64,000 nt of DNA from Haliscomenobacter hydrossis DSM 1100 (GTDB taxonomy: Bacteria > Bacteroidota > Bacteroidia > Chitinophagales > Saprospiraceae). The notes under the pieces are model-generated. The model did no database searches. It was not told the DNA's origin and was given only the letters and a program-made list of their open reading frames with translations. The stretch is taken from positions 5,519,001 to 5,583,000 of the forward strand of contig NC_015510.1 of assembly GCF_000212735.1 (NCBI RefSeq), in the 5' to 3' direction. The position numbers were made by a program, and so were the translations under genes. Position 1 is the stretch's first letter; every line of letters starts with the position of its first letter. Of the stretch, positions 1-64,000 are shown in pieces.

Positions 1-110
1 AAACGTTTGGTCTCAACATTGATTTCATAGCTGTCCCGTAAGGCTCGGGAGACCGTAGAAGTAGACAGGTTGAGTGCCTTGGCAATATCTTTAATCGTTA
101 TTGCTTCCAA
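1..110 (-). CDS. LacI-family transcriptional regulator, N-terminal part (cut by window edge)
   Basis: Only the first 36 codons lie in the window. Read on the minus strand they give a classic LacI DNA-binding domain: TIKDIAKALNLS, then STSTVSRALRD, then a residue run ending NVETKR. That is the helix-turn-helix plus the start of the hinge helix. No ATG is available before the in-frame stop upstream; TTG at 110 gives the usual short leader, and TTG at 143 is an alternative. The gene diverges from the SusC/SusD operon, with a palindromic operator candidate between them. It is therefore the likely repressor of the pectin locus, probably answering to a uronate intermediate; the ligand is inference. 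The effector domain is outside the window. Confidence 0.85.
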   Translation of the reverse strand, partial: MEAITIKDIAKALNLSTSTVSRALRDSYEINVETKR

Positions 111-206
111 TGTAGTAGTATTTCGATGCTTACCAAGTTCCAAGATAGTGGATAAAGACGCAACCGCTCAAGGTTTACCCTGAACATTTTTTAAAAAAAC
201 ACTTTC

Positions 207-238
207 GGAAACGTTCCCGATAACGATTGCGTAGAAAA
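207..238. promoter_or_regulatory. Candidate LacI-type operator, copy 1
   Basis: The core CGTTCCCGATAACG lies at 212-225, inside an imperfect inverted repeat, and is followed by ATTGCGTAGAAAA. Near-identical copies occur at 11021-11044 (before kduD) and 32487-32510 (before the GH105 block). It sits between the divergent lacI-type gene and susC, about 195 bases before the susC start. Size, dyad symmetry and location fit a LacI-family operator. Binding is inferred, not shown. Confidence 0.6.
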
Positions 239-431
239 ATAGCAGACTCTTATTACATCTAAGGGCACAATGACCTAATATTGTACTGAAAAATTGCCTA
301 TCACTACTCTTTTTTTTTGCCAACGCCCATTTGACAATTCGTTTATTTTAAAACTGAATCAATTTTTTTGGCCAGTCATGTTGGTTGAAATTTCACAAAT
401 CTTCATTTGTATAGATTTAAATTCTACAAAA

Positions 432-3400
432 ATGCCTACAAAGCAAGGACTTTTTTTTCTTTCTTTCCTGCTATTTTGCAGCTTCCTGAATGCGCAAATA
501 GTGGTAAAGGGGAAAGTAACGGACGCTTCTGGTTCAGGGTTACCGGGCACCAGCGTCATCCAACAAGGAACATCCAACGGTACCGCAACCAATGTCGACG
601 GTACCTACACTGTAACTGTTCCGGCTAATGCCATTTTAGAATTCTCTTTCACTGGGTTTAAAACCCAGCAAGTTTCAGTTGAGGGGAAGACGAGCGTCGA
701 TGTAGTAATGCTGGAAGATGCAGCGCTCCTGGATGAAGTGGTCATCGTCAACTACGGTTATGGAGCGATTAAAAAGAGTGACATGACGGGCTCGGTAGCC
801 TCATTGGGTGCTAAAGAGTTGTCCAGAATACCCGTTCCTGATGTTGCCCAAGCCATGACGGGTCGCCTTCCCGGGGTGAACGTCACCACTACCGATGGTT
901 CGCCCGATGCGGATGTCGTGATTCGGGTACGCGGCGGCGGCTCGATTACGCAGGATAACTCGCCTTTGTATGTAGTGGATGGTTTTATCGTCAGCTCGAT
1001 TCGGGGTATTCCACCATCAGATATTGAGAGCATCAACGTACTGAAGGATGCCGCCGCTACGGCGATCTATGGTGCACAATCAGCCAATGGTGTAGTGGTC
1101 ATTACGACCAAAACACCCAAAGCGGGTAAAGTATCGGTCAGCTACAACGGTTTTTATCAACTCAAAACCTTGCCTTATGATCGCAAATACGAAGTGCTTG
1201 ACCCCTACGAGTTTGTGCTGGCCAATTATGAGTTTGCTAAACTTTCCTCTACGGCGGCACTGACCTCCTTTGAGCGCTTTTTTGGCGTTTACGATGATTT
1301 GGAACTGTACAAACAAAAAAGACCTACCGATTGGCAGGACGAACTTTTTGGCGCACCCAGACCTTCCCAATCGCACAACCTCAGCATCAGTGGAGGTACC
1401 AAAACCACCAAACTTGCGCTGAGTTTTTCCAATAACCGGGATGCGGGTTTGTTGACCAACAATGACTACAACCGCAATGTGATCAATTTCAAAATCGATC
1501 AAGAGCTGGGAAACAAATTGACTTTTACCGCTACTGCTCGTCTCACCAATACCATTGTAAACGGTGCGGGTACTTCGGGTAACGCCCAATTGAACATTAA
1601 AGACGCGGTGCAAACCCGCCCGGTAAATGGTTTAGCCGATGAACTGGATTTAAATTTGACGGAAATCGATCCGAACGACGATTTCGCTACCTTCATCAGC
1701 AGCCTGGTCAGTCCAACCAAATTGGCTGCACAGGATTGGCGCAGAAGAACCAACAATGAATACGTCCTCAACGGGGCGCTCAAATACGACATTACACCCA
1801 ATTTGAACATCAAAACGACCCTCACTACGTCAAAAGGGTTCAATGAAAACTTGCGCTTCTATGGGCCACTCACGGGTGAGTCCTTCAACAACGGCGGCAA
1901 TTTACCGCTTGGTGAAAAAGGCAGTTCCATTGCCGATTCTTACCGCTGGTTGAATACGCTGAACTACAAGTTTAACGTGTCTAAACACAATGTAGACATT
2001 TTGCTCGGCCATGAGGTATACTCCAATGGTGGGAAGTCCGACTTCATTCGTTCCGAGGATTTCCGCTTGTCCATTACGCCTGAAGAATTGTTCGCCAACA
2101 TGACTTTTGGCCGCACCGATCGGTTGGAAACCCAAATTTTTACGGACGAAAACAGGTTGTCTGGTTTTGGTCGTCTCGACTACAGCTTCAACAACAAATA
2201 TTTGGCAACGTTTACCGTTCGAGCAGATGCCTCCAGCAAATTCGCCAAGGAGAACCGCTTGGGTATTTTCCCTGCTGTTGCCGTGGGCTGGAAAATTTCG
2301 GAGGAAGCCTTTCTGCAAAATTCAGACGTCATTTCCGAGCTTAAGTTGAGACTCAGCTATGGTGAAACGGGTAACGACCGGATCAATTCCACCGCTACGC
2401 AGCTGTTGTTTGTGGGCTCGACCTTAAGAGGACCGGGTTTTGGTAACTTTGATAACCCTTATTACAGCCCTTCCGGTTCAACCCTGTACAACCCGAATCT
2501 GGTTTGGGAAACGACCGTCAACCGCAACGCAGGTCTTGATTTTGACTTGTTCAAATCAAGAATCACGGGTAGCTTGGACTTCTATTACAATACGACCAAA
2601 GACCTCTTGCTGCAATCCGCAATCCCTTCCAATACCGGATTCAGCACCCAATGGAACAACATTGGTACCACTTCTAACAAAGGGGTTGAATTGGGGCTGA
2701 GCATCGGGATCATTGAACATCGGGACTATTTCCTGAACGCCAATTTTACGGTCGGTCATAACGTCGCCAAAATTGATGCACTCGACGGAACAAACTCTCG
2801 TTTTTTCCAGTCAAACTGGGCGAGCACCGACTTGAAGGATAGAGATGATTACTACATTGTGGTGGGAGGCAAAGTGGGCGATATTTATGGCTATGTAACC
2901 GATGGCTATTATCAAACCTCCGATTTTGCGGGGTATAACGCAGTAACCAATACCTATACCTTGAAAGAAGGTGTACCGAACTCAGGGGGAACCGTAGGCA
3001 ATACGCGCCTCCGACCTGGTTTCCTGAAATTGAAAGACCTGGATGCTGACGGACAAATTACGAGCAAGGATCGCCAAGTGATTGGCAATGCCCTACCCCT
3101 TGCACAAGGTGGTTTTGGCCTGAGCGGCGTTTTTAAAGGTTTTGACGCGGCGGTCTTCTTCAACTGGTCGGTGGGCAATGACATCTACAATACCGGTAAA
3201 ATCCAGTACAACCAATTCAGAAGGGTGACTTATGGCAACCTCTTGACCACCATGAGTTCCGACAAACGCTTTACCTACATTGACTTTGATGGCGCCGTAA
3301 CGGGCATTCCCGGTGAGGTGGTGACCAACCTGGATCAACTGGCTCAGATGAATGCGGGCAAAGAAATTTGGTCACACGCCAGTTATGGTGTTGCACAGGC

Positions 3401-3680
3401 AGTGATTCACTCCTGGGCAGTAGAAGATGGCTCTTTTATCCGCTTGAACAACGTCAACATCGGCTACACCCTTCCTAAAAGTTTGACCTCAAAGGTGAAG
3501 ATTGGTCAGGTGCGCATTTATGTTGCGGGCACCAACCTGAAGCTGTGGACCAAATACAGCGGTTATGACCCAGAGGTGAGCACCGGCCGGAGCGGGTTTA
3601 ATCAGATTACGCCAGGTGTCGATTATTCTTCTTTCCCTCGCAGCAAGTCTTATACCGCTGGGGTTAACATTAATTTTTAA
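432..3680 (+). CDS. SusC/RagA-type TonB-dependent outer-membrane transporter
   Basis: A 1082-residue outer-membrane importer that takes up oligosaccharides, here presumably pectin fragments, using TonB energy. The ATG at 432 gives a clear signal peptide ending near LNAQ; an upstream TTG at 294 would place a long non-signal leader before it. Order of parts: carboxypeptidase-regulatory-like domain at about 22-95 (KGKVTDASGSGLPGTSV), a TonB-box-like stretch (LLDEVVIVNYG), a plug domain with SNGVVVITTK near residue 215, and a 22-strand-type barrel ending in an aromatic strand (YTAGVNINF). No N-terminal STN signalling domain is visible, so control by an anti-sigma factor is unlikely. The SusD partner follows 24 bases downstream. 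Substrate is inferred from neighbouring lyases. Confidence 0.95.
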   Translation: MPTKQGLFFLSFLLFCSFLNAQIVVKGKVTDASGSGLPGTSVIQQGTSNGTATNVDGTYTVTVPANAILEFSFTGFKTQQVSVEGKTSVDVVMLEDAALLDEVVIVNYGYGAIKKSDMTGSVASLGAKELSRIPVPDVAQAMTGRLPGVNVTTTDGSPDADVVIRVRGGGSITQDNSPLYVVDGFIVSSIRGIPPSDIESINVLKDAAATAIYGAQSANGVVVITTKTPKAGKVSVSYNGFYQLKTLPYDRKYEVLDPYEFVLANYEFAKLSSTAALTSFERFFGVYDDLELYKQKRPTDWQDELFGAPRPSQSHNLSISGGTKTTKLALSFSNNRDAGLLTNNDYNRNVINFKIDQELGNKLTFTATARLTNTIVNGAGTSGNAQLNIKDAVQTRPVNGLADELDLNLTEIDPNDDFATFISSLVSPTKLAAQDWRRRTNNEYVLNGALKYDITPNLNIKTTLTTSKGFNENLRFYGPLTGESFNNGGNLPLGEKGSSIADSYRWLNTLNYKFNVSKHNVDILLGHEVYSNGGKSDFIRSEDFRLSITPEELFANMTFGRTDRLETQIFTDENRLSGFGRLDYSFNNKYLATFTVRADASSKFAKENRLGIFPAVAVGWKISEEAFLQNSDVISELKLRLSYGETGNDRINSTATQLLFVGSTLRGPGFGNFDNPYYSPSGSTLYNPNLVWETTVNRNAGLDFDLFKSRITGSLDFYYNTTKDLLLQSAIPSNTGFSTQWNNIGTTSNKGVELGLSIGIIEHRDYFLNANFTVGHNVAKIDALDGTNSRFFQSNWASTDLKDRDDYYIVVGGKVGDIYGYVTDGYYQTSDFAGYNAVTNTYTLKEGVPNSGGTVGNTRLRPGFLKLKDLDADGQITSKDRQVIGNALPLAQGGFGLSGVFKGFDAAVFFNWSVGNDIYNTGKIQYNQFRRVTYGNLLTTMSSDKRFTYIDFDGAVTGIPGEVVTNLDQLAQMNAGKEIWSHASYGVAQAVIHSWAVEDGSFIRLNNVNIGYTLPKSLTSKVKIGQVRIYVAGTNLKLWTKYSGYDPEVSTGRSGFNQITPGVDYSSFPRSKSYTAGVNINF

Positions 3681-3704
3681 ATCACCGGTAAAAATCAGTA
3701 TACG

Positions 3705-5519
3705 ATGAAACGGAATATATTAATTTTTACACTCATCCTTTCTTTGGCTTCTTGTTCCGATTTTTTGGAGCCAGACTCTTTGTCAACCTTTGACAGCAAG
3801 TATGTATTTTCAAACGTTGATGATGCCCGTAAAGGGGTGAATGCCGCTTATGTGCAATTTGGGACAGACGGGTTCCGGTCTCGCCTTTCGAACAACATGG
3901 CGGGCAATACCGACATCGAACGCCAGAGTGGTTGGTCCAGTTCCAGCGATCGGTATCAAATCTGGAATTTGGATGCCTTATCAACCAATGGTGATCTCCG
4001 CCAGTTCTGGAACGCCGCTTATACTTCCATTCGGGATGCCAATATTGCCATTGAGGGAATCGAGAGCAGCGGATCGCTGGAATCGAACGACGCGCAAACC
4101 AAACGCCTGATGTACAATATGTTGGGTGAAGTGTATACCCTCCGGGCTTACTGGTACAGCATGCTGATTTACTTTTTTGGGGATGTACCCAACGTCCGTT
4201 TAGCCCCCAAAGCAGGGGTTGATTTTTACTTGCCTCGGGAGAATCGCAACGTTATTTTGACGCAGTTGATCGATGACCTGAAGGCCATCGAAGATAAAAT
4301 GCTCTGGGCCGACCAATGCCAGTACGGCACCGAACAGGTCAACCGGGAGTTTACCCTGGGGATGATTGCCCGTTTGGCGCTGCAAAGAGGTGGCTATTAC
4401 CTCAAACCCGACATGACCATGGTCAGAGAAGGGGATTACAAAACGTACTATCAAATCGCCAAGGATTATACTGGCAAGCTGATTAGCCTGAAAGACAGAC
4501 CCTTGCCTACGGATTATCGCCAGGTTTTTCTCAATCAGAACAAGTTTGTTACCACCGTTAATTCAGAAGTACTCTTTGAAGTTCCCTTTGCGCTGGGCAA
4601 CGGCGATGTGGGTTGGAACATTGGGATTACGGTTCAAGGGGGAGCAACGGCTAGCCATGCTTATGGATCGGGTAATAATTATATGGCCATCCCGATGAGT
4701 TATTATTTCTCTTTTGATACCACCGATATTAGAAGAGATGTCACCTGTGCTTTGTATCAGGTCAATACTAAATTTGAAGAAGAGTTTGCATCAGCAAACA
4801 ACATCGCACAAGGGAAATGGAGCCGTTATTTTTTGCCTGCTCCTCAAGGGCAAAATTCCGCCAAAGGAACGGGGATCAATTGGCCGATGCTGCGTTATGC
4901 CGACGTATTGTTGATGTACGCCGAAGCGGAAAACGAATTGAACGGGCCAACTGCGGAAGCTAAAAACGCCTTCAAAAGGGTTCGTCAAAGAGCTTTCTCT
5001 TCCAGCCTTTGGGCAGAGAAAGTAGATGCTTATACCGACTCCAGGTCGGGCAGTAAAGAAGAATTTTTCAACGCCATCGTCGATGAAAGAGGCTGGGAAT
5101 TTGGCGGTGAAATGATCCGGAAATACGAGTTGATCCGCTGGGGCATTTATTCCAAAAAAATGCAAGAAACGGTCAACACCTTGAAAGAGATGGTTGATGG
5201 TGCCATTGCGGGTACTGGTAAATACGCCAATCTGCCCGACTACATGTACTGGAAACGCAACGCCGCCGGGAAGTTTACGCTCCTGAATCCCAATACCAAA
5301 GTGACGGGAGTGCCCGACCCTTCCTGGACCAGAGTTCCCTTTACCCGAGCCATGTATGACGCCACCAAGATGACCTACTCCGAATTTGTCACCAAAGACT
5401 GGGAACCTTACTACAATGGACCTGTTCCTGGAGTGGCTCGGTACATCTTTCCCGTTCCAGAAGAAGCCGTTTCAGCTAGCCAAGGCAAGGTTGACAACAA
5501 TGGCTATATGTTCAAATAA
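3705..5519 (+). CDS. SusD/RagB-type surface glycan-binding lipoprotein
   Basis: A 604-residue lipoprotein partner of the preceding SusC transporter, expected to cap it and bind oligosaccharides at the cell surface. The N-terminus MKRNILIFTLILSLASCSDF has a lipobox with Cys17. Family features are seen: a helical, TPR-like N-terminal half with a characteristic RAYWYSMLIYFFGDVP segment, and a C-terminal part with the INWPMLRYADVLLMYAEAEN signature, then REWEF-like ERGWEFGGEMIRKYELIRW. Length is typical. Cotranscribed with susC. Confidence 0.95.
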   Translation: MKRNILIFTLILSLASCSDFLEPDSLSTFDSKYVFSNVDDARKGVNAAYVQFGTDGFRSRLSNNMAGNTDIERQSGWSSSSDRYQIWNLDALSTNGDLRQFWNAAYTSIRDANIAIEGIESSGSLESNDAQTKRLMYNMLGEVYTLRAYWYSMLIYFFGDVPNVRLAPKAGVDFYLPRENRNVILTQLIDDLKAIEDKMLWADQCQYGTEQVNREFTLGMIARLALQRGGYYLKPDMTMVREGDYKTYYQIAKDYTGKLISLKDRPLPTDYRQVFLNQNKFVTTVNSEVLFEVPFALGNGDVGWNIGITVQGGATASHAYGSGNNYMAIPMSYYFSFDTTDIRRDVTCALYQVNTKFEEEFASANNIAQGKWSRYFLPAPQGQNSAKGTGINWPMLRYADVLLMYAEAENELNGPTAEAKNAFKRVRQRAFSSSLWAEKVDAYTDSRSGSKEEFFNAIVDERGWEFGGEMIRKYELIRWGIYSKKMQETVNTLKEMVDGAIAGTGKYANLPDYMYWKRNAAGKFTLLNPNTKVTGVPDPSWTRVPFTRAMYDATKMTYSEFVTKDWEPYYNGPVPGVARYIFPVPEEAVSASQGKVDNNGYMFK

Positions 5520-5544
5520 TTTTCTTGTAAGATAAAATTCTGTC

Positions 5545-7206
5545 ATGAAGAATATTGCTAAGTATGCTATTTTTCCCATTGCTTTTTGCGCCGCACTGGT
5601 CTTTTTGTTCAGCAGCTGCGAAAAAGAAGAAATAGTATACGAAGAAACCAGATTGTTTAGGCCAGCGCTAAACACTGCGCTTTCCGCCAAACTCAATACC
5701 ATCATTATTGACATGGCCAAAATGAAAGAGGCTGTTTCCTATACATTCGAAATCAGCCAGGATTCATTTAAGACCGCACCATTGTATACCTTTACGATCG
5801 ATACGACCTACTTGATTGTAGACAAAGGCCTCGTCGGAGAAGAGCTGGATTACAATTCCTCGTATCAGGTAAGGGTAACTGCCATTGCCGCTGATCCACA
5901 GTTCAACAGTAGGCCAGCTTTATTGGGCTCTGTTCGTACGGAACCGCTACCTTCCATTCAGTTGGCCCCTAGAGCTTATGATGTAACCGATGTGTTGGCT
6001 AGGGTACGCTGGAACCCTTTTGGTCTTCCCGTTGATCAAGTGAAGGTATTCAGTACTACGGATAAAAAACTGCGAACCCCACTGGGTAGCTATACGGTAA
6101 GTTCTGCTCAGAATACGGCAGGGGAAGTGATCATCGACAAGCTTACACCTGCGACCAGTTATTTGGTCGCAATTTACAGCGCGGGTGGTTTACGAGGCTT
6201 TGTAGAGTACAAAACCTTGGAAAAAGGTGTTTATCCAGGCGATCCCAATGTCATTGACCTTACCACTAGCGAAGATCCAGGTGCATTGCAGACAGCGATG
6301 GCTTCAGTTGCCGAGGGGAGTATTGTCCTCCTGAAGCGAGGCGTGCGCTATAATTTTCCTGCCGCCAACCTAAGTACCTCCATCACCATCAAAGGGGAAT
6401 ATGGCCTTACTGAGGGCAGAGCGCAGATCTTTTCGACTGGTGATTGGAGGATTGCAACAGGTGTAACGATTGACCATGTTGTTTTTGATGACATCGACAT
6501 CATTGGTTCAGACCCTGGTGCCGTTTACGTCTTCAACATCAACAACTCAGGTACACCGACTATCATTACCAATTTGGTCTTTAAAAACTGTACCATCACC
6601 AGTCTACGGGGGATTGCCCGCTTGCGCAGTGATTCCTACATTAAAAATTTTACCATCACCAATAGTATTGTCTACAACATCGGCAGCTATGGTGTTTTTA
6701 CCACGGATACCGATGGTGCGACCAAGGCGGCCGTGGACCACATTAAGTTGCTCAACTCAACTTTTTATCAGCTTTCATTCATCGCTACTTCCCGCACGAA
6801 TTCGCAAAGCTTCCTGATCGATGGTTGTACATTTAGCGAGTTTACAGAGGCGGGCCAACGTACGTTCAGATATCGGGGTGGAACTGACCGGAACAACATC
6901 ATCGGCGGTTTGACGATTTCAAACTCCGTTTGGGGAACTGGTTGGGACAAGGCAGCAAGTGGCAGCAAAACCGTTACCTTTAAAGAAGGGCTAGTTAGTA
7001 CAAATGTCAGCGTTTTGAATACTTGGGCGACTTCAGATTTTGCAGCTGCTGCAGGCTCGGAGTTGCCAGGATTTCCAGCGCTTACCTATTCAGGCACGGC
7101 CACCAAGCTTTGGACAGATCCCACCAAAGGGAATTTTTCCATCGCGGACGCTGGTTTTGCAGGTAAAACCTCTAGTGGGGATCCACGCTGGCGGGTGAAG
7201 TTGTAG
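5545..7206 (+). CDS. Surface lipoprotein with FN3-like repeats and pectate-lyase-like beta-helix (DUF4957/DUF5123 type)
   Basis: A 553-residue lipoprotein; the signal peptide ends in a lipobox FSSC (Cys25) followed by EKEE, a charged stretch of the kind seen on surface-exported Bacteroidota lipoproteins. Residues about 30-225 look like two fibronectin-III-like modules. Residues about 230-430 contain beta-helix rungs with repeated asparagine/isoleucine patterns (VFDDIDIIG, NLVFKNCTITS, FTITNSIVYNI). The C-terminus (SVWGTGWDKAASG ... GDPRWR) matches the tail of DUF5123-type proteins that follow SusC/SusD in pectin loci. Probably a non-catalytic or weakly catalytic pectin-binding surface protein; family assignment is from memory of such loci. 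Confidence 0.8.
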   Translation: MKNIAKYAIFPIAFCAALVFLFSSCEKEEIVYEETRLFRPALNTALSAKLNTIIIDMAKMKEAVSYTFEISQDSFKTAPLYTFTIDTTYLIVDKGLVGEELDYNSSYQVRVTAIAADPQFNSRPALLGSVRTEPLPSIQLAPRAYDVTDVLARVRWNPFGLPVDQVKVFSTTDKKLRTPLGSYTVSSAQNTAGEVIIDKLTPATSYLVAIYSAGGLRGFVEYKTLEKGVYPGDPNVIDLTTSEDPGALQTAMASVAEGSIVLLKRGVRYNFPAANLSTSITIKGEYGLTEGRAQIFSTGDWRIATGVTIDHVVFDDIDIIGSDPGAVYVFNINNSGTPTIITNLVFKNCTITSLRGIARLRSDSYIKNFTITNSIVYNIGSYGVFTTDTDGATKAAVDHIKLLNSTFYQLSFIATSRTNSQSFLIDGCTFSEFTEAGQRTFRYRGGTDRNNIIGGLTISNSVWGTGWDKAASGSKTVTFKEGLVSTNVSVLNTWATSDFAAAAGSELPGFPALTYSGTATKLWTDPTKGNFSIADAGFAGKTSSGDPRWRVKL

Positions 7207-7251
7207 GTGTTCATCCTGCCATTGTAACTGATCGTAAACCCTTATAGCTAC

Positions 7252-7483
7252 GGTTTACACACCTCTTTTTAGGTTGAATTTAAAATTGTGCTTTTGCCCA
7301 GGAACCCCCGACCCCTAAAGGGAAGTACATTATTGGTTAGCTGAAAATGCTACTTTTTAGGCTCAAAAAAGCCGTTTTCGATTGCCCGAAAATGTACTCC
7401 CCTTTAGGGGTCGGGGGTTCTTAGGCGTAGGTAAAATGCTCAATGTCAACCACAAAAATGATTTTGTAAAGAGGTGTGTACAT
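7252..7483. repeat. Nested long inverted repeat
   Basis: The 347-base gap between the DUF5123-type gene and the GH43 gene holds this foldback structure. Inner arms are 7300-7331 and 7391-7422: GGAACCCCCGACCCCTAAAG is mirrored by CTTTAGGGGTCGGGGGTTC, and the identity continues into AGTACATT/AATGTACT. Outer arms are TTTACACACCTCTTT (from 7252) and AAAGAGGTGTGTAC (from 7468). The loop carries a small hairpin (GGCTCAAAAAAGCC). No open reading frame is credible here. It may be a palindromic repeat-family copy or an RNA structure separating the SusCD block from the GH43 gene. Confidence 0.75.
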
Positions 7484-7553
7484 CGTAGGCTTTTAGTCAA
7501 GACTTAAGGGATAATTCATATTCCTTGCTCATTTCCCTTTCAAAACAACTATA

Positions 7554-9164
7554 ATGGGCTCTAAAATAACGGGTATTGCAGTGATGCTTTGCCTGGTTCA
7601 GGGTATCGTTTTTTCTCAGGCAACGATCCACAATCCCAATCTGAGCGATGACCGCTACCGCAACCCGATTATCCACGCCGATTATTCTGATCCAGATGTC
7701 GTCAGGGTCGGTGAAGACTATTACATGACGGCCTCCAGTTTTAGCCATTTTCCCGGGCTGCCCATCCTGCATTCCAAAGACCTGGTCAACTGGACGATCA
7801 TCGCCCATGCCGCTTTAACTTACCCCGACACCTCTTTTCGGCTTCCGCAGCATGGCAATGCCATTTGGGCACCCAGTATCCGGCACCACAATGGCACCTA
7901 TTACATCTATTACGGCGATCCGGATAGAGGGGTTTTTATGACCAAAGCCACCAACCCCGCTGGCCCCTGGACGCCCTTAAAACTGATCAAAAAGGTGACT
8001 GGCTGGATCGATTGTTGCCCCCTTTGGGATGAAGACGGCAAAGCCTACCTCGTACATGCCTACGCCAACAGCCGGGTAGGACTTAAAAGTGTGCTCCTGG
8101 TCAATGAAATGAACCCCAATGGAGAAGAAATACTGGGCACTTCCACCTTGGTGTTTAATGGCCAACAAAACCACAATACCATCGAAGGCCCCAAGTTTTA
8201 CAAGCGCAATGGCTACTACTACATTTTTGCCCCGGCAGGTGGAGTGGCTACGGGCTGGCAAACCATTTTGAGGTCAAAAAACGTTTTTGGCCCCTACGAA
8301 GAAAAAATTGTGCTCGAACAAGGTTCCACCCCAATTAACGGCCCCCATCAAGGCGGATGGATCAGCGGCACGGATGGGCGAGAATGGTTCATTCACTTTC
8401 AGGACAAAGGCGCGTACGGGCGCATCATCCACCTGCAACCCCTGCGTTGGGTCAATGATTGGCCTGAAATGGGTCAGGATTACGATGGCAATGGGGTAGG
8501 GGAGCCCGTATCCGAGTTTTTAAAGCCTGTACTTTCTAAAGAAGTGGCAGTTCCCCAAACTACGGATGAATTCAACAATAAACAATTGGGCTTACAATGG
8601 CAGTGGCAAGCCAATATCGTCCCCGCTTGGTTTATTTTGAACAATGGACTGCTGCGTTTGATGGGCATGGGGCAAGTAGATCAGCGCAGCATCTGGATGC
8701 AACCCAATTTGCTCTTGCAGAAATTTCCGGCAGAAAATTTCAGTGCGACCACTAAACTAAAACTGGCACCGCAGGGTGGCAAAGCTGGCTTAACCGTTTT
8801 TGGACTGGATTACGCCAGTCTGCAAATTGAATATTTGCCGAGCAAAAAGTACAGCATTTCCTTACGTGTTTGTAAAGACGCCGACAAGGGAACCGCCGAG
8901 GTACAAGGTTCACCAGAGGTTTTCACTACTTCGCCGGAGGTACATTTTCGGGTGGAAATTAGAAAGGTTCAACCTTCTCCAAAAGACCCAATTCGAGCGA
9001 TATGCCAGTTTTTCTATAGCCTGGACGGAGTGAATTTCACGACCATCGGTGCTCCTTTTACCGCCAGAGAAGGGAAATGGGTGGGTGCCAAGGTGGGTTT
9101 GTTCAGTACGGGTAAAAAAGGTACTTACGCCGATTTTGATTGGTTTCGGATGGCGGAGCTGTGA
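7554..9164 (+). CDS. Family GH43 glycoside hydrolase (beta-xylosidase/alpha-L-arabinofuranosidase type), secreted
   Basis: A 536-residue exported enzyme (signal peptide ending near VFSQ) that should release arabinose or xylose from pectin side chains. The five-bladed propeller domain covers about 35-330: NPIIHADYSDPDVVRVG contains the general base (Asp46), and TIEGPKFYKRNGYYY contains the general acid (Glu211). Residues about 340-536 form a beta-sandwich of the GH43 C-terminal type (FNNKQLGLQWQWQAN ... GTYADFDWFRM). The precise sugar cannot be read from sequence. It lies between the SusCD block and a PL1 lyase, so arabinan or xylogalacturonan side chains are likely targets. Confidence 0.9.
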   Translation: MGSKITGIAVMLCLVQGIVFSQATIHNPNLSDDRYRNPIIHADYSDPDVVRVGEDYYMTASSFSHFPGLPILHSKDLVNWTIIAHAALTYPDTSFRLPQHGNAIWAPSIRHHNGTYYIYYGDPDRGVFMTKATNPAGPWTPLKLIKKVTGWIDCCPLWDEDGKAYLVHAYANSRVGLKSVLLVNEMNPNGEEILGTSTLVFNGQQNHNTIEGPKFYKRNGYYYIFAPAGGVATGWQTILRSKNVFGPYEEKIVLEQGSTPINGPHQGGWISGTDGREWFIHFQDKGAYGRIIHLQPLRWVNDWPEMGQDYDGNGVGEPVSEFLKPVLSKEVAVPQTTDEFNNKQLGLQWQWQANIVPAWFILNNGLLRLMGMGQVDQRSIWMQPNLLLQKFPAENFSATTKLKLAPQGGKAGLTVFGLDYASLQIEYLPSKKYSISLRVCKDADKGTAEVQGSPEVFTTSPEVHFRVEIRKVQPSPKDPIRAICQFFYSLDGVNFTTIGAPFTAREGKWVGAKVGLFSTGKKGTYADFDWFRMAEL

Positions 9165-9215
9165 GTATGCTACCCCGGGATTATTTTTCTCAAAACTGTT
9201 ACAAAAAAGCATCAC

Positions 9216-10934
9216 ATGAACCTTTCCAATATCATTTGGATGATTGTATCCATTATGGCCATAGGCACACAATCCATCGCCCAACCACTAGCGTTTCCCG
9301 GCGCAATGGGCGGTGGCAAATACACCACTGGCGGTCGCGGCGGCGATGTATACGAAGTGACCAACCTGAACGACTCGGGAGTAGGCAGTCTACGCGATGC
9401 CGTAAGCAAACCCAACCGCACCATCGTATTCCGGGTTTCAGGAATCATTGAGCTAAAGTCGAGGCTCGTACTCCGGCAACCCAACATCACCATCGCCGGG
9501 CAAACCGCCCCCGGACAAGGCATTTGCCTGGCCAATTATGCCACAAATATCTCCACCAACAACATCATCATCCGCTATCTCCGCTTCCGGCACGGCGATG
9601 CCCAAGCCTCAGAAGACGACGCACTGAATTGTTTTTCGGGTGCCTACCGCAACATCATCATCGACCATTGTTCCATGAGTTGGTCCGTTGATGAAACCAC
9701 CAGTTTTTATGACGTAAAAAACGTCACCTTGCAGTGGAACATCATCAGTGAAAGCCTGTATAAGTCCGTGCATGCCAAAGGCAACCATGGTTATGCCGGC
9801 ATTTTTGGCGGTGCAAACTCCTCTTATTTATTCAACCTCATTGCGCACCACACCAGTCGCACGCCCCGCTTTAATGGAACCCGTTACGATAGTCAGACCT
9901 TCGGCGATAGCCTGGAGTTTTGCAACAACGTGATTTACAATTGGGGCAGCACCAACAGCGCATACGGTGGTGAAGGCGGCAAGTACAACATGATCAACAA
10001 CTACTACAAACCCGGCCCCGCCACCCCTGGTAACCTCAGCACCAGCAGCGCCTCCAACAAACGCAACCGCATCCTGAACTATTCCAACTTTTACCTGGAA
10101 GGCACTGATACCATCTGGGGCGGTGATTTTTATATCCATGGCAACTACGTGCACGGTTACCCCGATGTTACTGCGGACAACTGGACCAAAGGGGTACAAA
10201 AAAGCAGCAACCACCCTGCTGCTGATCGATTGATCCGCGAAGCCAAACAGACCACGCCGTATAGCATTTCCGATTTTGTGCCAATGGCAGCCAACAGCGC
10301 CTACGATTCGGTGGCGCGGTACGCTGGGGCCATTTTGCCCGAACGTGATCCCATTGATGCTCGCATCATCCGGGAAATGCTGGAAGGGAAAGCGACTTAC
10401 GAAGGTGCAACTTACAAAACGGTCACGTCTACGGGGGTAACCCATCCTTCCGGTATCATCGACAAACCTAGCGATGTGGGTGGCTATCCAACTTATAGCT
10501 CCCAACCAGCCCCCCAAGACACGGACAAGGATGGTATGCCCGATGCTTGGGAGTTGTCCAAAGGTTTGAACCCCAACAATGCCAGCGACCGCAATACCAC
10601 CAACGCCGAGGGTTATACCATGCTGGAAGTATACCTCAACAGCCTGCAAGCAAAAATTGTCAGCAGCGTTCCGGTGATCAAGGCTGATGACGCCAAGATC
10701 AAAATCTACCCAAACCCTACCAAAGGACTGCTCAATATCCACAATTTATCGGATACGGAGATTGAGCAGGTGTTCTTGTACGACTTCAGTGGGCGTCAGG
10801 TTGACAGCAGCGCGCAGCATATTTCAAAAAAGCAGTCGCTGGAAATGAATTTGTCCCGCCACCCGAAGGGCAGTTATGTGCTTAAGCTCGTCAGTAAGGG
10901 TGTGATTTATACCAAGAGTATCATTAAACGTTAA
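9216..10934 (+). CDS. PL1-family pectate lyase with T9SS sorting domain
   Basis: A 572-residue secreted lyase cleaving polygalacturonate by beta-elimination. After a signal peptide (to about residue 23, IAQP) comes the family start FPGAMGGGKYTTGGRGG and EVTNLNDSGVGSLRDAV. The parallel beta-helix follows, with IIIDHCSMSWSVDE and HHTSRTPRFNG, the latter carrying the likely catalytic arginine. After about residue 430 there is a calcium-binding-type linker (DTDKDGMPDAWELSKGLNP). The last about 75 residues are a type A T9SS sorting domain (KIYPNPTKGLLNI ... GSYVLKLVSKG). The product is thus exported by the type IX system and probably anchored or released at the surface. Confidence 0.93.
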   Translation: MNLSNIIWMIVSIMAIGTQSIAQPLAFPGAMGGGKYTTGGRGGDVYEVTNLNDSGVGSLRDAVSKPNRTIVFRVSGIIELKSRLVLRQPNITIAGQTAPGQGICLANYATNISTNNIIIRYLRFRHGDAQASEDDALNCFSGAYRNIIIDHCSMSWSVDETTSFYDVKNVTLQWNIISESLYKSVHAKGNHGYAGIFGGANSSYLFNLIAHHTSRTPRFNGTRYDSQTFGDSLEFCNNVIYNWGSTNSAYGGEGGKYNMINNYYKPGPATPGNLSTSSASNKRNRILNYSNFYLEGTDTIWGGDFYIHGNYVHGYPDVTADNWTKGVQKSSNHPAADRLIREAKQTTPYSISDFVPMAANSAYDSVARYAGAILPERDPIDARIIREMLEGKATYEGATYKTVTSTGVTHPSGIIDKPSDVGGYPTYSSQPAPQDTDKDGMPDAWELSKGLNPNNASDRNTTNAEGYTMLEVYLNSLQAKIVSSVPVIKADDAKIKIYPNPTKGLLNIHNLSDTEIEQVFLYDFSGRQVDSSAQHISKKQSLEMNLSRHPKGSYVLKLVSKGVIYTKSIIKR

Positions 10935-11020
10935 GCTGAGTCATCCCGAATTTTCGAATCAGCGATAAAGGAATCAGGATTCAAGATTTACGCTGAACCA
11001 GTTCAAAAAAAGCTACAGTT

Positions 11021-11044
11021 GCAATCGTTCCCGATAACGTTTGC
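11021..11044. promoter_or_regulatory. Candidate LacI-type operator, copy 2
   Basis: The nine-base arms GCAATCGTT and AACGTTTGC flank the six-base spacer CCCGAT. The arms are inverted with one mismatch, and the site is followed by GTAGAAAAT as at copy 1. It lies about 105 bases upstream of kduD, after the PL1 gene. It marks a second transcription unit likely under the same regulator. Confidence 0.6.
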
Positions 11045-11149
11045 GTAGAAAATTAACCAAATGAACTAAAACAACGTCAATATTCGGCCTAGCTTCGTAT
11101 GGTTATCCTTAGTTTTACCAAAATAAAATTTCAATTTTCAATTTAGTTT

Positions 11150-11923
11150 ATGATGAATACGGAAAGTGGATTTAGGCTGGATGGAAAGTTGGCGCTCGTC
11201 ACGGGGTGTAATCGGGGCATTGGCCGGGGCATGGCCGAAGGGCTGGCCGAAGCCGGAGCTGACATCATTGGTGTATCCTCCAGTTTGGGATTGGAAGGCA
11301 GTGAAATTGGCGATTATGTGCAGTCACTGGGGCGCAAATTTTACCCTTATCAGGCCGATTTCAGCCAAAGAGATACACTGTATGACTTCATCAATAAAGT
11401 AAAGCAGGATTTCCCAGTCATCGACATCCTGATCAACAACGCGGGCACCATCATGCGCAAACCCGCCGCCGAACACCCGGATGAATATTGGGATCGGGTC
11501 ATCGAAATCAACCTCAACTCCCAATTTGTACTTGCCCGCGAAATCGGTAAAGATATGGTGGCTCGTGGCAGTGGAAAGATCATCTTCACCGCTTCGTTGT
11601 TGTCCTTTCAAGGCGGGATCACCGTACCCGGTTATGCGGCCAGCAAAGGCGCGATTGCCAGTTTGATCAAAGCCCTCGCCAACGAATGGGCGGGCCAAGG
11701 AGTCAACGTCAACGGTATTGCGCCGGGCTACATCGCCACCGACAACACCGAAGCCCTGCGCAACGACCCCGTACGCAGCAAAACCATCCTGGATCGCATC
11801 CCGGCTGGCCGTTGGGGCGAACCCGCAGACTTCAAAGGCCCGGTCGTCTTTTTGGCTTCCGAGGCTTCCAGTTATGTAAATGGCACCATCTTGACCGTTG
11901 ACGGCGGTTGGATGGGACGATAA
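11150..11923 (+). CDS. kduD: 2-dehydro-3-deoxy-D-gluconate 5-dehydrogenase (KduD), SDR family
   Basis: A 257-residue cytosolic short-chain dehydrogenase that reduces 2,5-diketo-3-deoxygluconate to 2-keto-3-deoxygluconate, the step after KduI. The nucleotide-binding motif TGCNRGIGRG, the NNAG motif (DILINNAGTI) and the catalytic YxxxK (Tyr162, Lys166 in YAASKGA) are all present. Length and C-terminus (VNGTILTVDGGWMGR) are typical. It is followed by kduI, separated only by an iterated GAACCCC repeat, which supports the kduD assignment over other sugar dehydrogenases. Confidence 0.92.
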   Translation: MMNTESGFRLDGKLALVTGCNRGIGRGMAEGLAEAGADIIGVSSSLGLEGSEIGDYVQSLGRKFYPYQADFSQRDTLYDFINKVKQDFPVIDILINNAGTIMRKPAAEHPDEYWDRVIEINLNSQFVLAREIGKDMVARGSGKIIFTASLLSFQGGITVPGYAASKGAIASLIKALANEWAGQGVNVNGIAPGYIATDNTEALRNDPVRSKTILDRIPAGRWGEPADFKGPVVFLASEASSYVNGTILTVDGGWMGR

Positions 11924-11928
11924 AAGAG

Positions 11929-12041
11929 GGGGGGTGAGGGTTCGGGGGTTCGAAGGTTCGGGAGTTCGAGGGTTGCACTGGACTTCCTCAAAACCCCGAA
12001 CTACGAACCCTCGAACCCCCGAACTACGAACCCCCGAACCC
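11929..12041. repeat. Intercistronic GAACCCCCGAA-type repeat cluster, copy A
   Basis: The whole kduD-kduI gap is built from short units GGGTTCGGGGGTTCG on the left and their reverse complement (CCCCGAACTACGAA, CCCTCGAACCCCC) on the right, with a short non-repeat centre (GCACTGGACTTCC). It can fold into a long hairpin. It begins 5 bases after the kduD stop and ends about 17 bases before the kduI start. Related clusters lie at 39616, 41173 and 42280. Confidence 0.85.
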
Positions 12042-12057
12042 TTTCAACTTAAAAAAT

Positions 12058-12888
12058 ATGCAAATCCGTACCGCAATCGGTCCTAAAGAAAGTGCAAGTC
12101 TGAACAGCCAGGCTTTGCGCGAGAATTTTTTGATTGAAAAAGTCTGCGTACCCGGCGAAATCAACCTCGTGTATTCGCATTACGATCGGGTGATCATTGG
12201 TGGTGCCTCGCCAACTACCTCGGCTTTGGAATTGCCTACGTATCCCATTTTGCGGAGCGATTATTTTTTGGAAAGAAGAGAGTTGGGCATCATCAACGTG
12301 GGTGGCGATGGCCGGGTCAAAGTAGGTGACGAAGTTTACGAATTGCCCTTTATGGCTTGCCTCTATGTGGGCAAAGGAAATAAAAAGGTTGTTTTTGAAA
12401 GCGTCAACAGCGCTACCCCGGCGAATTATTACTTGCTTTCTTCTCCGGCGCATCAAAACTATCCCACCCGGAGATTGCTCAAAGAAGAAGCTTCGCCCGT
12501 GGAGATGGGCGCAGTTGAAACGGCCAACAAACGCACCATTTACAAGTACATTTACCTCGAAGGGATCCGCAGTTGCCAGCTGGTGATGGGCTTGACCGTC
12601 CTGGCGCCTGGTAGTGTCTGGAACACCATGCCTCCCCACGTACACGATCGCCGGATGGAAGCTTATTTCTACTTCAATGTTCCGGAGAACCAAAGGGTCT
12701 TGCACCTGATGGGCGAGCCGCAAGAAACCCGCCACATGTGGGTAGCCAATCATCAGGCCATCATTTCACCGCCCTGGTCGATCCACGCGGGTTCGGGTAC
12801 CAGCAGTTATTCCTTTATTTGGGGCATGGCGGGCGAAAACCAGGAATATACCGATATGGATCCACAACCAGTTGACGTATTGCGTTGA
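12058..12888 (+). CDS. kduI: 5-keto-4-deoxyuronate isomerase (KduI)
   Basis: A 276-residue zinc cupin-type isomerase converting 5-keto-4-deoxyuronate to 2,5-diketo-3-deoxygluconate, downstream of pectate-lyase products. Zinc ligands are visible: His194, His196 and Glu201 in PPHVHDRRMEAYFYF and His243 in PPWSIHAGSGTS, matching the E. coli pattern shifted by two residues. The N-terminal half (VCVPGEINLVYSHYDRVIIGG) is also typical. Full length. The stop overlaps the leader region of the next gene, a PL10 lyase, so the two are translated from one message. Confidence 0.95.
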   Translation: MQIRTAIGPKESASLNSQALRENFLIEKVCVPGEINLVYSHYDRVIIGGASPTTSALELPTYPILRSDYFLERRELGIINVGGDGRVKVGDEVYELPFMACLYVGKGNKKVVFESVNSATPANYYLLSSPAHQNYPTRRLLKEEASPVEMGAVETANKRTIYKYIYLEGIRSCQLVMGLTVLAPGSVWNTMPPHVHDRRMEAYFYFNVPENQRVLHLMGEPQETRHMWVANHQAIISPPWSIHAGSGTSSYSFIWGMAGENQEYTDMDPQPVDVLR

Positions 12889-12899
12889 TTTATTTCAAG

Positions 12900-13982
12900 A
12901 TGATGACGATTAAAAAGATAAGCATCACGATTGCCCTGCTGTGGTCGCCACTTGTTGTGTTGACGAGTGGCTGCCATGTGCAGCAGCAAATTCATCCTGC
13001 GCCCAATTCGGTGGTTGTAGTGCAGGATTCCATTGCCGAAAAAATGCTGCTCATTCAGCGCAGCTACGGCGGCTGGCCCCAACCCGGAGGCAACGCCATC
13101 AACTACAACAAGCCCCTCAGCGAGACAGAAAAAAACAAATTCCTCAGTGAAAAACATAAACTCGATGCCACCATCGACGATCAGGCTACGACGCGCGAAA
13201 TCAAATACCTCGCCGAAGCCTACAGCAAAACTAAAAACCCAACTTACCTGAAAGCCGCCGAAAATGGCGTGCGTTACCTCCTTCAGGCCCAAAACAAAGT
13301 CGGAGGTTGGCCGCAATTTTTCCCCGACTCCAGTGGCTACCACAAACACATTACTTACAACGACCACGCCATGATTGATGTGCTCTTGGTGATGAAGTAC
13401 ACGGCTACTGGTCAACAACACTTTGAACCTTTGCAAAAAATACTGGGCAATGACGCACAAAAAGCAGTGGAGAAAGGTATTGATTGCATCCTTAAAACCC
13501 AATTTTATCAGGGAACAATCTTGACCGTTTGGTGTGCCCAGCACGACAGCAAAACTTTACAACCCGCTAAAGCTCGTGCCTTTGAACTGCCCTCCCTCAG
13601 TGGTAATGAGAGTGTGAACATCCTGCGCTTTCTAATGGCCATTGAACAACCTTCGGATGCGGTAAAAAAAGCCATTCACGCCGGAGTAGCCTGGCTGGAT
13701 GGGGTCAGAATCAAAGGTTTTAAACTACAAGACATCGCTGATTCAAACCAGCCTAAGGGCAAAGACCGCGTCGTGGTTCCCGATTCCAGTTCAGTACTTT
13801 GGGCGCGTTTTTATGACCTGAAAACCAATCAGCCCTTTTTTGTCGGACGTGATAGCCAGCCCAAAGCCACCTTGGCCGAAATCGAAAATGAACGCCGGAC
13901 TGGTTACGCCTTTTATGGCAATTGGCCCGCCAAGTTGATTGAAAAAGAATACCCGGAATGGGTGAAAAAATGGGGAAAGTAA
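12900..13982 (+). CDS. PL10-family pectate lyase lipoprotein
   Basis: A 360-residue predicted lipoprotein (hydrophobic leader then VVLTSGCHV lipobox) with the (alpha/alpha)-barrel type PL10 sequence: RSYGGWPQPGG, LDATIDDQATTREIKYLAEAY, QAQNKVGGWPQFFPD, YNDHAMIDVLL, LPSLSGNESVNILRFLM. It cleaves polygalacturonate, probably in the periplasm or on the outer membrane. ATG at 12900 was chosen over a TTG at 12885 that overlaps the kduI stop. It gives a second lyase fold beside the PL1 enzyme, so endo- and oligomer-level cleavage may be split between them (inference). Confidence 0.9.
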   Translation: MMTIKKISITIALLWSPLVVLTSGCHVQQQIHPAPNSVVVVQDSIAEKMLLIQRSYGGWPQPGGNAINYNKPLSETEKNKFLSEKHKLDATIDDQATTREIKYLAEAYSKTKNPTYLKAAENGVRYLLQAQNKVGGWPQFFPDSSGYHKHITYNDHAMIDVLLVMKYTATGQQHFEPLQKILGNDAQKAVEKGIDCILKTQFYQGTILTVWCAQHDSKTLQPAKARAFELPSLSGNESVNILRFLMAIEQPSDAVKKAIHAGVAWLDGVRIKGFKLQDIADSNQPKGKDRVVVPDSSSVLWARFYDLKTNQPFFVGRDSQPKATLAEIENERRTGYAFYGNWPAKLIEKEYPEWVKKWGK

Positions 13983-13993
13983 TCGAGGCTTAT

Positions 13994-14080
13994 ATGGGAG
14001 CGCGGATGACGCGGATTAAGCGGATTTACGCTGATCAAATCCGTGTAAATCCGCTTGATCCGCGTCATCCGCGCTCCCAT
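13994..14080. repeat. Near-perfect 36-bp inverted repeat
   Basis: Arms 13994-14029 and 14045-14080 (ATGGGAGCGCGGATGACGCG... mirrored) match at 35 of 36 positions; the one difference still allows a G-U pair in RNA. The loop is 15 bases (GCTGATCAAATCC with edges). It starts 12 bases after the PL10 stop and ends 42 bases before the CE12-GH28 start. It could be a REP-like repeat or a transcript-stabilising stem. Confidence 0.9.
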
Positions 14081-14121
14081 TATTGTCGCTGGTGTTTTTT
14101 AATTGCTCAAAGCTCTGCATC

Positions 14122-16458
14122 ATGAAAACAGCTTATTTATTCCTATTCAGCCTTTTCTTCCTCGCCTTCACCACTGGCGAAGAAAAACTCCGCATCTTCC
14201 TCGTTGGAGATTCCACGATGGCCAACAAACTCCCCTTTGACGCCCCCGAAACCGGTTGGGGCATGATCCTGCCGCAGTATTTTTCCGAAGGCGTTGAAGT
14301 CCAAAACCACGCCGTCAATGGCCGCAGCACCAAAAGTTTCCGCGCCGAAGGCCGTTGGGCCAAAATTTTGGAACAAATGCGCCCCGGCGATTGGGTGCTG
14401 ATCCAGTTTGGCCACAATGATTCCAAAAATACTGACACCACGCGTTACGCCGCAGCGCAAACCGATTACCGCAAAAATCTTACCCGTTATATTGAAGAAA
14501 CCCGTGCCAAGGGCGGCAACGTCATCTTGCTCACGCCGGTGATGCGCCGCAAGTTTGACGAAAACGGCAAGTTTATAGACACCCACGGCGAGTACCCGCA
14601 GGTGGTCAAAGAAGTAGCCCAGGCCATGAAAGCCCCGCTCATTGATGTACATGCCAAAAGCCGGGAAGTGATTGAACAAGCGGGCGTAGAGGGTTCCAAA
14701 CGTTTATTCATGCACTTGCCGGGAAAAATGCACCCCAAATTTCCTGAGGGTAAGGTGGATGATACCCATTTTTCCGGGCATGGTGCCAGCATCATGGCGA
14801 GTCTGGTGGCCGAGGGCATTCGCGACATTGGCAACCCCTTGCTGGGTTTGCTCAAACCTTCCCGTTTTACCGACAAACTGGAATTTGAATTGCCCAAAAT
14901 TGCCGCGCCCTTTTTCCGTAAAGATACCTTCAGCATTGTTCGTTATGGCGCGAAGTCCGACGGGATTACGCTCAGTACCCCCGCCATCAATCAGGCGGTC
15001 AACCTCGCCCATGAAGCGGGTGGGGGAGTAGTGGTCGTTCCAAGCGGGTTTTGGTTGACGGGCCCCATTGTGCTCAAAAGCAACGTCAATCTGCACATCA
15101 GCCAAGGAGCTTTGCTACAATTCAGCAACAAACGAGAAGATTTCCCGCTGGTCAAAACCACCTGGGAAGGCGAGGACGCCATTCGTTGTCAGGCACCAAT
15201 TTCGGCAGTTGAAGCCAGCAATATTGCCATCACTGGAACTGGCATCATCGATGGTGCTGGTCAGGTCTGGCGACAAGTGAAAAAAGACAAACTCACCGAA
15301 GCGCAATGGAAAAAACTCATTGCTTCAGGCGGTGTTTTGGATGAAGAAAAACGCACCTGGTATCCTTCAGAAAATGCGCTGAAGGGTTCAAAAATTCAAA
15401 AACCGGGGAGCATTGCTGCGGGTTTCAACCTGAACAATTGTTCCGAATTCAAAGACTTTTTGCGACCCAACATGGTGTCGCTCTCGCGCTGCACCCAGGT
15501 TTTGCTCGAGGGCATTACCTTCCAAAACTCTCCCGCCTGGACCATCCATCCCCTGCTCTGCGAGCACATCACCCTGCGCGATGTGATCGTGCGCAACCCT
15601 TGGTACGGCCAAAACAACGACGCCCTCGACCTCGAATCGTGCCGCAATGGCCTGGTGGAAGGCTGCTCTTTTGACACCGGTGACGATGGCATTTGTATCA
15701 AATCGGGTCGCGATGCTGAAGGCCGCAAACGCGGTGTACCCACCGAAAACATTATCGTGCGCAACTGCACCGTTTTTCACGGTCACGGAGGTTTTGTGAT
15801 CGGTTCGGAAATGTCGGGTGGGGTGCGCAACCTCTTTGTATCGGATTGCAACTTCCTGGGCACCGACGTTGGCCTGCGCTTCAAAACCGCCCGCGGTCGA
15901 GGTGGAATCGTCGAAAACATCTACGTGACCGACATCAACATGACCAATATCCCCGGTGAAGCCATCCTGTTCGACATGTACTACATGGCTAAAGATCCGG
16001 TTTCCCTGAACGGGGAAAAGAATGTGTTGCCCGAAATGAAGGCGGAACCCTTGGGTGAAGGCACGCCTCAATTTCGCAATTTTCACATCAAAAATATCGT
16101 CTGCCAGGGTGCGGAAACGGGCATCCTGATTCGGGGTTTGCCGGAAATGCCGATCAAAAACATCAGCATTGAAAATGCCAACATCACCTGCAATCAGGGC
16201 CTGGTGTGTGTGGAAAGTGAAAACATTCGCCTCAAAAACATCGGACTGTTCACGCAAGAAAAACGGGTGATGCAGGTGCAAAACAGCCAGAAAGTTACTC
16301 TGGATGGCATTCGTTATCAGGGACCAGTTGATTTGTTGTTGCACATCAGCGGGAAACGCTCCGCAGAGGTAAGTTTGTTGAACACGGATGCGAAGCAGGC
16401 GAAGAAGGAGGTGGAAATGGGGGCTGAGGTTTCGAGGAAAGTGTTCAAGCGCAAATGA
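14122..16458 (+). CDS. Fusion: CE12 rhamnogalacturonan acetylesterase + GH28 polygalacturonase
   Basis: A 778-residue exported two-enzyme protein. The ATG at 14122 gives a signal peptide directly before EEKLRIFLVGDSTMANK. Residues about 22-250 are an SGNH esterase of the CE12 type: nucleophile Ser31 in GDST, the FGHND block, and DDTHFSGHGA with the Asp/His pair. Residues about 275-770 are a GH28 beta-helix: NDALD (Asp500, Asp503), DTGDDG (Asp521, Asp522), HGHGG (His553, His555) and RFK (Arg586, Lys588), all catalytic positions kept. One polypeptide would remove acetyl groups and hydrolyse the exposed galacturonan. An ORF at 15388-16344 on the other strand is only a shadow. Confidence 0.93.
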   Translation: MKTAYLFLFSLFFLAFTTGEEKLRIFLVGDSTMANKLPFDAPETGWGMILPQYFSEGVEVQNHAVNGRSTKSFRAEGRWAKILEQMRPGDWVLIQFGHNDSKNTDTTRYAAAQTDYRKNLTRYIEETRAKGGNVILLTPVMRRKFDENGKFIDTHGEYPQVVKEVAQAMKAPLIDVHAKSREVIEQAGVEGSKRLFMHLPGKMHPKFPEGKVDDTHFSGHGASIMASLVAEGIRDIGNPLLGLLKPSRFTDKLEFELPKIAAPFFRKDTFSIVRYGAKSDGITLSTPAINQAVNLAHEAGGGVVVVPSGFWLTGPIVLKSNVNLHISQGALLQFSNKREDFPLVKTTWEGEDAIRCQAPISAVEASNIAITGTGIIDGAGQVWRQVKKDKLTEAQWKKLIASGGVLDEEKRTWYPSENALKGSKIQKPGSIAAGFNLNNCSEFKDFLRPNMVSLSRCTQVLLEGITFQNSPAWTIHPLLCEHITLRDVIVRNPWYGQNNDALDLESCRNGLVEGCSFDTGDDGICIKSGRDAEGRKRGVPTENIIVRNCTVFHGHGGFVIGSEMSGGVRNLFVSDCNFLGTDVGLRFKTARGRGGIVENIYVTDINMTNIPGEAILFDMYYMAKDPVSLNGEKNVLPEMKAEPLGEGTPQFRNFHIKNIVCQGAETGILIRGLPEMPIKNISIENANITCNQGLVCVESENIRLKNIGLFTQEKRVMQVQNSQKVTLDGIRYQGPVDLLLHISGKRSAEVSLLNTDAKQAKKEVEMGAEVSRKVFKRK

Positions 16459-16533
16459 GCACTAAGAATCAATTGCAGCTGCGCTGCTTATTTTTTCACC
16501 ACGATGATTTGTTTGATTCGGCTGCGCCAAATC

Positions 16534-16669
16534 TTTTCAACACGACGGCGCGACGAAACGACGACACGACGTTTTGTGCGCTTCGCGCTCAATGGACACG
16601 ACGCATCGCGTCGTGTTATAGCGGTAGCTACCGTCGTGCCGTCGTTTCGTCGCGCCGTCGTGTTGAAAA
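16534..16669. repeat. Long palindrome with internal hairpins
   Basis: Arms 16534-16571 and 16632-16669 (TTTTCAACACGACGGCGCGA... mirrored as ...TCGCGCCGTCGTGTTGAAAA) match over 38 bases with one mismatch. Between them lie smaller stems such as CACGACGCATCGCGTCGTG (16597-16615), and GCAGCGAAGCTGC follows at about 16674. It fills most of the gap between the CE12-GH28 gene and the esterase gene. No gene is credible here. Confidence 0.85.
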
Positions 16670-16728
16670 AACAAGCAGCGAAGCTGCGCTAAAAATGCAA
16701 TGTATGCATGGATAAAAATGTAAAACTT

Positions 16729-17814
16729 ATGAAAAAATATCTCCTCCTTTTTTCGCTGCTTCTCGGTTTTGCATTAAGCCAAAACTTAAGCGCCCAAAAC
16801 GCCAGCACCACCCCCTATCACGATGTTTCCTTTCAATACCCCGACTTTGTCCTGCCTACTTCTGTCAAAGCCTGGGAAACCCGCCGCAAAGCCATCCGCC
16901 AAACCATCAAAGACTGCTTCGGCCCGCTGCCAGCCCGTCCCAAGCCCGCCGTCAAAACCCTGCGCAGCGAAAAACGCCCCGGCTACACCATCGAATACTT
17001 TGAGTTTTTCAACGGCATGGATGCCACCGTACCCGGTATAATCCTAATACCCGAGCAACGTATACCCAAAGCTCCCGGAATCCTCTACCACCACTACCAC
17101 GGCGGCGATTACGCCCACGGCAAAGACGAATTGTTCAAACCCAATTGGGTCAACGAAAATGGCCCAGCCGAGGACCTGGTCAAACAAGGCTACGTTGTGC
17201 TGGCCATCGATTCCTACGCCTTCGGCGAACGCTCGGGCAAAGGTCCCAATGGCCCCGAAGAAAAAGGCAAAAATGAAGAGCTGACCTGGGCCAGAATCAA
17301 CCTGCTCAAAGGCCGCAGCTTCTGGGGAACCATGGTGCGCGACGACCAAATGGCGCTGGACTACCTCTGCTCCCGCCCCGAAGTAGACCCTGCTCGCATC
17401 GGTGCTGTCGGCATGAGCATGGGCTGCCTGCGTTCCTTCTGGCTGGCGGCAGTAGACGATCGAGTGAAAGTCACGGTGGCGGTAGCCTGCATTGTACACA
17501 ACCAGGAGTTGATCAAACTGGGCCGCATGGGCTCGCACGGCATTTATTACTACGTTCAGGATCTATTGCGGTATTTTGACAATGAGGCGGTATTGGCCTG
17601 CATTGCGCCCCGCCCGCTGCTGACGATGTCGGGTAAAGCCGACCGCATGGCACCCTTGGAAGGGGTGCAGTACATCAACGGAACTTTAGAAAAAATATAC
17701 AGCTTGTACGGGAAAAGCGCGCAGTTCAAACATGTGGAGTACGAAGGCGTGGGGCATGAGTATACGCCGGTGATGTGGAAGGAGACGCTGGCGTTTTTTG
17801 GAACGAAGTTGTGA
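16729..17814 (+). CDS. Secreted alpha/beta-hydrolase (dienelactone-hydrolase/acetyl-esterase-like)
   Basis: A 361-residue exported hydrolase; the start at 16729 gives signal peptide MKKYLLLFSLLLGFALSQ. The nucleophile elbow GMSMGC, the acid in SGKADRMAP and the histidine in VGHEYTPVMW form the expected triad; the HHYHGGDYAHGKDE segment before them supplies the oxyanion region. It resembles bacterial esterases found in pectin and xylan loci. Placed last in the kduD block, it likely removes acetyl or methyl groups from pectin fragments. The substrate is inference. Confidence 0.75.
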   Translation: MKKYLLLFSLLLGFALSQNLSAQNASTTPYHDVSFQYPDFVLPTSVKAWETRRKAIRQTIKDCFGPLPARPKPAVKTLRSEKRPGYTIEYFEFFNGMDATVPGIILIPEQRIPKAPGILYHHYHGGDYAHGKDELFKPNWVNENGPAEDLVKQGYVVLAIDSYAFGERSGKGPNGPEEKGKNEELTWARINLLKGRSFWGTMVRDDQMALDYLCSRPEVDPARIGAVGMSMGCLRSFWLAAVDDRVKVTVAVACIVHNQELIKLGRMGSHGIYYYVQDLLRYFDNEAVLACIAPRPLLTMSGKADRMAPLEGVQYINGTLEKIYSLYGKSAQFKHVEYEGVGHEYTPVMWKETLAFFGTKL

Positions 17815-17869
17815 TCTGTAATTTAGGCTAGCACATTTATCTTTGGGGAAAGCTGAGCGAAGCTCATAT

Positions 17870-18829
17870 TTAAGGGACAAATTTGGTCTGGTAAGCCATG
17901 ATTTGCTGTTCTGCCTCTTCGATAGATTGGCCATTGGCTTGTAGCAACGAAAGGATGATCTCAAAGATTTGTTCCTTGGGGAGGTCTACCAAGATGGCAA
18001 TCTTCTCCAATGAAAACTCCTGCAACTCCCAGAGTTTTTTAGTAAACTCATACTTTTCAGTGGCAATACCTTGCTCAATACCCTGCTGCTTAACATCCTC
18101 CAAAATAGCTTCACGAAGTCCCATTGGAATAGTTGAATTGGTGATGGTCATTAAATCTTGTTCAAAATTAGTACTTATTTCTGAATTTGTAAAGGGTACA
18201 AAGTAGCGAATAAAATCGATGATTAAGCTGATTTTTTCGCGGGAAATATTGCGGGACTTGAGTCGCCAGATCAGGTCGATTTTCATCTCTCTTAGGCTCT
18301 GGTCGTCTTTTGGCTTATCCAGATGTTGCCAGGCTGCTTCCATTACTGCAGCAAAAGGATTTGGATTCTTGGCTAATTCTGCTGGCAAATGGTCGCGCAA
18401 TACGTAGGTGTTGAACGAATAAACAATTTGGGAGCCCAGAAAAGATTCCTGGAATTGGGAGTAATGATACGTTCGATCCCAGTCGGTATAAATGGCCAAC
18501 CCTGTTACTGGACGCTGGTATTTGTCGCGAATGCGGTATATACACTCGTACATGCGTAGGGCAAACAGGGGGTCTTGATATCCTTGTACTTCTACATGAA
18601 TCAAAAACCATACTTCCTCCCCATTTTTGAACCAAACTTTAATGAGTTTGTCAGCATGCCGCTTTTGGCCGGGACTATTTGGAATTAGTTTTTGTAACTC
18701 GGTATCCAAAAATTCAAAACCCCGCGAAAAGTCAATGACTTTCACCAAATCTGGAAAGAAGTAGGCAATGAAATCGTCAATCAAAGTTTCGATAATGCCT
18801 TTCCATAAGGCGTCCTTGGAAATTTTCAT
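17870..18829 (-). CDS. Rpn-family recombination-promoting nuclease / PD-(D/E)XK transposase-like protein
   Basis: A 319-residue protein with the core RHADKLIKVWFKNGEEVWFL ending in HVEVQG, matching the Rpn PD-(D/E)XK pattern (Asp60, Glu80, Gln82). The RMYECIYRIRDKYQRPVTGLAIYTD stretch after it is typical. A C-terminal helical part (about 245-319) with LREAILEDVKQQGIEQGI is also common to these proteins. Such genes are often scattered in many copies and act as DNA endonucleases that promote RecA-independent recombination. It is convergent with the esterase gene and marks the start of the accessory region. Confidence 0.85.
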   Translation of the reverse strand: MKISKDALWKGIIETLIDDFIAYFFPDLVKVIDFSRGFEFLDTELQKLIPNSPGQKRHADKLIKVWFKNGEEVWFLIHVEVQGYQDPLFALRMYECIYRIRDKYQRPVTGLAIYTDWDRTYHYSQFQESFLGSQIVYSFNTYVLRDHLPAELAKNPNPFAAVMEAAWQHLDKPKDDQSLREMKIDLIWRLKSRNISREKISLIIDFIRYFVPFTNSEISTNFEQDLMTITNSTIPMGLREAILEDVKQQGIEQGIATEKYEFTKKLWELQEFSLEKIAILVDLPKEQIFEIILSLLQANGQSIEEAEQQIMAYQTKFVP

Positions 18830-19010
18830 GAAGTGGGAATTAGTTTTACGAAGATATTAAAAGTTTTAAAAAATAAAAAAGTAAATCAAAAAATATTAAA
18901 AATCATTTTTAGTACAATAAGGGAGCAGTACATATTAGTTTGCAAGAGACAGCTAAAAGAAATAGAATAAAATTACCAGCCGAGAAATTTTTTAGAAAGT
19001 TAACGATGGA

Positions 19011-19037
19011 TGTAACCTTTTGAAAAAGTATCCGTAC
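19011..19037 (+). promoter_or_regulatory. Possible ECF-sigma-type promoter
   Basis: TGTAACCTTTT (19011-19021) followed by CGTAC (19033-19037) resembles the AAC/CGT core pair of Bacteroidota ECF promoters, about 27 bases before the ATG of the nuclease gene at 19064. It lies in an AT-rich 234-base gap after the Rpn gene start. Assignment is by eye only. Confidence 0.3.
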
Positions 19038-19063
19038 ATACCTTGTGTTAAAAACATACTATC

Positions 19064-20122
19064 ATGAAAACTACATTTAGACTTTACAATAGGTTACACT
19101 CAAGTATTTTTGATTTGATAGATGGTAATGGTGAAACGCAACAAACCAAAGGTTTAGCCTTGGTACTAAGCAAGTGTGAAGTAGTGCTAAAAGCCTTTTT
19201 TAAGCTAGGATCAATAAAAGATAAAGTGGGTGAAATCGAATGGGCGATTGTCGACGAGACGCTTATCAACGCAGAGTTGACTTCAACTACTTCAGGGAAA
19301 CAATTCAGAGCTGATATTGTCATTCGCTTATATGCTGGGGGAAAGCCCTATAAAATGATCATGATTGAGGCAAAGAGTCTTAACAAAAACACTTCAGTTG
19401 AGACTGCTTCAGCGCAGATCGAGAACTACTTGCAACCCAATACCTTTAAAGAATTTGGAGCATTTAACGCTGAAAATATTTATGGGTTTACCCTCACCAA
19501 ATATCCCACTTATGTTGCAGCCAGGCAAATTGGCACGATCGTTTGGAATGATGTAATCAAGCTTTTCTACCATATGGATAAAAGCAAAAACGAATTGCTA
19601 AACGATTATTTTCAATTCATCACTAAAATTAATGGAGCCATGTATTTTTACGAAAAAGAAGTATTCTCAATTCCTACGGCGGATTGGTCAAATGAAGCAA
19701 TCAATAAATTTCATGTTTATGAATGCCCCAACTCAGGGCGTTATCAAATCAAACAAAAGCCACTATATCTTACATTTAGAAAAAGTGGCGGTGGGGAGAT
19801 GGAAAAATTATATAAAATTGAAGAAATCATCATCCTTAGTTTTAGCAAAGATTATCAAACTTTCCTCGAGGATAACAGATATTCTGAAACTACCAGACAA
19901 CGCGTGCGCAACTATGTGGATTATATGCAACAGAATAACAATTGGGGTGAAGTTTTACCTAGTGATGAAAAACAGGTACTGGTTTTGTCTGAACAAACCA
20001 TTGATTTGCCTCATAAACCAAAACCTAGGCTCAACAACTCTTTTCGCGCTTATTACAAGTTGTCAGACTTGCTGAATTGGGAAAAGAAAATATTGGACCA
20101 AAACCCTAAAGAAGAGGCTTAA
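19064..20122 (+). CDS. PD-(D/E)XK nuclease-like protein of unknown function
   Basis: A 352-residue cytosolic protein not recognised as a named family. Residues 80-125 carry a restriction-enzyme-like core: RADIVIRLY (Asp84), then MIEAKSLN (Glu102, Lys104), then a helix with QIENYL, the order seen in type I/III restriction nuclease domains. The C-terminal part (about 240-340) is mixed and has no clear motif. A gene of unknown function follows 30 bases later, so the two look like one unit. Defence or DNA-repair roles are plausible but inferred only from the nuclease core and the surrounding accessory genes. Confidence 0.75.
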   Translation: MKTTFRLYNRLHSSIFDLIDGNGETQQTKGLALVLSKCEVVLKAFFKLGSIKDKVGEIEWAIVDETLINAELTSTTSGKQFRADIVIRLYAGGKPYKMIMIEAKSLNKNTSVETASAQIENYLQPNTFKEFGAFNAENIYGFTLTKYPTYVAARQIGTIVWNDVIKLFYHMDKSKNELLNDYFQFITKINGAMYFYEKEVFSIPTADWSNEAINKFHVYECPNSGRYQIKQKPLYLTFRKSGGGEMEKLYKIEEIIILSFSKDYQTFLEDNRYSETTRQRVRNYVDYMQQNNNWGEVLPSDEKQVLVLSEQTIDLPHKPKPRLNNSFRAYYKLSDLLNWEKKILDQNPKEEA

Positions 20123-20152
20123 AGATCCAGATTTATAGAAAACCCAACTACA

Positions 20153-20815
20153 ATGAGAAACACAATTATCTGGTTGAATGCGTACAAGGATGCTATTTTG
20201 GATAATCTTAATCCCGAAAGTATCACCGTATACCAGTTCATCCAACACCGGGCTCAAGACAAAAACAATGACCTGACCCAAGACCTGCTTTTTCAATTTG
20301 TTTACCGTAGCTATTACCGACTAGACAATGCTGGTTTGACGGATGAATTTAAAGCGCGGTATTTTAAATTGATGCAAGATCGTCGGGAAGATTTTAAACT
20401 TGATTTTGAGAAAACCCTCCTTGATCTGCAAAAATTCAAAACCAGAAAGGGAAATGAAAGCATCCAGTTTTCCTTTACCACTAAAATGTTCAGCACCCTT
20501 AATCCAGTTTACCCTGTGTATGATCGCGAGGTGGCCAAGATGTTTGATTATCATTCAATTCCTCAAGGCGATGCCGCAGCAAAAATAAAAGCCTATTTGT
20601 TGCGCTATGAGGTGATTTTGAAAGGGTATGAGCAAATCGTGCGAGAGAATTTACTAAAAGACCTACTCTCCGCTTTCGATCAAAAATATCCAGGACATCA
20701 ATTAAGTGACACCAAATGCCTTGATTTTATTTTTTGGTCAGCAGGAAAGATAAAGACTCAACTACTGAAAAAGGCTGGAACTCAGCAGGCTTCAATGGTC
20801 GAAACAAAATTATGA
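20153..20815 (+). CDS. Hypothetical protein paired with the nuclease
   Basis: A 220-residue soluble, mostly helical protein, not recognised. It lies 30 bases after the nuclease-like gene and probably forms an operon with it. A central FTTKMFSTLNPVYPVYDREV motif resembles a segment of uncharacterised helical proteins distantly like HhH-GPD glycosylases, but the catalytic motif cannot be seen, so no function is assigned. Codon use is AT-rich like the gene before it. Confidence 0.7.
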   Translation: MRNTIIWLNAYKDAILDNLNPESITVYQFIQHRAQDKNNDLTQDLLFQFVYRSYYRLDNAGLTDEFKARYFKLMQDRREDFKLDFEKTLLDLQKFKTRKGNESIQFSFTTKMFSTLNPVYPVYDREVAKMFDYHSIPQGDAAAKIKAYLLRYEVILKGYEQIVRENLLKDLLSAFDQKYPGHQLSDTKCLDFIFWSAGKIKTQLLKKAGTQQASMVETKL

Positions 20816-20947
20816 ATTGGTCTGCTAAAATGGAGTATTGCATATAAAGCCGACATCGAGAAGCAAAATTTAACATTCACCAAAAAAATAACAATTAACT
20901 TTACAAAATGAATACAACCCGATTATAGGATATAAAATATTTATTCA

Positions 20948-23386
20948 ATGTTGTTGCGTTTCCTAATCCCAATCATGATTTGCGCCAGTTATACGGTAAC
21001 GGCCCAAACGACGAGTTGTTTGAACATCTTCTTCAGCCAGAACGGTTCACTCAAAGGAGACACCCTGGAAGTGACAGTCAGCACCAAAGGATTTGTAAAC
21101 ATTATTGCGCTCGAGTACACCACCGAATGGGATCCACAAGTACTCCAACTCATCGATGCTGTTCAACTTAACCGGGTATTTTTTCCCAACAACATTGAAA
21201 GTCCAGCCTCCGGAATAGATACCCAAGGTAGCTCTCAATTTGTGTGGAATGACCCTGCGCTAATAGATGATCCGGGTGAAACGCTGCCAGATGATACCCG
21301 CCTGTACACCTTGCGGTTTTTGGTGAAAAACAAAAACATTACCCGAACCAGGATCGGATTTAGCCCAGAAAAACCGGCACAATTTGTCTACAATAATAGG
21401 GGATCATCCGAATCCGTAAAATCCGAAAACATCCCTGTAGGAGTAAGTGCCAATCTGGTGCTAAAGGGGAATTTGCCCTCCTCAACGTTAAAGCTTGAAC
21501 AGCTTTGTACCAGCAGCGCAGACTGCAAACTGGGCAACATCATTCCGACCATTTCAGGAGGAGCAACGCCTTATGTGTTTTTTACCAGGATAAGTAACGG
21601 TACGCTGGCTCGGTTAAGGTTGACTAACCTGGTGCCAGGGAAATACCCTCTGATCATTGTGGATGCCAAAAATGATACCCTTGAAGCGCTGGTTAGCCTC
21701 ACTGCTCCTGCCGCAGGTATTGGACCTAGCCTGCAGTCACTGGTTTTTTGCAGTCCCAGCCGGCCCGACTCAGCAGTCATCAGGATCAACGCTTTTGGAG
21801 GTGTAGGTCAATACGCATTTGACTGGAGCGATGATACCTATGAAATTTCCCGGAACAGTAGCCAGATAGCGGTAGCCAGCAATCGATTATACAGCGTTAC
21901 CGTGACGGATTCCAAAGGGTGTGAAGCCATTTTGAACAATCTATCTGCTCAGGAATGCATCGGCAATAGTTCTGCAGTGAGCCTGGTCATCAGTGGGGCC
22001 TCCGTTGTCTCCGGCGAAGTATTTTGTTCTAAAGTTGACATTACGAATGTTCAAGATTTGTCTGCTGTGCAATTTGCCATCCGGTGGAACCCGGAAAAAT
22101 TGTCCTATTTGACCTTGAAATATGGAGACGATCAAATCAACAACAGCAACTTCAATTTGATAGATACTCAATTGGGACTTGTCCGATTTGCAAAAAATTA
22201 CACACCAGGAATTAATGTAACCCGTAAAACACTTTTTGAACTGTGTTTTCAGGCAAAACTATCAGAAGACACGGCTTATCTGGCTTTTGACAACCAAGCG
22301 CTTCCGGTAGAAATTTCTACTGGCGTTGAGTCCATCGAAAAGTTCAGCACCTACTCTGGCGAAATCAGCATTAGCCCGGCGATATGGCCCGGAGACAGCG
22401 ACCGCAGTGGACATGTAGATCATTTTGACCTTTTGCCCATTGGACTAGCTTTGGGTAATCGAGGTTTGGTCCGCAATGAAGCGACCCTCGATTGGCGTCC
22501 ACAACGTACCGAATTGTGGGGCAAATCCATCCTTAATTCCTCATTAGACCTCGCTTTTATTGATGCAGATGGCAATGGCCTGATTGCATCCAGTGACACC
22601 TTGGCGATTCAGCAAAACTGGCAACGTAAATACCAGGCGGGAAAACCTCCCCTCGTATTGCCCGAAATAAGACAGAATCCTATTCCTCTTTTTGTGCGCA
22701 AGGATACGATAAAGACCAGGGCTATGCAATCTCTTTCCTTAGAATTGGGTACTGCGGATATTCCTGGCTCTAACGTTTACGGGATCGCTTTTTCAATTGT
22801 GTATAACCCTGCGGAAGTGGATGAGCACAAAATCGGGTTTGTACCCACCGCTTCCTGGCTGGGCATAAAAGGTGAACAATTTCTGAGCATCCAGCGAAAC
22901 GACCCAAGTAGTGGGAGAGTAGATGTTGCCTTGGTGCGTGGAGATCAGCAAGAGGTCAGTGGCTTTGGTCGTATCGGCAACCTCCTGCTGTCGCTGGAAA
23001 CCTCGGAGGCTCAAAGACTACAACAGGGCGTTAGCCTCGAAATCCGCGACGTCAAATTAATCAACAAAGCGGGGCAAACGATTTCAACCAATGCCCCTCA
23101 AACCGTATTGCCTGTGAGTAGAACAGTTGGGATAAATGAAATGGATCCAACCTTAAGCGCCCGGATCCAACTCTATCCCCAACCTGCTGACCAGCGTTTA
23201 CAGCTGGACCTGGGTGGTTTGCATTTGAGGGAATGGACGCTGATGCGGTTCAATGGGGAGTCAATCGCCAGGGGTTCAAGTTTTGATCGCCCGATTCAAC
23301 TTGAACAATTGCCAGCGGGGATGTACTTGATGCGTATTCACTGTGATGAAGGGATTGCCATGAAAAAATGCCTAGTTATACATTAG
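20948..23386 (+). CDS. T9SS-secreted protein with cohesin-like domains and dockerin-like calcium loops
   Basis: An 812-residue exported protein. After a signal peptide (to about TVTAQ) there is a cohesin-like beta-sandwich (GDTLEVTVSTKGFVNIIALEYTTEWDP type, about 30-150), an SprB-like/PKD segment, a second cohesin-like domain (about 345-470) and then calcium loops GDSDRSGHVDHFD and DADGNGLIASSD about 50 residues apart, as in dockerins. A third cohesin-like domain (about 595-720) precedes a T9SS sorting domain (IQLYPQPADQRLQL ... GMYLMRIH). Role unknown; likely adhesion or assembly at the cell surface. Next gene starts 10 bases later. Confidence 0.85.
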   Translation: MLLRFLIPIMICASYTVTAQTTSCLNIFFSQNGSLKGDTLEVTVSTKGFVNIIALEYTTEWDPQVLQLIDAVQLNRVFFPNNIESPASGIDTQGSSQFVWNDPALIDDPGETLPDDTRLYTLRFLVKNKNITRTRIGFSPEKPAQFVYNNRGSSESVKSENIPVGVSANLVLKGNLPSSTLKLEQLCTSSADCKLGNIIPTISGGATPYVFFTRISNGTLARLRLTNLVPGKYPLIIVDAKNDTLEALVSLTAPAAGIGPSLQSLVFCSPSRPDSAVIRINAFGGVGQYAFDWSDDTYEISRNSSQIAVASNRLYSVTVTDSKGCEAILNNLSAQECIGNSSAVSLVISGASVVSGEVFCSKVDITNVQDLSAVQFAIRWNPEKLSYLTLKYGDDQINNSNFNLIDTQLGLVRFAKNYTPGINVTRKTLFELCFQAKLSEDTAYLAFDNQALPVEISTGVESIEKFSTYSGEISISPAIWPGDSDRSGHVDHFDLLPIGLALGNRGLVRNEATLDWRPQRTELWGKSILNSSLDLAFIDADGNGLIASSDTLAIQQNWQRKYQAGKPPLVLPEIRQNPIPLFVRKDTIKTRAMQSLSLELGTADIPGSNVYGIAFSIVYNPAEVDEHKIGFVPTASWLGIKGEQFLSIQRNDPSSGRVDVALVRGDQQEVSGFGRIGNLLLSLETSEAQRLQQGVSLEIRDVKLINKAGQTISTNAPQTVLPVSRTVGINEMDPTLSARIQLYPQPADQRLQLDLGGLHLREWTLMRFNGESIARGSSFDRPIQLEQLPAGMYLMRIHCDEGIAMKKCLVIH

Positions 23387-23396
23387 ACTTGTTGCG

Positions 23397-26300
23397 ATGA
23401 GAACCAAACTACTCTTTCTTGCCCTGTTGATGTCAACCAGTGTCATGGGCCAGTGGAAAAGCCTATATCGGGGAACGGATTCACTCAACAGGTTTCTCAA
23501 CGCTTCCTTCTACTCTTTGTCCGAAGGCTTCGTGGTGAGCGATCTATGGGTGGGTTTTACCGCAGACAGTGGCCGCACCTATCAACACAAATTCATCGAA
23601 AACAATAATGTTGACTACAACAAAAACCCGGTCAATTTAACCTTTGGGTTCTATTATGCAGATGTCAAAGCATTTGGCAACAACAAGTTATTGGTTGCTG
23701 GTGAATACGCCAATGAACCTGCTATTTTACAAAGTACCAATAACGGAAATACTTGGAAAGTGGTCTACCATTTTCCTTATACATTTAACAGTAGCCGAGA
23801 AAATTACGTCTCCCGGATGGAGTTCCCAGTCAATAATGACATTGGGTATGTAGTTTTTAGTGATGGCATAGTCAAAACGACCAATGGCGGCAACACCTGG
23901 ACACAATCCAGAAACATGGCTATGGTGGGACGGCAGTTGACGGTCATGGATTTTGCCAATAACCTGGTGGGCTATGTAGCCGGGGAACAATCCCTCCTTA
24001 AAACTACCGATGGTGGAACCAATTGGAGCCTTCTAAATGCCCCCTTTCAAGTTAAAGCGATATCCGCAGTCAACAACAATTTGGTGTACGTACTGAGCAC
24101 CAACAATAATATTTATTATTCTAACAACGGCGGTGCAAGTTGGGTCCTGACCAATCGACCGATCACGCATCTTGATGCTGACAACATTTATTTTGTCAAC
24201 GACAGCGTAGGCTATACAGCTTATGGTTACGTTTACCAAACCCGCAACCGGGGCAAAAGTTGGGAGCGTTTGCCCGCTGACCGCGACCCCGAAGTTGGAC
24301 AATTGATTCCTTACAACGCCGATGTCATGTGGGCTTGTGGCGATGGCGAACGGCTGGCAATGACCACGAATCGGGGTGGTAAACCGATTCCTCGCGCTTA
24401 TGTTGACTATGATGTGAGCCAAGTTTGTGGGACGGGGCAACTCCCCTTGATCAGTCAAAGCAACACCAGCTACCAGCACCATTGGTACTTGAACAACCGC
24501 AGTATCGCGCGTACCTACAATACAATTGTTCCACAAGGTGTGCAAGATACCATTAAGCTGGTGGTGAGCGATGGTATACAAAAAGATTCGATGATCAGGA
24601 TCGTCGATTATGAGGGTTATTTTACCATCAAGCTAGAGAGCATTTCCTTGCAGGATACCATTTGTAGTGGGGTACGCCCACAGTTTACCATTCTCAAGAG
24701 CCAGCCTGGGGTATCTTATGTAGTTAATGGTATAGCGCCCGTCTTTGGCACTGGATCAGATCTCACCCTTGCCGGGTATGCCGGTGCGGATCCGAGTGCA
24801 ACCCTTCCCTTTACCGTTTATGCAGCGACTGAAAACCAGTGTGGACGGCAATCCAAGCAACAAATCCATCTTATCCACGTAATCAATAGTGTCCCTGGAA
24901 TTGATGTGGTCAATGGCGATACCGTTTGTATGGATAAGGTGTTTTACATCCGGGTACAAAATACCAGAAAAACTTACGAATATTGGGCCGATGCCGGATT
25001 GCCCAAAGTAAAAGGCACGGGAGGAACCATTTTAATTCCTTGTCGTACGCCCTTTCTCAAGCAACTGAGGAGTACTGGCCTTACTGGTCCTGCTGTTAAT
25101 TTTGTGTCTTTTTATGTATTTGTTCGGCACGAAAAATTTCATTGCGAGGATGGAATAGGGCACCGGATTACTTGTTATGCCCGCCGATCCGGGGCACAAT
25201 TTCAAGTACTGGGCATGGAAAACTTTAAAGGAGATACCTTGCGCTTGCTGAATCAAAGTGAGCAATCCCAATCCTACTTTTGGACTTTTGATCGAGGCGC
25301 AAGCTACGAACGCAACGATACCCGCGTCCCGATTGGACTGCGCTACAATCGACAAGGCATTCGGAAAATAACCCTATACGCCTATACCAAGGAAGGTTGT
25401 GTAGATAGTTTAACGCGCAACCTGGAAGTGTTTACAAAAATAGGGGAAACACCTTCAGGCACAGTTTGTAATGCTGAGTCAGGTCAGGTGCATGTTGACA
25501 GTTTCTTGGTAAACAAGTACTTTGACAACCGGACGATCTATGAAGATGAGTATGGCTCCCGAATCCTGGCGGGTACTTTTCGTGATCCAAGCCACATCAT
25601 TCGCTATCTATATCCCGAATCGGGCTGGTATGCACTCAAATACAATAAGGCTGGAAAACTAATGTGGAAACTCGAATACCCAGGTTTTGATTATGCTGAA
25701 AATTATTCCATCGAACAAGCCATTGGTGATAGTAAAGGAAACACCTATCTACTGGGCTACGGGCAAGGGAACGTTTTATTTTCGGGCTATGCTCCCAGAC
25801 TGGGCACTCCCACGCCTGGGCCCGGGGCATTTATTGCCAAAGTTTCTCCTAGTGGTGAATTGCTATGGGTAAAGCATTTTTACAATCAATTTTTTTCAGC
25901 TCACCTCAATACCAACATGTGTAGGGGGAGTATGTTGCGGGGCAAAAACGATGATTTTTACTACATCACCCAAAGAAAATCGGGCTATGATTTTTTTGTA
26001 GACAATACCCTAGTCGTAGACTACGCGGAAAAACAGGAAGGAATCGTTATTCATTTCAATAGTGCAGGGCAAGTGCTCAGGAAAAAGCCATTTCCAAGCC
26101 TGTACGCTAGTTTTGAGCTTGGGAATGTTCCTTTTCCCGTTCCAACCAGTTATACATTCAACCCGCCTGCCGTCTGGAGTAGCAATGGCACAATGGCCAT
26201 TTATACCCAAATCGACACCACCACTAAAAGCAGCAATTTGGATGGTTTGGTGTTGCCTTTTGACGTTCGGCAGGTAAATACACACCTCTTCTTTTTAGAC

Positions 26301-27275
26301 ACGGTTTCTTTAAAATTGCAGTCCATTAAACCTGTTTATAAGCTGCTACAAAATCAAAAAGCCAGTGTAAATCCTGATGCATTTACGGTAGACGAATTTG
26401 GGAACTACTACATCAGTTATACCCAATTAAACTATTTCCACCGCAGCAAGCCAACTTACGAATTGGACACCCTCAAAGCCAAGACTTATGTAGCTGCGTT
26501 TGATGGTCAAGGGGAAATGACCTGGGTTAAAAAAACGGAAGGCTTACAAGTCAGCAACCTTTTTGCCGAAAAAGGCAGATTAAAGCTGGCTGGCCTGAAT
26601 TTTCATATGTATAGTGGGGCTTCTTTTCAGTACCTTCTAAACCACAGCCCAGCTTATGAAAACACAAAAAAACTAACTTTTTTTAGCGATACCGCTTCAT
26701 TTTCCGGCCAGGGAAAATACGGCTTGGGATCAATAGATGCCGTTGTCGCCACACTCAATGCTGAAAATGGAGATTTGTTGGACCTCACCCATTTGGGTAC
26801 ACCAAAAATGGAAGCGACGATGACCATGGCCAAGGGCTACGGATCACAAATCTGGGTGAGTAGTACGGTGGGTACGAATGTATATGCTCCATCGGAAGCA
26901 GAAAATACTTATTCTGTTCTTAAAACCTTCAAACTCCCCATCAGTAACAATTGCTCTAGCTCATACCTGATTCCGGAAGCACTTCCATTGGCTCCTGCTG
27001 CTTTGCCCAAAAACAACTTATACCTTCCAGCGGGTTCAATAAATGCCTTTCCCAATCCGGTGCAGGATCAGCTCACCCTGTCTACAACTGGTCGCAATTC
27101 CAACATCCAGTCGATCACCGTTATGGATCAGTTGGGCCGCAAAATTTGGACAAAAACGGGCCTGGACGTTCGGCAATTTCAGCTGGATACCCGTGCATTT
27201 CCCAAAGGGCAAGTGTATGTTGTGGAAGTTCAGATGGCGGAGGGCCTTGTTAGGGTGAGGGTAGTGAAACAGTGA
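23397..27275 (+). CDS. Large T9SS-secreted protein with YCF48/BNR-like propeller
   Basis: A 1292-residue exported protein. After the signal peptide (to SVMGQ) residues about 20-330 hold BNR/YCF48-like repeats (TTNGGNTWTQS, TTDGGTNWSLL, YSNNGGASWVL, QTRNRGKSWERL). The middle (about 340-690) has Ig/PKD-like modules with paired cysteines. Residues about 730-1190 form another repeat-rich region with SBBP-like propeller character (KYNKAGKLMWKLEY, FIAKVSPSGELLWVKHF). The C-terminus is a T9SS sorting domain (INAFPNPVQDQLTLST ... VYVVEVQMAEG). It forms an operon with the cohesin-like gene. Function unknown; no enzymatic motif seen. Confidence 0.85.
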   Translation: MRTKLLFLALLMSTSVMGQWKSLYRGTDSLNRFLNASFYSLSEGFVVSDLWVGFTADSGRTYQHKFIENNNVDYNKNPVNLTFGFYYADVKAFGNNKLLVAGEYANEPAILQSTNNGNTWKVVYHFPYTFNSSRENYVSRMEFPVNNDIGYVVFSDGIVKTTNGGNTWTQSRNMAMVGRQLTVMDFANNLVGYVAGEQSLLKTTDGGTNWSLLNAPFQVKAISAVNNNLVYVLSTNNNIYYSNNGGASWVLTNRPITHLDADNIYFVNDSVGYTAYGYVYQTRNRGKSWERLPADRDPEVGQLIPYNADVMWACGDGERLAMTTNRGGKPIPRAYVDYDVSQVCGTGQLPLISQSNTSYQHHWYLNNRSIARTYNTIVPQGVQDTIKLVVSDGIQKDSMIRIVDYEGYFTIKLESISLQDTICSGVRPQFTILKSQPGVSYVVNGIAPVFGTGSDLTLAGYAGADPSATLPFTVYAATENQCGRQSKQQIHLIHVINSVPGIDVVNGDTVCMDKVFYIRVQNTRKTYEYWADAGLPKVKGTGGTILIPCRTPFLKQLRSTGLTGPAVNFVSFYVFVRHEKFHCEDGIGHRITCYARRSGAQFQVLGMENFKGDTLRLLNQSEQSQSYFWTFDRGASYERNDTRVPIGLRYNRQGIRKITLYAYTKEGCVDSLTRNLEVFTKIGETPSGTVCNAESGQVHVDSFLVNKYFDNRTIYEDEYGSRILAGTFRDPSHIIRYLYPESGWYALKYNKAGKLMWKLEYPGFDYAENYSIEQAIGDSKGNTYLLGYGQGNVLFSGYAPRLGTPTPGPGAFIAKVSPSGELLWVKHFYNQFFSAHLNTNMCRGSMLRGKNDDFYYITQRKSGYDFFVDNTLVVDYAEKQEGIVIHFNSAGQVLRKKPFPSLYASFELGNVPFPVPTSYTFNPPAVWSSNGTMAIYTQIDTTTKSSNLDGLVLPFDVRQVNTHLFFLDTVSLKLQSIKPVYKLLQNQKASVNPDAFTVDEFGNYYISYTQLNYFHRSKPTYELDTLKAKTYVAAFDGQGEMTWVKKTEGLQVSNLFAEKGRLKLAGLNFHMYSGASFQYLLNHSPAYENTKKLTFFSDTASFSGQGKYGLGSIDAVVATLNAENGDLLDLTHLGTPKMEATMTMAKGYGSQIWVSSTVGTNVYAPSEAENTYSVLKTFKLPISNNCSSSYLIPEALPLAPAALPKNNLYLPAGSINAFPNPVQDQLTLSTTGRNSNIQSITVMDQLGRKIWTKTGLDVRQFQLDTRAFPKGQVYVVEVQMAEGLVRVRVVKQ

Positions 27276-27305
27276 ACGGAGTAGATCGAATAGGGCCGCA
27301 TGGGA

Positions 27306-30300
27306 TTACCCCGCGGGTTGCTCTTCATATTCTTGCATGATCCGGTCATAATGCCATCTTGCCTGATCAAGAGTTTTATGTTGCTGGTTGGAAAATTGAT
27401 TGTCAATTCGGTTCAATAGCATGGTCATTCTCCCCAACAGATCTTTCTTTGTTTCGTCTTTTTTTAGGTATTCAATACGAGGCAATAGTATTGACCTGAC
27501 TTGGACATAGCCTTCTTTTCCAAGTGATTGCCGATCAATGAGCGTGGATAAAAAATGCCGAATTTCGTGAGATCGTTTTATTTCTTTCCAGTAAGAAAGT
27601 TCATAGATATCTAATATCAAATCACTGACTTCAGGATGGTTGAATGTTTGGCCTAGTTTCAAACGAAATTCTGGCATCTTTTTTTCTCGGTTTAAATGTT
27701 GGATCAGGTATTGAAATCCTTGTACATTACCAAGTATAATCAAGGCATTGGTGTACATGGCTAATTTTTTCTCGTTTTTTTCAATAGCCAGTGATTCCTC
27801 TAACCATCCTTCAAAGCCATCAATTGGAGAGTCAAGTAAGTCTTGGAGAACTCTCCTTTCGTGATATTCATTTTTAATCCCCCTTTGCAACAAAATTAAA
27901 TTATAAGGAGTAACACCTTCAAGCTTGGTATATGCAGAATATATTGTATCCCAATCATCATTTTGAAGTTCCATGAATTCTTTTAGTCTAGGTATGATTT
28001 CAGTCATTTTATATTGAGCGACAAATTCCAAATTTTGTTCCAATTCTCTGCCCGTTAAAACAAATTCAGTGACGTTTTCGAGTACAATTGTTTTTAATTC
28101 ATTCAATGGAATCAAATCTTTTTCTTCTATGAATGAGATAATTGATGATATAGCCTCATCATTGGCTAAAACATACTCAAAATTTTTTCCTATCATCTTT
28201 TGGTATACATCTTTACCGTAGTGATCTAATTTTAAAAGCATGACATAATATACAAACCGTATGTTTTTATCAGAAAAGTATATTCTATTGCCAGGAAAAT
28301 CTAGTCTACTTGTGTTGAAATCTTGAGAGATTAGGTCACACCACTTTTTTATGTGTTCTGAAATTTTCGGAGATAGTATTTTAACTCTAGATAAAATCAC
28401 CTTATCGAATATACGTCTATGTGAAAATTCATCCCACGTTCTACTGATGGAACCAAGGTAATCTGCACAAGAAATAAGCTCTTCAAAATGATAAAGTTCA
28501 TGAACTATTTCTCTTGAAAACTTATTCCAAATGGTATTCGCGATTTCTCTATTTTTTCGATTCTGGAAAAATGCTTTACCTAATAGGTTCTCTTTCGATG
28601 CTTCATAGAGTTCTGTAATCATTTTTGAAAAATTTTCAAAGCTTAAGTAAGGTTCGATAATAGAATCAAAATTAAATTGTCGAGCTAAAGGAATAGACCT
28701 CTCAAGAAGTTTTTCATGTTTTATTTTGGAAGGAATAACCCATTCATCAACGTATTGCTTATTAATGGCGGTTAATAAATGTATTTCTAATTCAGGCTGA
28801 TAGATAGATATCTGATCGATTAATTCTTGGAATTCATGTTGACTTTTTTCAGAGGTTTTCCAATTGTTGATAAGTTCAGGGATTTTTTCTGTATCAACCA
28901 GTTTACCTAGGTATATCCAGGAATTGTACTCATCATGGTGCATACAGTAGCGAAACAGGGCTAAATTCATTTCAGGGCTCAGGTCTACCTGTACGTTGAA
29001 ATTGCCAGATGAGATGTCCAGAAAATATAAAATTTGTTTGCCGACTAAATTGACTATCTTTTGCTGGGTTACTTTGGACAACAACCTGACATTTTTGAGA
29101 ATATTTTTGAAAGTTCCCTCTAGTTTCTGCAATTGAGAGTGGTCCCCAAAGGATTTATGTATTAGTTCAAAGAACAGGATAAAGCTTTCTTCCTGTTTTA
29201 TTGCTTCGATACAGGAAAGTAAAATGTCATCTTGGTTTGAAATATATTCAGGATTGTAATGAACACCGGATGATTTTTCTAACAATGATAGTAAAATGTC
29301 AATGTATTTATCTTGAAGCGCTGAATCCCTGATGAAGGAAAGTATAATGTCTTGATTTGAAGAATTTTTAAGACTCTCTAATTTGAATATCACATCATTC
29401 AGTAGTTCTTGAGAGGTTTTGTCATATTTAAAATGCTGGAAGAGAATTTTCAAGCATTCGGAGAGTACGAAATCTTCATCCTTCCAATGGCTTTTAAGAT
29501 TTTGATTTAAATAATCTAACACTCTTTTTTTATGGGCAATAACTTTGTAAGTGTCAAGTTCGGAAATCAACAAAGAGGAATTTAGTCGATTAACTAAATT
29601 ATTGCTTGGATTAAATCGGTCGAGAAGGATGTCAATAATATCTAAGTCCTTTAAAAATTCAGCTAGTTTTGTCTCATACGGATAGAGCAAGGCCAGATAA
29701 TGCTCGGCATAATAATCCAGTTGCTTTTCTAAAAAATTTAACCTTACTTCTTTGGAGAAAGATTTTGGGTCTAAATTCACGACAATATTGGGGTTCTTAT
29801 CCATTAGCCAGTTGAAAAACAACTTATGTTCACTGACATTAGATCGAACCAACTCTGATAAATACATTAGCGTGTTAGTCCATAAATGACTTATGAGTGC
29901 ATAATCAGGTTCTATACCGATTATGGATTTTAGGAGTTCAAATGATTGGGCTTTAGAAAGTACTTTTGCAGCTAAATATTCTTGAAAGATTCGGTGACTA
30001 AAAGTGATTTTTTCACCCCTGAATTCTATTAACGAGGATTGCTTCTGCAAAACCTCTCTTGCTTTTTTGTCTGGTACTATTTTATCGAATTCATCTTTTC
30101 CTATTTCGTTTTTGCCCATACATTCCATAGAAAAGGCAAGCAAATTAAGAGATTTTACACATAGTTCTCTTAGCTCAGAGTCCATAGAACGATCTAACTC
30201 TTTTAGCCTTTTGTCGATACTTTTTTTGATTAAATCTTCAAGCAACACAGTTTTTGACCAATCCGTATTTGACTGGTTCTCTTTGTAAAAGGAAATTAGA

Positions 30301-31520
30301 TGCCCAAGAAAAAAAGGATTAAATAGTAATGAATAGTATTCGTAGGTGGCAAATTTGTCTAAAAATGCCTTAATAGCTTTTTCGCCTTCTAGGTGTTTGT
30401 CTACAAATGATTTATAATCGAATTTACCTAAATTATAAGGCTCAAATCCTTCTAAAGAATTCTGATAAATGTTACTGCGACAAGAAGCTATAAAGTGTGC
30501 ATCGGGAAAATCCCTGACCAAAAAACTGATTGGTGAATCTGCCTTTGATAAATCTCCCTCATCTAACCCATCGAGGATAAAAAATGAGTTTGAGATGATG
30601 CCCTTATCTGGTTTCCAAGTTTCATTTATTTCTTTAAAACTTTTAAAAAGAACGCACTTTCCTTGTTCGATTAATTCATTGTTTAAGTGTTTTAACTCAG
30701 TAGTCTTCCCCATTCCAGCCTCGTCTAAAAGTACTATTTTGGAATTATTCATTGCCGCATCCAAAAGGGTTAGTTTTCCTTCTTCTAGTTCAAGGAATAT
30801 GTTTTTAGCCGTTTTTCCAATTTTTGTGATTTTACGAGGAGTATAATCTGATGGAAGCTTAAGCTTGGGAGAATCATAAGAGCATGCAAATTCTGGTATC
30901 GTCCAATCTAATATCGAATCATTCTTTACATACATTTTCCAAGGAGCATCAACGATATCTTCCTCTGATAAAAAATCCAATGAATCGCGATAAATACTAG
31001 ACCCTTCAGAATAACCCTCACCCTTAAGTTCTAAAGTACCTACAGCTCTGTCGAAGGCGCTCTTTAGTGTTCCTTTATTAGCCAATGTTTTGTAAAATCG
31101 TTTGGCAAAATCTAGAGCCTGTTCATCAGAAATAGAACGAGTTGTAACAATTACAGCTGGAATACCGGCCCTGATATAATCTATGGCTTGAGTTTGCGTT
31201 TTGCATCCATTTAAAAATACAAGCTTCAACTGAGGGCTTTTAAGCAACCGAGCAAGTGCTTTTCCTTTCCCACTCATGTCTTTAAATAAAAGACATTCAG
31301 GATTCGCATGTCCACCAAAATGGAAAATAACCAGTTCTTTGATATGATGATCAAGAATATCTAATAAATAATCTATGGTAACATCACTTAGAGATAAATG
31401 CGAGAGTTGCTTATTGAGTGGGCTAAAGATTCTTGTTAAGCTTTCACATTCAACCCCTAATCCTGGTAAATCTTGGTTGCTGTCGGCAAAAGCTGAAATC
31501 ATTACAGGTAACCTATACAT
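27306..31520 (-). CDS. CHAT-NACHT fusion protein (NLR-like, candidate defence protein)
   Basis: A 1404-residue cytosolic protein. Residues about 1-200 form a CHAT caspase-like protease: the catalytic histidine (His71 in FHFGGHA) and cysteine (Cys106 in VFLNGCKT) are both present. Residues about 255-420 are a NACHT-type STAND NTPase: Walker A GMGKTT (269-274), Walker B FFILDGLDEGD (313-323) and a sensor-like ASCRSN. The remaining about 950 residues are helical, HEAT/ARM-like, with no named repeat, and would act as the sensor. This matches the effector-NTPase-sensor order of Avs/NLR-like antiviral proteins: target binding, assembly, then proteolysis. The antiviral role is inference. The gene stands alone and looks AT-rich compared with flanking pectin genes, suggesting transfer. 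Confidence 0.88.
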   Translation of the reverse strand: MYRLPVMISAFADSNQDLPGLGVECESLTRIFSPLNKQLSHLSLSDVTIDYLLDILDHHIKELVIFHFGGHANPECLLFKDMSGKGKALARLLKSPQLKLVFLNGCKTQTQAIDYIRAGIPAVIVTTRSISDEQALDFAKRFYKTLANKGTLKSAFDRAVGTLELKGEGYSEGSSIYRDSLDFLSEEDIVDAPWKMYVKNDSILDWTIPEFACSYDSPKLKLPSDYTPRKITKIGKTAKNIFLELEEGKLTLLDAAMNNSKIVLLDEAGMGKTTELKHLNNELIEQGKCVLFKSFKEINETWKPDKGIISNSFFILDGLDEGDLSKADSPISFLVRDFPDAHFIASCRSNIYQNSLEGFEPYNLGKFDYKSFVDKHLEGEKAIKAFLDKFATYEYYSLLFNPFFLGHLISFYKENQSNTDWSKTVLLEDLIKKSIDKRLKELDRSMDSELRELCVKSLNLLAFSMECMGKNEIGKDEFDKIVPDKKAREVLQKQSSLIEFRGEKITFSHRIFQEYLAAKVLSKAQSFELLKSIIGIEPDYALISHLWTNTLMYLSELVRSNVSEHKLFFNWLMDKNPNIVVNLDPKSFSKEVRLNFLEKQLDYYAEHYLALLYPYETKLAEFLKDLDIIDILLDRFNPSNNLVNRLNSSLLISELDTYKVIAHKKRVLDYLNQNLKSHWKDEDFVLSECLKILFQHFKYDKTSQELLNDVIFKLESLKNSSNQDIILSFIRDSALQDKYIDILLSLLEKSSGVHYNPEYISNQDDILLSCIEAIKQEESFILFFELIHKSFGDHSQLQKLEGTFKNILKNVRLLSKVTQQKIVNLVGKQILYFLDISSGNFNVQVDLSPEMNLALFRYCMHHDEYNSWIYLGKLVDTEKIPELINNWKTSEKSQHEFQELIDQISIYQPELEIHLLTAINKQYVDEWVIPSKIKHEKLLERSIPLARQFNFDSIIEPYLSFENFSKMITELYEASKENLLGKAFFQNRKNREIANTIWNKFSREIVHELYHFEELISCADYLGSISRTWDEFSHRRIFDKVILSRVKILSPKISEHIKKWCDLISQDFNTSRLDFPGNRIYFSDKNIRFVYYVMLLKLDHYGKDVYQKMIGKNFEYVLANDEAISSIISFIEEKDLIPLNELKTIVLENVTEFVLTGRELEQNLEFVAQYKMTEIIPRLKEFMELQNDDWDTIYSAYTKLEGVTPYNLILLQRGIKNEYHERRVLQDLLDSPIDGFEGWLEESLAIEKNEKKLAMYTNALIILGNVQGFQYLIQHLNREKKMPEFRLKLGQTFNHPEVSDLILDIYELSYWKEIKRSHEIRHFLSTLIDRQSLGKEGYVQVRSILLPRIEYLKKDETKKDLLGRMTMLLNRIDNQFSNQQHKTLDQARWHYDRIMQEYEEQPAG

Positions 31521-31707
31521 AATTTTGATACTATCTTATTTTCATAAAAGACAAAACAAAAATAAACAAATCGAGTAGAAAAAACAAGTCAGGCAAAATG
31601 AATAGTTTTACGGCTGAGGATCTTTGGTCTACTTATCCGGTGCTGTACAAAAGAATGCCTAATTAGACCTTATTACAGGCAATTGATTTAACGGTTTACC
31701 AAAACTC

Positions 31708-32169
31708 TCAACCAATCTTACCCAAATCTTCCACTCCTAGTATTAATACAACCCCTTCCGCCGCACAAGCCTCAACAAAATCCGAATCAAAACTTGCCAA
31801 ATATTGAATCCCATGAAATTGGCAAAGCGATAAAATCAACGCATCATTGGAAAGCAGATTGTACTTTTTCATTTTGTCTAAAGCCATTTTGGCCACTTCC
31901 TCAGCGTCATTGATGAAGGTGAGAGGTTTGAAAATATCTAAGGGACTTCGATCAGATAAAATACTTCCAATCTCTTTGTTTACTTTGACGGTCAATGGAG
32001 CTTTTTGACCAACAATTGCCAGGTAATGAAAAAGATATTCACTAACGACAGGAGTACTGTAACACAAATCCAAGTGTTCATTCACTAGCAGTGCTTCCAA
32101 TAATTCAGGCCTCGACCCTTTTACATACTCGATGAGCACCGAACTATCCAGCCCAACCCTACTGCTCAT
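31708..32169 (-). CDS. PIN-domain RNase toxin (VapC-like)
   Basis: A 153-residue PIN protein. The acidic metal-binding residues are visible: Asp8 (GLDSSVLIEY), Glu44 (VVSEYLFHY), Asp109 (LLSNDALIL) and Asp128/Asp130 (ASFDSDF). It is expected to cleave RNA when freed of its partner. Its start overlaps the upstream antitoxin gene by 11 bases, the usual toxin-antitoxin arrangement. Confidence 0.88.
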   Translation of the reverse strand: MSSRVGLDSSVLIEYVKGSRPELLEALLVNEHLDLCYSTPVVSEYLFHYLAIVGQKAPLTVKVNKEIGSILSDRSPLDIFKPLTFINDAEEVAKMALDKMKKYNLLSNDALILSLCQFHGIQYLASFDSDFVEACAAEGVVLILGVEDLGKIG

Positions 32170-32383
32170 AAAAATCGTATTTCGAATAAGGCAAATTTGG
32201 AATAGACCCTTTCAAATGAGCGATAAGATCCAGTCGATTCACCATCGGCTCTTGTTCATCCGATACGGCGACAGAATAGGCCGGCAAGATGATGACCTCT
32301 AGCTCAATATTGTGAAAATGCTCCGGCACCTGAATCATCAACTGGCCATTTTCCGGTTTTTGAATCGTTCTCACTGCTTGCAT
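32159..32383 (-). CDS. Antitoxin of the PIN toxin pair
   Basis: A 74-residue protein encoded directly before and overlapping the PIN toxin. The N-terminal part (MQAVRTIQKPENGQLMIQVP) resembles the beta-strand start of DUF2281-type or AbrB-like antitoxins; the C-terminal part (LKGSIPNLPYSKYDFYEQ) would wrap the toxin. Identification rests mainly on size and operon position. Confidence 0.75.
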   Translation of the reverse strand: MQAVRTIQKPENGQLMIQVPEHFHNIELEVIILPAYSVAVSDEQEPMVNRLDLIAHLKGSIPNLPYSKYDFYEQ

Positions 32384-32486
32384 ATTGCCATGTTTTGTAC
32401 AAATATACGATATTCTGGACTCCCATCAACGACAACATTGAATTGGAGGTTCTCACCTCAACTTCCATCTCTCCTCCCCCCTCTCC

Positions 32487-32510
32487 GCAATCGTTCCCGA
32501 TAACGATTGC
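32487..32510. promoter_or_regulatory. Candidate LacI-type operator, copy 3
   Basis: A perfect inverted repeat: arms GCAATCGTT and AACGATTGC around CCCGAT. It is the most symmetric of the three copies in the window. It lies in the 634-base gap between the antitoxin gene and the GH105 gene, about 507 bases upstream of the latter. Confidence 0.6.
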
Positions 32511-33017
32511 GTAAATAAAAATCCAAACAAAGAAAAACCTCTCCGTACAATCGCCTAGATTCGTGTTGACTTCAATGACGAACACAAAATTTTATTTTAA
32601 AACCTTGTTTTTTGGCAAACGAGCTACAAAACCGGTCAATGTAAAACGCAGACCCAGTTCATCTACATGAGTAGTAGTAGTAGGAACGCTGCGGGCGCGC
32701 CAGACAAGGTGCTGGAATGCGCTCGTAGCAGTTTTTTCGCAACATAACCGGACTTGAATTAAGGAAAGAAAAAAATAGCACCTCCATCAGGGTCAAAGTA
32801 TTTCTTCCTCGTCATAAGATTCAAGGCCGGCACTTTGAGTAGGTCTTTTTTCATACTAACGTTTCATACATTATTGCATTTTTTAAATGTATTTCTTCTT
32901 TCCAAGAGCGGTAGCTAGCCGCGCCGCTTCTTGGAAGGTGTTTGAAAAGCTAGTCTTGCCTTTGGCACCGTTTGTTTTGGAAAAGACCCCTGAGCTTGAT
33001 TAAATCGACTGCGTGCC
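32511..33017. other. Long leader/intergenic region without a convincing gene
   Basis: No intact gene is visible. On the minus strand 32605-32755 and 32757-32855 translate into two short coding-like stretches (for example LGLRFTLTGFVARLP and MKKDLLKVPALNLM), separated by a stop, which may be decayed gene remnants. A small inverted repeat, TTCCAAGA...TCTTGGAA, lies at 32900-32936. The promoter of the GH105-uxa block presumably falls in this interval. Confidence 0.4.
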
Positions 33018-34925
33018 ATGAGAATAAAATCCTTTTGTCTTTTGTTGATGGTTCCTTTTTGCTTGAGTCAGGCGGTGGCTCAAAACCGGCCCTGGTCGCA
33101 ACGCATGGCCGAGTCTTTTATGGACACCCACAAAGACTCCATTTTGGTGGGTGCCAACAAATTTTCGCGTTGGGATTACGAGCAAGGCTTGATGCTCGAA
33201 AGTTTTAAACGCCTGTGGCAACACACGGGCGATGTCCGATATTTCAACTACATCAAAAAAGACATTGATCACTTTGTCAAGGAAGACGGCAGCATCCGCA
33301 CGTTCAAACTCGAAGATTTCAACATCGACAACATGCCTACTGGTCGTGCGCTGCTGTTGATGTACCAGGAAACCAAAAAGGAGAAGTACAAAAAAGCAGC
33401 CTACCTGCTGCGCCGCCAACTCAGCGAACACCCCCGCACCAAAGAAAATGGATTTTGGCACAAAAAGCGTTACCCCAACCAGATGTGGCTTGATGGCTTA
33501 TACATGGGGCATCCTTTCTTTACAGAATTCAGCGTAGCGTTTAATGAACCTGCCAATTTTAACGACATCGCCTTGCAGTTTGCTCTGGTGGAAAAACACA
33601 TGATCGATTCCAAAACGGGTCTGCTCTACCACGGTTACGACGAAAGTCGGCAACAACCCTGGGCCAATCCCGCTACGGGTTGTTCACCCAATTTTTGGGG
33701 CCGTGCGGTGGGCTGGTACGCGATGGGGCTGGTGGATGTACTCGACAATTTTCCCCAGGATCACCCTGAACGCGGCAAGTTCATCACCTATTTACAAAGA
33801 CTGGCACCGGTGTTGGTCAAATACCAGGACGCCTCCGGCTGTTGGTGGCAAATCCTGGACAAAGCCAACGAAAAAGGCAACTACCTTGAAGCTTCGGCTT
33901 CCTGTATGTTTACCTACGCGCTGGCCAAAGGCGTGCGCATGGGTTACCTCAATGCCTCTTTTTTACCCGCCGCCAAAAAAGGGTTCCAGGGCATCATCAG
34001 CAATTTCATCAGTACCGAAGCCAGCGGCAAAATCCACCTGGAAAAAACCGTCAGCGTGGGTGGCCTCGGGGGTGTTCCTTACCGCGATGGCAGCTACGAA
34101 TATTACCTGAGTGAACCCCTGCGCAAAGATGACCTCAAGGGGGTAGGGCCTTTTATCCAGGCGGCACTGGAAATTGAAATTGCCGAAACCAATACCTTTG
34201 CCAAAGGCAAAAACGTGGTTCTCGATTACTTCTTCAACAACGAATACCGCAAAGGCCTGAACGGCCAAACCGAACGTTTTCACTACACCTGGGAAGACCC
34301 CATGGATTCCGGTTTTTCGACGTGGGGCAACCTTTTTCGCGAATACGGCGCGAATACTTTGCCCCTGACCACCGCGCCCAGCGTCGCTGCCCTCAAAACC
34401 GCCGACGTGTACATCATCGTTGACCCGGATACCAAAAAAGAAACCGCAGTGCCCAATTTTATTGGCGCGGAGCACATTAACGTCATCAAAGCTTGGGTAA
34501 AAAAAGGGGGGGTATTGATGCTCATGGCCAACGATACGGCCAACTGTGAAATCCCTCATTTCAACCAATTGAGCAGCGCTTTTGGCATCAGCTTCAGCGG
34601 CAAAAGCCGCAACATGGTCAAAAACGATGTGTACGAGCAGGGCAAAGTACCAGTTCCGGCAGGACACCCGATTTTCAGCGGAATTTCCAAACTCTTCGTC
34701 AAAGAGCTGGTTACCCTCAACCTCAGCGGCAAGGCCAAAGCCAGCATCAGCGAAGGTGGAGACGTGATCATGGCCACGGCCAAATACGGCAAAGGAACGG
34801 TGTTCGTCATCGGCGATCCCTGGATTTACAACGAATACGTCAATGGAAAACGACTGCCTCCCATGTACGAGAATTTTCAAGCGGCCCGTCTGCTGGCAAA
34901 ATGGTTATTGGAGCAGAGCAAATAG
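33018..34925 (+). CDS. GH105 unsaturated rhamnogalacturonyl hydrolase with C-terminal DUF4350-like domain
   Basis: A 635-residue exported protein (signal peptide to about QAVAQ). Residues about 25-390 are an (alpha/alpha)6-barrel of family GH105: MWLDGLYMGHPF carries the likely catalytic Asp159, and FWGRAVGWYAMGLVDVL is a family signature. It removes the 4,5-unsaturated galacturonyl residue that lyases leave on oligosaccharides. Residues about 400-635 are a separate alpha/beta domain of the DUF4350/GATase-like type (YIIVDPDTKKE ... WVKKGGVLMLMANDTAN ... GKGTVFVIGDPW), of unknown role. It opens the second pectin block and supplies substrate for KdgF. Confidence 0.9.
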   Translation: MRIKSFCLLLMVPFCLSQAVAQNRPWSQRMAESFMDTHKDSILVGANKFSRWDYEQGLMLESFKRLWQHTGDVRYFNYIKKDIDHFVKEDGSIRTFKLEDFNIDNMPTGRALLLMYQETKKEKYKKAAYLLRRQLSEHPRTKENGFWHKKRYPNQMWLDGLYMGHPFFTEFSVAFNEPANFNDIALQFALVEKHMIDSKTGLLYHGYDESRQQPWANPATGCSPNFWGRAVGWYAMGLVDVLDNFPQDHPERGKFITYLQRLAPVLVKYQDASGCWWQILDKANEKGNYLEASASCMFTYALAKGVRMGYLNASFLPAAKKGFQGIISNFISTEASGKIHLEKTVSVGGLGGVPYRDGSYEYYLSEPLRKDDLKGVGPFIQAALEIEIAETNTFAKGKNVVLDYFFNNEYRKGLNGQTERFHYTWEDPMDSGFSTWGNLFREYGANTLPLTTAPSVAALKTADVYIIVDPDTKKETAVPNFIGAEHINVIKAWVKKGGVLMLMANDTANCEIPHFNQLSSAFGISFSGKSRNMVKNDVYEQGKVPVPAGHPIFSGISKLFVKELVTLNLSGKAKASISEGGDVIMATAKYGKGTVFVIGDPWIYNEYVNGKRLPPMYENFQAARLLAKWLLEQSK

Positions 34926-35021
34926 TTTTTTCTATAAACAAACAAAAACAGTTTACTGGTGAATAGCAAGCAACTAGTACGCAACAAGGCATGGTTGGAC
35001 AACAAAAATGAGAGACCATGG

Positions 35022-36041
35022 ATGTTGCCCAACCGCTGTCTTGTTTTTTGCCTTTTTCTGGCATCGGCCAGCTCGCTTTTTTGCCAAAGTCGAATAGTGG
35101 TTGCCAACGATGGATCGGGCGATTTCCGCAGCATCCAGGCCGCCATCAACAGTTTACCTGCTGAATCTACGGTCTGGCGCGAGGTTTACATCCGCAATGG
35201 CAACTACCCGGAAAAAATCTTCATCGAAAAAAACAAGATCACCCTTACAGGGCAGACGGTGGCGGGCGTCGTCATTACCGTGAGCCAGGCGAGAGATTGT
35301 TGGCGTTGTGAGCATCCCGATGATTGGGGTGCGGCCACCATGAACCTGCGGGCGCAGGACATCACCTTACAAAACCTGACCGTCATCAACAGTTACGGCT
35401 TCAATGCCAAAGGTGATAGTACCATCACCTGCACCAACGAGGCCAACGCAGCTAAAGTGGTGCGCAAAGATGGACACCAGTTTGCCCTGCGCAGTATGCC
35501 GGGTTGTACCCGTTTGTCGGCCATCAATTGTGTGTTTCGCGCTTTGGGTGGAGATACAGTCAGCCCCTGGGACGTAGATCAGGGCATGTACTATTTCCGC
35601 AACTGCGTTATGGAAGGTGGGGTAGATTTTTATTGCCCGAGGGGTTGGGCTTACGCCGAAGATTGTACCTTTATTTGCCACAACCTCAGCGCCGCCATTT
35701 GGCACGATGGATCGTTGCACGAAAGTTCAAAAACGGTGCTCAAAAACTGCACATTCAACGGTGATCCGGGTTTTAAACTGGGCCGTTTTCACCGCGAATC
35801 GCAGTTTTATTTGTTGCAATGCCGCTTTGCCAAAGAAATGGCCGACGCCGATATTTACTGGGCACAATCGGGTCCCGGCACACCATTGTGGGGAAAAAGG
35901 GTATTTTACTACCGCTGCAAACGCAGTGGCGGCAATTATACCTGGCATCAGGACAACCTGGGGAGTGAGGTGAAAGCCAAAGAAATAAACGTATCCTGGA
36001 CCTTCGATGGACGTTGGACACCTCCAGGATCGGGAAAATAA
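35022..36041 (+). CDS. CE8-family pectin methylesterase-like protein
   Basis: A 339-residue exported beta-helix protein. The ATG at 35022 gives a signal peptide ending SSLFCQS; an upstream GTG at 34959 adds a non-signal leader. Typical features: VVANDGSGDFRSIQAAINSL, the EKIFI strand, YYFRNCVMEGGVDFYCPRGWA with the catalytic aspartates (GGVDF) and GFKLGRFHRES near the C-terminus. Two normally conserved spots differ: the usual DFIFG is DFYCP and the LGRPW is LGRFH. It should remove methyl esters from galacturonan, but activity may be altered. It lies between GH105 and kdgF. Confidence 0.82.
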   Translation: MLPNRCLVFCLFLASASSLFCQSRIVVANDGSGDFRSIQAAINSLPAESTVWREVYIRNGNYPEKIFIEKNKITLTGQTVAGVVITVSQARDCWRCEHPDDWGAATMNLRAQDITLQNLTVINSYGFNAKGDSTITCTNEANAAKVVRKDGHQFALRSMPGCTRLSAINCVFRALGGDTVSPWDVDQGMYYFRNCVMEGGVDFYCPRGWAYAEDCTFICHNLSAAIWHDGSLHESSKTVLKNCTFNGDPGFKLGRFHRESQFYLLQCRFAKEMADADIYWAQSGPGTPLWGKRVFYYRCKRSGGNYTWHQDNLGSEVKAKEINVSWTFDGRWTPPGSGK

Positions 36042-36051
36042 GGATTAAAAC

Positions 36052-36405
36052 ATGAACCAACATCCCGCTTTTGAACAACAATTCATCCTGGATGCGGAGA
36101 TCCCCTGGGAGACCGTTGAACCCGGTGTAAGGCGAAAAGTGCTGTCGTTTGACGAACGAGTGATGATGGTCAAAGTGGCATTTGATGCTGGCGGGGTTGG
36201 CGCATTGCACCATCACCACCATACCCAAATCAGTTATGTAGCACAAGGCGTATTTGAAATCAGCATTGGGGACACCAAAAAAACGCTGCGCCAGGGCGAT
36301 GGATACTATATTCCACCCAATGAAATACACGGCGCACGGTGTTTGGAAGCCGGGGAACTGGTAGACGTGTTTACCCCGATTCGGGAAGATTTTATTGCTT
36401 CCTGA
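36052..36405 (+). CDS. kdgF: KdgF-like cupin, unsaturated-uronate linearising enzyme
   Basis: A 117-residue single-domain cupin. Metal ligands lie in the ALHHHHHTQISYVAQG segment and in PPNEIHGARCLEAG. KdgF converts 4,5-unsaturated galacturonate, the product of GH105 and exolyases, to 5-keto-4-deoxyuronate, the KduI substrate. It starts 10 bases after the pectinesterase stop and the uxaB gene follows, so position and family agree. Confidence 0.85.
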   Translation: MNQHPAFEQQFILDAEIPWETVEPGVRRKVLSFDERVMMVKVAFDAGGVGALHHHHHTQISYVAQGVFEISIGDTKKTLRQGDGYYIPPNEIHGARCLEAGELVDVFTPIREDFIAS

Positions 36406-36442
36406 TTTTGCCTTTTTACTTACTTTTTTGAAAACCACAAGC

Positions 36443-37963
36443 ATGGAATATTTATCCCGAGACTTCGTGTCATCTCAAAATGGTCAGCACATTTTACCGC
36501 AGGAACCCAGTTCCCTGCCGGAAAAAGTGTTGCAATTCGGCACGGGTGTATTGTTGAGGGGCTTACCCGATTTGCTCATTGACGAAGCCAATCGCCAGGG
36601 GATTTTTAATGGCAGCATTGTGGTGGTTAAATCAACCAGTTCGGGAGATACCGCAGAGTTTGATCAACAAGACAATTTATATACCGTTTGTATTCGCGGT
36701 GTGCAAGATGCAGCGCGCGTGGAGCAAAACGTAGTGTGCAGTGCCATTAGCAGGGTCTTAACCGCCAACACCCAGTGGGATGAAATTTTGGCTTGCGCCA
36801 AAAATCCCGCTTTGGAAATTGTCATTTCCAATACCACTGAAGTAGGCATCAAGCTGGTCAAAGAAGACATTCACCAAACGCCGCCAGCTTCTTTTCCGGG
36901 CAAATTACTGGCCTTTTTGTACGCCCGTTACCAGGCCTTTGCTGGCGATCCAAACAAGGGTTTGATCATTACCCCCACCGAATTGATTCCAGACAATGGC
37001 GATAAGCTAGAACGTATTTTACTCGAATTGGCGCACCTCAATAACCTGGAAGCCGATTTTATCGACTGGATGGAACAGCACAATCATTGTTGCAATACCC
37101 TGGTAGACCGCATCGTACCGGGCAAACCCGCCGCAGACGTCAAAGCCGATATTGAAACCCAATTGGGTTATCGCGATGATTTGCTCATCATGTCGGAGGT
37201 ATACGCCCTGTGGGCCATTGAAGGAGATGAGTACGTAAAAACCAGGTTTCCATTGCACCTCGCTCACGAAGGCGTCATCATCGCACCCGACATCAATCCA
37301 TACCGGGAGCTCAAACTGCGGATTCTCAACGGGGGGCATACTTTTACCTGTGGTTTGGCTTATTTGTGCGGGCTGGACACCGTAGTGGAAGGGATGAACC
37401 ATCCACTTTTTGCCCATTTTATCGAGCACCTCTTGTTGGATGAAATCGCCCCAACCATTCCGCAACCCCTGACCCAGGCTGAGGCACAAACTTTTGCCAA
37501 AAAAGTACTCGACCGCTTCCGCAATCCATTCATCGAACACAAATGGCTCAGCATCACGATGCAGTACAGTTCAAAGATGCAAATGCGCAACGTGCCGACC
37601 ATTTTGCGGTACTACGATTCTCTGGGAATGGTACCCGAACACATGGCTTTTGGTTTTGCGGCCTATCTGCTGTTTTTGCGGGTGGTCAAAACCGAAGAAG
37701 GGCGCTTTTACGGGCAGCGCAACGGTGTGGATTATCTGATTCAAGATGATCAGGCCGCCTATTTTTACACCATGTGGCAAAACTTTTCGACCCGCGCCCT
37801 GGTGAGTGCCGTTTTGAAAAATGAAGACTTGTGGGGCACCGATCTCAGCCTGTTAAATGGCTTTGAAGAAAAAGTTGCTTTTCACCTGGAAGCTATGAAA
37901 GATCGTGGAGTTTCCCGTACTTTGGAGAACTTTTCACACATTGCGCAAGCAGCTCAGTCATGA
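36443..37963 (+). CDS. uxaB: Tagaturonate reductase / altronate oxidoreductase
   Basis: A 506-residue cytosolic NADH-dependent mannitol-dehydrogenase-family enzyme reducing tagaturonate to altronate. Seen: an N-terminal nucleotide-binding part (VLQFGTGVLLRGLPDLLIDEAN), the EIVISNTTEVGI block, and the LRILNGGHTFTCGLAYLCG motif with the family's catalytic region. The ATG at 36443 was chosen over 36395, which overlaps the kdgF stop and has no similarity. Its 3' end overlaps uxaA by 4 bases (ATGA), so the two are translationally coupled. Confidence 0.93.
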   Translation: MEYLSRDFVSSQNGQHILPQEPSSLPEKVLQFGTGVLLRGLPDLLIDEANRQGIFNGSIVVVKSTSSGDTAEFDQQDNLYTVCIRGVQDAARVEQNVVCSAISRVLTANTQWDEILACAKNPALEIVISNTTEVGIKLVKEDIHQTPPASFPGKLLAFLYARYQAFAGDPNKGLIITPTELIPDNGDKLERILLELAHLNNLEADFIDWMEQHNHCCNTLVDRIVPGKPAADVKADIETQLGYRDDLLIMSEVYALWAIEGDEYVKTRFPLHLAHEGVIIAPDINPYRELKLRILNGGHTFTCGLAYLCGLDTVVEGMNHPLFAHFIEHLLLDEIAPTIPQPLTQAEAQTFAKKVLDRFRNPFIEHKWLSITMQYSSKMQMRNVPTILRYYDSLGMVPEHMAFGFAAYLLFLRVVKTEEGRFYGQRNGVDYLIQDDQAAYFYTMWQNFSTRALVSAVLKNEDLWGTDLSLLNGFEEKVAFHLEAMKDRGVSRTLENFSHIAQAAQS

Positions 37964-39615
37964 AAAACAAGATATTAAAGGTACATCCTCAAGACAATGT
38001 TATTGTAGCCCTGACCAACCTCGTGGCGGGTGAAACGGTTCAACTCGGAACCGAAACATATGTCGTATTGGAAGACGTTTCGGCCAAGCATAAATTTGCC
38101 ACCGAAGACCTGCAAATTGGTGATGAAGTGACCATGTACGGCGTCTTGGTGGGTAAAGCACAAACGCCCATTTTTCGGGGTGGTTTGATCAGTACCGCCA
38201 ACCTTAAACACGCCGCGGGTACCTATCAACTGGGGGAACAAAGAAGCAACTGGCCGGCACCACAAGTGAATGGCTTCCGTGAACGTAGTTTCCAGGGTTA
38301 TCACCGGGCCGACGGCAAAGTGGGAACGGCTAACTACTGGATCGTCATTCCCCTGGTTTTTTGCGAAAACCGCAACCTCGAAGTACTGCGCGAAGCCCTG
38401 GTTGATGACCTGGGTTATGGCCGCAAACACAGCTACCGGCGACAAACCCGCGAACTCGTCAGTTTGCTGCGGGCGGGCAAATCGGTGGAAGATATTCTAC
38501 ATGCCGATCTCGATGTTGAAACCGCAACCTTTGCCAAAAATGACCGCTTGTTTCCGAATGTGGACGGCGTGAAATTCCTCACCCACGATGGCGGCTGCGG
38601 CGGTACACGTCAAGATGCACAAGCCCTTTGTGGCTTACTGGCGGGTTACATCGTACACCCCAACGTGGCGGGCGCAACGGTTCTGAGCCTGGGTTGCCAA
38701 AACGCCCAGGTTGCCATGCTCAAAGAAGAAATTGCCAAGCGGGATCCCCAACTGGCCAAACCTTTATACGTTCTTGAACAACAAACGGTCGGTACGGAAT
38801 CGGCCCTGATCAGTGAAGCCCTTAAAATGACTTTTGCGGGTTTGATGCAGGCCAATCAAATTACGCGCCAACCTGCGCCGATCAGCAAAATATGCCTGGG
38901 GCTGGAATGCGGTGGATCGGATGGATTTTCGGGTATATCAGCCAATCCTACCGTGGGGTATACTTCAGATTTGCTGGTCACTTTGGGTGGTTCGGTGATC
39001 CTTTCGGAGTTCCCCGAATTGTGTGGCGTGGAACAAGAATTGTGTGACCGTTGCGTTGATCCACCCACGGCTCAGCGTTTTTCGGAACTCATGTACACCT
39101 ACAACGAGCGGGCCAAAGCGGTGGGTTCAGGTTTTGACATGAACCCTTCGCCGGGCAACATCAAGGACGGATTGATCACCGATGCCATCAAGTCGGCGGG
39201 CGCGGCCAAAAAAGGAGGTACTTCGCCCGTTACAGCGGTGCTGGATTACCCCGAAATGGTGAACAAACCCGGCCTCAATTTGCTCTGCACCCCGGGCAAC
39301 GACGTGGAATCTACCACAGCAGAGGTCGGCTCCGGGGCAAATGTAGTGGTTTTCACCACGGGCTTGGGTACCCCTACCGGGAACCCCATCGCACCCGTCA
39401 TCAAAATTGCCACCAATACGGCCTTGGCGCGCCGCATGCCCGATATCATTGATTTTAACACGGGCTCCATCATCGAAGGCGACGAAACCATCGAAGAAGC
39501 GGGCAAACGTTTATTGGAGTACGTCATCGCTGTAGCCAGTGGTGAAATTGAAGTGGCTGCAGTAAGACACGGACAGGATGATTTTATTCCCTGGAAGCGG
39601 GGAGTTTCTTTGTAG
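37960..39615 (+). CDS. uxaA: Altronate dehydratase
   Basis: A 551-residue full-length UxaA, which dehydrates altronate to 2-keto-3-deoxygluconate. The N-terminal SAF domain covers about 1-95 and the catalytic domain the rest: TANYWIVIPLVFCENRN, THDGGCGGTRQDA, LGLECGGSDGFSGISANP and NMNPSPGNIKDGLIT-like DMNPSPGNIKDGL are family signatures, with conserved cysteines expected to bind an iron centre. It overlaps uxaB by 4 bases; after it comes repeat cluster B and then uxaC. Confidence 0.95.
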   Translation: MKNKILKVHPQDNVIVALTNLVAGETVQLGTETYVVLEDVSAKHKFATEDLQIGDEVTMYGVLVGKAQTPIFRGGLISTANLKHAAGTYQLGEQRSNWPAPQVNGFRERSFQGYHRADGKVGTANYWIVIPLVFCENRNLEVLREALVDDLGYGRKHSYRRQTRELVSLLRAGKSVEDILHADLDVETATFAKNDRLFPNVDGVKFLTHDGGCGGTRQDAQALCGLLAGYIVHPNVAGATVLSLGCQNAQVAMLKEEIAKRDPQLAKPLYVLEQQTVGTESALISEALKMTFAGLMQANQITRQPAPISKICLGLECGGSDGFSGISANPTVGYTSDLLVTLGGSVILSEFPELCGVEQELCDRCVDPPTAQRFSELMYTYNERAKAVGSGFDMNPSPGNIKDGLITDAIKSAGAAKKGGTSPVTAVLDYPEMVNKPGLNLLCTPGNDVESTTAEVGSGANVVVFTTGLGTPTGNPIAPVIKIATNTALARRMPDIIDFNTGSIIEGDETIEEAGKRLLEYVIAVASGEIEVAAVRHGQDDFIPWKRGVSL

Positions 39616-39744
39616 GGTTTGAGGGTTCGGGGGTTTGAGGGTTTAGAGCGACATACCCCCCGAACCCCCGAACTACGAACCCCCGAACCCCCGAACTACG
39701 AACCCCCGAACCCCCGAACCCCCGAACCCCCGAACCTTCGAACC
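39616..39744. repeat. Intercistronic GAACCCCCGAA-type repeat cluster, copy B
   Basis: The uxaA-uxaC gap consists of GGGTTTGAGGGTTCGGGGG units on the left and a longer run of CCCCCGAACCCCCGAACTACG units on the right, about six repeats. It starts directly after the uxaA stop and ends 9 bases before the uxaC ATG. An open frame starting at 39619 reads through it into uxaC, but its proline/arginine-rich leader is a repeat artefact. Confidence 0.9.
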
Positions 39745-39753
39745 ATAAAACAT

Positions 39754-41172
39754 ATGAGCACCTTAACTACTACGCGTTCCTTCCTCACCGAGGATTTTCT
39801 GCTGCAAACTGAGTCGGCGCGGCTGCTCTACCATGAGTATGCCCATGAAATGCCCATCATTGATTACCACAACCACTTGCCACCGCAAGAGATTGCCGAA
39901 GACAAATGCTTTGACAACCTGACCCAGGCCTGGTTGTACGGCGACCACTACAAATGGCGGGCCATGCGCACCAATGGCATCTCGGAAGACTTTTGCACCG
40001 GAGGCAAGTCCGATTACGAAAAATTTGAACAGTGGGCAGCAACCGTTCCCTATACGCTGCGGAACCCTCTTTATCATTGGACGCACCTGGAATTGAAGCG
40101 TTATTTCGATATTGATGAATTACTTTCTCCAAGTACAGCACGCTCCATTTATGAGGAATGTAGTGCCAAGTTGCGCACCCCTGATTATTCGGTGCGGAAA
40201 TTGTTGAGCAAAATGAATGTTAAGGTGCTTTGTACCACCGACGATCCCGTGGATTCACTGGAATACCACCAGGCCATCGCCGATGATGGCTTTGAGGTAC
40301 GGGTTTTACCCGCATTCCGTCCCGACAAAGCCATGGCGGTAGATAACCCCGAAACGTTTAATCAATACGTGGCGCGTTTGGAAAAAGCCGCGGATACTTC
40401 CATCGAAAACTTCAACCATTTTCTGGATGCCCTTAAAAATCGCCACGATTACTTCGCCAGCAAAGGGGCACAGGTATCGGATCACGGGTTGGAGGTGATT
40501 TACGCGGAAGACTACACGGAAGCGGAAATCAAAGGCATTTTTACCAAAATCCGTGACGGCCATACGTTGGAACAGACCGAAATCCTCAAGTTTAAATCGG
40601 CTATGCTGGTGTATTTCGGGATTTGGGACTGGGAAAAAAACTGGACGCAACAATTCCATTTGGGGGCATTGCGCAACAATAACTCACGCATGTTGCGCCA
40701 ATTGGGGCCAGATACGGGTTGGGATTCCATCGGCGATTTTCCTCAGGGACGTTCCTTATCCAAATTCCTCGATCGCCTGGACAGCAACAACCAATTGGCC
40801 AAAACCATTTTGTACAACCTCAACCCTGGCGACAATGAACTGATTGCGACCATGGTGGGTAACTTTAACGATGGTTCCATTGCAGGTAAAGTGCAATTTG
40901 GCTCGGGCTGGTGGTTCATGGATCAAAAAGACGGCATGGAACGACAAATGAACACCTTGTCCAACATGGGTTTGTTGAGCAAGTTTGTGGGCATGTTGAC
41001 CGATTCCCGCAGTTTCTTGTCTTACCCCCGCCATGAGTACTTCCGCCGGATTTTGTGCAACCTCTTTGGTCAGGACATCGACAACGGTGAGTTGCCACGC
41101 GATTACGAATGGATTGGAAAAGTGGTGCAGGATATTTGTTACAATAACGCGAAAAACTACTTTAGATTTTAG
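39754..41172 (+). CDS. uxaC: Glucuronate/galacturonate isomerase
   Basis: A 472-residue amidohydrolase-fold isomerase turning galacturonate into tagaturonate, the first step of the saturated branch. Family signatures: IIDYHNHLPPQEIAED with the metal-binding histidines, VKVLCTTDDPVDSLEYH, the AFRPDKAMAVDNPE block and SDSRS-like LTDSRSFLSYPRHEYFRRILC. The start MSTLTT at 39754 follows repeat cluster B. Full length and undamaged. Confidence 0.95.
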   Translation: MSTLTTTRSFLTEDFLLQTESARLLYHEYAHEMPIIDYHNHLPPQEIAEDKCFDNLTQAWLYGDHYKWRAMRTNGISEDFCTGGKSDYEKFEQWAATVPYTLRNPLYHWTHLELKRYFDIDELLSPSTARSIYEECSAKLRTPDYSVRKLLSKMNVKVLCTTDDPVDSLEYHQAIADDGFEVRVLPAFRPDKAMAVDNPETFNQYVARLEKAADTSIENFNHFLDALKNRHDYFASKGAQVSDHGLEVIYAEDYTEAEIKGIFTKIRDGHTLEQTEILKFKSAMLVYFGIWDWEKNWTQQFHLGALRNNNSRMLRQLGPDTGWDSIGDFPQGRSLSKFLDRLDSNNQLAKTILYNLNPGDNELIATMVGNFNDGSIAGKVQFGSGWWFMDQKDGMERQMNTLSNMGLLSKFVGMLTDSRSFLSYPRHEYFRRILCNLFGQDIDNGELPRDYEWIGKVVQDICYNNAKNYFRF

Positions 41173-41279
41173 GGTTCGGGAGTTCGGGGGTTCGTGAACC
41201 GCACCTCGGCTTCGCTCGGCGACCGGTTCACGAACTCCCGAACCCTCGAACCCTCGAACCCTCGAACCCTCGAACCTTC
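41173..41279. repeat. Intercistronic GAACCCCCGAA-type repeat cluster, copy C
   Basis: The uxaC-kdgK gap. GGGTTCGGGAGTTCGGGGG begins directly after the uxaC stop; the right half is iterated CCCTCGAACCCTCGAA ending 1 base before the kdgK ATG. The centre holds a perfect hairpin, GTTCGTGAACCG...CGGTTCACGAAC, and a TCGGCTTCGCTCGG stem-like core. Confidence 0.9.
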
Positions 41280-41280
41280 T

Positions 41281-42279
41281 ATGAAAAAAGTCGTCACCTT
41301 CGGAGAGATCATGATGCGCCTGAACACCCCCGGCCATCAACGTTTTTTGCAGGCCCGTAATTTGGAAGTTACTTATGGAGGTGGCGAAGCCAACGTATCC
41401 GTAGCACTGTCCCAACTGGGCGTGCCTTCCCGTCACGTCACCTGTTTTCCCGACAATGACCTCGGGCGTGCTGCCACCGCCTTCTATCGCCAACATGGAG
41501 TAGATTTTGACCGTACGGTGTACCATGGTCAACGATTGGGCTTGTATTTTTTGGAGGTGGGCGCAGGGATGCGCCCTTCACGCATCATTTACGACCGTTA
41601 TGACAGCGCCTTTGCCAAAATGGATCCGGCAGCTTTTGACTGGGATGACCTCTTGTCCGATGCTTGCTGGTTTCACTGGACGGGCATTACGCCTGCCATA
41701 TCGGACAATGCTGCGGTGGTCTGTTTGCAGGCATTGGAAACCGCCAGCCGCCTGGGCATCCCCGTCAGTGCCGATGTGAACTACCGCCGCAACCTCTGGC
41801 AGTATGGCAAAACCGTGCAAGAGGTGATGCCCGCTCTGGTTGAACACTGCGACGTGATGGTTTGTACCGAAGGCGACGCCAAAGATATTTTTGGCATGGA
41901 AACCACGGGTTTTCAAGACATGGCGGAACAAATGCTCGCGCGTTTTCCAAATGCCCAAAGCATCATTGCCACCCGCCGGGATACCTTGAGTGCCAGCCAC
42001 AACCGCTTGACTGGCATTGGGTTTTCCCATAAAGCGGGGTATAGCGAAACCGAAACTTACGACATCAACCCGATCGTCGACCGCATCGGAGGAGGCGACT
42101 CTTTCATCGCAGGATACATCTACGGTCGCCTGAATTTGTCCAACGAACTGGATGCCCTGAGCTTCGGCACCGCTGCCTCCGCTTTAAAGCACATGGTGGA
42201 AGGCGATTTTGCCCAACACTCAGTGGGAGAAGTGGAGCAGATTTTGGCGGGGGATGTGTCGGGGAGATTGTTAAGATAG
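41281..42279 (+). CDS. kdgK: 2-keto-3-deoxygluconate kinase (PfkB family)
   Basis: A 332-residue sugar kinase phosphorylating 2-keto-3-deoxygluconate to KDPG. The N-terminal signature TFGEIMMRLNTPGHQRF and YGGGEANVSVALSQLG, the VNYRRNLW segment and the C-terminal catalytic motif DRIGGGDSFIAGYIYG are all as in the family. The start at 41281 is used; a longer frame from 41194 would translate repeat cluster C and is rejected. It feeds KdgA, the next gene. Confidence 0.93.
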   Translation: MKKVVTFGEIMMRLNTPGHQRFLQARNLEVTYGGGEANVSVALSQLGVPSRHVTCFPDNDLGRAATAFYRQHGVDFDRTVYHGQRLGLYFLEVGAGMRPSRIIYDRYDSAFAKMDPAAFDWDDLLSDACWFHWTGITPAISDNAAVVCLQALETASRLGIPVSADVNYRRNLWQYGKTVQEVMPALVEHCDVMVCTEGDAKDIFGMETTGFQDMAEQMLARFPNAQSIIATRRDTLSASHNRLTGIGFSHKAGYSETETYDINPIVDRIGGGDSFIAGYIYGRLNLSNELDALSFGTAASALKHMVEGDFAQHSVGEVEQILAGDVSGRLLR

Positions 42280-42372
42280 GGTTCGGGGGTTCGAGGTTCG
42301 AAGGTTCGAGGGTTGGGAGCATTGCTCTTGGCCCTCGAACCCCGAACCCCCGACCCCCCGAACCCCCGAACC
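42280..42372. repeat. Intercistronic GAACCCCCGAA-type repeat cluster, copy D
   Basis: The kdgK-kdgA gap. GGTTCGGGGGTTCGAGGTTCG begins directly after the kdgK TAG and is mirrored by CCTCGAACCCCGAACCCCCG at the right end, around a core GAGCATTGCTC. It stops about 9 bases before the kdgA ATG. Confidence 0.9.
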
Positions 42373-42381
42373 TAAAAAATT

Positions 42382-43047
42382 ATGCCTAGATTCACCATTC
42401 AACAAATACACGAAAAACTCGAGGCCTCACCGGTAGTACCCCTGTTTTTCCATGCCGAAGCTGCTTATGCCCAAAAGTTACTCGACGCCTGTTATCAAGG
42501 CGGCTTGCGGGCTTTTGAGTTTACCAACCGGGGGGCCAATGCCGCGGCTACTTTTGCCCAACTCAGCAAACACGTTGCCGCCAATTTGCCCGATTTGGCC
42601 TTGGGCATTGGGACCATATACCGCCCTGAAGAAGCCGAACAGTTTTTGGATTTGGGCGCAGATTTTATCATTCAGCCCATCATCACCGCTGCGGTGGGGG
42701 AAGTTTGCAAGCGCAATCAGGTAGCCTGGATGCCCGGCGCACTGACCCCCAATGAGGTGTATCAAGCCCACATTTTAGGCGCTGATATTGTGAAGATTTT
42801 TCCTGGTGATGCCGTTGGGCCAGGGTACATCAAGGCTTTGCGCGGGCCAATGCCCCAGATAAAACTCATGGTTACGGGCGGCGTGCAACCCAACGAGGCC
42901 AATTTGCGAGAGTGGTTCAGCGCTGGTGTCAACTACGTAGGCATCGGCTCACAACTGATCAAAAAAGCTGAAGAACTCGGCGTCGCGGGCTTTACTGCCC
43001 ATATTGAGGAACTGATTCAAATTGTCAAAAACATTCGAGGGAGATAG
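42382..43047 (+). CDS. kdgA: KDPG/KHG aldolase
   Basis: A 221-residue class I aldolase splitting KDPG into pyruvate and glyceraldehyde-3-phosphate, the last step of the pathway. The Schiff-base lysine is in ADIVKIFPGDAVGPGY; FEFTNRGANA, LALGIGTI and MVTGGVQPNEANL are typical active-site and phosphate-binding segments. Ortholog of the E. coli Eda product. The ATG at 42382 directly follows repeat cluster D. Confidence 0.93.
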   Translation: MPRFTIQQIHEKLEASPVVPLFFHAEAAYAQKLLDACYQGGLRAFEFTNRGANAAATFAQLSKHVAANLPDLALGIGTIYRPEEAEQFLDLGADFIIQPIITAAVGEVCKRNQVAWMPGALTPNEVYQAHILGADIVKIFPGDAVGPGYIKALRGPMPQIKLMVTGGVQPNEANLREWFSAGVNYVGIGSQLIKKAEELGVAGFTAHIEELIQIVKNIRGR

Positions 43048-43063
43048 CTCCAGCTGAAATTAC

Positions 43064-43119
43064 TTTTCAACCCTAAACCCTCCAACTTTTCAACCCTAAA
43101 CCCTTCAACTTTTCAACTT
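43064..43119. repeat. Short tandem repeat, 23-base period
   Basis: TTTTCAACCCTAAACCCT followed by CCAAC or TCAAC repeats at 43064 and 43087, with a partial third copy at 43110. It fills the gap between kdgA and the transporter gene and differs in unit from the GAACCCC clusters before the other genes. Confidence 0.8.
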
Positions 43120-43137
43120 AAAAAAAACTACTACATC

Positions 43138-44493
43138 ATGAGTGCAAACACAATTGGAAAATACCGGTGGACGATCTGTGCACTGCTCTTTTTTGCCACC
43201 ACGATCAACTACCTCGATCGACAGGTGCTCAGCCTATTGCAACCCACTTTGGCGGAAACCTACGGTTGGACCAACGTTGATTATGCCAACATCACCTCGG
43301 TGTTTCAATTTGTGTATGCCATTTCGATGCTTTTTGCCGGGCGCATCATCGACCGACTGGGCACCAAAAAGGGCTACGTTTGGGCCATCATCATTTGGTC
43401 TTTAGCGGCCATTATGCATGCATTTGCCATTCCTATCGGCCAAGCTACTGCCACTGTTTTGGGTTTATTTGGCATTGGAGCAGTCTCGGTCTCCATTGCC
43501 GGATTCATGGTATCAAGAGCAGTGTTGGGATTTGGTGAAGCGGGCAACTTTCCCGCTGCCATCAAAGCTACTGCCGAATATTTTCCCAAAAAAGAGCGCT
43601 CTTTTGCTACGGGGATATTCAACTCGGGAACCAATGTAGGCGCAATTTTGGCACCCATGTCGGTGCCTTACATCGCCAGTCATTGGGGTTGGCAAACTGC
43701 TTTTGTCATCATTGGTGCCGTTGGCTTTTTATGGTTGATTTTCTGGTGGATGTACTACGAAAAACCCGAAAACCAAAAACGTCTTTCGAAGGAAGAATAC
43801 GAATACATCCACAGCGATAAAGAAGAAGAATCAGTTGGGGCACAGGAAAAGGTTTCCTGGGTTAAATTATTGGGGTACCGCCAAACCTGGGCTTTTGCCT
43901 TTGGCAAGTTCATGACGGATGGCGTATGGTGGTTCTTTTTGTTTTGGTTGCCTGCTTATCTGAAAGCGCAATACGATATGGAAAAAACCGAAATTTCCTT
44001 ACCCTTAGCGGTGTTGTATACGATGGCGATGGTGGGGAGTATTGGCGGTGGCTGGTTTCCGGTATATTTCCTCAGAAAAGGCTATGCCCCTTACGATGGT
44101 CGGATGCGGGCTATGTTTTTGATCGCTTTGATTCCACTGGTGGTGCTACTGGCGCAACCCCTGGGGGGCATCAGTTTTTGGATTCCGGTGGTACTGATCG
44201 GCATTGGGGCTTCGGCACACCAGGCCTGGAGCGCCAATATTTTCACCACGGTATCGGACATGTTCCCTAAAAAGGCGGTGGCCTCGGTTGTCGGCATTGG
44301 GGGTATGGCTGGCGGTTTGGGTGGGGTAATGGTATCCAAGGTGGCTGGTGCTTTGTTTGACCACTACAAGGCTTTGGGGCACATTCAAACCGGGTACACC
44401 ATCATGTTTGCGGCTTGTGCAGTGGCGTACGTGATCGCCTGGGTGGTGATGAAGAGCTTGGTGCCGAAGTACAAGTTGATTACGGATTTGTAA
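43138..44493 (+). CDS. MFS hexuronate-type transporter
   Basis: A 451-residue inner-membrane transporter of the anion:cation symporter (ExuT-like) branch, with about 12 hydrophobic segments. Typical: YRWTICALLFFATTINYLDRQVLS at the start of helix 1, GRIIDRLGTKKGY between helices 2 and 3, RAVLGFGEAGNFPAAIKATAEYFPKKER. Coming last in the uronate operon, it should import galacturonate or a related uronate from the periplasm. It ends at the terminator at 44502. Confidence 0.9.
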   Translation: MSANTIGKYRWTICALLFFATTINYLDRQVLSLLQPTLAETYGWTNVDYANITSVFQFVYAISMLFAGRIIDRLGTKKGYVWAIIIWSLAAIMHAFAIPIGQATATVLGLFGIGAVSVSIAGFMVSRAVLGFGEAGNFPAAIKATAEYFPKKERSFATGIFNSGTNVGAILAPMSVPYIASHWGWQTAFVIIGAVGFLWLIFWWMYYEKPENQKRLSKEEYEYIHSDKEEESVGAQEKVSWVKLLGYRQTWAFAFGKFMTDGVWWFFLFWLPAYLKAQYDMEKTEISLPLAVLYTMAMVGSIGGGWFPVYFLRKGYAPYDGRMRAMFLIALIPLVVLLAQPLGGISFWIPVVLIGIGASAHQAWSANIFTTVSDMFPKKAVASVVGIGGMAGGLGGVMVSKVAGALFDHYKALGHIQTGYTIMFAACAVAYVIAWVVMKSLVPKYKLITDL

Positions 44494-44501
44494 AAAAGGA
44501 C

Positions 44502-44534
44502 TTGGTGTCAGAAGTTAATTTCTTCTGACACCAA
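44502..44534. terminator. Bidirectional hairpin terminator
   Basis: Perfect 12-base arms TTGGTGTCAGAA (44502-44513) and TTCTGACACCAA (44523-44534) with a 9-base loop, followed by T-rich TCTTTCTCC. It lies between the convergent transporter gene and the lectin-like gene and can serve both. Confidence 0.75.
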
Positions 44535-44564
44535 TCTTTCTCCTCGTAGCTATTACAGCAAACT

Positions 44565-45578
44565 TCAATAAGCAGCTTGTGCGATAACCGACACTTTGAC
44601 GGAATTCATATAAAACCGACCGGTATTCCTTCCATTGATCACCTCAAACTTCAGGTCTAATATTTTCACCGTGTACAAAACCCGGCCAACGGTGGCCACC
44701 ATTTGTGCACCTACGTATACTTGACCACTTGCAAAATAAATCGATCCTTTTTCACGGATGACCTGTGGTTTACCAAACTCTCTGGCGCCACTCAACAGGA
44801 TTTCCAAATCACTCATGACCATACCCCCTGGTGCATTGTAGCTGGGATTTCTAGAATTGAAAAAATAGATGTAGCCTACGCAGGCATTGGAATTATCCAG
44901 AACTGCTGCCGTTTCACCGGTGCCAAAAAAATCACCAATGTATTGATTGCTGTTTTTGATACCTCCACCAGGAAAATTATAACTACGGGCGGGCAACGAA
45001 ACTGTGCTTGTACTTCCCCCCTTACTGGTCAGGTAAGGATTGTGCGTAGGTGAAACCTGATTGGGATAAGGCAAATTGGCTGGTACCAAGCGCCACAACA
45101 AGTCATCTTGCCCCAGATCAGCCCATTGAATAATGGGTCGGCCACGTTCGAAGGAACTTCCCTCTACCGCCAGGTATAAACGACTATAGCGGTTCTGAAT
45201 TTTGTAATACCCATTCCCGGCATGGATAAAGATCCAATTCAATTCCTGAGGGTCACCACTGTGTTCAACGCGCTGGGTAACTTTTTCCCCATTGAACTGA
45301 ACAGGATTCCTTAAACCTAAAAACAGTTGACTTTTTGCATTTTTGACTTTGTAGGTTGAGCCTCCCAGGAAAATCAATTCCCAGGCTTTATCCGTGGTTC
45401 CATCCGCATTCCATTGGTAGGTTTCTTCGCCGGGCAGGTTCGAGGCATTCCTGACGGCCAGGCATAAATTGCTGTTCTTGTTGACCAAATTAAAAAACCC
45501 AGACAGGGTTTGGGACAAAGCGATGTTTGGAATCGCTACATAAATTACCAAGCAATAAATAAAATAACTGGTTCTCAT
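44565..45578 (-). CDS. Secreted protein with ricin-type beta-trefoil lectin domain
   Basis: A 337-residue exported protein (signal peptide to about IALSQ). Residues about 25-170 contain repeats of the RicinB_lectin_2 type (GFFNLVNKNSNLCLAV, YKVKNAKSQLFLGL, YKIQNRYSRLYLAVEG with RPIIQW-like QxW ends). Residues about 190-337 are an unassigned beta-rich domain. It may bind glycans at the cell surface. It reads opposite to the uronate operon and is not obviously part of it. Confidence 0.75.
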   Translation of the reverse strand: MRTSYFIYCLVIYVAIPNIALSQTLSGFFNLVNKNSNLCLAVRNASNLPGEETYQWNADGTTDKAWELIFLGGSTYKVKNAKSQLFLGLRNPVQFNGEKVTQRVEHSGDPQELNWIFIHAGNGYYKIQNRYSRLYLAVEGSSFERGRPIIQWADLGQDDLLWRLVPANLPYPNQVSPTHNPYLTSKGGSTSTVSLPARSYNFPGGGIKNSNQYIGDFFGTGETAAVLDNSNACVGYIYFFNSRNPSYNAPGGMVMSDLEILLSGAREFGKPQVIREKGSIYFASGQVYVGAQMVATVGRVLYTVKILDLKFEVINGRNTGRFYMNSVKVSVIAQAAY

Positions 45579-45636
45579 GGTATTTAGTTTTAGTTTTTAT
45601 GTATACAAAAATTAGCGTTATAAAGTTCCCAAGGAG

Positions 45637-45787
45637 CGGAAATGAAATAAAGTAAACGGATTGACTTGGCTATTTTTTGATTTGGCAAGGCAAGAGGAAG
45701 GCGCATAGTGCACTACGCAACTGACGAGTAACGCAGCAAAATCAACAAAGAGCTTGTCAAGTGTTTACTTTAGTTTATTTCCGTTCC
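45637..45787. repeat. Imperfect inverted repeat in a divergent gap
   Basis: CGGAAATGAAATAAAGTAAAC (45637 on) is matched in inverse by GTGTTTACTTTAGTTTATTTCCG (45760-45783), with further pairing TTGAC/GTCAA. The interior carries GCGCATAGTGCACTACGC. It lies in the 317-base gap between the divergent lectin-like and DUF3472-type genes and may be a MITE-like element or a regulatory dyad. No gene is seen here. Confidence 0.6.
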
Positions 45788-45895
45788 CAAGGGATAATTT
45801 CTCTTTTTGTGACTAAGTTTGTCTATTAAAAGGTTTGCTTGGAGGGGTTTACCTCGCTTGGCCGCGCTTAATATAACCCAAAAATCGGTATAAAA

Positions 45896-47587
45896 TTGAA
45901 GAATTTCACCATCATTCTCTGCTTTTTTATTGCACAGCAGCTTTTGGCGCAAGGCAATGTAAGCATTCAAAACGCTTGGCAACAAACTTATCTCCAGGCA
46001 GACTCAGAAAAACCTAGTTTAGGTGTTCAGAGCAACAAAGCGGTCTGGGTTATCGAAAAAATTGCCAGCAGCACTGAAGTACGCCTCAAACACCTGGCCA
46101 GCGGAGGCTACCTTAATGCCGAAAAAGATGCAAAATTCCCCTCCATCGGAGCCATCGAACCCGGCTGGTGGAGCGCCATGTGGATACTGGAACCGGTTGC
46201 GGGTACTGATCAGCTGCGCCTCCAAAACAAATGGTGGAGTACTTATTTACACACCGAAAGCGGTGCCATTGAACTGGGCACTATCCAGCCCGGCTGGGCA
46301 AGCGCCCGCTGGAAAATCCAACCCGGCTCAAACAACACGACTACTCCCACTGCGACCAACAAACAACCGTTCAACACTGTCCCCTTGGGGGGCAACACCT
46401 TCTTCAGTAATTTTGGGGCAAGCGGGATTGAACTTTCCATACAAGGCATTCAAAACTGGACTGGCGCCACGGTGGTGCCCACGGTTTATGTCCGATTTTT
46501 GGAAAAAGGAACCTACACCTTGAATATTGTTGCCAAAGCTGCTCAACAAAGTACCATCAACGTAGGCATTCAAAGCAAGAATGTCAAAGTTGCGGTGAAC
46601 AGCCCCGACTGGAAAAAATACCCCCTGGGTTCATTTACCCTGGAAGCGGGTTACCTGCCCATCGTGTTGAATGGATTAATCAGAACCGGAACCAAATTTG
46701 CCGACATCCAGGCCATAGAAATTCAGGGCGATCCGGCCAAGATCAAATTTGTAGATGCTACCCTGACCGGATCCGCTCAGGATAGCTATTATTTCGGGCG
46801 GCGTGGCCCTTCGGTACACATGAGTTACACCCTCCCCGCTGGCAAAAACATCGAATGGTTTTACAACGAAGTAACGGTACCCAGCGGCAACGATGTCATC
46901 GGTTCGTATTTTATGGTCAATGGGTTCGCCGAAGGTTATTGCGGCATCCAGGTCAACAGCGCTACGGAGCGCCGCGTTTTGTTTTCAGTCTGGAGTCCCT
47001 ACACCACCGACGACCCCGGTTCCATCCCCGCCGATCAACGGGTGAAATTACTGGGCAAAGGCCCGGGCGTGAATGCCCAGGATTTTGGTGGCGAAGGTTC
47101 TGGTGGCCAAAGCTATCTGGTGTACAATTGGAAAGCGGGTCAAACCTATAAGTTCCTGACCCGTGTTTATCCCAATGGCGACAATACCACCACGTACAGT
47201 GCTTACTTTTTTGATCCCGCAACCAAGAACTGGCGCTTCATCGCATCCTTCAAGCGGCCCAAAACCTCCACCTGGTACAAATCCCCGCACTCGTTTTTGG
47301 AGAATTTTGACCCGGAACGAGGGGCCCTGACCCGCAAAGTATTCTATAACAATCAATGGGTCTGTGATGCTCAGGGCAACTGGAGCGAAATGACGGAGGC
47401 CCGATTTACCAATGATGATACCGGGCGAAAAAAACTGCGCATGGACTTTAATGGTGGAGTGGAAAACAAGCAGTTTTTCCTCCGCAATTGTGGCTTTTTC
47501 AACAATTTCACTGACCCGAATTCCATGTTTAAACGAACCCCGGGTGGTAAAAAACCGGTGATCAACTTTGCTCAATTGCCAAAGTAG
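45896..47587 (+). CDS. Secreted DUF3472-type protein with N-terminal beta-trefoil-like repeats
   Basis: A 563-residue exported protein. The only start that leaves a full signal peptide (MKNFTIILCFFIAQQLLAQ) is TTG at 45896. Residues about 22-145 hold three WxS/KWW repeats (NAWQQTYLQA, PGWWSAMWILEP, NKWWSTYLHTES, PGWASARWKIQP) of the fascin/ricin-like beta-trefoil kind. Residues about 155-280 look like DUF5077, and about 290-560 match DUF3472 (HMSYTLPAGKNIEWFYNEVTVP, GGEGSGGQSYLVYNWKAG). Such proteins are often found next to glycan-degrading genes. Function unknown. Confidence 0.78.
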   Translation: MKNFTIILCFFIAQQLLAQGNVSIQNAWQQTYLQADSEKPSLGVQSNKAVWVIEKIASSTEVRLKHLASGGYLNAEKDAKFPSIGAIEPGWWSAMWILEPVAGTDQLRLQNKWWSTYLHTESGAIELGTIQPGWASARWKIQPGSNNTTTPTATNKQPFNTVPLGGNTFFSNFGASGIELSIQGIQNWTGATVVPTVYVRFLEKGTYTLNIVAKAAQQSTINVGIQSKNVKVAVNSPDWKKYPLGSFTLEAGYLPIVLNGLIRTGTKFADIQAIEIQGDPAKIKFVDATLTGSAQDSYYFGRRGPSVHMSYTLPAGKNIEWFYNEVTVPSGNDVIGSYFMVNGFAEGYCGIQVNSATERRVLFSVWSPYTTDDPGSIPADQRVKLLGKGPGVNAQDFGGEGSGGQSYLVYNWKAGQTYKFLTRVYPNGDNTTTYSAYFFDPATKNWRFIASFKRPKTSTWYKSPHSFLENFDPERGALTRKVFYNNQWVCDAQGNWSEMTEARFTNDDTGRKKLRMDFNGGVENKQFFLRNCGFFNNFTDPNSMFKRTPGGKKPVINFAQLPK

Positions 47588-47623
47588 AAGCCAGGTCATT
47601 TTTTCCATCTGAACATTTTTTTC

Positions 47624-47652
47624 AAAAAACACTTACCTTTAAGTTGATCAAT
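47624..47652 (+). promoter_or_regulatory. Repeated upstream element, copy 1
   Basis: AAAAAACACTTACCTTTAAG then TTGATCAAT, 20 bases before the sigma gene start. The same 29 bases, with one mismatch, occur at 52048-52076 before the second TPR-CHAT gene. It is probably a promoter, perhaps used by the sigma factor itself. Confidence 0.6.
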
Positions 47653-47672
47653 ACAATATAAGATTGAGTTCG

Positions 47673-48281
47673 ATGCGCATTACCGAGTGGCTGACACCTT
47701 CAAACCCTTGTCGACAATTTGAAAACAATGAGCAATTGTTTCAAGCCCTGAAAAGTTTGAATAACTCGGCAATACGCTGCGTACAAAACAAGGCGAGGCC
47801 CTCGGCGAAGCAGTTGGTTGAGCAATACAAGCTGGCTCCAGAAAGCGTCGATGAATTGCTCAACCAAAGTTCGCTCATCTTTTTGCGAAAAATAGCCGAC
47901 GGCTCGTACCAGTTTCAAGGCCACGCCCCCTCTAGTTACCTCGTCGAAATCATGAAGCGGGTGGCCTTGTCGATGACCAGAAAACGCCAAACAAACTATG
48001 AATCGATCGAAGACCACCACGATTTGCACGACCCCGACATCGAGGCCAGCAACCGGCAACGGGAATCCGCCGAACTGGTGCGGCAATTTTTGGGGCAAAT
48101 GGGCGAACCTTGTGAATCGGTCATCCGACTGCACCACATCGAAGGTTATCCCGACGAAGAAGTGGTGCGCCAAGGCTGGACCCGCTATACCACAACCGAT
48201 TCGCTGAAAATAAAACGCAGCGATTGTATGAAAAAATTGATCCAAATAGCGCGACAATGGAGAAATACGAACAATACCTGA
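47673..48281 (+). CDS. ECF-type RNA polymerase sigma factor
   Basis: A 202-residue sigma-70-family factor. Region 2-like sequence covers about 30-115 (AKQLVEQYKLAPESVDELLNQSSLIFLRKI ... SSYLVEIMKRVALSMTRKRQ), followed by a linker and a region 4 helix-turn-helix at about 145-200 (CESVIRLHHIEGYPDEEVV then DSLKIKRSDCMKKLI). The ATG at 47673 is preferred to TTG at 47664. The next gene overlaps its end by 25 bases. It likely directs transcription of the TPR-CHAT genes and perhaps of itself. Confidence 0.82.
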   Translation: MRITEWLTPSNPCRQFENNEQLFQALKSLNNSAIRCVQNKARPSAKQLVEQYKLAPESVDELLNQSSLIFLRKIADGSYQFQGHAPSSYLVEIMKRVALSMTRKRQTNYESIEDHHDLHDPDIEASNRQRESAELVRQFLGQMGEPCESVIRLHHIEGYPDEEVVRQGWTRYTTTDSLKIKRSDCMKKLIQIARQWRNTNNT

Positions 48282-49156
48282 GTGACAACGCTGAAGACGA
48301 CGAACGCCGCGCCGCCGCACAAGTCATGGAGGGCTTGGCAGGTTTGAGGCTGGAAGCCAAGTTGCGCGAGGTAGCCGCTGAACAGGCTACCCAGCACCGA
48401 CGAACGCTTTGGAGAAAGCTGCTGTTCACCCTGGCTGCGCTGGCTTTTTTGGCCGCCGTGGCCTATTGGTTTTTCAGTAAAAATGAGGCTACAACAAGTG
48501 TGCCGCCTAGCGAAAAGCAAGCTCCCAGCGCACCTGCACCACGCAAAGAACAAGCTCCTGAGCAGGATAAATTAGAAAAACCTCGCGAAAAGCCCCCCAT
48601 CGCCCAAATCAAACCGAAGGAAGAAGTCCTGGTGCCACCTGATCCCATTTTCCCCACCTTTGCACTACAAGACGAGCTCATTCCTGAGCCACTTAATCCT
48701 GCTCCCGACTTGGTTGCTACACGTGGCCAGGGCGAAGCAAATGCGGCCCTAAAAGCCCTGCTCGATCAATTGTGGTACGTCACTTATCCGCTGCAAGGAC
48801 TTGAGGTAAGTGGGGCATTCTCCAGCGTCGACGAAAACCTGAAAAAACGGGACTTTACCGCGGCTTACCTTGAATTAGAGCAATTGAGCAGCACCCAAGC
48901 CACGAACGACACCCTGCACTACCTACAAGCTTATTGCCTGATGGAAACGGGTGAAGGCCAGGAAGCTTTGCTTCATTTCGCCCAAATCCAGGGTCGTCAA
49001 TTGGCCCGGGAGCCCCAATTGCAATGGTACCGGGGCTTGGCATTGTTACTAGCCGACAAACGATCGGAAGCAATTGCGCTGTTCAATGTGATAGCGGCCA
49101 ACTCGGGGAATCCTTACCGCAGGCAGGCTAGAAAAGCGCTGAAATTGTTGCAATAA
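48257..49156 (+). CDS. Single-pass membrane protein with C-terminal TPR-like repeats
   Basis: A 299-residue protein with a charged N-terminal 50 residues, one membrane helix at about 54-74 (LLFTLAALAFLAAVAYWFF), a proline/lysine/glutamate-rich linker at about 80-135 and a helical C-terminus with TPR character (LHYLQAYCLMETGEGQEALLHF, WYRGLALLLADKRSEAIALF). The overlap with the sigma gene and the membrane topology suggest a role like an anti-sigma or sensor protein, though no anti-sigma domain is recognised. The TPR-CHAT gene starts 27 bases after it. Confidence 0.8.
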   Translation: MEKYEQYLSDNAEDDERRAAAQVMEGLAGLRLEAKLREVAAEQATQHRRTLWRKLLFTLAALAFLAAVAYWFFSKNEATTSVPPSEKQAPSAPAPRKEQAPEQDKLEKPREKPPIAQIKPKEEVLVPPDPIFPTFALQDELIPEPLNPAPDLVATRGQGEANAALKALLDQLWYVTYPLQGLEVSGAFSSVDENLKKRDFTAAYLELEQLSSTQATNDTLHYLQAYCLMETGEGQEALLHFAQIQGRQLAREPQLQWYRGLALLLADKRSEAIALFNVIAANSGNPYRRQARKALKLLQ

Positions 49157-49183
49157 ATTGCCTTACCCTGAATCAATTTTGCT

Positions 49184-52042
49184 ATGAGAAATTACTTGTT
49201 GTTGGCCTTGTGCCTGATCACGGGGTTGTTGAGTGCACAGGTAGTGGATTCGGTGGCGCTGCGGCGGGTGGATAGTCTGATTCGAATCTCCCGTGACTTC
49301 ACTTCCAAAGGAAATTTTGCCAAAGCTTTTGAAGTCACTGCTGCCGCCGAAAAAATTGCCCTCGAAAAATTTGGAAATCGATCTGTCGCTTATGGAGTGT
49401 GCTGCGATAACCGGGGGCGGATAAATGCTTTTAACAGCAATTATACGGAGGCAGAAAAATGGCATCTCGAATCCAAAGCCATACAAGAAAATGCATTGAG
49501 AAAAGAGCATCCGAATTATGCCGCAACCCTGAACAGCCTGGCCTCTTTGTACAGGGAAATGGGCAATTATGAAAAAGCTGAAGCATTTCACCTCGAATCC
49601 AAAGCCATTCGGAAAAAGGTATTGGGGACACAGGATCCCAACTATGCTGGAAGCCTCATCAACCTAGCGACTTTGTACACCACCATGGGGGATTACGAAA
49701 AAGCTGAGCCGCTTCTCCTTGAAGCCAAAGAGATTTTTGAAGTTCGCTTAAAAGACAGAGCACACCGATTTTACCCCAATTGCCTCCACAGTCTGGCATC
49801 ATTATACTCGGAAACAGGCAACTATGAAAAAGCTGAATCTTTGTGGCTTGAAAGCAAGGTCATTGTGGAACGGCAAGTGGGAAAAGAGCATCCCCGTTAT
49901 GTCACAGACCTTATTAACCTAGCGGCTTTGTACTCGAAAATGGGTAACTATACAAAGGCTGAGCCACTTTACCTAGAAGCCAATGCTACTTGGGCGAAAC
50001 TTTTGGGAAAAGAACACCCCTCCTATGCTATCAACCTAGACAACCTAGCTACGTTGTATATCAATATGGGGTACTATGAAAAAGCAGAGTTGCTTATTCT
50101 AGAAGCCAAGGGCATTTGGGAAAGGGTATTAGGAAGGCAGCATCCCAGTTTTGCCTCAAGCCTTATGAGCTTATCCGGCTTATATTTTGAGACAAGGCGT
50201 TATGAAAAAGCCGAACCACTTATCCTCGAAGCCAGAGCCGTACAAGAAAAAGTATTGAGGAGGCAACATCCCGACAATATTGAAAGCCTGAGCAATCTTG
50301 CAACTCTCTATGCTGCAATAGGCAACTTCGAAAAGGCCGAGCCGCTTTACCAAGAATCATCTCTGTTGATTCGACGTTTAGCGGAAAAAGCGGTACGCCA
50401 CCTTTCCGAGCGAGAAGTAAGAAATTATCTAAAAAAAATTTCCAATATTAATGACCTTGCTCAATCTTTTGCACAAGAGTCTGCGAGCAAAACGATGATC
50501 ATGGAGTGTTATGATAACACCCTGTTTTACAAAGGCTTTCTGCTCCAAACTTCTAATCAGATCAAGCGACTCGCGCTTTCCGACCCCGCCACAGCCGAAA
50601 AATTCAATCAATTGAAATCATTCGAACGGCGCCTCGCTGCTCAATATACCCAACCTATCGCCACCCAAAACAGTGAACCTATCGCAGATCTGGAAGCCAA
50701 GGCCAACGACCTCGAAAAAGACCTTGCTCGAACAGTAGCAGGTTTCGGCCAAGCCCTGCGGCAAGTCAAATGGCAGGATGTTCAGTCAGTACTGAAACCC
50801 GGTCAAGCAGCTATCGAATTTGTCAGCTATCGTTTTTTTAAAAAAATAGTAACAGACAGCACATTTTATGCTGCGCTTGTTCTCTTGCCAGGTACAGACA
50901 CACCAAAATTCATCCATCTTTTTGAAGAAAAACAACTCACCACGCTCCTCAAAACCGAGGGCAATCCACAAGACACTTCTTTTATCAATAGCCTTTACTC
51001 CGCCGCAAAAAAGGGTAGCCAACTTTACAATTTAATCTGGAAACCCATCGCCGCTGTCTTGCCACTAGGAACGACTGTTTATTGCTCGCCCTCCGGCCTG
51101 CTGCACCGCCTCAACCTGGGGGCCATCCCCACGCCCGACGGCAAAACCCTGGCCGAAAAAAACCGCCTGAGCATACTGGGCAGTACCCGGCAGTTGGTTA
51201 TCACACCCGTGCCCACCACCCAGCAAAGCGCTACCGCCCAACTCTACGGCGGCATCCAATACGACGCCACGCCCACGGTGGCTGCCAATATACCCGCCAA
51301 ACCCGAAGACATGGCTGCCCGTCGCGGTCCCGATATTTCCCAAAACGACTCCACCCTTCGCGGCGAAAACTGGAATTACCTCCGCTGGACTGAAGTAGAA
51401 ATTAGCGCCGCCGCCAATGTGATGAAAAGCAAAGGCATCGTGTCTAACCTGAAAAAAGGCAGCGAAGCGACCGAAGAATCCTTCAAAGCCCTGGGCGAAG
51501 GAAGCCCATCACCGCGCATCCTGCACGTGGCGACTCACGGCTTTTTCTTTCCCGATCCAAAAGAGTTGAAGCCGGGTGAGGAGCAGGCCATTGGCGAAAA
51601 AACCTTCAAAGTATCCGACAACCCCATGATCCGCTCCGGCCTGATGCTAGCGGGCAGCAACCACGCCTGGAAAACGGGCAAGCCCCTGCATCCCGGCCTG
51701 GAAGACGGCATCCTCACCGCCTACGAAATCAGCCAAATGAACCTCGCCAACACCGAACTTGTGGTGCTCTCCGCTTGTGAAACGGGCCTCGGCGATCTGG
51801 TGGGCAATGAAGGTGTATACGGCTTGCAGCGCGCCTTCAAGATTGCAGGCGCGAAGTACCTCATCATGTCGCTGTGGCAGGTGCCCGATTTTCAGACCCA
51901 GGTGTTCATGACCGCTTTTTACAAGCACTGGCTGGAAGGAAAAATGGCGATACCGGAAGCGTTTCGGGCTACGCAGGCGGAACTGCGGGGGAAGTACAGT
52001 AGCGAGGCGTTTAAGTGGGCGGGCTTTGTGTTGGTGGAGTGA
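49184..52042 (+). CDS. TPR-CHAT caspase-like protein, first of a tandem pair
   Basis: A 952-residue exported protein (signal peptide MRNYLLLALCLITGLLSAQ). Residues about 60-410 are about eight 42-residue TPR repeats of the kinesin-light-chain type (YAATLNSLASLYREMGNYEKAE). Residues about 640-950 are a CHAT peptidase with His785 (LHVATHGFFF) and Cys865 (VVLSACETGLGDL). Substrate and target are unknown; families like this sit in the periplasm or outside. It lies in the same unit as the sigma and membrane genes. Its last about 330 residues are nearly the same as in the next gene. Confidence 0.92.
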   Translation: MRNYLLLALCLITGLLSAQVVDSVALRRVDSLIRISRDFTSKGNFAKAFEVTAAAEKIALEKFGNRSVAYGVCCDNRGRINAFNSNYTEAEKWHLESKAIQENALRKEHPNYAATLNSLASLYREMGNYEKAEAFHLESKAIRKKVLGTQDPNYAGSLINLATLYTTMGDYEKAEPLLLEAKEIFEVRLKDRAHRFYPNCLHSLASLYSETGNYEKAESLWLESKVIVERQVGKEHPRYVTDLINLAALYSKMGNYTKAEPLYLEANATWAKLLGKEHPSYAINLDNLATLYINMGYYEKAELLILEAKGIWERVLGRQHPSFASSLMSLSGLYFETRRYEKAEPLILEARAVQEKVLRRQHPDNIESLSNLATLYAAIGNFEKAEPLYQESSLLIRRLAEKAVRHLSEREVRNYLKKISNINDLAQSFAQESASKTMIMECYDNTLFYKGFLLQTSNQIKRLALSDPATAEKFNQLKSFERRLAAQYTQPIATQNSEPIADLEAKANDLEKDLARTVAGFGQALRQVKWQDVQSVLKPGQAAIEFVSYRFFKKIVTDSTFYAALVLLPGTDTPKFIHLFEEKQLTTLLKTEGNPQDTSFINSLYSAAKKGSQLYNLIWKPIAAVLPLGTTVYCSPSGLLHRLNLGAIPTPDGKTLAEKNRLSILGSTRQLVITPVPTTQQSATAQLYGGIQYDATPTVAANIPAKPEDMAARRGPDISQNDSTLRGENWNYLRWTEVEISAAANVMKSKGIVSNLKKGSEATEESFKALGEGSPSPRILHVATHGFFFPDPKELKPGEEQAIGEKTFKVSDNPMIRSGLMLAGSNHAWKTGKPLHPGLEDGILTAYEISQMNLANTELVVLSACETGLGDLVGNEGVYGLQRAFKIAGAKYLIMSLWQVPDFQTQVFMTAFYKHWLEGKMAIPEAFRATQAELRGKYSSEAFKWAGFVLVE

Positions 52043-52047
52043 GTTTT

Positions 52048-52076
52048 AAAAAACACTTACCTTTAAGTTCATCAAT
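52048..52076 (+). promoter_or_regulatory. Repeated upstream element, copy 2
   Basis: Same 29-nt element as at 47624-47652 (AAAAAACACTTACCTTTAAG, then TTCATCAAT). It begins 6 bases after the stop of the first TPR-CHAT gene and 36 bases before the second. It implies an own promoter or a copied leader for the second gene. Confidence 0.6.
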
Positions 52077-52111
52077 CGGTAATTCACCACAGCCTGTTAA
52101 TCAATCCAACG

Positions 52112-55090
52112 ATGAGAAACTACTTATGCCTGGCTTTGTGCCTGATCACAGGTTTGTTGAGTGCACAAACGGTGGATTCGGTGGCGCTGCGGCGGGTGGA
52201 TAGCCTTATCCAGGTTTCGCGTACACTTAGCAGTAAGCGGGAATTTGACAAAGCACTCGAAGTGAATGCTGCCGCTGAAAAACTGGCCCTCGAAAAACTG
52301 GGAAAAGAATCAGCAGCATATGGCAATTGCGCTTTCAATCGGGGCCGAGTGAATGCCCTTAAAAGGGACAACTCAGAGGCCGAAAAGTGGTACCTCGAAG
52401 CCATTGCCATTCGGGAAAAAGTATTGGGAAAGCAACACTCCGATTATGCCGGAGCCTTGAATAACCTGGCCATTCTTTACAAATCCATGGGCAAGTATGA
52501 CCAAGCCGAGCCACTCTACCTTGAGGCCATGGAAACCCGAAAAAAAGCATTGGGCAAAGAGCACCCTAATTATGCCGCCAGCCTATACAATCTGGCACTC
52601 TTTTTTCAGGATATCGGCAAGTACGAAAAAGCCGAATTGCTGCTACTTGAAGCCAAAGACATCTTTGGAAAGGTTCGAGGCAAGGAGCATCCCGATTATG
52701 CAGCCAGTATGAACGGCCTCGCGCTCATTTACATGGATATGGGCAAGTACGAAAATGCCGAAGCACTTTACCTGGAAGCCACAACCATCCGGGAGAAGGT
52801 ACAGGGCAAAGACAATTCCGATTATGCCGAAAGTCTGAACAACCTGGCAAGCTTGTACAGATCCATGGGCAACTACGAAAAAGCCGAACAGCTCCACCTC
52901 CAAGCCATAGCGATTAAGGGAAAAATACTCAGAAAAGAGCACCCAAGTTATGCCCTGAGTCTGAACAACCTCGCGATTCTTTATCGGGCCATGGGCAGCT
53001 ATGAAAAAGCCGAACAGCTCTACCTGGAAGCCACGACAATCAAGGAAAAAACACTCGGAAAGGAGCACCCCGGCTATGCCCTAAGCCTGAATAACCTCGC
53101 AATCCTTTACTGGATTATGGGCAACTATGAAAAAGCTGAACCACTCTACCTCCAAGCCATTGCCATCCGGGAAAAAAAACTAGGAAAAGAACATCCTGAA
53201 TATGCCTCAAGCCTGAACAACTTGGCACTTCTTTATCTTGACATGGGCCGATATGAAATGGTTGAGTCACTTCAGCTTCAAGCAAAAGTTATCCGGGAAA
53301 AAGCCTTGGGGGCAGCACATCCGGACTTTGCTGAAAGCCTGGGCAACCTCGCAATCCTTTACATGGCCAACAACAACTACGCAAAGGCCGAGTCCTTCTA
53401 TATCGAATGTTCGCAGGCGAATCAATCCCTGTTGGAAAAAGCGATACGCCATCTCTCTGAGCGCGAATTGGGCAAGTACCTGAATAAATTTTCCGAAAGC
53501 CAAGATCAAGCCCTCTCTTTTGTAAAACTGTCCACCAGTAAAGAAGCAACAGCAGCCTGTTTTGACAATTCTTTGTTTTACAAGGGCTTCCTACTCCAGA
53601 CTGGGGGACAACTTAAACGTTTATCCCTTTCTGATCCAACTGCCGCTGAAAACTTCAACCTGCTCAAATCCTACGAACGGCGTCTCGCTACCCAGTATTC
53701 CCAGCCTATCGCCCAACGTGATAGCGCGGCCATAGCCGACCTCGAAGCTAAAGCCAACGACCTCGAAAAGGACCTCGCCCAAACAGTAGCAGGCTTCGGC
53801 CAGGCCTTGCGGCAAGTCAAGTGGCAGGAAGTTCAAACAGCTTTGAAACCCGGCGAAGCAGCGATCGAGTTTGTCAGCTATCGTTTTTATCACAAAAATA
53901 AAACCGACAGTACGCTGTACGCCGCTCTACTCCTCTTGCCGGGCAAGGATTCCCCAAAGTTCATCCCTCTTTTTGAAGAAAAACAACTCACCGCACTGCT
54001 TAAAACTGATGGCAGCCCACAAGCCCCTTTTTACAACGATCTTTACGCCAATGACAAAAAAGGCGAGCAACTTTACGATTTGATCTGGAAACCCATCTCG
54101 GGTGCTTTACCACAAGGAGCCACCGTGTATTGCTCTCCCTCTGGCCTGCTGCACCGCCTCAATCTGGGCGCCATCCCCACGCCCGATGGCAAAACCTTGG
54201 CCGAAAAAAACCGTCTGAGCATACTGGGTAGCACCCGCCAGTTGGTCGTCCCTCCCCTCCCCACCACCCAGCAAAGCGCTACCGCCCAACTCTACGGCGG
54301 CATCCAATACGACGCCACACCTACCGTAGCAATCAACACGACTGCAAAACCCGAGGACCTGGCTGCCCGTAGCGGCCCCGATATCACCCAAAACGACTCC
54401 ACCCTGCGCGGCGAAAATTGGAACTACCTCCGCTGGACTGAAGTAGAAATTAGCGCCGCCGCCAATGTGATGAAAAGCAAAGGCATCGTGTCTAACCTGA
54501 AAAAAGGCAGCGAAGCGACCGAAGAATCCTTCAAAGCCCTGGGCGAAGGAAGCCCATCACCGCGCATCCTGCACGTGGCGACCCACGGCTTTTTCTTTCC
54601 CGATCCAAAAGAGTTGAAGCCGGGTGAGGGGCAGGCCATTGGCGAAAAAACCTTCAAAGTATCCGACAACCCCATGATCCGCTCGGGCCTGTTACTGGCG
54701 GGCGGCAACCACGCCTGGAAAACGGGCAACCCCCTGCGCCCCGAACTGGAAGACGGCATCCTCACCGCCTACGAAATCAGCCAGATGAACCTCTCCAACA
54801 CCGAACTCGTGGTACTCTCCGCCTGCGAAACGGGCCTCGGCGACCTCGTAGGCAACGAAGGGGTATATGGCTTGCAACGCGCCTTCAAGATTGCGGGCGC
54901 GAAGTACCTCATCATGTCGCTCTGGCAGGTGCCCGATTTTCAGACGCAGGTGTTTATGACGGCTTTTTACAAGCATTGGCTGGAGGGGAAAATGGCGGTA
55001 CCCGAGGCGTTTCGGGCTACGCAGGCGGAACTGCGGGGGAAGTACAGCGGCGAGGCGTTTAAGTGGGCGGGCTTTGTGCTGGTGGAGTGA
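52112..55090 (+). CDS. TPR-CHAT caspase-like protein, second of a tandem pair
   Basis: A 992-residue exported protein, about 40 residues longer than its neighbour, probably one extra TPR unit. Signal peptide MRNYLCLALCLITGLLSAQ; about nine TPR repeats of 42 residues (DYAGALNNLAILYKSMGKYDQAEPLYLEA type) follow. The CHAT domain has His825 and Cys905 in the same contexts as the first copy. The TPR part differs much more from its neighbour than the CHAT part, suggesting that the sensor diverged while the protease was kept or re-homogenised. Its stop is followed by two small palindromes. Confidence 0.92.
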   Translation: MRNYLCLALCLITGLLSAQTVDSVALRRVDSLIQVSRTLSSKREFDKALEVNAAAEKLALEKLGKESAAYGNCAFNRGRVNALKRDNSEAEKWYLEAIAIREKVLGKQHSDYAGALNNLAILYKSMGKYDQAEPLYLEAMETRKKALGKEHPNYAASLYNLALFFQDIGKYEKAELLLLEAKDIFGKVRGKEHPDYAASMNGLALIYMDMGKYENAEALYLEATTIREKVQGKDNSDYAESLNNLASLYRSMGNYEKAEQLHLQAIAIKGKILRKEHPSYALSLNNLAILYRAMGSYEKAEQLYLEATTIKEKTLGKEHPGYALSLNNLAILYWIMGNYEKAEPLYLQAIAIREKKLGKEHPEYASSLNNLALLYLDMGRYEMVESLQLQAKVIREKALGAAHPDFAESLGNLAILYMANNNYAKAESFYIECSQANQSLLEKAIRHLSERELGKYLNKFSESQDQALSFVKLSTSKEATAACFDNSLFYKGFLLQTGGQLKRLSLSDPTAAENFNLLKSYERRLATQYSQPIAQRDSAAIADLEAKANDLEKDLAQTVAGFGQALRQVKWQEVQTALKPGEAAIEFVSYRFYHKNKTDSTLYAALLLLPGKDSPKFIPLFEEKQLTALLKTDGSPQAPFYNDLYANDKKGEQLYDLIWKPISGALPQGATVYCSPSGLLHRLNLGAIPTPDGKTLAEKNRLSILGSTRQLVVPPLPTTQQSATAQLYGGIQYDATPTVAINTTAKPEDLAARSGPDITQNDSTLRGENWNYLRWTEVEISAAANVMKSKGIVSNLKKGSEATEESFKALGEGSPSPRILHVATHGFFFPDPKELKPGEGQAIGEKTFKVSDNPMIRSGLLLAGGNHAWKTGNPLRPELEDGILTAYEISQMNLSNTELVVLSACETGLGDLVGNEGVYGLQRAFKIAGAKYLIMSLWQVPDFQTQVFMTAFYKHWLEGKMAVPEAFRATQAELRGKYSGEAFKWAGFVLVE

Positions 55091-55110
55091 TGGGGTGGCT
55101 TGGCTCTTTT

Positions 55111-55168
55111 CCCACGAATAAATTCGTGGGTTAGTTCATTAGGTGGCTCCCACGGATGAATCCGTGGG
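55111..55168. repeat. Pair of 20-base palindromes
   Basis: CCCACGAATAAATTCGTGGG at 55111-55130 and CCCACGGATGAATCCGTGGG at 55149-55168, 18 bases apart. Each is a perfect inverted repeat. They follow the second TPR-CHAT stop by about 20 bases and could end transcription or be a REP-type repeat pair. Confidence 0.8.
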
Positions 55169-55197
55169 TTGCCTGGGTTGCATGCGAATTTTGAGGT

Positions 55198-55488
55198 TTA
55201 TCTGGATAGCACAAACGTCCTGAATAGTGATAACTCTGCCATTTCCTGTTCGATGAATCGGTTAAATAGCCGATCTCCCACGTTTGAACGCAATGCGGAA
55301 ATACCCACATCAATTAAACGAAAACCGGTAGGCGTGAGGAAAATATTGTCGAATCGCTCACCGGGCATGTCAGAGGGTCGGCGTAAAGCGCGATGTACAA
55401 ATCCGGCACGATGTAGCACAGTGAGTTCATCTTCCAAAATGTCGAGCCAAAGCTCGCGTTTTTCAAATTCGTAAGCCCGATAATCCAT
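55198..55488 (-). CDS. Short kinase-like protein or remnant
   Basis: A 96-residue ORF whose middle looks like a protein-kinase catalytic loop: GFVHRALRRP, then FDNIFLTPTGFRLIDVGI, which compares to HRD...N...DFG. The aspartate of HRD is alanine here and DFG is DVG, and most of the N-lobe is missing. It may be a small family of its own or a decayed kinase. Nothing links it to neighbouring genes. Confidence 0.5.
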   Translation of the reverse strand: MDYRAYEFEKRELWLDILEDELTVLHRAGFVHRALRRPSDMPGERFDNIFLTPTGFRLIDVGISALRSNVGDRLFNRFIEQEMAELSLFRTFVLSR

Positions 55489-55679
55489 AGGATAATGACC
55501 GTGTTGTTGGCCCCCGAAGAAAGTGTACGCGGATAACGTTTTTTCATGTGCACTAAAAATTTTAAATAAAGGTTAGTCAATTTTTTAAAAAAAATCCTCC
55601 TTCACCACTTACCACTCCCCCGCGAGCCGCAATTAAGGATTAAACAGTGGTTGATTTGTCAACACCAAAAACGAGCAAC

Positions 55680-56174
55680 ATGAGAAACATCCTAATTGTC
55701 ACAGCCCTTTTACTTAGCACACCTGTCCTGCTTTCCGCACAAGCTACGGCCTCATTTGGCAATGTGAAACAGGCCCAGATGGACCTGTCCACTACTGTCC
55801 GTTTACTTGAACAAAACATTCTCCTGGCTTTAACCGCTGGGGTTATCTTCCTCGGTGTCATCTTCGTTTGTTATGTCATCAAGGAAAACGCCAACTCAAA
55901 TCGTGTACAGCAAGCTAAGCGCAATCACTTCCTGAGCCTTATCGTACTGGTGGTAGGTACGGGCATCTTTTGCAGCAGTTGCGGCGTAGCACAGGAGGTA
56001 CAAGCCACACCATCAGACCTTGCACAAGAGCATCTCCAACGCGGGTGCCCTCATCACCACCCCAATCAGGAGCCACTGGCTTTCGTCAACATTTATCGAA
56101 GCATCGGTTATCCAGCACAGCGTATCTCAACCTGCAAGTTTTGTGGACATCGCTTGGTTGATCCTAGGGATTAA
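55680..56174 (+). CDS. Small membrane protein with cysteine-rich tail, unknown function
   Basis: A 164-residue protein: signal peptide MRNILIVTALLLSTPVLLSA, a membrane segment at about 48-68 (ILLALTAGVIFLGVIFVCYVI), a second hydrophobic stretch at about 85-100 (FLSLIVLVVGTGIFCSSC), and a tail with a CPHHH and a CKFCGH motif that could bind metal. The ATG at 55680 is chosen because it opens the signal peptide. No family recognised. Confidence 0.65.
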   Translation: MRNILIVTALLLSTPVLLSAQATASFGNVKQAQMDLSTTVRLLEQNILLALTAGVIFLGVIFVCYVIKENANSNRVQQAKRNHFLSLIVLVVGTGIFCSSCGVAQEVQATPSDLAQEHLQRGCPHHHPNQEPLAFVNIYRSIGYPAQRISTCKFCGHRLVDPRD

Positions 56175-56253
56175 AAGCGGGGCGAAACGATTTTAAAACA
56201 ATCTGTTTACGGCTCTAAGTATACAACTCCATTGTACCTAAAATCAAAAAAAC

Positions 56254-57615
56254 ATGTCAGCAAGCACTCAAGCAATGGCTACTGCCGCCCCCGTTGCGGA
56301 AACCCAGCGCATCGACACCATCGACATCCTCCGAGGCTTTGCCCTGTTGGGCATTTTATTGATGAATATTCCCGGCTTTTCCATGGCCGATTATTCGTTT
56401 GAAGCCTTCAAAAACGACCCCAGCGGCTTCAATTTTTGGCTCTATAAATTCATCGGAGTCTTCTTTGAAGGCAAGATGCGTGCCATGTTCGGCATGGTGT
56501 TTGGGGCAGGTTTACTGCTGTTCATTGCCAATAAAGGAACCAAAGGCGCTTCTGTTCATGCACTGTACTATCGGCGCATGTTTTGGCTCCTGCTCTTCGG
56601 TTTGATCCATGCTCACCTCATCCTTTGGATTGGCGAGATCCTGTACCTCTACGCCGTTTGTGGCATGATCCTGTACTTGTTCCGCAATGTGGCAGCCAAA
56701 TACCTGGTGTGGGCGGTGCCTATCGTTGCCATCGCAAGTTTTGTAGCTGGAACCATTCAATACCAAAACATCCGGGCAAAACGCATCGCCTATGTAGCAG
56801 CAAGTACTGCCCAAAGCCAAAATCAAACCCTCACGGCAACCCAAACCAAGGCATTGAAAGAATGGCGAACAATAGAAAAGAGCATGATCCCCAACCGGGA
56901 AGATGCCAAAGAAAATACCCGTAAAATGAAGTCGGATTATGCTACTGTGGCAGGCTACCTGCGCCCACTGGCCTGGGACGGTCAAACCAAATACTTGCCA
57001 TTTGATGTATGGGATTCGCTGGCCTTAATGCTCCTGGGTTTGGCGCTTTTCAAATGGGGTTTCCTTACCGGTGCCTGGTCAACCAAGAACTACTGGACAG
57101 TACTAAAAATTGGTTACGGTTTGGGTTTGCCCTTAGTGATGTACAGCAGTTATTACGCCTTCCTTCACTTCACAACCCTCGAAGCCAACCTCGCCCGCAT
57201 GGAGCAAGTGTCCATCAACTGGATTGGTTTGATTTATCCATTCCAGCGCATTTTGATCGTTTTGGGCCATGCTTCGGCATTGATTCTGCTGGCCAAATCG
57301 GGCGTAGCTCAGGGCTTGTGTCGCCGTTTGGCCGCGGTGGGGCGCATGGCTTTGAGCAACTACATTTCGCATTCGATTATTTGCACGCTATTCTTCTTTG
57401 GCTATGGCTTGAACTACTTCGCCGAGCTGGAGTATTACCAGATCTATTTCGTCGTGCTGGCCATCTGGGCCATCCAGTTGATCGTAAGCCCGATTTGGTT
57501 GAAGTATTTTTTGTTTGGCCCGCTGGAGTGGCTGTGGCGATGTTTGACCTATTGGAAAATGCAGCCAATGTGGAGAACCGCTTCAGTTCCTAACCTCGTT
57601 TCGCCCGCGTCCTAA
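56254..57615 (+). CDS. DUF418-family membrane protein
   Basis: A 453-residue multi-pass inner-membrane protein. The opening RIDTIDILRGFALLGILLMNIPGF is the family start, AMFGMVFGAGLLLFI follows, and the C-terminal half has GRMALSNYISHSIICTLFFFGYG and SPIWLKYFLFGPLEWLWRCLTYWKMQPM, the DUF418 signature. About eight to ten membrane helices. Function unknown; often near esterase genes. A paralog lies at 61134. Confidence 0.9.
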   Translation: MSASTQAMATAAPVAETQRIDTIDILRGFALLGILLMNIPGFSMADYSFEAFKNDPSGFNFWLYKFIGVFFEGKMRAMFGMVFGAGLLLFIANKGTKGASVHALYYRRMFWLLLFGLIHAHLILWIGEILYLYAVCGMILYLFRNVAAKYLVWAVPIVAIASFVAGTIQYQNIRAKRIAYVAASTAQSQNQTLTATQTKALKEWRTIEKSMIPNREDAKENTRKMKSDYATVAGYLRPLAWDGQTKYLPFDVWDSLALMLLGLALFKWGFLTGAWSTKNYWTVLKIGYGLGLPLVMYSSYYAFLHFTTLEANLARMEQVSINWIGLIYPFQRILIVLGHASALILLAKSGVAQGLCRRLAAVGRMALSNYISHSIICTLFFFGYGLNYFAELEYYQIYFVVLAIWAIQLIVSPIWLKYFLFGPLEWLWRCLTYWKMQPMWRTASVPNLVSPAS

Positions 57616-57669
57616 GTTCGCCAAACACCAGTTTAAATCTTTCACTTACAACACCAAAATTCTTAAAAT

Positions 57670-58425
57670 ATGTCTACTAGATTGTTTTTCGCCTGCGCCA
57701 TCACCCTGATCGGCGCCCTGACCCTGACTGCCCAAAGCGGCACTACCGCCGAAGGCCTGAAGTACACCGTTCTCCAAGCTGGCACTGGCCCAGCCCCGAA
57801 AATGGGACAGGAAGTACTCATCCAGGTGGAGGGATTGGACAGCACGGGCAAAGTGGAGTTTTCCAGCCGCGACCTGGGGTACAACATCCATTTCCAATTG
57901 GGCAAAGAGACCGACCCCATTTCCAAAGCCCGGGATATATTGATGACCCAGATGAAAAAGGGCAGCAAATACCGCGAGGAATTGCCCTTTAGCCTGCTGC
58001 CTGCCGAAGTGCCTGAAAGCAAAAAATCGGGGTACATCGTCTCCATCATCGAAATCACCGACGTGATGGACGCCAAACCCGCTGCCTGCGACCTGTTTGT
58101 AGAAACCGCCGAAAAAAGTGGCATTGCCGCCGCCGAGGCCGAATTCAAAGCCTTGCAAAAAAGCAACCCCAAGGGCTACAGCTTTTTTGAATGGGACATC
58201 AATGCAGCAGGTTATAAAGCGTTGGAAGCCAAAAAAGTCGACGTGGCCATCGCGCTGCTCACCCTCAACAACACGATGTTTTCTAACTCTGCCAATACCT
58301 ACGACAGCCTGGCCGACGCTTATGCGGCCAAAGGCGACAAGGAAAAAGCGAAGGCCAATTACCTGAAGGCATTTCAGATGAACCCGAAGTTTACGGCCAG
58401 TAAGGAGAAGATGGAGAAACTATAA
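57670..58425 (+). CDS. FKBP-type peptidyl-prolyl isomerase-like protein with TPR tail
   Basis: A 251-residue exported protein (signal peptide to about LTLTAQ). Residues about 25-130 resemble an FKBP domain (GLKYTVLQAGTGPAPKMGQEVLIQVEGLDSTG), though several ligand-pocket aromatics are not obvious. Residues about 175-251 hold TPR-like helices (NTYDSLADAYAAKGDKEKAKANYLKAF). Possibly a periplasmic folding helper. Confidence 0.75.
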   Translation: MSTRLFFACAITLIGALTLTAQSGTTAEGLKYTVLQAGTGPAPKMGQEVLIQVEGLDSTGKVEFSSRDLGYNIHFQLGKETDPISKARDILMTQMKKGSKYREELPFSLLPAEVPESKKSGYIVSIIEITDVMDAKPAACDLFVETAEKSGIAAAEAEFKALQKSNPKGYSFFEWDINAAGYKALEAKKVDVAIALLTLNNTMFSNSANTYDSLADAYAAKGDKEKAKANYLKAFQMNPKFTASKEKMEKL

Positions 58426-58432
58426 ACAAAGA

Positions 58433-58491
58433 TGTCGGATGTGGGATTTCGGGTTTAGTGCCAAGCCCGAAATCTCGTATCCGAAACCAGA
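58433..58491. repeat. Short inverted repeat
   Basis: GGATTTCGGG and CCCGAAATC pair around a GTTTAGTGCCAAG-like loop, with outer TCGGAT/ATCCGA pairing. It lies in the 121-base gap after the FKBP-like gene and could act as its terminator. Confidence 0.55.
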
Positions 58492-58546
58492 AGTCGAGGC
58501 CCTTCACTATTTGCTCAATTTTTCAATAATATAACAAGTTTTTAAA

Positions 58547-59782
58547 ATGAAAAAAGCACCTTTATTCCTCACTTTTTGTCTTTTGGCGATGCTTGCTTTT
58601 TCTCAAGGAAAAGTGGAAAAAGGAAACATCGTCATCGGCAAAATAGACAGCGTCCAATCTACTATTTTGGGCGAAAACAGAAAGATTTGGGTGCATGTGC
58701 CTGATGGTGGTGCCAGCCAAAAATATCCCGTCGTGTATGTATTGGACGGCGATGGACATTTTTCATCAGTAGTTGGAATGATTCAACAATTGAATAGTGT
58801 CAATGGCAATACGATGTGCCCCAAAATGATTGTGGTGGGCATCCCCAACACTGACCGAACCAGGGATTTGACACCGACGCATATTGATGCCGACCTGCCA
58901 ATGATGGACAGTGCCTTCGCTAAAACATCGGGGGGCGGTGAAAATTTTATTGCTTTTATGGAAAAGGAATTAATGCCGTACATCGAAGCAAAATACCCTA
59001 CAGCACCTTACAAAATGCTCATCGGGCATTCTTTTGGTGGCTTGGCGGTGATGCAAACTTTTACACACCACAATCATTTGTTCAACTCCTACATCTGCAT
59101 TGACCCAAGTATGTGGTGGGATAAGCAAAAACTATTGAAACAAACGCAAAAGGTTTTAGCCGAAAAGAAGTTTGAAGGAAAATCCTTGTATCTGGGCATT
59201 GCCAATACTTTGGAAGATGGCATGGATATAAATAAGGTGCAAAAAGATACGTCGGTTGCAACAAAACATATCCGTTCCATATTGGCATTGCAAGCCGCTT
59301 TTGAAAAAAATAAGCAAAATGGCTTAAAATATCGGGGTAAATACTACGCCGATGATACGCACGGTTCGATCCCACTCATCACGGAATACGATGCGTTGCG
59401 CTTTTTCTTCGATTATTTCCCTATGAAAATCACGATGAAGGATTATTTTGATTCAACTGGTGCTTTCTCGGAGAAATATAGGAGTCATTATGCCAATCTA
59501 TCCAAAAAAATGGGCTATACCATGAAGCCTGATGAAATGGAGATCAATTATGAGGGCTATGATTTTTTAAGCAGAAAGCTCTATAAAACGGCTGAAAGTC
59601 TTTTCAAACTCAATGTGGATTATTACCCCGAAAGTTTCAATGTCTACGATTCCTACGCCGATTATTTAATCGCCATCGGGGATAAGGAAAATGCCATTGT
59701 TCAATTGAAAAAAGCCTTGGCTATCAATGAAAATGAAGGGTCGAGGAAAAAATTGACGGATTTGGAAGGGGCTAAAAAATAA
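58547..59782 (+). CDS. Secreted esterase (PF00756-type alpha/beta-hydrolase)
   Basis: A 411-residue exported protein (signal peptide to about LAFSQ). The esterase-D-like fold covers about 30-290: RKIWVHVPDGG, PVVYVLDGDGHF, and nucleophile GHSFGGLAVM. The C-terminal about 100 residues are TPR-like (SLFKLNVDYYPESFNVYDSYADYLIAIGDKENA). Resembles the siderophore/carbohydrate esterase branch; the substrate is unknown. It is the kind of gene often beside DUF418 proteins. Confidence 0.85.
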   Translation: MKKAPLFLTFCLLAMLAFSQGKVEKGNIVIGKIDSVQSTILGENRKIWVHVPDGGASQKYPVVYVLDGDGHFSSVVGMIQQLNSVNGNTMCPKMIVVGIPNTDRTRDLTPTHIDADLPMMDSAFAKTSGGGENFIAFMEKELMPYIEAKYPTAPYKMLIGHSFGGLAVMQTFTHHNHLFNSYICIDPSMWWDKQKLLKQTQKVLAEKKFEGKSLYLGIANTLEDGMDINKVQKDTSVATKHIRSILALQAAFEKNKQNGLKYRGKYYADDTHGSIPLITEYDALRFFFDYFPMKITMKDYFDSTGAFSEKYRSHYANLSKKMGYTMKPDEMEINYEGYDFLSRKLYKTAESLFKLNVDYYPESFNVYDSYADYLIAIGDKENAIVQLKKALAINENEGSRKKLTDLEGAKK

Positions 59783-59852
59783 AAAAAACAAAGCCCATCA
59801 GTGATTTATCTGGTACAAGGCTCCAGATTTTCATTCAACAAAACAAGCTAAC

Positions 59853-60764
59853 ATGCAACGCAGAAATTTCATCAAAAACACCGCCCTATCCGCCATCTCC
59901 ATCAGCGCCACCGGTTTTGTCCATTTCGACGGCCAACGCTACGTAGGCGATTGTGCAACCACCTCAGACATTCTGGGCCCATTTTACCGCCCCAACAGCC
60001 CGGTACGAAACCTACTCGCCATCAAAGGGGAAAAAGGCGACCCCATTACTTTGTTGGGAAAGGTGCTCCACGACGATTGCAGCACGCCCTACAAAAATGC
60101 CAAGATCGAGCTCTGGCATTGCGACGGCAACGGGGTATACGACAACGAATCCAAGGATTTCAAATACCGGGGCACTACCTACTCCGATGACAAGGGGAAT
60201 TATTCCTTCAAAACCATCTTACCCGTGCCTTATGATGCCGGAGGTGGAAATTTCCGCCCGGCGCACTTTCACATGATGATTACAGCGGCGGGGTATCAGC
60301 CATTGGTGACCCAGCTCTATTTCAGTGGCGACCCCTGGGTGGAAAAGGACAGCAGTTCATCTTCCCCTGCCGCAAAAAAGAGAATCCTGGAGGTCCAAAA
60401 TTTAACGGGTGGCAGCAAAAAAGTGGAGTACAACATCAGCATGGCCAAAAAACTGGCGATTGAGCCCGCTTCCATGGGCCTCTTGGTGGGCAACTACATC
60501 GCTGAAGAAGATCCCAACAACAAGATGGAGCTGTTCAGAAAGGACAAACAACTCTGGATAAAAGGGGACAATACGAATGGGATGCCCTATGGAGTGAACT
60601 TTGAATTTGTGGGCGATAATACGTTCACATTTCCTGGCATGAAGGTGGAGGAATATTCCGCTGTTTTTGAAATCGGTGATTACGGGAAGATCACAATGAG
60701 GGAAACCTATACGAACGACAAAGGAGAAAAGATTGTGGTGGTGTATAAGCGGGTGATGAAATAG
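59853..60764 (+). CDS. Intradiol ring-cleavage dioxygenase, Tat-exported
   Basis: A 303-residue protein. MQRRNFIKNTALSAISISATGF resembles a twin-arginine signal. Residues about 30-180 are an intradiol dioxygenase core: TTSDILGPFYRPNSP, KIELWHCDGNGVYDNES (tyrosine ligand), KGNYSFKTILPVPY (tyrosine) and FRPAHFHMMI (the two histidine ligands), so all four iron ligands look present. The last about 100 residues are an extra beta-rich domain. Its aromatic substrate is unknown. Confidence 0.87.
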   Translation: MQRRNFIKNTALSAISISATGFVHFDGQRYVGDCATTSDILGPFYRPNSPVRNLLAIKGEKGDPITLLGKVLHDDCSTPYKNAKIELWHCDGNGVYDNESKDFKYRGTTYSDDKGNYSFKTILPVPYDAGGGNFRPAHFHMMITAAGYQPLVTQLYFSGDPWVEKDSSSSSPAAKKRILEVQNLTGGSKKVEYNISMAKKLAIEPASMGLLVGNYIAEEDPNNKMELFRKDKQLWIKGDNTNGMPYGVNFEFVGDNTFTFPGMKVEEYSAVFEIGDYGKITMRETYTNDKGEKIVVVYKRVMK

Positions 60765-60802
60765 GCATGAGGCGAGTTGATTATCAAGCAATTGATGTTT
60801 TT

Positions 60803-60938
60803 TTTTGAGTGACGAGTTCAGAGTACATGAGTTTAGAGGTTAGAAGTGAGCTACCGCAGCGACTTAGACATAGCGCTAGTATAAATCGCTGCGGTAGCTC
60901 ACTTCTAAACTCTGAAGTCATGTGTTCTGAACTCAAAA
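60803..60938. repeat. Long inverted repeat after the dioxygenase gene
   Basis: The core arms TTAGAAGTGAGCTACCGCAG plus CGA (60840-60862) and their exact mirror (60886-60908) are 23 bases each; outer stretches GAGTTCAGA and TCTGAACTC extend it with interruptions. The rest of the 369-base gap up to the next DUF418 gene shows nothing recognisable. Confidence 0.8.
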
Positions 60939-61133
60939 AGCGGAGTGATTAAAAGTTCAGTTGCAAAAAAATTCCCATTCCCACTTACCTCCCTCCTCCA
61001 AACTGCAATTAAAGGCTATAAGTTGGTTTTGATCGAAATCCGCTCTGAGTAAGATCAAGTGCATGTAGAGTCAATCATCTTCAACTCCCAACAAGTTAAG
61101 CATCCGATTTTCAATCAATAAATTCATCTTTTT

Positions 61134-62456
61134 ATGACCTATCCAGGCACAACCGTAACATTTGCGCCCCCCGTTGCACAGAAAGAGCGGATTACCATTT
61201 TGGACAGTTTGCGAGGCTTTGCCATTTTGGGCATTTTATTGATGAATATTCCATCTTTTGGTTTACCTGGTCCAGTTGCTTACGACCCTTCCGTGCTTAA
61301 TGAATGGGGAACCATCAATTTTACTATTTGGTACTGGGTGGCCTGGATGCCCAATGGCACACAAAGGGCTTTGTTCTCCATGTTGTTTGGGGCGGGTATA
61401 TTGCTTTTTGTGGGGGGAAAAGAGCAAAAATTACCCGGCACACTACCCGCTGATTACTTCTTTCGCCGTCAGTTGTGGCTCATCCTATTTTCATTGTTTG
61501 ATGTTTTCATCTTGTTGTGGGATGGCGATATTTTATTGGAATATGCCTGTTTTGGAATGCTCATGTATTCTTTTAGAAAATTAACTCCAAATGCATTATT
61601 GATAGGTGCTGCGCTTTGTTTCCTTTTTATGCTGGCAAGAGAAAACAGGAATTTATACCAAAACAAAAAAATAATTGAACAGGGGGAAACAGTTGCTGCG
61701 ATAGACACAAGCGTTACAAAATTGACACTTCTGCAAAAAGAGCAGTTGGAAGCGATGCAGGCTTTTAAAGAGAAAAGCACGAGGTCGTCTAAAATCAAAA
61801 AAATGGAATTGGCAAAAGAGAAAATGCTGGGAAGCTATCAAAATTTGTACGATGAAAGAACGACCAGCTATATCGACGCAGAATTCAACTATCTTTTTTT
61901 GGTTTGTTGGGATGTGCTGATTTTTATGTTTTTAGGCATGGCATTTTTCAAAATGGGTATCCTTACGGGTGATGCATCCGTAAAAGTATATGCCTTGATG
62001 TGTGTGGTTGGGCTGGGTGCTGGGCTTTTCTTTTCCTATTTAAAATTACAACACAGCATTGATTTTAAGTTTAACGCTTACGAACTCACTAAGAATACTT
62101 CGTTTGCATTTAATGAGCTGTCGCGTACCCTTCGCTCTATTGGGTTTTTAGGTTTCATCATGCTGCTCTATAAATCAGGCCTATTCAAGTGGCTTTTTGA
62201 ATTGCTGCGCCCTGTGGGTCAAATGGCATTTACCAATTATCTGATGCAATCCTTGATGTGCGGCTTGTTTTTTTATGGGATTGGCTTAGGCTATTATGGT
62301 CAACTTGAACGATATGAAATCTACTATGTAGTCGCTGCCGTATGGACAATTCAAATCATTTACAGCAACATCTGGCTTCGCTTTTTCCGGTTTGGTCCTT
62401 TTGAATGGGCTTGGCGGAGTTTGACCTATTGGAAGGTGCAGCCGATGTGGCGATAG
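61134..62456 (+). CDS. DUF418-family membrane protein, second copy
   Basis: A 440-residue multi-pass membrane protein paralogous to the one at 56254. RITILDSLRGFAILGILLMNIPSFG opens it and the tail GQMAFTNYLMQSLMCGLFFYGIG ... WLRFFRFGPFEWAWRSLTYWKVQPMWR ends it in the same way. A charged soluble loop with coiled-coil character lies at about 190-240. Function unknown. Confidence 0.9.
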   Translation: MTYPGTTVTFAPPVAQKERITILDSLRGFAILGILLMNIPSFGLPGPVAYDPSVLNEWGTINFTIWYWVAWMPNGTQRALFSMLFGAGILLFVGGKEQKLPGTLPADYFFRRQLWLILFSLFDVFILLWDGDILLEYACFGMLMYSFRKLTPNALLIGAALCFLFMLARENRNLYQNKKIIEQGETVAAIDTSVTKLTLLQKEQLEAMQAFKEKSTRSSKIKKMELAKEKMLGSYQNLYDERTTSYIDAEFNYLFLVCWDVLIFMFLGMAFFKMGILTGDASVKVYALMCVVGLGAGLFFSYLKLQHSIDFKFNAYELTKNTSFAFNELSRTLRSIGFLGFIMLLYKSGLFKWLFELLRPVGQMAFTNYLMQSLMCGLFFYGIGLGYYGQLERYEIYYVVAAVWTIQIIYSNIWLRFFRFGPFEWAWRSLTYWKVQPMWR

Positions 62457-62507
62457 TAAAATCAACAACTTAACTCTATTCACCACCTATTTAAGTAACC
62501 ATTACCT

Positions 62508-64000
62508 ATGCATACCCGTCTTAAAACTTCAAAAAACAATCACCTGATTGTCTTTGTTTTGGCAATCAGTTCCTTATTGGTCGCTTGCGAAAACCAAAAA
62601 TCCAACCACGACGCCCTAGTGGGTTTGGGATTGGGGATTAGCGATGCTACCGTAGTTGTATCCAACCTGGACAGCGCCAGACTGCATTACACCGAAGATC
62701 TTGGCTTTGATATCCCCAAACCTGAAAAATATGAACAGGGCATCTACAAAGGATCAATTGGCTTTTCTGCTTTCTTCCCGGACATGTCGGCGCTGGAATT
62801 CATCACCCTCAAAGATTCCGCGGCCAAGGCCAAACGATCATTTATCGGTTCTTTTTTGAAAAAGCAGGAAGGGCTTCGTTTGTATTCCCTGTCTACCTCA
62901 TCAGCAAAGGCCACTTTGGATTGGCTCAACACCCGGGGATTTGCCATTGACTCGGTTCAGGAAGGTCGGGGCGCAGCAGAATTGCCAAAGGGCTGGGATT
63001 GGGATGATGGCGGCCCACAATGGCGCACCGTGGGTTTGAATGCCAAAAATCCCCCGGCACATCTCCCCGATTTCATGGAGTACATTGGTCTGCCTTATCA
63101 GGACTATCAAAACGAAAAAACATCCATCTATGCCATGAATCGCACGTATTCCAATCATCCCAACGGTGTCGTGGGCATGACTGCGCTGCGCATTGTAGTG
63201 GACGACCTGAAGGCTGCCCGCAAGGAATTTAAAAAGATGGGATTGAGCGAATTGAAACAGCCCAAGTCTCCCGATGTAATTCGATTCCAGGTATCCACCA
63301 ATCAGGAATTGCAGCTGATCACGCCCCAATCCCCTGGCGATTCACTTTCCCAATTTTTGACAGCCCGCGGCCCAGGCGTATATGCCATGCGCTTTGAAGT
63401 AAAAAAACTGAAAGCCACGCGGGCATTTTTCAGAAAGAAGCTGCCAGCCAAAGCCTTGCGCATGGGCAAATCACCCGAGCGTTTGATTGTGTTAAAAGAA
63501 TATGCCCACGGCGTGCAGCTTGAATTTGTGGAAGAGCCCAAAGCGCAAGCACTTCTAGCTCAGCAATACGAGATCAAAGAGGGCAAAAAGCTGAATAGTG
63601 TGGCAAAAAAACATGCCTCGGCCCTGTATCAAAAGTATTGTGCCTTGTGCCACGGCAAGAACCGGGAAGGTTATGCCGCCGACAACGCGCCATCCTTACG
63701 CTCTCATTCTTTGATGTCGGTCACCAAAATTCCTGCAGCCAATTACAATTTCCTCCGCTATACCATTGCCTATGGCCGGCAAGGTACCGCCATGGCCGCT
63801 TATGCCAAAGACCAGGGTGGCCCCCTGGAATATTTAGACATCGACCTGTTGATCACCTGGCTGCGCGAAAAAAGTGGCGTCAAAAAACCGCTTGAACTAT
63901 CAACCGATCCGGTAAGCGGAGATGTCGCGCTTGGAAAAAAATTGTACAACAAAACCTGTGCAACTTGCCATGGCCTGAAGGGTGAAGGAGTTAGTGCCCC
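62508..64000 (+). CDS. Lipoprotein with glyoxalase/VOC domains fused to cytochrome c (3' end outside window)
   Basis: The frame is open from ATG 62508 to the window end (497 codons). The N-terminus has a lipobox (SSLLVACENQ). Residues about 40-160 and 225-345 are two VOC/glyoxalase-like halves (TVVVSNLDSARLHYTEDLGF, ALRIVVDDLKAARKEFKKMG). From about 365 a class I cytochrome c domain starts with heme motif YCALCHG, and a second heme motif TCATCHG lies near 490. A periplasmic or outer-membrane redox enzyme is likely; the substrate is unknown. A third VOC-like stretch (YAMRFEVKKLKATRAFF) precedes the hemes. Confidence 0.85.
   Translation, partial: MHTRLKTSKNNHLIVFVLAISSLLVACENQKSNHDALVGLGLGISDATVVVSNLDSARLHYTEDLGFDIPKPEKYEQGIYKGSIGFSAFFPDMSALEFITLKDSAAKAKRSFIGSFLKKQEGLRLYSLSTSSAKATLDWLNTRGFAIDSVQEGRGAAELPKGWDWDDGGPQWRTVGLNAKNPPAHLPDFMEYIGLPYQDYQNEKTSIYAMNRTYSNHPNGVVGMTALRIVVDDLKAARKEFKKMGLSELKQPKSPDVIRFQVSTNQELQLITPQSPGDSLSQFLTARGPGVYAMRFEVKKLKATRAFFRKKLPAKALRMGKSPERLIVLKEYAHGVQLEFVEEPKAQALLAQQYEIKEGKKLNSVAKKHASALYQKYCALCHGKNREGYAADNAPSLRSHSLMSVTKIPAANYNFLRYTIAYGRQGTAMAAYAKDQGGPLEYLDIDLLITWLREKSGVKKPLELSTDPVSGDVALGKKLYNKTCATCHGLKGEGVSA

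Follow-up and report, generated by a model that had tools for sequence, protein, structure and literature searches.

The spaces between several uronate genes of Haliscomenobacter hydrossis DSM 1100 are occupied by short tandem repeats that begin directly behind a stop codon and end shortly before the next start codon. What are these repeats, how did they come to lie exactly there and what might they do to the operon? A sequence-only reading of the window (the whole analysed stretch of 64,000 nucleotides from contig NC_015510.1) had described four such clusters and had suggested that they mark insertion hot spots or act in mRNA processing and differential expression.

Octamer arrays in the window

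All four clusters exist at the positions given by that reading (Table 1), and they are inverted arrays of GGTTCRRR octamers. The left arms consist of GGGTTCGGGGG-type units and the right arms of their reverse complement, as had been claimed. Three of the clusters start with the first base after a stop codon (39616, 41173 and 42280), and the cluster at 11.9 kb starts 5 nt (boundary at 11929) or 13 nt (hairpin call at 11937) behind the stop codon at 11921-11923. Their 3' ends lie about 1 to 17 nt ahead of the next ATG, and the uxaB-uxaA junction is indeed free of an element; here, the two genes overlap (uxaB stop at 37963, uxaA ATG at 37960). Comparison with relatives assigns the G of the uxaC stop codon (41172; TAG at 41170-41172) to the element as well.

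The assignment of the repeats to the gaps of the uronate operon holds for three junctions, but the 11.9-kb cluster sits outside the operon. Furthermore, the aldolase-MFS junction (43048-43137) has no inverted element. It contains a one-armed direct array, for which a scan of the window revealed neither an inverted partner nor any hairpin with a score of at least 14. Therefore, not every loose junction of the uronate operon is made of the octamer.

The predicted RNA folds of the four clusters have energies of -51 to -75 kcal/mol and z-scores of -7.09 to -9.05, and for each of them none of 200 shuffles folded as well as the real element. Together with the arm-pairing test described below, these folds bear out the long stems between cistrons. 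The two arms can differ strongly in length: in the uxaA-uxaC array the 5' arm is GGTTTGAGGGTTCGGGGG, and the right arm is far longer, C-rich and contains GAACTAC 7-mers.

The window also holds hairpins that are not built from the octamer, five long ones with a score of at least 20 and two weak ones with a score of 14. A search with the Rfam 15 covariance models gave no match above the gathering score in the window. A CRISPR array was ruled out as well, since there are no spacers between the units.

Table 1. Features of the window (positions are those of the window; energies refer to predicted RNA folds)
Feature	Position	Strand	Remarks
Octamer inverted array, SDR gene (stop 11923)-KduI/IolB gene (ATG 12058)	11929..12042	+	-74.9 kcal/mol, z -7.09
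Long hairpin, GCGGATT unit family	13994..14080	.	hairpin score 35
Long hairpin, ACGACAC unit family	16534..16669	.	hairpin score 35
uxaA, altronate hydrolase-like	37960..39615	+	Pfam GD_AH_C 3.3e-96; overlaps uxaB
Octamer inverted array, uxaA-uxaC	39616..39744	+	starts at the base after TAG; -51 kcal/mol, z -7.41
uxaC, glucuronate isomerase	39754..41172	+	Pfam UxaC 6.5e-211
Octamer inverted array, uxaC-PfkB/KDG-kinase-like gene	41173..41280	+	REP-like core in loop; -59.2 kcal/mol, z -7.11
Core (a), 24 nt, GGTCGCCGAGCGAAGCCGAGGTGC	41201..41224	-	dispersed REP-like palindrome, several arm families
PfkB-family sugar kinase, kdgK-like (name from context)	41281..42279	+	Pfam PfkB 2.2e-29
Octamer inverted array, kinase gene-KDPG-aldolase-family gene	42280..42373	+	fold: -66.9 kcal/mol, z -9.05
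KDPG/KHG aldolase	42382..43047	+	Pfam Aldolase 5.2e-32
One-armed direct array, TTCAAC..TAAACCC units, aldolase-MFS junction	43063..43119	+	seen in the sequence
Long hairpin, inner CTACCGC arm	60814..60934	.	score 38; about 50 nt past the ORF end at 60764

Copies, placement and arms in the genome

Exact GAACCCCCGAAC is present in 647 copies (325 + 322) in the 8.77 Mb genome, and the same pattern read backwards, used as a control, in 0 + 1. These counts and the z-scores of the folds therefore exclude chance. An orientation of the motif with strand or replichore was considered and dropped; it looked one-sided among the first matches listed, and the palindrome is the same on both strands.

In 2.8 Mb of sampled chromosome we counted 91 octamer clusters. 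This number is based on a second cluster definition, for which gene starts that ran into a cluster were shifted to the next ATG (seven cases); the first definition, with untrimmed gene starts, had given 92 clusters, 72 of them intergenic and 20 not. The genes were taken from a dicodon caller (2187 genes, coding fraction 0.880), which replaced a first caller covering 0.71; the published coding fraction of H. hydrossis is 88.42% (PMC3156403). Altogether, 81 of the 91 clusters are intergenic, 75 of these being clean even without trimming of gene starts. The other ten were left out of the class counts: three lie at tile edges, L052, L072, L079 and L093 overlap the 3' end of a gene, L103 lies near a gene start, and L068 and L142 are inside short, low-scoring predicted ORFs. 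A random spread that includes the interior of genes, which would have spoken against the earlier reading, is thus not what we found.

The 81 clean clusters fall into 42 between two minus-strand genes, 24 between two plus-strand genes, 11 convergent and 4 divergent cases. When neighbouring genes are co-directional, 51 of 66 clusters start -1 to 9 nt from the stop codon, and 51 of 61 hairpins lie within 10 nt of it, where uniform placement would give 26.6. Where 60 nt or more of the gap are left over (16 hairpins), 13 hairpins still keep to the 10 nt next to the stop and none to the 10 nt next to the start, against 1.7 expected. The precise placement postulated before is therefore real with respect to the stop codon, but not with respect to the next start. 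The stop codon itself is also affected: of the 88 gene ends that adjoin an octamer element, 36 have TAG, compared with 457 of the 1981 remaining ones (Fisher p 2.9e-4), and in 27 of these 36 the TAG is at the same time the beginning of the TAGGG-type 5' end of the element. The gene-side 5' ends that could be aligned (58 of 88) have T or A at position -4 in 48 and at position -3 in 54 cases, A at -2 in 34 and G at -1 in 26.

The octamer clusters are one of several hairpin families in this genome. Long hairpins were detected in 497 of 1585 sampled intergenic regions (25-900 nt) and in none of the shuffles or coding controls, and only 101 of the 497 hairpin arms passed a strict tandem test. In 13 of the 17 word families tested, the two arms always come in the same order, and several unit families are placed about 25-70 nt downstream of stop codons rather than at them. 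The word GTGAAAA shows mixed polarity (17 and 17) and probably occurs in other families too. Matches resembling the 24-nt core number 85 in the 2.8 Mb, of which 24 have octamer arms, 46 are intergenic with at most three GTTC/GAAC words in their vicinity, and 15 lie in predicted genes.

It is conceivable that these structures are bidirectional terminators or other selected 3'-end hairpins, for which any palindrome would serve, so that one and the same place could attract families of unrelated sequence. The frequencies by gene orientation are in line with this, since hairpins are commonest between convergent genes (135/249), followed by co-directional (314/1024) and, rarely, divergent ones (48/312). 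Different families at the same gene ends of related species (see below) fit as well, and hairpins of the other families have a slight excess of T behind the stem (mean 3.27); 62 of 497 have six or more T among the 10 nt that follow, versus 57 of 634 in the background. The octamer hairpins resemble Rho-independent terminators in being located downstream of genes. However, they show no T-tract excess (mean of 2.67 T in the following 10 nt versus 2.92 in the background; at least six T in 7 of 87 cases), they follow the stop codon very closely and they also sit inside an operon. Their stems are longer than those of Rho-independent terminators. Moreover, free recruitment would not yield the exceptionless arm order of so many word families, and in E. 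coli translation represses terminators at such a distance (0-9 nt) from the stop codon: a terminator only a few bp behind the stop was almost fully repressed (PMC4824070, available in part). We consider a terminator function of the octamer elements unlikely.

The internal structure of the arrays bears on a neutral origin, in which octamer arrays grow by slippage wherever they are harmless, the 3' side of stop codons being the most tolerant site. Units follow each other at a spacing of 8 in 479, 7 in 85 and 9 in 3 of 567 cases, and the elements are 51 to 321 nt long (n = 61; approximately 94 to 129 nt in the window). Slippage would agree with the widely varying arm lengths (up to 33 units per arm), with the small number of octamer clusters between divergent genes and with the fraction of identical units, which is 0.375 for units two apart (272 pairs) but 0.158 for neighbours (412 pairs) and 0.17 for random pairs, as the expansion of dimers would produce. 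However, slippage yields direct arrays and not matched inverted arms, whereas 78 of the 91 clusters are strictly two-armed, with a G-arm followed by a C-arm, and none has the reverse order alone. It also does not account for elements that hug the stop codon despite spare room. When arms were exchanged between octamer elements, the original partners paired better in 731 of 887 chimeras, and four other families behave alike (196/239, 325/391, 359/408 and 252/323 chimeras). In addition, rare units are common to both arms of one element 29 times in 59 elements, compared with a mean of 12.1 and a maximum of 22 in 500 shuffles. The arms of one element thus stay matched, which argues that pairing in the stem is maintained or restored as the units change in sequence, and purely neutral slippage appears improbable.

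Related genomes and described repeat classes

A comparison of presence and absence between strains had been proposed as a check and was done with close relatives, in which orthologous gene ends are either empty or carry hairpins of other families. Two relatives (L154 and L155) have a stop-start overlap, TAATG, without any element between uxaC and kdgK, G018 (L153) has a 3-nt gap without an element, and L156 has a GGTTCCAG hairpin at the position of the 108 nt of octamer sequence in H. hydrossis. From the three empty relatives we infer, rather than reconstruct, the ancestral state of this junction, which would have been free of an element. Between uxaA and uxaC, L154 possesses a hairpin of the GTTGAGG family 2 nt after the uxaA stop, and L155 a short gap. 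At the 3' end of the kinase gene, L156 has a GTTGAGG hairpin 1 nt past the stop and L155 a CACAAAG hairpin 63 nt past the stop, on a contig that ends before the next gene. The hairpins of L154, L156 (both sites) and L158 start 1-2 nt past the stop. In total, four of nine sites compared in four relatives are occupied, which is not far above the co-directional rate of H. hydrossis itself (314/1024). Since the same gene ends have other hairpins or none, the octamer clusters look like spreading DNA elements, and the variation at stop codons, together with the intergenic location, supports the suggested insertion hot spots.

The octamer is not a widespread motif of Bacteroidota, as its pattern was found in only one of 395 genomes of the phylum, namely that of H. 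hydrossis. Exact GAACCCCCGAAC is present in seven of 61 genomes of the family, with a single copy in each of the six others, and a stricter core pattern has 71 + 69 matches in H. hydrossis and none in 60 other genomes searched. Vice versa, a GGAACYYT octamer is restricted to one of the 61 family genomes (G058, 60 matches) and is missing in H. hydrossis.

Literature searches with the letters of the octamer, the core and six other unit families gave no description of these elements among the matches listed. The nearest described kinds are the GTAG-REPs and the GGGAATC arrays of Xanthomonas. A REP/RAYT system is recognised by a linked Y1 transposase gene flanked by the repeat. The genome has seven Y1_Tnp matches, six of them without internal stop, but neither octamer arrays nor cores were found within approximately 1.5 kb of the four of these seven loci that were inspected. 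As no mobilising enzyme was found there, dispersal could also be due to recombination or local generation. According to PMC3733652 (available in part), GTAG/CGTC REPs are dispersed extragenic palindromes of 20-40 bp with a tetranucleotide tag that lie near or overlap gene ends, and the termini of GTAG REPs often give the flanking ORF its TAG stop. The elements of H. hydrossis are likewise dispersed at gene ends and supply the TAG stop, and the 24-nt core is found together with more than one arm family, several in all. Unlike these REPs, the octamer elements are two-armed, consist of tandem 7-8-mers and are far longer; only the inner core lies in the size range of REPs, which the arrays of the window exceed. 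In addition, one genome contains several unit families, and the GTAG tag is not enriched (G at position -4 in 7 of 58 aligned 5' ends). A classical REP/RAYT system, in which a Y1 transposase mobilises palindromes with a GTAG tag, is therefore very unlikely.

STRRs of heterocystous cyanobacteria are short tandem arrays between genes and are known as direct arrays. The heptamer arrays of Xanthomonas and Nostoc (GGGAATC and GGGGAYT), as presented in the accessible part of PMC4692102, are G-rich tandem units, mostly intergenic and mostly transcribed. They often overlap the stop codon of the preceding gene or lie at most 50 bp from it, and two Xanthomonas genomes contain 70 and 75 inverted pairs. 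The octamer units are similarly tandem, G-rich and near the stop. In contrast to the Xanthomonas arrays, inverted pairing is the rule here, most units have 8 nt, the same architecture is seen in several unrelated unit families, and a G-quadruplex motif is present in 34 of 81 elements. The TAACTGA repeats of Beggiatoaceae, Cyanobacteria and some Bacteroidetes are abundant, strictly placed intergenic heptamers, for which the available part of PMC4679880 reports a position mostly before start codons, a direct arrangement and one inverted case in the described genome; the octamer elements differ in being inverted and in following stop codons. H. hydrossis itself is named in PMC4853749, as far as that source was accessible, for its metacaspases only. 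A role as G-quadruplex elements, at the level of DNA or of RNA, has been put forward for the GGGAATC arrays, and the G-rich 5' arm and a canonical motif on one or the other strand of 34 of 81 octamer elements would fit it. However, the motif is on the sense strand in only 13 of 66 co-directional elements, and families built in the same way, for instance TTGAAAAG and CACAGATTTT, have no G runs, so that such a role is highly improbable here.

A possible separation of cistrons

With moderate confidence, we favor the interpretation that the clusters are dispersed, lineage-specific REP-like palindromes that occupy stop codons and uncouple cistrons. In each element, mirror-image arrays of a 7-8 nt unit flank a variable loop, which in some cases carries a second, REP-like palindrome of 24 nt. 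Copies are located at the 3' ends of genes, usually at most 10 nt from the stop codon, and often supply its last base or bases (TAG-GGTTC). Between co-transcribed genes, the transcribed hairpin would trail the terminating ribosome and separate cistrons that formerly overlapped or were closely spaced. It might uncouple the translation of the downstream gene rather than terminate transcription, and it might also protect the upstream message against exonucleases that attack its 3' end. The predicted fold with its matched arms, the copy number, the placement and the differences between species come directly from the sequences, whereas we infer such effects on expression and the mechanism of mobility. 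For uxaC and kdgK, the comparison of junctions suggests that an insertion may have uncoupled the two genes; overlapping stop and start codons are described for E. coli (PMC7538156, available in part), which decides nothing on coupling in the present case.

A broader idea is possible, although we hold it to be doubtful. Haliscomenobacter and its relatives might possess a genome-wide system of stop-anchored hairpins that act as cistron separators, in which position and stem are kept and the sequence is free. Each lineage would have its own 7-8 nt unit, which would be homogenised between the arms and across hundreds of sites by hairpin-templated copying. If so, hairpins at equivalent stop codons would belong to one functional class even without sequence homology, instead of to a number of repeat families.

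Roughly one in three of the intergenic regions sampled in H. hydrossis contains a long palindrome, in many cases at a stop codon. If these elements do uncouple cistrons, the invasion of the repeats would have re-set the balance of many operons, for instance that of the uronate pathway, and the history of the insertions would be readable from the comparison of species. The question of what keeps the arms of a tandem array complementary, while the unit changes genome-wide, is now in a testable form.

Inverted octamer arrays in the window

Direct reading and a recount agree with the sequence-only reading that each of the four clusters is an inverted array: an arm of G-rich GGTTCRRR units is followed by a loop that varies in sequence and then by the complementary C-rich arm, in which some units have 7 nt (GAACTAC). 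Three clusters begin at the base directly 3' of a stop codon and the fourth, at 11.9 kb, 5 nt past it (13 nt by the other choice of edge). Their assignment to the uronate operon holds for three of them and has to be given up for the 11.9-kb cluster, which has SDR and KduI/IolB genes as neighbours. The proposed capacity for a long stem is borne out by the predicted RNA folds, which were equalled by none of 200 shuffles for each of the four clusters. No Rfam family reached its gathering score within the window.

The window holds five more long hairpins, with scores of 20 to 38. At the junction of the aldolase and MFS genes there is a direct array of TTCAAC..TAAACCC units with one arm only, and a related shorter stretch lies at the same junction in the relative L156.

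Repeat elements in the window and in sampled 20-kb stretches of the chromosome (L numbers)
Element	Position	Neighbours or family	Predicted RNA fold
Octamer cluster	11929-12042	SDR / KduI-IolB gene	-74.9 kcal/mol, z -7.09
Octamer cluster	39616-39744	uxaA / uxaC	-51 kcal/mol, z -7.41
Octamer cluster	41173-41280	uxaC / PfkB-family kinase	-59.2 kcal/mol, z -7.11
Octamer cluster	42280-42373	kinase / KDPG-family aldolase	-66.9 kcal/mol, z -9.05
Long hairpin	7296-7426		
Long hairpin	13994-14080	GCGGATT family, known genome-wide	
Long hairpin	16534-16669	ACGACAC family, known genome-wide	
Long hairpin	45633-45787		
Long hairpin	60814-60934	CTACCGC family, known genome-wide	
One-armed direct array	43063-43119	aldolase / MFS	
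Frame entering octamer element	L052 10727-10815		
Frame entering octamer element	L072 2494-2606		
Frame entering octamer element	L079 10546-10746		
Frame entering octamer element	L093 18383-18568		
Tandem 24-nt cores	L116 7880-8000		

Placement of octamer elements in the genome

The genome (8,771,651 bases; chromosome 8,371,686 bases) contains 325 + 322 copies of GAACCCCCGAAC and 0 + 1 of the pattern read backwards. We sampled 140 evenly spaced 20-kb stretches (2.8 Mb of the chromosome), where our own dicodon model called 2187 genes (about 2190 expected) at a coding fraction of 0.880, compared to 88.42% in the genome paper (PMC3156403). Repeats were found mentioned there twice, as a CRISPR repeat count and in a finishing reference.

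Among the 91 octamer clusters of the sample, 78 run purely from G-arm to C-arm, eight are one-armed, five are mixed and none shows the reverse arm order alone. The random spread, inside genes included, that had been named as refuting is not seen in the sample: 81 of the 91 clusters are intergenic (the other ten were set aside before classes were counted), and 66 of these are co-directional (42 -- and 24 ++), 11 convergent and four divergent. The background of regions with 60 bp or more comprises 447 (--), 425 (++), 220 (convergent) and 306 (divergent), and so the clusters favour the 3' ends of genes and avoid gaps on the promoter side. Seven predicted starts running into clusters were shifted to the next ATG; without this shifting, 75 of the 81 clusters stay clean.

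The octamer element keeps to the stop rather than to the start. In 51 of the 66 co-directional clusters it lies -1 to 9 nt from the stop, with smaller distances in five and larger ones in ten. Likewise, uniform placement would put 26.6 of the 61 co-directional octamer hairpins within 10 nt of the stop, where 51 are found; among the 16 that have 60 nt or more of free room, 13 are located at the stop and none at the start (1.7 expected). TAG stops are over-represented beside elements (36 of 88 gene ends vs 457 of 1981 others, p 2.9e-4), and in 27 of the 36 the TAG itself is the start of the TAGGG-type end of the element. Since predicted frames run into the element at their 3' end in L052, L072, L079 and L093, it may append a C-terminal tail there.

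The termini of GTAG REPs also supply TAG, but these REPs are short and tagged (PMC3733652), and a test showed no enrichment of the GTAG tag at the ends of the octamer elements. The Xanthomonas GGGAATC arrays are similar in their tandem G-rich units, stop proximity and some inverted pairs (PMC4692102). In contrast, TAACTGA repeats are reported mostly upstream of starts (PMC4679880). A 2026 survey reports enrichment of perfect inverted repeats 50-80 bp past stop codons in Bacteria (PMC13155455); the octamer hairpins lie closer to the stop. Literature searches revealed no published description of these units among the matches listed, which for the octamer were 25 of 446 papers.

The two arms of an element are kept matched. 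When one arm was exchanged for that of a different member of its family, the stem score fell in 731 of 887 octamer trials; the rates in four further families were similar. Rare unit variants are common to both arms 29 times in 59 elements, against a mean of 12.1 and a maximum of 22 after shuffling. Growth of the arrays seems to proceed by dimers of approximately 15-16 nt, because units two apart within an arm are identical more often (0.375) than adjacent units (0.158) or random pairs (0.17).

Hairpin families and gene ends in relatives

Of 1585 intergenic regions between 25 and 900 nt long, 497 hold a long hairpin (score at least 16); none was found in 1585 dinucleotide shuffles or in 1568 coding windows. 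A second scan, free of gene calls (score at least 18), detected 508 hairpins in the 2.8 Mb (1.81 per 10 kb), ten in 29,493 bases from five loci of the nearest relatives, 55 in 1,398,300 bases from 76 other loci (0.39 per 10 kb; Bacteroidota by title, one labelled Williamsia) and none in one 50-kb stretch of E. coli K-12.

Seventeen word families account for 315 of the 497 hairpins; besides the octamer, the arm units of many hairpins are TTGAAAAG, TTGAGG, GTTGAT, GGTTTTA, GACGAAT, CACAGATT, CACAAAG, ACGACAC and GCGGATT. A strict tandem test (period 5-15) is passed by 101 of 497 arms vs 4 of 497 shuffled ones, most commonly with period 8 (44) or 7 (20), and thus tandem arms are not established for every hairpin. 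Arm order is without exception in 13 of the 17 families, the others being GTGAAAA (17/17), TTGAA (22/2), GCGAAAA (10/1) and TGCTGAT (2/1). The octamer, TTGAA, TTGAG, GTTGAT, GGTTTTA and GACGAAT families have median distances of -2 to 5 nt and thus lie at the stop, the CACAGATT, CACAAAG, GCGGATT, ACGACAC and GGAGT families about 25-70 nt downstream. Counting all families, 104 of 584 gene 3' ends have their stop codon overlapped by the stem, and 8 of 410 gene 5' ends their start codon. Hairpins with tandem-looking arms of other units also occur in Fibrella, Dyadobacter and Arcicella (L169, L180, L186, L190, L193, L195, L222), and the architecture therefore extends past the family of the organism.

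The loops of several families contain a 24-nt REP-like core, GGTCGCCGAGCGAAGTCGAGGTGC, or its variants. Its 85 matches comprise 24 with octamer arms, 46 intergenic ones that have at most three octamer words in their vicinity and 15 in predicted genes. In L061, L081, L143, L146 and other stretches the core is nested in its own loop (GAGC-TGGTCACTGAGCGAAGTCGAAGTG-GAGCCGAGG), as if it had inserted into itself, and L116 carries six head-to-tail copies with a 24-nt period (GGTTGCCGAGCGAAGCCGAGGCAT).

Scanning genome contigs for UxaC yielded L154, L155 and L156 (90-91% protein identity) plus more distant loci; UxaC of the same-genus genome G018 (L153) is 73% identical. Octamer arrays are absent from L153-L156 and the further relative L158, which have isolated words at most.

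Compared gene ends in the window and in relatives
Gene end	Source	Observation
uxaC-kdgK	window	108-nt octamer element; ...TTTTA and the G of the element form TAG
uxaC-kdgK	L154, L155	TAATG overlap
uxaC-kdgK	G018	3-nt gap
uxaC-kdgK	L156	hairpin of GGTTCCAG units
uxaA-uxaC	L154	GTTGAGG hairpin from 2 nt past matching TTTGTAG
uxaA-uxaC	L155	short gap
uxaA-uxaC	G018	gap; fold not significant, z -0.19
kinase 3' end	L156	GTTGAGG hairpin 1 nt past stop
kinase 3' end	L155	CACAAAG hairpin 63 nt past stop; contig stops short of next gene
uxaC stop	L158	GTTATT-unit hairpin from 1 nt past stop

The comparison shows that relatives differ at one and the same gene end, where a hairpin is absent, present or of another family. 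This is in line with the insertion hot spots suggested from the sequence: the uxaC-kdgK junction is empty in three relatives and occupied by different families in L156 and here. Hairpins are found at four of nine sites compared in L153-L156 (the species of the window left out), against 314 of 1024 co-directional regions here, and co-occupation of the same gene ends could be due to chance.

The octamer pattern occurs in one of 395 genomes of the phylum. A GGAACYYT octamer (GGAACCCT), of the same unit style in other letters, has 60 hits in one of 61 family genomes (G058) and none in the genome of the window; the L156 hairpin between uxaC and kdgK is made of units of this type. The CTCAACCTYC pattern has 76 hits in the own genome and one in one other of the 61. 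The repeat units appear to be lineage-specific.

Spread and possible effect

The genome has seven matches to Y1 transposases, and no octamer arrays were found near the four of these loci that were inspected. Transcription termination by the octamer hairpins is less likely, since no excess of T-tracts was found after them and, in E. coli, a terminator few bp past a stop codon is repressed almost fully by the ribosome (PMC4824070). In the same species, RNase R together with PNPase is described as acting on structured mRNAs that contain REPs (PMC12320835).

A palindromic element is shown by the comparison to part uxaC from kdgK at a junction from which it is absent in three relatives, in two of which stop and start overlap. 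The leader between element and next start measures about 9-17 nt after three of the four elements and a few nt before kdgK. We infer, as the most likely mode of action, that the hairpin would form behind the terminating ribosome and block reinitiation at the next cistron, which would then have to initiate by itself, and that it might protect the upstream message against 3' exonucleases.
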